A stretch of 22,045 nt of DNA from a virus, in IMG/VR virus record IMGVR_UViG_3300017971_003634, positions 1-22,045 of that record. The stretch is one strand, 5' to 3'. Positions within the stretch are counted from its first letter, which is position 1. Each line of letters opens with the position of its first letter. Of the stretch, positions 1-22,045 are shown piece by piece. Both the position numbers and the translations under genes were made by a program. The notes beneath the pieces were generated by a model, which was not told where the DNA came from, searched no databases, and saw only the letters and a list, made by a program, of their open reading frames with translations.

Positions 1-1
1 G

Positions 2-565
2 GAAGATCCCCGTCCAAAACATCAGATTTACATTGAATTGCTATGGAACGAAATTATCGCCAATGGGCTGTGGCGTAAGATCCTAGACTCTGAAACCTTT
101 GAAGAATGCTTTAATCACTTAAGAGGAGTCAAAACTATTGGAGGTTTTTTAGCCTATCAATTTGTACAGGATCTGAACTACAGTAACCTGGTGGATTTTG
201 ACAACAATTCATTTTGCTTCCCAGGACCAGGAACCATAAGAGGAGTATCCAGGGTGTTTGATTTTGATTTTACCAAAAATACAGAATCCAACGTAGCTGA
301 TGCTGTTATTTGGACCTACCATAATATCATTGGATTATTGAAACACCACGGGATGTTTCTAAAATTCTCACCCCTACCAAACTTCTGGCCTCAGGTACCA
401 GACATCTGTAATTGTTTTTGTGAAACGGATAAATACATGAGGGCAATGAATATTCAACAGGAAGGGGTAAAACGAACCAGATTAAAAAATACTTTTAAAC
501 CAAATACAAACAGAATTAAATATACACTTCCTCCAAAGTGGGGTATAAAAATACTTGAATTATGA
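2..565 (+). CDS. 5-hmdU DNA kinase helical domain / aGPT-Pplase-like protein, 5'-truncated by window edge
   Basis: The frame is open to the first bases of the window, so the gene starts upstream and only its C-terminal part is visible. An in-frame TTG at 38 is not needed as a start. Visible motifs are a helical stretch ending in GVKTIGGFLAYQ-x5-DL, then FCFPGPGTIRGV, and a C-terminal LPPKWG. This arrangement (TIGxFLAYQ, DL, GPG) is what I know from the HMUDK helical domain and the alpha-glutamyl/putrescinyl-thymine pyrophosphorylase-like families, which act on 5-hydroxymethyluracil in phage DNA during thymine hypermodification. The stop overlaps the next start (ATGA at 562), and the next gene is a thymidylate synthase homologue, which is the expected partner. 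Any P-loop kinase part would lie upstream. Seen: motifs, truncation and overlap. Inferred: the exact enzymatic step. Confidence 0.68.
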   Translation, partial: EDPRPKHQIYIELLWNEIIANGLWRKILDSETFEECFNHLRGVKTIGGFLAYQFVQDLNYSNLVDFDNNSFCFPGPGTIRGVSRVFDFDFTKNTESNVADAVIWTYHNIIGLLKHHGMFLKFSPLPNFWPQVPDICNCFCETDKYMRAMNIQQEGVKRTRLKNTFKPNTNRIKYTLPPKWGIKILEL

Positions 566-1578
566 TGTATTCTTTTAGAAATCTAAATCAGATATTGATT
601 GGTATGAGCCGTGTTATCTTAAATAATGGGGTGTGGCGTAGAGTGCGTGGATTTGACTGTCTAGAAATTCCTCACCCAGTCACTATTGAACTGACCAATC
701 CCAGTAATAGATACATAACCATTAGCAAGCGTAAGTGGAATCCCTTTTTACCATGGGCTGAAAGTCTTTGGATGGCTCTGGGACTCAACGATCTTAACAG
801 TTTACCTGGTCGTTATGTAAAGAACTTATATACATACAGTGACAACGGAAGAACATGGCGTGGTGGATATGGTCCTCGTTTAAGAGCATACAGTGGTAAT
901 GCTACGGATTATGATATCAGCGAGCCACAATATCGTCATATCTTCAGTGGCTATGTTAAGCTAATTGATCAGTTACGTTATGTAATTGAAGCTCTGCAGC
1001 GAGACCTGTCAACTCGACAGGCGATCATACAGTTTGGTGATCCCCCAAAGGATTGTTTTGATGAGAATAACATCTTAAAGGAAACTAAAGACTTTCCCTG
1101 TTCTAGAGTATTACAATTCATGGTGGTGGATGGGAAGTTAAATCTTACATTATACATACGTAGTAATGACATATTATACGGACTGAGTGCTGTGAATATT
1201 ACAAACTTCACATTGATGCAAGAATATGTGGCTAATATCATTGGCATTCCCGTAGGAAAATATTATCACATTGTTAATAATCTACATCTCTATAAAGAAC
1301 ACAAAGAAAAGATACACCAATTTGCTGATCTTAGATTAACAGATCATGTAAATGAACTTCAGTGGTATTACAAAGATCGTTTCAAAAGTCTAGACGATTT
1401 TGATAATCAAATCAATCGATTATACGAGTATGAAAAGAAAGTGTATTCGGGAGAGTGTGAAGATATTATCAAATTTGACAATGATATGATTGACGATTGG
1501 GCATTGATATTCTTAAAGTTCAAGAAATTACATATTGATGCTGAATTCAATAACCCATATCTGAATCTTCTATTTTGA
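562..1578 (+). CDS. Thymidylate synthase-family protein, possible dUMP hydroxymethylase
   Basis: The 338-residue protein keeps the thymidylate synthase core. It has DFPCSRVLQF with the nucleophile Cys180, then LYIRSND (about 198-203), then GLSAVNITNF with Asn212, then the NLHLY nucleotide-binding segment (about 240-244). Arg152 in STRQAI fits the phosphate-binding arginine. The family transfers a one-carbon unit from methylene-tetrahydrofolate to the C5 of dUMP. Cellular enzymes make dTMP, while phage relatives make 5-hydroxymethyl-dUMP or -dCMP. The residue after Cys is Ser rather than the usual His, and GLSAVN replaces GLPFN, so it diverges from housekeeping ThyA. Its 4-nt overlap with an HMUDK-like gene and nearby HD and MazG-like genes favour hydroxymethylation, but sequence alone does not separate the two reactions. 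ATGATG at 562 gives two possible adjacent starts. Confidence 0.8.
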   Translation: MMYSFRNLNQILIGMSRVILNNGVWRRVRGFDCLEIPHPVTIELTNPSNRYITISKRKWNPFLPWAESLWMALGLNDLNSLPGRYVKNLYTYSDNGRTWRGGYGPRLRAYSGNATDYDISEPQYRHIFSGYVKLIDQLRYVIEALQRDLSTRQAIIQFGDPPKDCFDENNILKETKDFPCSRVLQFMVVDGKLNLTLYIRSNDILYGLSAVNITNFTLMQEYVANIIGIPVGKYYHIVNNLHLYKEHKEKIHQFADLRLTDHVNELQWYYKDRFKSLDDFDNQINRLYEYEKKVYSGECEDIIKFDNDMIDDWALIFLKFKKLHIDAEFNNPYLNLLF

Positions 1579-1581
1579 TAC

Positions 1582-1872
1582 ATGAAACGTCACAAACCAA
1601 AAATGCAACGAATATATGTCAAACTCATAAAATTTGGCATAGGCCCTTCACTTAACCAATTAAGAAAAGTAGCACAACATTACAAATATGAATTACGAAA
1701 TGGGGAATGTACAGTAGCTTTATGGCGTAAAAGTGATGAAGGACGCACAGCAGAAATATGGTGTGGTGTACGAGACTATCTTTCATTCAAACGTAATACT
1801 GATGATGATACCATCTATCGATATAAGTTACTAGTGTTTCGTGACAGTTCAGGAGAATTTACATTTTATTAA
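1582..1872 (+). CDS. Hypothetical protein in the modification block
   Basis: This 96-residue protein begins 3 nt after the thymidylate synthase-family stop and ends 10 nt before the HD gene start chosen here. It has a basic N-terminus, no cysteine pair, no membrane segment and no motif I recognise. Alternating charged and hydrophobic stretches in the second half (ALWRKSDE, AEIWCGVRDY, YRYKLLVFRDSSGEF) suggest a small beta-rich fold. The position between two nucleotide-metabolism genes suggests co-transcription with them, but no function can be assigned. Confidence 0.65.
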   Translation: MKRHKPKMQRIYVKLIKFGIGPSLNQLRKVAQHYKYELRNGECTVALWRKSDEGRTAEIWCGVRDYLSFKRNTDDDTIYRYKLLVFRDSSGEFTFY

Positions 1873-1882
1873 TACCAATACT

Positions 1883-2398
1883 ATGCTTAGAATATCAGAT
1901 TATCGTAACATGAAAAACATTGAGCGTCTAAATTTAGTTCCTATTTTACGTTCATATAATCTATTGGAACACTCTTATATGGTAACTGTACTCTTTATGT
2001 ATTTTTCTGAATTTGAAGGGATATCGTGTGATTATGCTGTATTAAAAAGGATTCTACATCATGATGTCTTAGAAACGATCACTGGGGATTTGTCTTACGT
2101 AGTAAAAAATCACAACCGTATAACAAAGAATGCCTGGGAAAATATTGAACAGGAGATGATAAAGACTAACATCAGATTTGCAGGACACACTGATTTAGAA
2201 ATTGAATTATCCTTCACTGAAGAACAAGAACAACTGTTCAAGGCTTGTGACTTACTGGAACTGTGGATATTTATCAAGGAAGAGATAGCATTAGGTAATC
2301 GTATGAAGGAGATATTAACTATTGAGCGCAGATGTGTGGCTTTACTGATAGGGAAATTCAAAAGCATAGACGAATTTATTAATACATACAAATGTTGA
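1883..2398 (+). CDS. YfbR-like HD-domain 5'-deoxynucleotidase
   Basis: The HD metal-binding set is complete. LLEHS gives His30, ILHHDVLETITGDL gives His60-Asp61, Glu64 and Asp69, and KACDLLELWI gives Asp123 (numbering from ATG 1883). The HHDxxExxTGDL block closely resembles E. coli YfbR, which removes the 5'-phosphate from deoxynucleoside monophosphates. The frame is open further upstream to an ATG at 1841 inside the previous gene. I prefer 1883 because the family starts shortly before the first Arg and His and because this start avoids a 32-nt overlap. Phages that replace a canonical base often encode such phosphatases to drain the competing nucleotide. Next to a TS-like and an HMUDK-like gene, removal of a thymidine or other dNMP is a reasonable inference. 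Substrate is not shown. Confidence 0.8.
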   Translation: MLRISDYRNMKNIERLNLVPILRSYNLLEHSYMVTVLFMYFSEFEGISCDYAVLKRILHHDVLETITGDLSYVVKNHNRITKNAWENIEQEMIKTNIRFAGHTDLEIELSFTEEQEQLFKACDLLELWIFIKEEIALGNRMKEILTIERRCVALLIGKFKSIDEFINTYKC

Positions 2399-2399
2399 T

Positions 2400-2795
2400 A
2401 TGAACAAATTCTTTCTGAATAATCTATGGCGGTGGAAATGTGGGTTACCTGAATTACAACCAGAACAAACCACATTTGTTGACATCAAGGAACTGCGTAA
2501 AACTGAATGGTCTCCTGAATTTGAGCAGAAAATGAGGAACCGTTTGGTGTTTGGAGCTATCAGATACGGTCGTATGGGACATGGACGAATCCCTCCTGGT
2601 AAACCAGAATATGATCGATGTGCTTCAATACGTGCTCGTCTAGAAAGATTTGAGAAAACAGGCAATTCAGAATGGTTGATTGATATTGCCAATATGGCTT
2701 TATTGATCTATGAAGAACGAGTCCACCCAAACTTTCATTTTGCCCATGTAGATGGGGATGCAGAAGATAGTTATCACGACAAAATCAAGAAATGA
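2400..2795 (+). CDS. Conserved phage-type helical protein, possible MazG-like nucleotide pyrophosphohydrolase
   Basis: The 131-residue, mainly helical protein has an RNRLVFGAIRYGRM segment, then RARLERFEKTGN, EWLIDIANMALLIYEE and HPNFHFAHVD. The pattern FGAxRYG followed by a helix rich in E/D (EWLID-x-ANMALL) is known to me from conserved phage proteins and is reminiscent of the all-alpha NTP pyrophosphohydrolases (MazG/dUTPase-like), where acidic residues on paired helices bind magnesium. The full ExxE...ExxD signature is not clearly present, so the enzymatic call is tentative. It starts 1 nt after the HD gene stop. Its place in a nucleotide-metabolism block supports a nucleotide-pool role. 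Confidence 0.6.
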   Translation: MNKFFLNNLWRWKCGLPELQPEQTTFVDIKELRKTEWSPEFEQKMRNRLVFGAIRYGRMGHGRIPPGKPEYDRCASIRARLERFEKTGNSEWLIDIANMALLIYEERVHPNFHFAHVDGDAEDSYHDKIKK

Positions 2796-3190
2796 TGAAT
2801 GGTAATAATACAGAACGTGCTCTTTGGGCAATTTGTGGATTGGTAAAAAAGATCTATGAAAAACTAGACTCTTCAAATGAAAAGTCTGTTAATCCAAATG
2901 TCTCCAATAAACAAGAGGGAGAAACAATGTATGGAAAAGATCTCAGTGTTCCAAGACTATTAGATGAAGCAAAGGGGTATACTTTGTATTTTAAAAACAA
3001 AAATGCGAAGTACTATGGTGAATTACAAAGTATACATAAGACTAAAGCATCAGGTCTTACAAAACGACAGGTCGTGCTAGAACACAAATTAGGAGACAAT
3101 AGTATAATACACAAAGTAAACTTTGATAGATATGATTTTGTTTCAGTACAACATGATTTGAAACTCATCATTTTTAAAATAATAGAATAA
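2792..3190 (+). CDS. Hypothetical protein with possible internal start
   Basis: The 132-residue frame overlaps the previous stop by 4 nt (ATGA at 2792) and its own TAA overlaps the clamp start (TAATG at 3188-3192). The N-terminal 45 residues form a helix plus a polar Asn/Ser-rich linker. The rest (MYGKDLSVPRLLDEAKG...) looks like a compact beta-rich domain. An in-frame ATG at 2927 is preceded by a purine-rich GAGGGAG site at a normal distance, unlike most starts here, so a shorter 87-residue product is possible. No known family is recognised. Confidence 0.6.
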   Translation: MMNGNNTERALWAICGLVKKIYEKLDSSNEKSVNPNVSNKQEGETMYGKDLSVPRLLDEAKGYTLYFKNKNAKYYGELQSIHKTKASGLTKRQVVLEHKLGDNSIIHKVNFDRYDFVSVQHDLKLIIFKIIE

Positions 3191-4215
3191 TGGAACTGAA
3201 CACTAAAGAATTTCAAGAAGCTCTGAAAATAGTCAAACCAGGATTAGCACGAACCGAACTAATCAACCAGAGCACCGATTATGCCTTCCGTAACGGAAGA
3301 ATAATCACTTATAACGATGAGATATCGATAAGTCATCCTGTGAACTCACTGGACGTCACTGGGGTCGTTGAAGCCCTTACGCTATATAACTACGTAACCC
3401 GGTTGAAACGTGAAACCATGACGATAAAAACGACCTCTGAAGAGATGCAAATCACCTGTGGTAAATCCAAAGTAGGAATTCCTTTGATGGAAGAGATATT
3501 ACTCCCACTAGATCAAATTGATGAAGTGAAAGAATGGTTTTCAATTACCGAAGACTTTGTCACAATACTGAATATGGCCTCTGGTGCTACTGCACAAGAC
3601 TTGAATATGGGAGTATTCACTTGTGTTTACTATAACAAAGATACAAAAACCATTACAGGGAGTGATAATTATCGTATTCTACACAGTGATCCTCTGACTG
3701 TAAATGGAAAAGTGGGATCTTTTCTGGTGCCGGCCAAATCAGCACATCTAGTCCCTACAATTATTCCCAATAAAATAGCTGTTACTGAAAGCTGGGTTCA
3801 CTTCAAAAATGAAAGAGGGACCATAATGAGTTGTCGCACAGTACCCGATCAATATAAAGACCTCAGTGGTGTGATTGACAATATAGAAGGACAAACCTTT
3901 GAATTCCCACGTACTATGCTAGAAGTAATAGAAAGAGCAAATATATTCAGTAAAAAAGCAAACACCTGGGAAGAGGAAGTACAGTTTACCATAGCAAATA
4001 ATCGCATCACCTTACGATCACAAGGAGACAGTGGATGGTTTGAAGAATCAATAAATCATCGCTATAAAGATGAACCATTTTCATTCAGTATAATTCCATA
4101 CCTACTTCAAGACATATTGAAACGTACAAGCATTTGTACTGTCAGTGACCATGGGTTACTATTTGTTGGACAAGGGTGGCGATATATCAGTTCATTACTG
4201 AGTATGAAAATGTGA
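3190..4215 (+). CDS. Sliding clamp, DnaN (beta clamp)-like
   Basis: The 341-residue protein is close to the length of bacterial beta clamps (about 365). It shows their repeated beta-alpha-beta character: an N-terminal LNTKEFQEALKIVKPGLA helix, a strand with RNGRIITYNDEISISHP, a middle GSDNYRILHS segment like the clamp motif with a TD.xR core, and a C-terminal tail ending SSLLSMKM. The clamp encircles DNA and tethers the polymerase. The calls rest on fold-level resemblance, not strong identity. It lies directly before the split UDG-exonuclease/polymerase genes and in the same direction as a clamp loader gene, which supports the call. Start is set by the TAATG overlap with the previous gene. 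Confidence 0.75.
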   Translation: MELNTKEFQEALKIVKPGLARTELINQSTDYAFRNGRIITYNDEISISHPVNSLDVTGVVEALTLYNYVTRLKRETMTIKTTSEEMQITCGKSKVGIPLMEEILLPLDQIDEVKEWFSITEDFVTILNMASGATAQDLNMGVFTCVYYNKDTKTITGSDNYRILHSDPLTVNGKVGSFLVPAKSAHLVPTIIPNKIAVTESWVHFKNERGTIMSCRTVPDQYKDLSGVIDNIEGQTFEFPRTMLEVIERANIFSKKANTWEEEVQFTIANNRITLRSQGDSGWFEESINHRYKDEPFSFSIIPYLLQDILKRTSICTVSDHGLLFVGQGWRYISSLLSMKM

Positions 4216-4249
4216 TGGAACAGAAAACAATGAACATATTGTTATCAAT

Positions 4250-5473
4250 ATGACCAGAGGATTCTTTAATAGAGAAAGTCTAAAATCTCCTAACATAAAA
4301 GGAAAACCTCTCACATGCGCCTCATGTGGATTATACAAAGATTGCCGTAGTCCAAAAATGAAACCATACGGCAATTTCCGTAAACACATATTGAACATAG
4401 GAGAAGCTCCTGGAGAACATGAAGACCGAAGAGGGAAACCATGGCAAGGACGTACAGGACGTTTACTCCAAGAAACATACGAACGGTATGGTATTGACCT
4501 ATTTGAAGATTGTGTCAACATCAATTCAGTAAACTGTCGTCCTCCTAACAATTATACTCCCACTAACCATCAAATAGATTGTTGTCGTGTGATGATGGTA
4601 AACCAAGCTCTTGATGAATATAATCCTAAAGCTATTGTAATATTGGGAGGATCAGCTTTGCATAGCTTTTTAAAACATCGTTACAAAAAAGAATTACACG
4701 GAATTAATACCTGGCGAGGGTATGCCATACCAGATCAGGAATACAAATGTTGGGTATTTCCCATTTGGCACCCATCATTTGTACATCGTATGGAGCGTGC
4801 TCGTGAAGTACGTACCATTTGGCATCAAGACATACAACACATAGTTGAACGATATAACGTTCCGTTACCATCTTGGCCAAAACCCAAAATCCACATGATT
4901 GGAGAACTTGATGTTCTTAATGACATAGATACTGGAATAATCAGTGTTGATTATGAGACTACTGGATTAAAACCGCATGCCCATGGACACCAAATAGTTT
5001 CTGCCTCAGTCAGTCCAGATGAGAATACTGCTTATACTTTTTTAATGCCTCATACCAAACGCAAACGAGAACCTTTTATTAGATTATTGACAAATAGATC
5101 GATAGCCAAAATAGGACATCATATAAAGTTTGAAGACACGTGGACTCGTCACAAGTTAAGAGTATTGGTAGAAAATTGGGCATTTGATAGTATGTTGGCT
5201 GCTCACATATTGGATAATCGTTCAAACACTACTAGTTTATCTTTTCAGGAATATGTTAATTTAGGAACGTTGGGGTATGACGAAGAAGTAGCACCATATC
5301 TAAAAAGCATTGACAATAAAGATGGAAATAGTATGAATACAATATTAGATCTTATAAAGACTTCTCAGGGAATTGAAAAACTTTTGACGTACAATGCTAT
5401 GGATACCATCACACAATTCAGAATAGCTAATATACAAATGAAAAGAATGGAATTTGATTTTTTACCTTTTTAA
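4250..5473 (+). CDS. Family 4 uracil-DNA glycosylase fused to a DnaQ/PolA-type 3'-5' exonuclease (front part of a split DNA polymerase)
   Basis: Residues 1 to about 200 form a family 4 UDG. The motif GEAPGEHEDRRGKPWQGRTG (51-70) matches the uracil-binding loop, HPSFVHR (174-180) matches the C-terminal DNA loop, and Cys23, Cys26, Cys96 and Cys111 or 112 fit the four cysteines of the [4Fe-4S] cluster. Residues about 225-395 are a proofreading exonuclease with SVDYETTGL (Asp234, Glu236), GHHIKFEDTW (Asp297) and YNAMDTITQF (Tyr381, Asp385). The frame then ends in a short novel tail (RMEFDFLPF). The enzyme would remove uracil and mispaired 3' ends at the fork. The matching polymerase domain is in a separate gene at 7929. 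Joining at the shared AATGAAA would restore one protein. Confidence 0.88.
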   Translation: MTRGFFNRESLKSPNIKGKPLTCASCGLYKDCRSPKMKPYGNFRKHILNIGEAPGEHEDRRGKPWQGRTGRLLQETYERYGIDLFEDCVNINSVNCRPPNNYTPTNHQIDCCRVMMVNQALDEYNPKAIVILGGSALHSFLKHRYKKELHGINTWRGYAIPDQEYKCWVFPIWHPSFVHRMERAREVRTIWHQDIQHIVERYNVPLPSWPKPKIHMIGELDVLNDIDTGIISVDYETTGLKPHAHGHQIVSASVSPDENTAYTFLMPHTKRKREPFIRLLTNRSIAKIGHHIKFEDTWTRHKLRVLVENWAFDSMLAAHILDNRSNTTSLSFQEYVNLGTLGYDEEVAPYLKSIDNKDGNSMNTILDLIKTSQGIEKLLTYNAMDTITQFRIANIQMKRMEFDFLPF

Positions 5474-5483
5474 TTATTAAGAC

Positions 5484-5987
5484 ATGAAAAGAATCACTTT
5501 GTTAATTGTTATGGCCGCATCCTTAACTGGGTGCTGCCTTTCACAGATTCCCACACAGTATGCCTATGTTGATGATAGCTGTACTGCTATCCTTCCTGAT
5601 TTTACCGGAATTGTAATTGCTCGTGATAATTGCGATTTTGCTATTATCAATCAATACCCGCAACCCGGTGAAATAATCCGGGTCACTACCAATGTTGAGA
5701 TTGAAGCGGTGGACGGGTCAGGCAATGCGGCTTCTGTTTTCTTTGATGTAGTGCTACTGGATACCATCCCCCCGGCTATACAATTAAACCCAGAATGGAC
5801 AGGGTACAGTGATCAAGAAGTGGGTGATATGTACCGGACGTTTTACGGTTGGGTGCAGAATCATTATGCTGAGTTTAATGAGCTATTTGCATGGGATTCA
5901 ATCCCGGGTGTGCCTGTTACCTTATTTTACAATAACATACCTATCCCTGATACAGTCCGTCAGGATTGGTGGTGGGCAACGGAATAA
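5484..5987 (+). CDS. HYR-like domain lipoprotein, cargo gene
   Basis: The 167-residue protein has a lipoprotein signal peptide. It starts with a basic MKR and a hydrophobic run, followed by the lipobox LTGC, with Cys17 as the likely lipidated residue. Residues about 28-92 look like a HYR (hyalin repeat) immunoglobulin-like domain: DDSCTAILPDFTG, DNCDFAIINQYPQPGE, then VEIEAVDGSGNAA and FFDVVLLDTIPP. The C-terminal 70 residues are not recognised. HYR lipoproteins are common on Bacteroidota surfaces, so this may be an acquired host-type gene altering the infected cell surface. That role is inferred. Its base composition (about 52% GC at 5701-5760 by hand count) exceeds the exonuclease gene just upstream (about 37% at 5161-5220). 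Confidence 0.72.
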   Translation: MKRITLLIVMAASLTGCCLSQIPTQYAYVDDSCTAILPDFTGIVIARDNCDFAIINQYPQPGEIIRVTTNVEIEAVDGSGNAASVFFDVVLLDTIPPAIQLNPEWTGYSDQEVGDMYRTFYGWVQNHYAEFNELFAWDSIPGVPVTLFYNNIPIPDTVRQDWWWATE

Positions 5988-6005
5988 ACCATAAAAAGAA
6001 ACACT
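5988..6005 (+). promoter_or_regulatory. Repeated leader motif, copy 1
   Basis: ACCATAAAAAGAAACACT directly follows the stop of the lipoprotein gene and runs up to an ATG. The same leader recurs at 6163 and 7045. It has no Shine-Dalgarno core. An A-rich leader fits Bacteroidota-type initiation. Confidence 0.5.
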
Positions 6006-6153
6006 ATGAAAATATTTAAGAATTGGTTTCGAAACAGAAAATATAGCAATCAAAGAACGGTTTCTCAAAATCGTTTTTGATGATACAGACCATGATCTTG
6101 AACGTATTGAAGCCTTGTATGGAGATTTTCACCATGAATGTGGGGATAGATAG
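6006..6153 (+). pseudogene. Small gene with apparent frameshift
   Basis: An ATG at 6006, preceded by the leader motif, opens a 24-residue frame (MKIFKNWFRNRKYS...) ending at 6080. The +1 frame continues as a charged, protein-like sequence (IAIKERFLKIVFDDTDHD, LERIEALYGDF, stop 6151-6153) but has no start codon of its own. One extra base near 6030-6050 would explain this, and removing it would give a single protein of about 48 residues. No family is recognised. It could be decay or a sequencing or assembly indel. Confidence is limited because the frames are short. Confidence 0.4.
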
Positions 6154-6162
6154 GGGCATATA

Positions 6163-6178
6163 ACCATAAAAAACAACT
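6163..6178 (+). promoter_or_regulatory. Repeated leader motif, copy 2
   Basis: ACCATAAAAAACAACT lies directly before the ATG at 6179 of the DUF7666-like gene. It matches copy 1 through the shared ACCATAAAAA core and the AACA-type end. Confidence 0.5.
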
Positions 6179-7045
6179 ATGAAAGCGTACAAAGTATTTA
6201 ATCCAGATTTTACTTGTCGGGGATTTCAATATGAAGTCGGTAAGACGTACACCAATGAAGGTGATATTTCAATGTGTCAAGAAGGGTTCCACGCCTGTAA
6301 GAATATCTCTGACTGTTTTTCCTTTTATTTGTTTGATCCAAAAAATAAAGTAGCCGAAGTCAAGTTGATGGGAAAAATCCTTGGCAAGGATGAAATCAAA
6401 CAGGTAGCAAATAAGATAAAAATAGTCCGTGAATTGACGTGGAATGAAGTGTTAGAATTAGCAAATACCGGAAAGGGTAACTCAGCGTACAGGAACTCAG
6501 GGTACAGTAACTCAGGGTACAGGAACTCAGGGGACAGGAACTCAGGGTACAGTAACTCAGGGGACAGGAACTCAGGGGACAGGAACTCAGGGGACTGGAA
6601 CTCAGGGTACAGTAACTCAGGGGACAGGAACTCAGGGGACTGGAACTCAGGGGACTGGAACTCAGGGGACTGGAACTCAGGGGACTGGAACTCGGGGGAC
6701 TGGAACTCAGGGTACAGGAACTCAGGATTTTTCAACTCAATTACCCCCGATGAGATATTAGTATTTAATAAGCCTTGTAAACGTTTGCTATGGGAGAATG
6801 CGAAGAAACCGAACTTTATCTATTTCGATTTGTGCGTATGGGTTGAATGGGAAGAGATGACCAAAGAGGAAAAGAAAGACCATAAAGATGCTTATGTTAC
6901 TCAGGGGTATTTAAAAAAGAGGGATTACAAGGAAGCCTGGAAAGAGGCATACAATAAAGCCAGCAAAGAAGATATTGAGTTATTAAAAGCTCTCCCAAAC
7001 TTTGATTCTAAGGTATTTGAAGAGATAACGGGGATTAAGGTATAA
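6179..7045 (+). CDS. DUF7666-like protein with pentapeptide-type NSG repeats
   Basis: Residues 1 to about 70 (KAYKVFNPDFTCRGFQYEVG, GFHACKN, KVAEVKLMGKI) match what I know as the DUF7666 N-terminal domain, found in phages and mobile elements, often ahead of short repeats. Residues 104-183 are sixteen pentapeptides of the form (Y/D)(R/S/W)NSG, followed by a degenerate FFNS unit. A C-terminal domain (about 190-288) contains a helical, lysine/glutamate-rich stretch. Such repeats may form a right-handed beta-helix-like stack. Function is unknown. The gene follows the shared ACCATAAAAA leader and lies in the cargo splitting the polymerase. The near-identical codons of the repeat suggest recent expansion. 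Confidence 0.7.
   Translation: MKAYKVFNPDFTCRGFQYEVGKTYTNEGDISMCQEGFHACKNISDCFSFYLFDPKNKVAEVKLMGKILGKDEIKQVANKIKIVRELTWNEVLELANTGKGNSAYRNSGYSNSGYRNSGDRNSGYSNSGDRNSGDRNSGDWNSGYSNSGDRNSGDWNSGDWNSGDWNSGDWNSGDWNSGYRNSGFFNSITPDEILVFNKPCKRLLWENAKKPNFIYFDLCVWVEWEEMTKEEKKDHKDAYVTQGYLKKRDYKEAWKEAYNKASKEDIELLKALPNFDSKVFEEITGIKV
6488..6727 (+). repeat. Tandem array of 16 x 15-bp units inside the DUF7666-like gene
   Basis: Each unit encodes one (Y/D)xNSG pentapeptide. The DNA unit is close to GACTGGAACTCAGGG. The last third is a run of almost identical D-W-N-S-G units, with a single silent change (CTCAGG to CTCGGG near 6691). The array keeps the frame, so gain or loss of whole units would not break the protein. 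Confidence 0.92.
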
Positions 7046-7062
7046 CCATAAAAAGGAACACA
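7045..7062 (+). promoter_or_regulatory. Repeated leader motif, copy 3, ahead of a broken start
   Basis: The ACCATAAAAAGGAACACA leader begins in the stop of the DUF7666-like gene. At the spacing where copy 1 meets its ATG, this copy meets ATAG instead, consistent with a one-base insertion in the start codon of the next small gene. Confidence 0.45.
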
Positions 7063-7198
7063 ATAGCATATAATTAGTATCAGATGGACCACATTATACT
7101 TAATCGCATATCGCAATAAAAAGCCAAAGTTAGGAATAAAAAGAAGCCAACTAAAACAACAGACCAATGAAAACAAAAGAATTAAGGAGGCAATTTGA
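7063..7198 (+). pseudogene. Small gene with disrupted start codon
   Basis: After the ATAG at 7063-7066 a frame runs open from 7067 to the TGA at 7196-7198 (HIISIRWTTLYLIAYRNKKP, then KLGIKRSQLKQQTNENKRIK). It is basic and protein-like, but it has no in-frame ATG and is preceded by an in-frame TAG. If ATAG were ATG, the leader motif would feed directly into a protein of about 44 residues overlapping the next gene by 32 nt. This may be decay or an indel in the assembly. No family is recognised. Confidence 0.35.
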
Positions 7199-7784
7199 CA
7201 AAGAGGTTAAATCTAAGCTGCCTAGCGGGTATCACGGCGATGCGATCAAGGCAAAGTACATGGTGTGGCTCGAAGAAAAGCTATGCCAGCAACAGGGAGA
7301 ACAGGCGGGGAAATTAACAGAATTAGACTTACCGGCTCCGTGTATGGGCTGCGAATATCGAAACGAGGTGATAGAAGAGCTTTCCACCCCACCCAAAAAG
7401 GATGAACAGGTGGGGAAAATAGAGATTAAAGAAATCGAATCATTCCTACAGGTATTTCATCATGAATATGGGGGAAAATCATGGTCAGTATCTAATTTCC
7501 TAAATGGCCTGAAAAATTGGATTAAGCCTAAATCCACCCCACCCACAGAGGTTAGTGATGATGAACAGGCGGGGGAAACAACTCAATTAGACCTACGACA
7601 AAGATTTGTAGAAGAAGAGGGAATTCCGGTTTATAATTCAGATAATGAAATAGATTTGGATTACGTGCTATGGCTTGAGAGAAAATTGTTATCTGCCCCA
7701 CCCACAGAGGTAAATAAGATGAAACTTATGAAAGATAGACCGATTGAAGACCCAAATAATCCTCAATGGGATACTGATTGGTAG
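7167..7784 (+). CDS. Hypothetical protein with an internally duplicated motif
   Basis: The 205-residue protein contains two related blocks. One is N-terminal (LRRQFDKEV...AIKAKYMVWLEEKL, about residues 6-39), and the other is near residues 141-175 (LRQRFVEEEGIPVY...DYVLWLERKL). The linkers also repeat (STPPKKDEQVGK, STPPTEVSDDEQAGE, SAPPTEVNK), and their DNA is similar, with copies of CCACCCCACCCA. A CMGCEYRNE segment at about 59-67 has one CxxC pair only. No known function is recognised. It lies in the cargo segment and overlaps the end of the broken small gene before it. Confidence 0.6.
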   Translation: MKTKELRRQFDKEVKSKLPSGYHGDAIKAKYMVWLEEKLCQQQGEQAGKLTELDLPAPCMGCEYRNEVIEELSTPPKKDEQVGKIEIKEIESFLQVFHHEYGGKSWSVSNFLNGLKNWIKPKSTPPTEVSDDEQAGETTQLDLRQRFVEEEGIPVYNSDNEIDLDYVLWLERKLLSAPPTEVNKMKLMKDRPIEDPNNPQWDTDW

Positions 7785-7813
7785 ACTTTGCAAAACCAAT
7801 TAAATAAATAGAT

Positions 7814-7929
7814 ATGGGAGAAATAGCAGATGATATGATTAACGGAGCTTGCTGCTCCCTCTGCAACGTATATATGGTCAGGAATGTTATGCCTGTGGAT
7901 ACACAAGACGATACATGGATATTACGTAA
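7814..7929 (+). pseudogene. Small zinc-ribbon protein with apparent frameshift
   Basis: ATG 7814 opens with MGEIADDMINGACCSLCNVY, an N-terminus I know from short phage zinc-ribbon proteins. It has a CxxC pair but then reads into unrelated sequence and stops at 7940-7942. In the -1 frame from about 7876, the expected second pair appears (QECYACGYTRRYMDIT) and the stop TAA at 7927-7929 overlaps the polymerase ATG (TAATG). One missing base near 7876-7879 would join them into a protein of about 38 residues with CxxC-x7-CxxC. It may be a true lesion or an assembly indel. A GGAGC/GCTCC hairpin at 7844-7858 lies within it. Confidence 0.5.
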
Positions 7930-9323
7930 TGAAAGTACATCCTAAGACACTAGACGCATATCATCTACTACACAACGGAATCTTAGCTTTGGGACAAGCC
8001 GAGAGCCATGGAATACGTGTGGACTTGGACTATGTCAATATAGCAATCAGTGATTTAACCAAAAGAATCAAACAAAAAGATACGTCTTTACGTAATACAA
8101 ATTTCTTCCGTCGATGGCAACACACTCGTGGAGGACGTGTTGTTAACATTAATAGTGATACTCAACTAAGAAACTATCTATATAACAAACTCAAATTAGA
8201 ACCTTTCAAATATACAAAATCTGGTGTGGGATCCACTGATGAAGAATCATTACTAGCATTGGACATACCAGAACTGAAAATTATCATAGAACTACGTAAG
8301 CTCCAAAAGATAAGAGATACATATTTAGAATCATTTAAACGAGAACAAATAGACGGGTATATACACCCATTCTTCCATTTACATTTTGTACGGACATATC
8401 GTGGTAGTAGTGATCGTCCTAACTTTCAAAACATTCCCAAACGGGATAAAGAATCAATGCGTCTTACACGCAAAGCATTGTTCCCAAGACCCGGGCACCA
8501 ACTGCTAGAAGCAGACTACTCAAATTTAGAAGTACGCATAGCAGCGTGTTATCATGAAGACCCTACTATGCTTCAGTATATCAAAACAGGACATGATATG
8601 CACGGCGATATGGCCAAACAAATATTCATGTTAGAAAACTTTGATAAAAGTAAATCTGACCATAGTTATTTACGAGCAGCAGCCAAAAACGGATTTGTAT
8701 TCCCACAATTCTACGGAGACTACTTTAAAAATTGTGCCAGATATTTGGCTTGTGATTGGGGTGATTTAAAACCTGGTCGGTGGAGAAATGGTCAGGGGGT
8801 GGAATGTGATAATGGTACTCTGAGTGACCAATTGATTACTAAAGGAATAAAAAATTATGATGCTTTTGCTGATCATATAAAAGAGATAGAAACACACTTT
8901 TGGGGAGAAAGATTTCCGATATACGATCGGTGGAAAACCAAATGGTGGAGACAATATCAAAAAACTGGATATTTGGATATGAAAACCGGATTCAGATGTT
9001 CTGGTTTGATGGATCGCAATGATGTGATAAATTACCCAATTCAAGGTAGTGCCTTCCATTGTCTATTGTGGAGCTTAATAGAAATAGAAAAACGATTACG
9101 AACATTGAACTTACGCTCAAGAATCATAGGACAAATACATGACGCTATCTTATTTGATGTATATCCTCCTGAATTACATGATCTAATCAATTTGATTACT
9201 GATGTAACAACTGTACAATTACCCAAGATTTGGTCGTGGATCATTGTACCTCTGGAAATTGAATTTGAAGTATGTGAAGTTGACACCAGTTGGGCAGATA
9301 AAAAAGAGCTGGTAATACATTAA
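7929..9323 (+). CDS. Family A DNA polymerase domain (rear part of a split polymerase)
   Basis: The 464-residue protein has the three palm/fingers motifs. Motif A is LLEADYSNLEVRI (Asp196, Glu201), motif B is RAAAKNGFVFPQFYGDY (Lys253, Tyr262) and motif C is GQIHDAILFD (His404, Asp405). QNIP (167-170) precedes motif A. Both catalytic aspartates are kept. There is no exonuclease or flap nuclease domain, since proofreading is in the gene at 4250. I chose the ATG at 7929 over 7884. It follows a TAATG overlap with the zinc-ribbon gene, and MKVHPKTLDAYHLLHNGI continues naturally from the exonuclease ending. The 44 residues from the exonuclease motif III Asp to GIRVD match the spacing I recall in E. 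coli Pol I (46). Confidence 0.92.
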   Translation: MKVHPKTLDAYHLLHNGILALGQAESHGIRVDLDYVNIAISDLTKRIKQKDTSLRNTNFFRRWQHTRGGRVVNINSDTQLRNYLYNKLKLEPFKYTKSGVGSTDEESLLALDIPELKIIIELRKLQKIRDTYLESFKREQIDGYIHPFFHLHFVRTYRGSSDRPNFQNIPKRDKESMRLTRKALFPRPGHQLLEADYSNLEVRIAACYHEDPTMLQYIKTGHDMHGDMAKQIFMLENFDKSKSDHSYLRAAAKNGFVFPQFYGDYFKNCARYLACDWGDLKPGRWRNGQGVECDNGTLSDQLITKGIKNYDAFADHIKEIETHFWGERFPIYDRWKTKWWRQYQKTGYLDMKTGFRCSGLMDRNDVINYPIQGSAFHCLLWSLIEIEKRLRTLNLRSRIIGQIHDAILFDVYPPELHDLINLITDVTTVQLPKIWSWIIVPLEIEFEVCEVDTSWADKKELVIH

Positions 9324-9380
9324 AATTTTTTCCGTATAATATGTAAAACCATAAAATAACCATAACGACTACCTTTAAAC

Positions 9381-10295
9381 ATGAGTCTATACAAAACATA
9401 CCGTCCCCAAAATCTGGAAGAATTTGTTGGCAACAAGGAAGTAATTATTTCATTAGAAGGATTATTCTCCAAACCAAAAGATTTTCCTCATGCTACATTG
9501 TTGAGTGGTCCTACCGGCTGTGGGAAAACGACTATCGCACGTATTATTTCCAAACAATTAGAATCCAAAAAATTTGATCTGATTGAACTTGATACGGCTG
9601 ATTTCAGAGGAATTGAAACAATCCGTAATCTAATACGTCAAAGCCAACACCATTCATTGTATGGTGGTAATAGAGTGTGGATACTAGACGAGTGTCACAA
9701 ACTTACAAACGAGGCACAAAATGCTTTATTGAAATTATTAGAAGACCCCCCAAATCATGCTTACTTTATATTATGTACCACAAATCCTTCTAAGTTATTA
9801 AAAACTGTAAAGGGACGCTGTTTACATTATGAATTGACACCGCTGGACGAAAGACACATGCGTCGTCTATTACGTCTGATAGTTAAAGCAGAAGGAAAAA
9901 ATATTGCGGAAGAAATATATGAACAAATAATCAAATCAGCTGAAGGACTACCACGAAACGCAATTCAAATATTAGAAAAAGTATTAAGTGTTCCAGAAGA
10001 ACAACAACTGTCTCATGCAAAACAGACCGAGAAGGCAATAGCTCAATCAATTGACCTGTGTAGACAACTAATACAACGTAAGAATTGGCAAACTATCAGT
10101 ACAACCTTGAAAGGATTGAAAAATCAAGACCCAGAAGGGGTACGACGTCATGTGTTAGGATATTGTCAAACCATATTGCTAAGTAAAGAAGATGACCAAG
10201 CAGCACTGATTATGGAAATATTCAGTGAACCATTTTACAATACATTATATCCCGGATTGGTACTGGCTTGTTATACCGTACACCGGGCAAGATGA
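9381..10295 (+). CDS. Clamp loader ATPase, DnaX/RFC small subunit-like
   Basis: The 304-residue AAA+ protein begins MSLYKTYRPQNLEEFVGN, the classic opening of DnaX and RFC subunits. It has Walker A GPTGCGKT (about 44-51), Walker B VWILDECHKL (about 98-107), sensor 1 CTTNPSK and the arginine finger GRC (SRC in relatives). The C-terminal part (residues 220-304) is helical and shorter than host tau. It loads the sliding clamp encoded at 3190. A possible short gene starts at its stop codon (ATGA at 10292). The 57-nt leader before 9381 contains one ACCATAAAA-type sequence (9347-9355) but no clear promoter. Confidence 0.9.
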   Translation: MSLYKTYRPQNLEEFVGNKEVIISLEGLFSKPKDFPHATLLSGPTGCGKTTIARIISKQLESKKFDLIELDTADFRGIETIRNLIRQSQHHSLYGGNRVWILDECHKLTNEAQNALLKLLEDPPNHAYFILCTTNPSKLLKTVKGRCLHYELTPLDERHMRRLLRLIVKAEGKNIAEEIYEQIIKSAEGLPRNAIQILEKVLSVPEEQQLSHAKQTEKAIAQSIDLCRQLIQRKNWQTISTTLKGLKNQDPEGVRRHVLGYCQTILLSKEDDQAALIMEIFSEPFYNTLYPGLVLACYTVHRAR

Positions 10296-10479
10296 CGTTC
10301 TTTGAAAAAGTGAAATCCAACCGACTAAAGGGGGTTATAAACGTCCTGATGTAGGAGACCGTGGGCTGATCACACTGTTGAATGAAAGGACAGAGGCTAC
10401 CACAAAACACGCCTCGTCGGTAATGGTCAGGGGAGGGTATTCTCATACCATTGAGACTCCCCTGTTTTTAAAAATTTAG
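10292..10479 (+). CDS. Possible short gene needing a -1 frameshift
   Basis: ATGA at 10292 overlaps the clamp loader stop and opens MTFFEKVKSNRLKGVINVLM (stop 10352-10354). The -1 frame is open from 10306 to 10479 and reads protein-like (TKGGYKRPDVGDRGLITLLN, then ERTEATTKHASSVMVRGGYS). At 10327-10333 the sequence A-AAG-GGG fits the X-XXY-YYZ pattern of -1 slippery sites, and a small TCCT/AGGA hairpin begins about 8-11 nt later. A slip would give a protein of about 61 residues. Against this, the frame runs through a terminator-like hairpin, and a single missing G in the run would equally explain it. Unproven. Confidence 0.3.
10428..10469 (+). terminator. Terminator-like hairpin 1 with nested stem
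   Basis: CAGGGGAG (10428-10435) is the exact reverse complement of CTCCCCTG (10457-10464), and TTTTT follows. Inside lies a second perfect stem, GGTAT-TCTC-ATACC (10436-10449). This fits an intrinsic terminator after the clamp loader operon, unless the possible frameshifted gene is real. Confidence 0.5.
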
Positions 10480-10555
10480 GAACACGGACACTTCCTAGGG
10501 TTCAAGGATCCGTGGTTGATTGTTAAGGGTTTGACATATGTCCGTGTTCCTTTTT
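10478..10555 (+). terminator. Terminator-like hairpin 2, long loop, or small RNA
   Basis: AGGAACACGGACA (10478-10490) pairs perfectly with TGTCCGTGTTCCT (10539-10551), a 13-bp stem followed by a T run (TTTTT, 10551-10555). The 48-nt loop is unusually large for a simple terminator, so a small structured RNA with its own terminator is possible. Confidence 0.6.
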
Positions 10556-10574
10556 AACTAAAAAGAAAAAAGAA

Positions 10575-11096
10575 ATGGAACTTGATTACGAAAAGGATAT
10601 ACACATTGACGAGGACAGTTTAGATTATGAATGGTTACAACAAACTACACTCGCTGTCAAATATGGTAAATATTGGGCCGAATGTCAAGAACGACTGATT
10701 CGAGCAGAAGAACGTATTAAAATAATCCGATCACAATTGATTAAGGAGGCCAATGAAGACCCTGATCATTTTTTAGGAGAAGGAGTAAAACCTACCAATC
10801 CAAATGTAGAAGCGTATTATCGCACCCATTCAGATCACAAAAGAGCTAAGGAAGAATGGATTGAAGCACAATATCAAGCCAATCTAGCAGATGTAGTTCG
10901 TAAAGAAATAAGCATGACCCGTAAAAAGGCTCTTGAGAGTTTGGTATCTTTACACGGACAGCAATACTTTGCTGGACCAAGCACCCCTCATAATCTTACT
11001 GAGCTACGTGAACGTAAAGTAAAGCAAATGAATAAAGGAATAAATGAACATTTAAAACAGACTAAAAAAAGAACAAGACATGGCAAAAAAGAGTAG
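10575..11096 (+). CDS. Helical phage protein, possible recombination mediator (UvsY-like)
   Basis: The 173-residue protein is almost entirely helical and charged. It has a conserved-looking core (LESLVSLHGQQYFAGPSTPH, about 133-152) and a basic C-terminus ending KKRTRHGKKE. Its position directly before a gp32-like SSB and upstream of RecA is where some phages place a mediator that loads the recombinase onto SSB-coated DNA (UvsY in T4). The length fits, but no diagnostic motif is visible, so this rests mostly on context. It overlaps the SSB start by 17 nt and is the first gene after hairpin 2. Confidence 0.5.
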   Translation: MELDYEKDIHIDEDSLDYEWLQQTTLAVKYGKYWAECQERLIRAEERIKIIRSQLIKEANEDPDHFLGEGVKPTNPNVEAYYRTHSDHKRAKEEWIEAQYQANLADVVRKEISMTRKKALESLVSLHGQQYFAGPSTPHNLTELRERKVKQMNKGINEHLKQTKKRTRHGKKE

Positions 11097-12177
11097 AGCA
11101 AATTACAGTTTTAGCGGACGAGTGAATCGAGGTATCGAACAGGAGAAACAACGTTTCACCAGTTTCAGCTATTTGAACTTACCAAAAGGAGTAAGTGAGT
11201 TTAAGGTGGAAGGAAAGAATTACTTTTTGGACTTTCTACCGTACATCGTAACAGATGAAAACCATCCTGAACGTGATGATGAAGAAAAGCAAGCTAGAAA
11301 AGGAGATTTATGGTGGCGTCGTCCTTTCAGAGTTCATAGGAATGTAGGAGCTGATGATGAATCAGTGGTCTGTCCTAAATCAGTAGGAAAGCCTTGTCCT
11401 ATTTGTGAATACGCACAAAAGAGAAAGGAGGAAGGAGCTGATCAGGATGAATTAAAATCCCTAAGAGCAAAGAGTCGATACCTTTACGCAGTAGTTCCTA
11501 TTGGACACAAAAAGTTGGAAGAGGAGATTATGATTTGGAACTATTCATGGAAACTGTTTCAAAAACAACTTGAGGATGAGTTGGAAAATAATCCATCTAA
11601 TGACCGATTCCCTGGCCTTGAAGATGGGATGACCCTGGAAGTCCGTTTTCGTGAAGAGAAACTTGGTAAAGGATCCTATTGGGACACATCACGAATCAAT
11701 TTTCATGAACGTGAAGAAGTCTATTCTGAAGAGGTACTTGATGATGTACCAGATCTTGATAGCATTCTGAAAGTTCTAAGTTACAATGTGCTAGAAAGTA
11801 TGTTCTTTGAGCTTGATGATGCGTCTGATGAGGGTGACGATCGCTCAGAAGACGAAAAACAGTCGGATGATAATGCTGACGATACACCTCCCCCACGGAA
11901 GAAGAAAAGCCTTAAACGAGGAAAAAAAGACGATCCTGAAGAAGAGGAGGAAGAAGAGGAGGAGGAGGAAGAAGAGGAGGAAGAGACTCCCAAAAAACCA
12001 GCCAAAAAACCTACCAGAGGAAAAAGTACAGGTAAGAATACCAAAAAAGAAACGAAAAAGTGTCCTGAAGGATATGAATTTGGTGTAGACACCGAAGAAT
12101 ATGACGAATGTGACGACTGTGAACTTTGGGACGCTTGTAGTACTGAGAAGGAAAAACGTGAAAAAGAAGAAGAATAG
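11080..12177 (+). CDS. gp32-like single-stranded DNA-binding protein with poly-glutamate linker
   Basis: Residues about 46-110 hold a zinc site of the T4 gp32 type, with His86, Cys98, Cys106 and Cys109 in order (H-x11-C-x7-C-x2-C; gp32 has H-x12-C-x9-C-x2-C). The flanking WWRRPFRVHRN and SRYLYAVVPIG segments fit an OB-fold core. After about 250 comes an acidic and basic low-complexity tail, including a run of about 16 glutamates (codons near 11938-11985), then KKPAKKPTRGK. The end is a second cysteine group, CPEGYEFGVD...CDDCELWDAC (C-x18-C-x2-C-x5-C), then KREKEEE. SSB coats ssDNA during replication and recombination. The acidic tail normally recruits partners. The C-terminal cysteine group is unusual and may bind metal. 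Confidence 0.82.
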   Translation: MAKKSRANYSFSGRVNRGIEQEKQRFTSFSYLNLPKGVSEFKVEGKNYFLDFLPYIVTDENHPERDDEEKQARKGDLWWRRPFRVHRNVGADDESVVCPKSVGKPCPICEYAQKRKEEGADQDELKSLRAKSRYLYAVVPIGHKKLEEEIMIWNYSWKLFQKQLEDELENNPSNDRFPGLEDGMTLEVRFREEKLGKGSYWDTSRINFHEREEVYSEEVLDDVPDLDSILKVLSYNVLESMFFELDDASDEGDDRSEDEKQSDDNADDTPPPRKKKSLKRGKKDDPEEEEEEEEEEEEEEEETPKKPAKKPTRGKSTGKNTKKETKKCPEGYEFGVDTEEYDECDDCELWDACSTEKEKREKEEE

Positions 12178-12178
12178 T

Positions 12179-12502
12179 ATGAATCACATAGGAGTACCTG
12201 TTACATCAGAACTGGATTTGTGTCTCACACTATACAGTCTTTATCACAATATCCCCAAGGCCCAAACCGTAAGACAGGCCTTGGGGAATTGGATCAAGAA
12301 CACTGATTCATTTCAGGAAAAAATGATAATGAATCTTATAGAAAAGATTCGTATTGATTGGAATACACATGTGGAAAAACGTAAGGTGGATGCACGCATA
12401 AAACATCTTTCTACACAAGAATTCTTGTTGGATTATCAACACCGACTAAGAAAATTACCAACTCCCATTCGAGAACATATCATAAATTCTGTATTCTATT
12501 GA
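12179..12502 (+). CDS. Hypothetical protein between SSB and RecA
   Basis: The 107-residue helical, basic protein is read from ATG 12179, since longer reading frames only overlap the SSB gene. It begins 1 nt after the SSB stop and its own TGA overlaps the RecA TTG start (12499-12502, TTGA). No motif or family is recognised. A perfect 11-bp inverted repeat lies inside it. Translational coupling with RecA is likely from the overlap, which suggests a recombination role, but none is shown. Confidence 0.6.
   Translation: MNHIGVPVTSELDLCLTLYSLYHNIPKAQTVRQALGNWIKNTDSFQEKMIMNLIEKIRIDWNTHVEKRKVDARIKHLSTQEFLLDYQHRLRKLPTPIREHIINSVFY
12252..12287 (+). other. Perfect 11-bp inverted repeat within a coding gene
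   Basis: TCCCCAAGGCC (12252-12262) pairs exactly with GGCCTTGGGGA (12277-12287) around a 14-nt loop. It codes for part of the protein between SSB and RecA and lacks a T run, so it is not a simple terminator. It could be an mRNA structure controlling the downstream recA message. Confidence 0.75.
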
Positions 12503-13533
12503 AACGTACCAGAAAACAACCTCTTAGTACACAGTTGGACAAACGTATCAAAATCCTTCCAAAAAAGAAGCCTGAATACGACGGAGATGCCAGTGTTCCA
12601 ATTTCCACTGGGAGTACTCTTCTTAACTTGGCTATATCTGGCGGTAGAACAAGAGGAGGAGGAATTCCCAGTGGGATTATTGTTGAAATATTTGGTTTGG
12701 AAAGTACGGGCAAAACTGTATTACTGTGTGAAATAGCTGGTAGAGTACAACAAGCCGGAGGAAAAATATTGTTCCACGATCCAGAAGCTAGATTGGACCG
12801 TCAGTTCGCTAGAATTTTCAAATTGGACACTGACGAAATGACATACATGAATCCAAATACTGTAGTGGAAGTATTTACAGAAGTTCGCAAATGGATTCCT
12901 GACAATGATAAAGTCAATTGTGTAGTGACTGATTCTTTGGCTGCATTGAGCACTGAAATGGAAATGGAAAATGACGATGGTGATAAGATGGGGATGCGTC
13001 GTGCAAAGGATTTCAGTGAACAATTACGTAAGACGGCTCGTCTGATTACTAAAAACAAACTACTTTTGGTTTGTTCAAATCAATTACGTGAAAGCACTGA
13101 CAAGTACGTAAAATACAAGGCTCCTGGTGGTAGAGCCATTGCTTTTTATAGTTCACTAAGATTGCGTACCAAAAAACTTGGTAACGTATATCGTGAAGTG
13201 ACCATAGGTAACAAGAAACGTAAACAAACATACGCCATAGAAATTGAAGTAGAAGTAGTAAAATCTTCCGTGTGGCATCCTCACCGCACAGCTCCAGTTA
13301 CAATAGATTTCAAGTACGGTATTGATGACATTCGTGAAAATCTAAAATTCTTAAAGGAATATACTGGAGCCCATACCTATTCGTTTGGGGACCACAAATT
13401 GTCTAATTCATTAGACAAAGCTATACGAATCGTGGAACAACGTGATCTAGAAGACGAACTTCAAAACAGGGTAATTGATTTGTGGGAAGATGTGGAAGAA
13501 CAATTCAAAGTTGAACGGAAACCAAAGAAATAA
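12499..13533 (+). CDS. RecA/UvsX-like recombinase
   Basis: The 344-residue protein has the RecA core: Walker A GLESTGKT (66-73) after GGIPSGIIVEIF, Walker B NCVVTDSLAAL (about 139-149) and the CSNQLRES segment preceding the DNA-binding L2 region (KYKAPGGRAIAFYSS). It forms filaments on ssDNA and performs strand exchange in replication and repair. The start is TTG, chosen because TTGA overlaps the upstream TGA and the next methionines are too far in. It is coupled to RuvC by TAATG at 13531. No intein or frameshift is visible. Confidence 0.9.
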   Translation: MKRTRKQPLSTQLDKRIKILPKKKPEYDGDASVPISTGSTLLNLAISGGRTRGGGIPSGIIVEIFGLESTGKTVLLCEIAGRVQQAGGKILFHDPEARLDRQFARIFKLDTDEMTYMNPNTVVEVFTEVRKWIPDNDKVNCVVTDSLAALSTEMEMENDDGDKMGMRRAKDFSEQLRKTARLITKNKLLLVCSNQLRESTDKYVKYKAPGGRAIAFYSSLRLRTKKLGNVYREVTIGNKKRKQTYAIEIEVEVVKSSVWHPHRTAPVTIDFKYGIDDIRENLKFLKEYTGAHTYSFGDHKLSNSLDKAIRIVEQRDLEDELQNRVIDLWEDVEEQFKVERKPKK

Positions 13534-14081
13534 TGAAACGTACTACAACACCTACCAGAGTTAAGTCCAGAATCATGACCTGTGACCCATCATTCACTGC
13601 ATGGGGATGGGTTGTACTGGAAGGGCATATGATAGTCAAGACTGGTGTGATCGTCACCAAACCCGACAACAAGAAGAAAAAGATCCGGGCCAGTGAGGAT
13701 AATGCCAGACGGGTCCGGGAGATCCTACAACAGTTGACTAAAATCATTGATGAGTTTGGAGTAACCTACATCGTATCTGAAATACCACACGGATCAAAGA
13801 ATTACAAAGGGGCTGTTATGATTGGTGTAGTAACCGGAATCCTAGAGGGATTTAATGTGCTCCGGAATATTCCGGTGGAGTGGTATTTAGAAAACGATGC
13901 CAAGAGAGCTCTTTTTGGACGATTATCCGCTTCTAAGAAGCAGGTGATAGATGCAATCGACGATCTTTATGAAGTGCCATGGAAAGGCACAAAATACTGG
14001 GATGAGGCTGTTGCTGATGCTCTTGCTATCTACTATGCTGCAGAGTGTAATTCACCCACCCTTAATTTCATAAGCAGATGA
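13533..14081 (+). CDS. RuvC-like Holliday junction resolvase
   Basis: The 182-residue protein has the RuvC/RNase H fold residues: TCDPSFTAWGW with Asp18, VSEIPHGSKN with Glu83, and WDEAVADALAIYYA with Asp158 and Asp162. These four acidic residues match the metal-binding set of RuvC. The family resolves four-way junctions, useful here for recombination intermediates and perhaps to debranch DNA before packaging. Start follows the RecA TAA (TAATG). The gene looks richer in G and C than RecA (for example GCCAGACGGGTCCGGGAG near 13700), and the same trend continues to about 14815. It contains a perfect 14-bp palindrome at 13862-13875. Confidence 0.88.
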   Translation: MKRTTTPTRVKSRIMTCDPSFTAWGWVVLEGHMIVKTGVIVTKPDNKKKKIRASEDNARRVREILQQLTKIIDEFGVTYIVSEIPHGSKNYKGAVMIGVVTGILEGFNVLRNIPVEWYLENDAKRALFGRLSASKKQVIDAIDDLYEVPWKGTKYWDEAVADALAIYYAAECNSPTLNFISR

Positions 14082-14218
14082 TGTCAAAAGAGGAACGCAA
14101 CACCCTTATTAATCTGCTGGTTCGGGAGGCCAATCCAAAGATGGGTCCCAAATGGGACACAAAGATGTACCGGCAGAAGGAGGAAATAATCAAAATCTTA
14201 GAGTATGGACATCATTAA
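14078..14218 (+). CDS. Small hypothetical protein
   Basis: ATGATG at 14078 overlaps the RuvC TGA (14079-14081), giving a 46-residue charged, helical product (MSKEERNTLINLLVREANPK...). No family or motif is recognised. Tight overlap and continuous codon character support a real gene. Confidence 0.55.
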   Translation: MMSKEERNTLINLLVREANPKMGPKWDTKMYRQKEEIIKILEYGHH

Positions 14219-14230
14219 ATTCATGAACCA

Positions 14231-14392
14231 ATGAGCAAACACATCCGAAGAATTTACATCAGATTGGAAGGGCGATTTGATTTGTTACCCTACCGGGATA
14301 AGTCGTGGCACGGCCTCGGTCCTTGGTGGGGACATGATTATAAGTGGTTGTGGTTCCGAATCTGTATCAGAAATAAAATCTATGGGACATGA
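14231..14392 (+). CDS. Small hypothetical protein, aromatic-rich
   Basis: ATG 14231 opens a 53-residue basic protein rich in tryptophan and aromatic residues in its second half (SWHGLGPWWGHDYKWLWFRI). The TGA (14390-14392) overlaps the next gene (ATGA at 14389). No domain is recognised. Confidence 0.55.
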   Translation: MSKHIRRIYIRLEGRFDLLPYRDKSWHGLGPWWGHDYKWLWFRICIRNKIYGT

Positions 14393-14814
14393 ACAGCACT
14401 TCAGATAAAGCACCAGAATTTGAAACTTACATTCTGAAACCGCTAAGGATTCGGTTCAGTCAAGTATTTGGCAGGTACACACTTGAAAAAATGAAGGTAG
14501 ATACCAATCCCCTGTTGAATCATGTCATGGATGCGTTTGAATTGCAAATCACAACCAACATTCTAGGACAATCCAGGACCCAGATTTATTCGGTAGAAAT
14601 AAATGTACCGGATGGGTGGTGGGAACAATTCAAATTTCAACACCTGCCCTCATGGTGGCAACACCGTTGGCCTATAAAATGGAAGACCGTGAAAAGAAAG
14701 TTCGCCTTAGATCACTGGGCATTACTTCCCAAATTTGACAAAGTCCCCCCCGGTGAGGAGGTTGTGATGTTTACCCAAGTACCCGGAAATGAACCTGGGA
14801 TAAAATCATTATAA
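14389..14814 (+). CDS. Hypothetical phage protein
   Basis: This 141-residue protein overlaps the previous gene by 4 nt. It contains INVPDGWWEQFKFQHLPSWW (about 83-102), a WPIKWKTVKRKF segment and a proline-rich end (PKFDKVPPGEEVVMFTQVPG). These tryptophan-rich segments recall conserved phage hypotheticals, but I cannot name a family or function. It is the last of the block with somewhat higher GC that begins at RuvC. Confidence 0.6.
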   Translation: MNSTSDKAPEFETYILKPLRIRFSQVFGRYTLEKMKVDTNPLLNHVMDAFELQITTNILGQSRTQIYSVEINVPDGWWEQFKFQHLPSWWQHRWPIKWKTVKRKFALDHWALLPKFDKVPPGEEVVMFTQVPGNEPGIKSL

Positions 14815-14824
14815 CACAAACAAG

Positions 14825-15094
14825 ATGCCTGAAGAAAACCTTTTGAATGAACACATAACACATATTAAGACGATACACAATCGTTTATTACATTTAAAAG
14901 GGGCGAAAGATGTCCATCGTGTGGAACTGTTTTTTACAGGAGAAGAAACTACCAGTCTACTCATAGCTCTAGAGTTAGTAATTGATTATTACAATATACA
15001 AAAGAGCACATCTTTCATGTTCAAACTGGCTAAAAAATTTGGAGTAACACGACAAGAAATGATTTCATTACTTGATGAATTAGCACATGATTAA
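14825..15094 (+). CDS. Small helical hypothetical protein
   Basis: The 89-residue helical protein has no cysteine pair and no membrane segment. The C-terminal FMFKLAKKFGVTRQEMISLL resembles a helix-turn-helix edge, but the match is weak. Its TAA (15092-15094) overlaps the SbcC-like start by 8 nt, which suggests coupling to the SbcCD locus. Confidence 0.6.
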   Translation: MPEENLLNEHITHIKTIHNRLLHLKGAKDVHRVELFFTGEETTSLLIALELVIDYYNIQKSTSFMFKLAKKFGVTRQEMISLLDELAHD

Positions 15095-16151
15095 ACAACT
15101 CAACATAAAAAACTTTCAATCTCACAAAAATACGACACTTGAGTTCCACCCGGGTGTCAATACCATAGTAGGACCAACGGATAGTGGGAAATCTGCTATC
15201 ATCAGAGCCTTGCGGTGGTTAATCTGGAACAGACCCACTGGGGAAGCGTTCCGCAGCACGTGGGGGGGTGAAACTCAAGTTAGGATTACCACTGATCAGA
15301 ATCAATTTCTTAGGATTAAAGACAAAGGAAACGTGTATGCCTTGTCTAACGATCCGGAGGGAGTGGATTGGACCGAATATGTAGCATTTGGATCTGATGT
15401 ACCTGAAGACATACAAAAAGCACTCAATATAGATGAAACCAACCTCCAACTACAACTGGATAGTCCTTTCCTACTCAGCTCATCCCCAGGAGAAGTATCG
15501 GCATATTTCAATAAGATCGCACATCTTGACCAGATCGATAAAGGTGTCAAATATGCTCAGAATAAGATACGCACGATCACATCGCAAATCAACAGTGACG
15601 AACGACGGGTTGAAGAACTCAGTACTGAAATCAAAAAGTATGATTATATTGATAAATTTGAGATTGAATTTGAGATCGTTGAACAAATGGGACAGGAGTG
15701 GCAGCAGAAAATCACCACTCAAAACAAATTAGAATCAATTATCACAAACATTAAAAACATTAATCAGAGAATATACCAATATGAGCGGACTATATTACTT
15801 GAGGAACAGGTCGAAGCAACATTACAATTATACAAAGAACGAGAAACACGAATTCAACAGAGTGAAGATATTTACGCTTCCATTACAAATATTATCTATA
15901 TTGATCATCAAATTGAAACAATAGAAAAGACCTCGAAGTTACTCCCTCAAATTGATAAGATTTTGAGTCTAATAGCTGAGGCAAATGAAAAAGAAGAGGA
16001 TCAAGAAAACCTGGAAAAACTGATACACCATATAGCACAAACCGAAAAAGATGTACAAAATACAGAAAAGGAAATCAAGTCATTAAAATCAGAACTACAC
16101 AAACATATGCCAAAAGTTTGTCCCTTGTGTGGTAACAAACTATCAACATGA
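15087..16151 (+). CDS. SbcC/Rad50-like ATPase, N-terminal half with zinc hook
   Basis: The 354-residue protein has the N-terminal head: IKQLNIKNFQSHKNTTLEF, Walker A GPTDSGKS (29-36) and a Q-loop region with LQLDSPFLLSSSPGEV. It then has a long coiled coil (about 165-340) that ends at Cys345-Pro-Leu-Cys348, the zinc-hook motif of Rad50. Ordinary SbcC continues past the hook to a second coil and head. Here the gene stops six residues after the hook. The missing half is at 17895. Zinc bridging of two hooks would assemble the complex. No frame continues in the DNA, so the split is real at this level. Confidence 0.88.
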   Translation: MIKQLNIKNFQSHKNTTLEFHPGVNTIVGPTDSGKSAIIRALRWLIWNRPTGEAFRSTWGGETQVRITTDQNQFLRIKDKGNVYALSNDPEGVDWTEYVAFGSDVPEDIQKALNIDETNLQLQLDSPFLLSSSPGEVSAYFNKIAHLDQIDKGVKYAQNKIRTITSQINSDERRVEELSTEIKKYDYIDKFEIEFEIVEQMGQEWQQKITTQNKLESIITNIKNINQRIYQYERTILLEEQVEATLQLYKERETRIQQSEDIYASITNIIYIDHQIETIEKTSKLLPQIDKILSLIAEANEKEEDQENLEKLIHHIAQTEKDVQNTEKEIKSLKSELHKHMPKVCPLCGNKLST

Positions 16152-16354
16152 AAGAACATGAAATAGGTCCAAATGATGTGGTTATCGTGAGTTTCCAAAA
16201 TTCACAATCAGTACTGTGTCATAAGGCAACGGTAATACACCAACCAGAAAACCCAGGAGAAAGCTGGATTTTCAAAGATCTAGAGACCGGGATAATACAT
16301 TACGTATCAGAAGGATGTACCGTTACCAAACGTAAAAAGCGGAAGATAACATGA
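16148..16354 (+). CDS. Small hypothetical protein
   Basis: ATGA at 16148 overlaps the previous TGA. The 68-residue protein looks beta-rich and SH3-like (NDVVIVSFQNSQSVLCHKAT, ESWIFKDLETGIIHYVSEGC) with a very basic tail (KRKKRKIT). Function is unknown. It lies between the two SbcC halves. Confidence 0.55.
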   Translation: MKEHEIGPNDVVIVSFQNSQSVLCHKATVIHQPENPGESWIFKDLETGIIHYVSEGCTVTKRKKRKIT

Positions 16355-16542
16355 GCACAAGACTATACAGATACACCTTGTGGATGGCCGTTGCAAAACT
16401 TCCTAAAATGGAATGGCACCACATACATACCATAAGTGCATATAGTATGGAACATGCTGAACGAATATTTAGAGAGAAAGGATATCTAACATCCAAAACT
16501 AACCATTATTTTATATCAACCAAAACCGCAGAACAATTATGA
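16351..16542 (+). CDS. Small hypothetical protein
   Basis: A 63-residue protein with 4-nt overlaps on both sides (16351-16354 and 16539-16542). It has aromatic and histidine-rich stretches (MEWHHIHTISAYSMEHAERI) and looks like a compact alpha/beta fold with strand-helix-strand order. No family is recognised. Confidence 0.55.
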   Translation: MSTRLYRYTLWMAVAKLPKMEWHHIHTISAYSMEHAERIFREKGYLTSKTNHYFISTKTAEQL

Positions 16543-16781
16543 ACAACGACAAATTGATTAAAACGGAATTTGACGGGCGTAAGGCCTGGGTAGTTGGTGC
16601 TCCTAAAGAAAAACACCCTTATAAAGGTGCTATTGCTACATGTTTAGGTGCAAAATCAACAAATGAAGGATGGGTAATGATGTTCAAGGACGTAAAAACA
16701 GGAGATGAATTCCCAATTAAAGGGGGTAATGAAATAGTATGGGTAACTAATGATGAAAAGGACGAAAGTAAGGAAGGCTGA
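16539..16781 (+). CDS. Small hypothetical protein, beta-rich
   Basis: The 80-residue protein looks like a small beta-barrel (DGRKAWVVGAPKEKHPYKGA, GWVMMFKDVKTGDEFPIKGG) with an acidic tail (NDEKDESKEG). It overlaps SbcD by 32 nt and lies between the SbcC halves. It shares the strand-turn pattern of the protein at 16148 without clear identity. No function is recognised. Confidence 0.55.
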   Translation: MNNDKLIKTEFDGRKAWVVGAPKEKHPYKGAIATCLGAKSTNEGWVMMFKDVKTGDEFPIKGGNEIVWVTNDEKDESKEG

Positions 16782-17658
16782 TCTCATACTGACCAGTGAC
16801 TGGCACATCCGGGAGACTATTCCCGAGTGCCGGACTGATGACTTTGAAGAGACTCTGTGGAAAAAACTCGAGTTCATCGAACAGCTACAGACCCAACATG
16901 GTTGTCCCATCCTTGTAGGTGGTGATATATTTCACCACTGGAAGCCTTCTCCCGGGTTGATACGTAAGGCCATCCTAAACATGCCCTTTGCTGTACATAC
17001 CATATACGGCCAACACGATCTGCCCCAACACAACTGGCAGAACAGGGACAAAAGTGGGCTGGCTGCGCTGGATGCGGCCCGTGCCCTGTTTATACTACCT
17101 AACTGTCACTGGGGACAGGATCCTGAGGTGGAGAAGTACCCATCCTATGAAGTAGAAGGTAGGCAGATCTTGGTCTGGCACCACATGGTCTGGCAGGGAA
17201 GACACCCCTGGCCAGGATGCACCGATCCAAGCACTGTTGCAGTACTTAGAAAATACCCTGAATATGACCTTATACTTACAGGTGATAATCACAAACCATT
17301 TATAGAAGAATATGAAGGAAGAATCCTTGTTAACCCAGGTTCGCTCACTCGGCAGACTGCTGATCAAATCGATCACCTACCCAGAGTTTATTTATATGAT
17401 GCTGATAGCAACACTGTCCAGCCCGTTTACCTTCCTATACAAAAAGGAGATGAGGTCATTAGCAGAGAGCATATTGACAAAAATAAAGAGCGAACCGGAC
17501 GAATCCAAGCCTTCATCAGTAAATTAGGAGAAGAGTGGGCATCAACACTGTCTTTTGAAAAGAATCTTGAGGAATTCTTTAAAACAAACCGTCAAATACG
17601 CACCTCAGTTAAAAATAATGTCTACGAATCAATTGAACGTGATTCAAGAGACTATTAA
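16750..17658 (+). CDS. SbcD/Mre11-like metallophosphoesterase nuclease
   Basis: The 302-residue protein has the calcineurin-like motifs in order: SDWHIR, VGGDIFHHW, YGQHDLPQHN (GQHD in place of the usual GNHD), WHHMVW, LTGDNHKP and NPGSLTRQ. The GxxD, GQHD and HH residues bind two metals. The Gln change is at a metal-ligand site. SbcD supplies the nuclease for SbcC. The first half is GC-rich (about 55% at 16801-16860 by hand count) and the second half AT-rich (about 38% at 17221-17280), suggesting mosaic origin. ATGATG at 16750 is chosen since SDWH follows 17 residues later. Confidence 0.88.
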   Translation: MMKRTKVRKADLILTSDWHIRETIPECRTDDFEETLWKKLEFIEQLQTQHGCPILVGGDIFHHWKPSPGLIRKAILNMPFAVHTIYGQHDLPQHNWQNRDKSGLAALDAARALFILPNCHWGQDPEVEKYPSYEVEGRQILVWHHMVWQGRHPWPGCTDPSTVAVLRKYPEYDLILTGDNHKPFIEEYEGRILVNPGSLTRQTADQIDHLPRVYLYDADSNTVQPVYLPIQKGDEVISREHIDKNKERTGRIQAFISKLGEEWASTLSFEKNLEEFFKTNRQIRTSVKNNVYESIERDSRDY

Positions 17659-17926
17659 ATTGTTTGCTATGGATGAACAGGATCTATTAGAACTGAAACA
17701 GAAAATAAATAAAGCTACTACAAAAGTAGCAGAGTTGAATGGTCAGAAGAAGGTTCTGATGACACAACTGAAAGAAAAATACGGAGTGTCTTCTTTAGAA
17801 AAGGCTCAAGAAAAGGTAAAAAGTTTGGAGAAAGAAATCAAAGTCTTAGATAATCAAATAGACACAGCAACCGAAAAACTAGAAAAGCAGCTGGATGAAA
17901 CCAAAGATTCAACAACTGAGGAATAG
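17618..17926 (+). CDS. Coiled-coil protein between SbcD and SbcC C-half
   Basis: The 102-residue protein overlaps the end of SbcD by 41 nt and the next gene by 32 nt. From about residue 20 it is a continuous, highly charged coiled coil (KQKINKATTKVAELN, EKAQEKVKSLEKEIKVLD). There is no catalytic motif. It may be part of the coiled-coil arm of the split SbcC or a separate linker subunit. Start is ATG 17618. A later ATG at 17669 is possible. Confidence 0.65.
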   Translation: MSTNQLNVIQETIKLFAMDEQDLLELKQKINKATTKVAELNGQKKVLMTQLKEKYGVSSLEKAQEKVKSLEKEIKVLDNQIDTATEKLEKQLDETKDSTTEE

Positions 17927-18506
17927 TTTAGAACGAGAAAAGGGAAGACGATCACAGATCAAGAGTTCCATTATCTCCACACAACGCAAAGCCAAAGAAG
18001 CTGGAAGAGACATGCGTCGTTGGGAACAAGCCCGTGAAATCATACGTGAAGTAGGATTAAAGACCCAACAACAACTTCAATATCACATAGGAGACATAAC
18101 CTCGTTGGCATTAGAAGCAGTCTTTCCAGTGGATCCTTATGAACTTGTGGTTGAATTTGTGGAAAGACGGAATAAAACTGAATGCGATTTGTATTTCAGC
18201 CGTGATGGTCATAAAATACACCCTCTTTCGGCAAGTGGTGTGGGTGCTGTTGATGTAGCCACCTTCGCATTACGCATTGCGGCCTGGTCTATGCAAATCC
18301 CAAAACGACGTAATGTTATCATACTGGATGAACCTTTCCGATTTCTTTCCGCTGAATATCAAGAGAAGGCCTCCCGTATGGTTAAAGAATTAAGTGAAAA
18401 ATTGGGGTTGCAATTTATCATCATCACACACGAGCAAATCCTATCAGAATACGCTGACAAAACTTTCCATATACAATTGAAAAAAGGTAAAAGTATAATA
18501 AAATAA
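17895..18506 (+). CDS. SbcC/Rad50-like ATPase, C-terminal half
   Basis: The 203-residue protein starts with a coil (1 to about 60) and then has the C-terminal head: HPLSASGVGAVDVATFALRI (109-128, ABC signature in degenerate form), Walker B NVIILDEPFRF (140-150) and the H-loop ITHE (177-180). It completes the ATP-binding site of the N-terminal half at 15087. The Glu of DEP is intact. There is no zinc hook here. It starts at ATG 17895 inside the coiled-coil gene, which suggests translational coupling. Confidence 0.85.
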   Translation: MKPKIQQLRNSLEREKGRRSQIKSSIISTQRKAKEAGRDMRRWEQAREIIREVGLKTQQQLQYHIGDITSLALEAVFPVDPYELVVEFVERRNKTECDLYFSRDGHKIHPLSASGVGAVDVATFALRIAAWSMQIPKRRNVIILDEPFRFLSAEYQEKASRMVKELSEKLGLQFIIITHEQILSEYADKTFHIQLKKGKSIIK

Positions 18507-18515
18507 TTTCAAGAT

Positions 18516-18602
18516 ATGTGTGTTTTCTTAGACGATCAACTGATTGCCGTATATGACAAATTTATGAATAGGCAAATCACTCTGAAAGATACAACCAACT
18601 AG
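18516..18602 (+). CDS. Possible 28-residue peptide
   Basis: An ATG 9 nt after the SbcC C-half stop opens a short frame (MCVFLDDQLIAVYDKFMNRQ...). It has no motif. Its 28 residues could arise by chance, so this is a weak call. The following DNA (18603-18653) holds two purine-rich AGGAGGGG-type stretches (18603-18612 and 18619-18626), unusual here. Confidence 0.25.
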   Translation: MCVFLDDQLIAVYDKFMNRQITLKDTTN

Positions 18603-18653
18603 TAGGAGGGGGTATAAAAGGAGGGGAATTGATAATCCCAAAAAGAATATTAA

Positions 18654-19529
18654 ATGAAAACGAACCAGACATTATTAGACCAATTCAGAAATCATTTTCT
18701 GAGGATACGATTCCAAATATATCAGAATGTATTTCCAAAAAGACTAAAGGATAAGTCTCACTGTCTTAAAGTCGGTAGAGTCTGTACCTTTACTGATGAA
18801 TTTGCACGTAACTCATGGAGCGGAGCACCGCAAGACAAACGATGGGATGTGGGAGAAGCTTGGGGAATGTATCATCCTGATAAACCAAATACATATTTTG
18901 GACCACCTGATCCAGATTCATTAGGAGAAAGTGTAGCAATATTTACTGCTAAATATAACCCCAAATACTTTGAGGATAGAGAATTGACAATCCCCTACGA
19001 AACCACCCTTCTGTCAACACAAAAAACCTTCCGTCAACAATACGGTAGATTTGAATGTCGATGCACCTTACCCCAAGAGAAAGCTGTTTGGCCAGCCTTT
19101 TGGTTATATGGTCCTACGTGGCCTCCTGAAATTGACATCTTTGAATGTCTTGGTCGTAATACCGGAGAATCTGCTAACACCCAGGAAATAAATCTACATT
19201 ACGGAAGAGTTGAAGAAGGGAACAAAATGTGTATGGGAGCCTGGAAAATACCATTGAAGAAAAAAGGATTTCATGAATTTGCTTTAGAATGGACTCCCAA
19301 ACGTTTGGACTTCTATACTGATGGTATTAGAGTCTTTACCTATTCTAATCAACAAGTATTAGATAAATGGTTTAATACGCCAGATGGACGTATGTGGATT
19401 ATTCTAAACCATGGGCTTGGCCCAAATTATATGAAAGATAATGAAGAAGACTTCTTTTCCTTTTTCTTTGTGGATTATGTAAGAGTATATTCAGACAAGC
19501 CCGTTATTAATGATTTGAACCTATTATAA
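18654..19529 (+). CDS. Glycoside hydrolase family 16 enzyme without signal peptide
   Basis: The 291-residue protein carries the GH16 active-site motif EIDIFE (Glu159, Asp161, Glu164), preceded by WPAFWLYGPTWPP. FHEFALEWTPKRLDFYTDG (206-224) and FVDYVRVYS (272-280) are typical later strands. The family hydrolyses beta-1,3 or beta-1,4 glucans and galactans such as laminarin, agar and carrageenan. There is no signal peptide, and the N-terminal 45 residues look cytoplasmic, so release would need lysis or virion loading. The gene sits after SbcC, not among tail genes. Substrate is unknown. The stop is 19527-19529. Confidence 0.85.
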   Translation: MKTNQTLLDQFRNHFLRIRFQIYQNVFPKRLKDKSHCLKVGRVCTFTDEFARNSWSGAPQDKRWDVGEAWGMYHPDKPNTYFGPPDPDSLGESVAIFTAKYNPKYFEDRELTIPYETTLLSTQKTFRQQYGRFECRCTLPQEKAVWPAFWLYGPTWPPEIDIFECLGRNTGESANTQEINLHYGRVEEGNKMCMGAWKIPLKKKGFHEFALEWTPKRLDFYTDGIRVFTYSNQQVLDKWFNTPDGRMWIILNHGLGPNYMKDNEEDFFSFFFVDYVRVYSDKPVINDLNLL

Positions 19530-19535
19530 CAGAAT

Positions 19536-19679
19536 ATGAGATTTGTTATTGACATAATACTGGTCTTACTACTGATCATTTTATTTGCCCGTGTGCGAAT
19601 AGTAAAAAGTGAGAGAGATCACTTTATTGAATTATCCGAAAAATTACTACAAGAATTAAGAAAGTGTGGGATACTCTAA
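19536..19679 (+). CDS. Small single-pass membrane protein
   Basis: ATG 19536 gives a 47-residue protein with one strong membrane segment near the N-terminus (IDIILVLLLIILFARV) followed by a charged helical tail (RIVKSERDHFIELSEKLLQE). The size and topology fit a phage membrane peptide. A holin role is possible but cannot be shown. It lies 6 nt after the GH16 stop. Confidence 0.55.
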   Translation: MRFVIDIILVLLLIILFARVRIVKSERDHFIELSEKLLQELRKCGIL

Positions 19680-19705
19680 GTTTACATCAGTAAACAAACT
19701 TGATA

Positions 19706-20161
19706 ATGAGACAACACGTAGTAGCCTCGAAGATCGTAGCAGAGTTGTGGACATTGGGTCTAGCTGATGAAAAAGACCATGAATTGTTGCATACGTATAT
19801 TATGTGGGCGTATGCTGTGGGGTATGATGCCGGTAGTAAATCTAGATCGAATAAAAAACCAGTGTCACAGTACGATCTGGATGGTCATCTTATAGAAATT
19901 TATGAAAGTGCTGCAGCTGCTTCAAGAGCTACTAAGATTGCCCACTCTGACATAGCAAAGTGTGCTAGTGGATACAAACACCCGAACTATACAGTACACA
20001 CTGCCGGAGGATTCAGATGGATATATGTAGATCTTACAGACCCCGACGCTTTCCCAAAAGCAACCATAGGACGATTACCAGAACAGATAGACCGGCAAGT
20101 ACGAGGAATCCGTGCATCCAGAATTTCCTCTTTACATAAACCTCCTTCACCACAGTCCTAG
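19706..20161 (+). CDS. NUMOD1-like DNA-binding protein
   Basis: From ATG 19706 the protein is 151 residues. An N-terminal helical region (about 1-45) is followed by a NUMOD1-like module (about 53-110): VSQYDLDGHLIEIYESAAAA, SRATKIAHSDIAKCASGYKH, GGFRWIY. NUMOD1 is usually attached to HNH or GIY-YIG homing nucleases as a DNA-binding arm, but no nuclease motif is present. The final 42 residues or so overlap the antisense spanin-like gene, and this tail has no recognisable fold. An upstream TTG at 19700 is less likely as start. Confidence 0.65.
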   Translation: MRQHVVASKIVAELWTLGLADEKDHELLHTYIMWAYAVGYDAGSKSRSNKKPVSQYDLDGHLIEIYESAAAASRATKIAHSDIAKCASGYKHPNYTVHTAGGFRWIYVDLTDPDAFPKATIGRLPEQIDRQVRGIRASRISSLHKPPSPQS

Positions 20162-20522
20162 TAACCACTTTTTCAACTTCCCTTTCTACAATAACACTAT
20201 CCATCACAAATTCTACAATAGTATCAGTTTGAATCAATTCTAATCCCAGCTGATTATCCAACAACCATGCTGTGGCTGATGCCCATGCAGTATGTCGTGT
20301 TATCTTCATATAAGGGAGATCTATCTCCACGGGTATAGTTATACTATCGACGACCGTATCCCCTGCAATAGTCTCGTAAATGATCGAGTCACGGTATATT
20401 GTTGTATCCTGTATAATAGTATCCGCTGGAATGGGATATCGTTCTAGTAATCTGACCAGCCGTCGTTGTGGACTACAGCTGGTCAGAAAAACTACTATGA
20501 AAAACACTACTGTCCTTTTCAT
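20034..20522 (-). CDS. Unimolecular spanin-like lysis lipoprotein
   Basis: The 162-residue protein has an N-terminal lipoprotein signal with lipobox FLTSC (Cys16). A central ectodomain (about 20-132) is rich in beta-branched residues (DTTIYRDSIIYE, TVVDSITIPVEIDLPYM). Near the C-terminus is a strong membrane segment (about 135-156) ending in KRRGL. An outer-membrane lipid anchor plus an inner-membrane anchor on one chain is the known layout of u-spanins such as T1 gp11, which fuse the two membranes in the last step of lysis. No endolysin or holin is seen beside it. Its 3' end runs 128 nt into the convergent NUMOD1-like gene, and its start overlaps the upstream gene by 4 nt. Confidence 0.72.
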   Translation of the reverse strand: MKRTVVFFIVVFLTSCSPQRRLVRLLERYPIPADTIIQDTTIYRDSIIYETIAGDTVVDSITIPVEIDLPYMKITRHTAWASATAWLLDNQLGLELIQTDTIVEFVMDSVIVEREVEKVVTRTVVKEVYVKRKFWMHGFLVLAGLSVLVIVLWLLLGKRRGL

Positions 20523-20731
20523 TTCTCTTCTGATTGATCAACCCAATCGAATCGCTTGAACACTTTTGCGATCTCTTTAGTTTGTTCATCCTCAAGATGA
20601 ACAGTAACATGAGCGTGTACAATGTCGTTGGGAGAGATCATAATCATAATCCTTCCGACATCGTTTGGTTCCAATCCGATGATTCGGCAAATTTCCTGAG
20701 CGGTTTCGTGCTGACCTGAGATCTTATTCAT
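20519..20731 (-). CDS. Hypothetical phage protein
   Basis: Read from ATG 20731 this is 70 residues. An ATG at 20746 would add 5 residues and increase the overlap with the preceding gene. It contains a helix and a beta-hairpin (GQHETAQEICRIIGLEPNDV, ISPNDIVHAHVTVHLEDEQT) with no recognised family. Its stop overlaps the spanin-like start (4 nt), and 8 nt overlap the upstream gene, so it is in the same operon. Confidence 0.6.
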   Translation of the reverse strand: MNKISGQHETAQEICRIIGLEPNDVGRIMIMISPNDIVHAHVTVHLEDEQTKEIAKVFKRFDWVDQSEEK

Positions 20732-21044
20732 CTTTTGCTTTTTCAATTGGTTTCTCCGGGGCTGGATCTTTGGCGGAACCGGGCTGCGGTTTCATCACGG
20801 AGAGTTTCGGCACATCCATTCCCTCCGGTAGCTCCGCAGTGACATTACCCCGCACCGAAACTTCCAGGACCTGAAGAATGGGGCCAATTTGCCGGTACTT
20901 GTGAGGGATCTCCGCTAATGCCTGGCGGATCATATCCCCAGTTTCAGCGGTCAATACATACGCATTCTTGATGGTGTGTTTTACCATCTTCGGTTTCTCA
21001 GAGGATCTGGTTGAGCCTCGTTTCATTGTTCTTTGTGTACTCAT
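20724..21044 (-). CDS. Hypothetical protein with Pro/Lys-rich tail
   Basis: The 106-residue protein has a basic N-terminus (residues 1-22), a compact core (about 23-78; KNAYVLTAETGDMIRQALAE and GPILQVLEVSVRGNVTAELP) and a polar proline/lysine-rich tail. No family is recognised. It lies between the tail fibre and the lysis gene in one operon. GC looks higher than in the plus-strand genes. Confidence 0.6.
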   Translation of the reverse strand: MSTQRTMKRGSTRSSEKPKMVKHTIKNAYVLTAETGDMIRQALAEIPHKYRQIGPILQVLEVSVRGNVTAELPEGMDVPKLSVMKPQPGSAKDPAPEKPIEKAKDE

Positions 21045-21069
21045 GATCGGTTGTTTTGGTTAAACAAAA

Positions 21070-22044
21070 TTAAAGATTCAAATGACGCTTGATTACGTCT
21101 ATCTCATTCTGTAATTCTTTCAGTCCCTCTAACAAGATAGGAGCCAGCTGAGCATACTCAATTTTCTTAGCAGGACTTTCGTCATCTCCTCCATACTCCC
21201 ATTTCCGATATTCACAGACCACTTCCGGGAATACCTTCTGAACGTCCTGGGCTATCATTCCGGCCTGAATATGATCTCTTGCTCCGAATTCCTTTTGAGC
21301 TAATTCGTTGAAATTGAAAAAATACCCGCTGAGTTTCATTATCTTGCTCATAGGTTTCTCAATACGCCTCAGATTCTCTTTTAATCGAAGATCCGAAGAT
21401 TGAGTGTAATAAGTGAGCTCACCTGTAGCACTATCATATTCCACCGTGTCAGACTCATTGGAATTATTCAAGTTGGGCATTCGTATGCTGCCATCAGCAG
21501 CCATACACTGAATAAACATAGTGGTGTATCTTTCGATGTCTAAAGATGTGCTACCATCAGTTGAGATTGCAAAGGCATATGACCCCGTGGCGGAGTTGTG
21601 TAAATTCAGAGCGGAGGTGGTAGTTGCTGAATCAATAGTTAAAACGTTGGAGGTAAAAGTCAAATTGGCCTCCCCAATTATTCCACCAGAACCGCTTGCA
21701 GTCAAAACTTGATTGTTGGTATCTCCTGTAAAAGAAGTAACTACATTTACTAAATCGCTCAGTACCACGGTGCCATTTACCGCATCCGTAAATGATATTT
21801 CAGAGGAACTGATATCAAGATACGTTGAAGAATTATCTATATACACCCGGTCAACATACAAATACCTCCACCAATAGGTAGATGATCCCAAATCATAGGT
21901 TTTTGTAGTGTAGGACCAAACTGTTTTCGTTTGTGTGCCTGTTGAATAAAATGTTGCTGAACTTGAACTGCTACATTCAATGGAAATTACATCATCCGAT
22001 GATTCGAATATTCTAGTATCTTTATCACCGAACAGAATTCTTTC
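21070..22044 (-). CDS. Tail fibre/tailspike with C-terminal S74 chaperone domain, 5'-truncated
   Basis: The frame is open from the window edge (first codon 22044-22042). It gives at least 324 residues, with the true start beyond the window, so an in-frame TTG at 21891 is not the start. The body is Ser/Thr/Asn-rich beta repeat sequence (SSEISFTDAVNGTVVLSDLV), as in fibre shafts. The C-terminal about 110 residues match the S74 intramolecular chaperone autoprocessing domain: SSDLRLKENLRRI, then IQAGMIAQDVQKVFPEVV, KKIEYAQLAPILLEGLKELQ. This domain helps trimerisation and is often cleaved off at a conserved serine. Fibres bind host surface polysaccharide or proteins, so this gene would set host range. 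Confidence 0.88.
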   Translation of the reverse strand, partial: ERILFGDKDTRIFESSDDVISIECSSSSSATFYSTGTQTKTVWSYTTKTYDLGSSTYWWRYLYVDRVYIDNSSTYLDISSSEISFTDAVNGTVVLSDLVNVVTSFTGDTNNQVLTASGSGGIIGEANLTFTSNVLTIDSATTTSALNLHNSATGSYAFAISTDGSTSLDIERYTTMFIQCMAADGSIRMPNLNNSNESDTVEYDSATGELTYYTQSSDLRLKENLRRIEKPMSKIMKLSGYFFNFNELAQKEFGARDHIQAGMIAQDVQKVFPEVVCEYRKWEYGGDDESPAKKIEYAQLAPILLEGLKELQNEIDVIKRHLNL

Positions 22045-22045
22045 A

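What the first reader, a model, noticed from the sequence alone, without database searches (positions are those of the whole stretch)
4250..9323. A DNA polymerase split by a cargo segment exactly at the exonuclease-polymerase joint
The exonuclease half contains AATGAAA at 5437-5443 (...RIANIQMK) and the polymerase half starts with AATGAAA at 7928-7934 (MKVHPKTL...). Deleting 5438-7928 (2491 bp) joins them in frame, giving an 860-residue UDG-exonuclease-polymerase. The spacing from the exonuclease III Asp to GIRVD would be 44 residues, close to E. coli Pol I (46). The insert carries unrelated genes with higher GC in places. A shared 7-base end suggests microhomology or target duplication. Seen: frames, repeat, motifs. 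Inference: the ancestral gene was whole.
Basis: partly seen in the sequence, partly recalled or inferred. Interest (0 to 1): 0.75.

Follow-up and report, generated by a model that had tools for sequence, protein, structure and literature searches.

The report
Old two-gene phage polymerase carrying cargo
A phage copies its DNA with a polymerase whose proofreading half and synthesising half are separate genes across a large family of uncultured phages; the extra genes between them here are later tenants of an already existing gap, not the cause of the split.

Summary
The two half-genes are real: a UDG + 3'-5' exonuclease gene (4250-5473) and a family-A polymerase gene (ATG at 7929, to 9323), with 2,455 nt of unrelated genes between them. 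In 93 of 109 non-redundant relatives exo and pol are separate genes on one strand, with spacing from -23 to 5,254 nt and different content each time. The closest relative (L016/L017, 60% identity) has the genes overlapping by one base (..FLPF-TGATG..). The exo gene ends naturally in LPF*, shared by 54 of 93 split relatives. So the split is old, and the cargo entered an existing gene boundary. Whole UDG-exo-pol genes exist in distant phages and scattered inside the clade, so fission or fusion happened repeatedly (at least five times on well-supported branches). Both halves keep their catalytic residues and are under purifying selection. Most likely this is a working two-polypeptide proofreading polymerase; association of the two proteins is inferred. 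The LPF* tail may be a docking peptide.

The parts
3190..4215 (+). Sliding clamp (DNA polymerase processivity factor), native gene just upstream
   Evidence: phrog_947, 5.5e-33; in 85 relatives, median gap to exo 2 nt
4250..5473 (+). UDG + 3'-5' exonuclease subunit, 407 aa, complete gene
   Evidence: Pfam UDG and DNA_pol_A_exo1; AlphaFold2 mean pLDDT 92, last helix residues 372-400; Fe-S Cys 23/26/96/112, exo D234/E236/E295/Y381/D385 invariant in 43 relatives
5444..5473 (+). C-terminal tail RMEFDFLPF* of the exo subunit, which the proposed deletion would remove
   Evidence: 54 of 93 split relatives end in PF*; -3 L in 50/54
5474..7928 (.). Cargo segment of 2,455 nt at the exo/pol gene boundary
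   Evidence: Gap -1 nt in the sister L017 and different content in every relative
5484..5987 (+). Cargo: predicted lipoprotein, 167 aa
   Evidence: Lipobox LTGCC; weak LPAM_1 match 0.0084; no relative in the fetched loci
6179..7045 (+). Cargo: DUF7666 + pentapeptide-repeat protein, 288 aa
   Evidence: Pfam DUF7666 1.9e-31, Pentapeptide_2 1.2e-18; relatives in 80 other loci, only one of which holds a related polymerase
7167..7784 (+). Cargo: 205-aa protein with internal repeats
   Evidence: No Pfam or PHROG match; repeats D2-D5
7814..7945 (+). Cargo: 43-aa ORF that overlaps the polymerase start
   Evidence: Translation
7929..9323 (+). Family-A DNA polymerase subunit, 464 aa
   Evidence: Pfam DNA_pol_A 1.4e-51; motif residues D195, R248/K252, Y261/G262, H403/D404 invariant in 35 relatives (numbered from 7932)
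9381..10295 (+). Clamp loader, native gene just downstream
   Evidence: phrog_5846, 3.6e-72; in 95 relatives, median gap from pol 74 nt

Best explanation
The window encodes a two-polypeptide family-A DNA polymerase: one gene makes a uracil-DNA glycosylase plus proofreading exonuclease subunit, a second makes the polymerase subunit. The split lies in the flexible linker between the exonuclease's last helix and the polymerase's first helix. It is an old, inherited arrangement in a large clade of uncultured phages and did not arise from this insert. The cargo (lipoprotein, DUF7666/pentapeptide protein, a 205-aa protein) was added later at the existing boundary between exo stop and pol start, as other accessory genes were in relatives. 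Deeper in the family the gene is whole, and fission or re-fusion has happened several times. Shown: gene separation, conserved ends, catalytic residues, purifying selection, variable cargo. Inferred: that the two proteins work together at the fork, held by the clamp/replisome, and that the LPF* tail is a docking peptide.
For: 93 split against 16 fused among 109 informative 95%-clusters; gaps -23 to 5,254 nt, 37 of 93 at 56 nt or less. The sister of the window in the polymerase tree (SH-aLRT 93), L017, has gap -1, the same FLPF* end and the same pol start ATGAATCTACATCC against ATGAAAGTACATCC. Exo C-terminus ..FLPF* conserved. The helix 372-400 runs through the proposed joint at residues 397-398; in the fused relative L082 the joint is a pLDDT<50 linker (416-422) between helices 385-413 and 425-445. 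Cargo differs: radical SAM, methyltransferases, ThyX, dUTPase, PAPS reductase, KilA-N, 5'-3' exonuclease, none a homing endonuclease or transposase by Pfam. dN/dS about 0.05-0.17 for exo and for pol in five of six close pairs with usable dS. Fused outgroups with clamp-pol-loader order as in MAR10.
Against: No data show that the two proteins bind each other. Exo and pol distances correlate no better with each other (r 0.65) than with clamp or loader (0.57-0.71), so they show no coupling beyond shared genome history. In one close pair (L115/L116) the pol ratio is higher, about 0.28. 39 of 93 split exos lack a terminal PF. The relatives were the best-scoring hits, so the split/fused ratio is not a census. 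The cargo itself rests on one assembly: no other viral contig holds either junction.
Confidence: 0.85

Rival explanations
1. One reading: a cargo segment recently inserted into a whole gene at AATGAAA (5437/7928), splitting it.
For: In-frame join of 860 aa; 7-base repeat at both places; unsplit relatives exist.
Against: Nearest relatives are split with no cargo; the exo gene continues 10 codons past the proposed joint to a conserved LPF*; AATGAAA occurs 20 times in the window; artificial joint 39 residues against 40-53 in natural fusions.
Confidence: 0.03
2. The halves are exons of one protein, separated by an intron or intein, or joined by trans-splicing.
For: Introns are known in phage polymerase genes (noted for OM43 phages in PMC10580990).
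Against: No Rfam match in the window; cargo is several ordinary genes; exo has its own conserved stop and pol its own start; in many relatives the two ORFs overlap by 1-23 nt, leaving no room for an intron.
Confidence: 0.02
3. Chimeric assembly: the cargo does not lie between exo and pol in the real genome.
For: No other contig holds either junction; the near-identical contig L001 begins inside pol and does not cover it.
Against: Clamp-exo and pol-loader order continues on both sides as in relatives; cargo at this boundary is common (56 of 93 have more than 150 nt); the leader AACCATAAAA occurs three times in the cargo and once between native pol and loader, 0.2 expected.
Confidence: 0.05
4. 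The exo subunit is a decaying remnant and the polymerase works alone.
For: Jumbo phages and others use polymerases without a fused exonuclease (PMC7824862).
Against: Catalytic and Fe-S residues invariant in 43 sequences; low dN/dS; well-folded model.
Confidence: 0.05

Closest known systems
UDG-exo-PolA single-chain phage polymerases (phrog_17; Serratia phage Serbin, Vibrio phage MAR10, Lysinibacillus phage LysYB1, MW202455)
   Same: Same domain order UDG, 3'-5' exo, PolA; MAR10 also has clamp-pol-clamp loader order and the FPQF fingers motif
   Different: One chain of about 800-890 aa; 22-32% identity; only Serbin ends in a ..DIPF tail
phiLo family-A polymerase, PDB 9qhs (on modified template)
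   Same: Top fold match of the exo subunit (E 3.5e-15); UDG-like domain in a PolA chain
   Different: Single chain of over 1,100 aa
Caudoviricetes MW202554 (L012)
   Same: UDG-exo and polymerase deposited as two genes 151 nt apart, split at the same joint
   Different: Distant lineage with a different fingers motif; no LPF tail; probably an independent split
Split PolA of OM43 phages MEP401/MEP402 (PMC10580990)
   Same: Family-A polymerase in two ORFs with a small ORF between
   Different: Split lies inside the polymerase domain; no UDG domain reported in the passages read
Jumbo group-1 phage polymerases with stand-alone exonuclease (PMC7824862)
   Same: Proofreading exonuclease proposed as a separate subunit
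   Different: A divergent polymerase of another kind; exo encoded elsewhere in the genome
E. coli DNA polymerase I Klenow fragment (PDB 1d8y)
   Same: Fold of exo + pol (top match of the fused relative L082)
   Different: One chain; no UDG domain

Membership tests
Family-A DNA polymerase (PolA, phrog_17) | Match to the family profile over the polymerase domain | tested here: met
   PF00476 1.4e-51, phrog_17 1.1e-60
Family-A DNA polymerase (PolA, phrog_17) | Motif A Asp, motif B RxxxK..YG, motif C HD | tested here: met
   D195, R248/K252/Y261/G262, H403/D404 invariant in 35 sequences; motif B appears one residue longer than usual, inferred from the alignment
Family-A DNA polymerase (PolA, phrog_17) | Exo and pol on one chain | tested here: not met
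   Two genes with a stop at 5473 and a start at 7929; 93 of 109 relatives likewise
Proofreading exonuclease of the DnaQ-like (DEDDy) type | DxE, third acidic residue, YxxxD | tested here: met
   D234/E236, E295 (Glu where Pol I has Asp), Y381/D385 invariant in 43 sequences
Family-4 uracil-DNA glycosylase | GExPG..ED..GxP motif, NxxxCRPPxN, HPS, four Fe-S cysteines | tested here: met
   Motifs in the ORF 4250-5473; C23, C26, C96, C112 invariant; PDB 1vk2 7.4e-26
Family-4 uracil-DNA glycosylase | Uracil excision activity | not testable with these tools
   Needs an assay
Group I intron or intein interruption | Intron RNA, or splicing domain in frame | tested here: not met
   No Rfam match; the insert is separate ORFs; no splicing or homing-endonuclease domain by Pfam in the window's cargo or in the 53 cargo proteins scanned
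SSB-Ct-like or clamp-binding C-terminal peptide (for LPF*) | Free C-terminal acidic-hydrophobic-Pro-Phe that binds a partner pocket | tested here: inconclusive
   Terminal PF in 54 of 93 split exos, 3 of 12 in-clade fused pols and 0 of 93 split pols (Fisher p 0.0012, not corrected for phylogeny); acidity weak; binding not testable

The most novel reading that the evidence does not exclude
In this phage clade proofreading and uracil excision are a separate replisome subunit that acts in trans and docks through a C-terminal LPF* peptide on a shared partner (clamp, clamp loader, or a host site that normally takes the SSB tail). When the genes re-fuse, the peptide can reappear at the end of the whole polymerase; a similar ending is also seen on clamp loaders of phages whose exo lacks it.
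Probability: 0.3. Interest if true: 0.7.

Novelty: new variant of a known kind. Interest (0 to 1): 0.45.

Why it matters
Textbook family-A polymerases carry proofreading on the same chain. A large natural set of two-chain versions, with whole-chain relatives interleaved in the same tree, makes it testable whether proofreading can work in trans in family A, and what holds a replicase together when the chain is cut. It also shows that microhomology plus an in-frame join is not evidence for a recent insertion.

Tried and rejected
Microhomology-mediated insertion (AATGAAA too common, joint inside the exo gene). Intron. tRNA-linked insertion (no tRNA). Homing endonuclease or transposase as the driver (none by Pfam in the window's cargo or in 53 cargo proteins). 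Exo-pol boundary as a unique hotspot: gaps at other boundaries vary too (clamp-exo at most 60 nt in 62 of 85, pol-loader 45 of 95, loader-next 26 of 93), although inserts over 1 kb are commonest here (14 of 93 against 7 of 85, 4 of 95 and 8 of 93). Coevolution of exo and pol beyond genome background: not seen. Second assembly of the junctions: none found. L231 looked like a distant split by blast hits but is one ORF. Literature searches for this split gave only the cases listed; the library is open-access only.

Full report
WHAT IS THERE. The window is a 22,045-base virus record. Native order: 5-hmdU DNA kinase domain, thymidylate synthase-like gene, nucleotidase, sliding clamp (3190-4215), UDG-exo (4250-5473), cargo (5474-7928), polymerase (7929-9323), clamp loader (9381-10295), then an acidic protein that I read as a gp32-like single-strand binder (not matched by Pfam), RecA, RuvC-like and SbcC/SbcD-like genes. 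The halves match consecutive stretches of one profile, phrog_17 (471-828 and 833-1235).

THE SPLIT IS OLD. Scans of viral contigs with alignments of the two halves, of GTDB genomes and of phage records gave 158 loci with the polymerase, 114 clusters at 95% identity. Of 109 informative clusters 93 are split and 16 fused (4 of the fused are distant phages). All split pairs are same-strand, exo first. The gap runs from -23 to 5,254 nt; 37 of 93 are at most 56 nt. The window's sister in the polymerase tree is L017 (SH-aLRT 93), whose genes overlap as ..TTACCTTTCTGATGAATCTACATCC; the window has ..TTACCTTTTTAA, then cargo, then ATGAAAGTACATCC. The cargo therefore sits exactly between the old stop and the old start.

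THE PROPOSED JOINT IS INSIDE THE EXO GENE. The exo protein ends RMEFDFLPF*. Relatives end MDYSFLPF*, MNYDFLPF*, QRMNLLPF* and so on; 54 of 93 split exos end in PF. The AlphaFold model (pLDDT 92) has a last helix at residues 372-400 that runs through the proposed joint at 397-398, followed by a short low-confidence tail. In a naturally fused relative (L082) the linker is residues 416-422, pLDDT under 50. AATGAAA occurs 20 times in the window.

WHOLE GENES EXIST TOO. Serbin, MAR10, LysYB1 and MW202455 have UDG-exo-pol on one chain; MAR10 has clamp, pol, thymidylate synthase, clamp loader in a row. L231 (28% identity) is also one ORF. Twelve fused members lie inside the clade. Parsimony needs 8 changes; counting only branches with support of 95 or more, at least 5 separate split groups and 6 fused groups remain, so fission, fusion or both recurred. 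MW202554 is a probably independent split at the same joint.

CARGO. Among 53 cargo proteins from relatives, Pfam finds radical SAM, ThyX, DNA methylases, a TET-associated glycosyltransferase, dUTPase, PAPS reductase, KilA-N, a 5'-3' exonuclease and DUFs. The window's DUF7666/pentapeptide gene has relatives in 80 other viral loci, only one of which (L231) holds a related polymerase. Other boundaries in the replication block also take extra genes, so this is ordinary gene-boundary mosaicism, somewhat commoner here for inserts over 1 kb.

FUNCTION. UDG: the four Fe-S cysteines are invariant and family-4 UDG structures are the best sequence matches. Exo: DxE, Glu, YxxxD invariant. Pol: motif A, B and C residues invariant. 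dN/dS is about 0.05-0.17 for both genes in five of six close pairs with usable dS; in the sixth (L115/L116) pol is about 0.28. The simplest reading is a working polymerase in two polypeptides. That they meet at the fork is inference; the clamp and clamp loader genes flank the pair.

THE LPF TAIL. Of 1,635 ORFs of at least 80 aa in the loci, 63 end in PF: 51 are exo subunits, 4 fused polymerases (L057, L074, L082, Serbin), 3 clamp loaders from phages whose exo lacks PF, 1 the acidic gp32-like protein of a phage with a fused polymerase, and 4 others. No split polymerase ends in PF (0 of 93) against 3 of 12 in-clade fused ones (Fisher p 0.0012; those three lie in one clade, so this may be one event). 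From memory, E. coli SSB ends DDDIPF, and T4, T7 and bacterial replisomes use C-terminal docking peptides; this is a lead, not a test.

VERDICT. Observation largely correct, interpretation of the insertion wrong, ancestral wholeness right at depth. The interesting object is the clade of two-chain UDG-proofreading family-A polymerases.

Noticed in passing
15087-16151 and 17895-18506 (+), with 16750-17658 between: The Rad50/SbcC-like ATPase is also in separate pieces: the N-terminal half ends just after a zinc-hook-like CPLC motif, and the C-terminal half is a separate ORF beyond the SbcD-like phosphoesterase. The N half ends near a CxxC in 34 of 35 relatives with a complete N-half ORF; in the 3 loci that hold both halves they are separate.
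   Followed up: partly
2-1578 (+): 5-hmdU DNA kinase helical domain (8.7e-25) and a thymidylate synthase-like gene: the phage probably carries hypermodified thymidine, which may explain a UDG domain at the replication fork.
   Followed up: partly
18654-19529 (+): Glycoside hydrolase family 16 gene (1.2e-17) in the replication/recombination part of a phage genome.
   Followed up: no
5987, 6162, 7044, 9347 (+): Repeated leader AACCATAAAA, four copies against 0.21 expected, three in the cargo and one before the native clamp loader.
   Followed up: no
6477-6724 (+): 15-bp tandem repeat coding for pentapeptide repeats in the DUF7666 protein.
   Followed up: no
8673-8724 (+): Unusual polymerase motif B, RAAAKNGFVFPQFYGDY, apparently one residue longer than in Pol I; MAR10 has the similar VKNQWVFPQFFG.
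   Followed up: partly
L117:9570-10412: In one relative the cargo between exo and pol includes a 5'-3' exonuclease, the third Pol I activity, as its own gene.
   Followed up: no
6007-6154 (+): Short ORF in the cargo that looks frameshifted (readable in two frames), perhaps a decaying gene; seen by reading the sequence.
   Followed up: no
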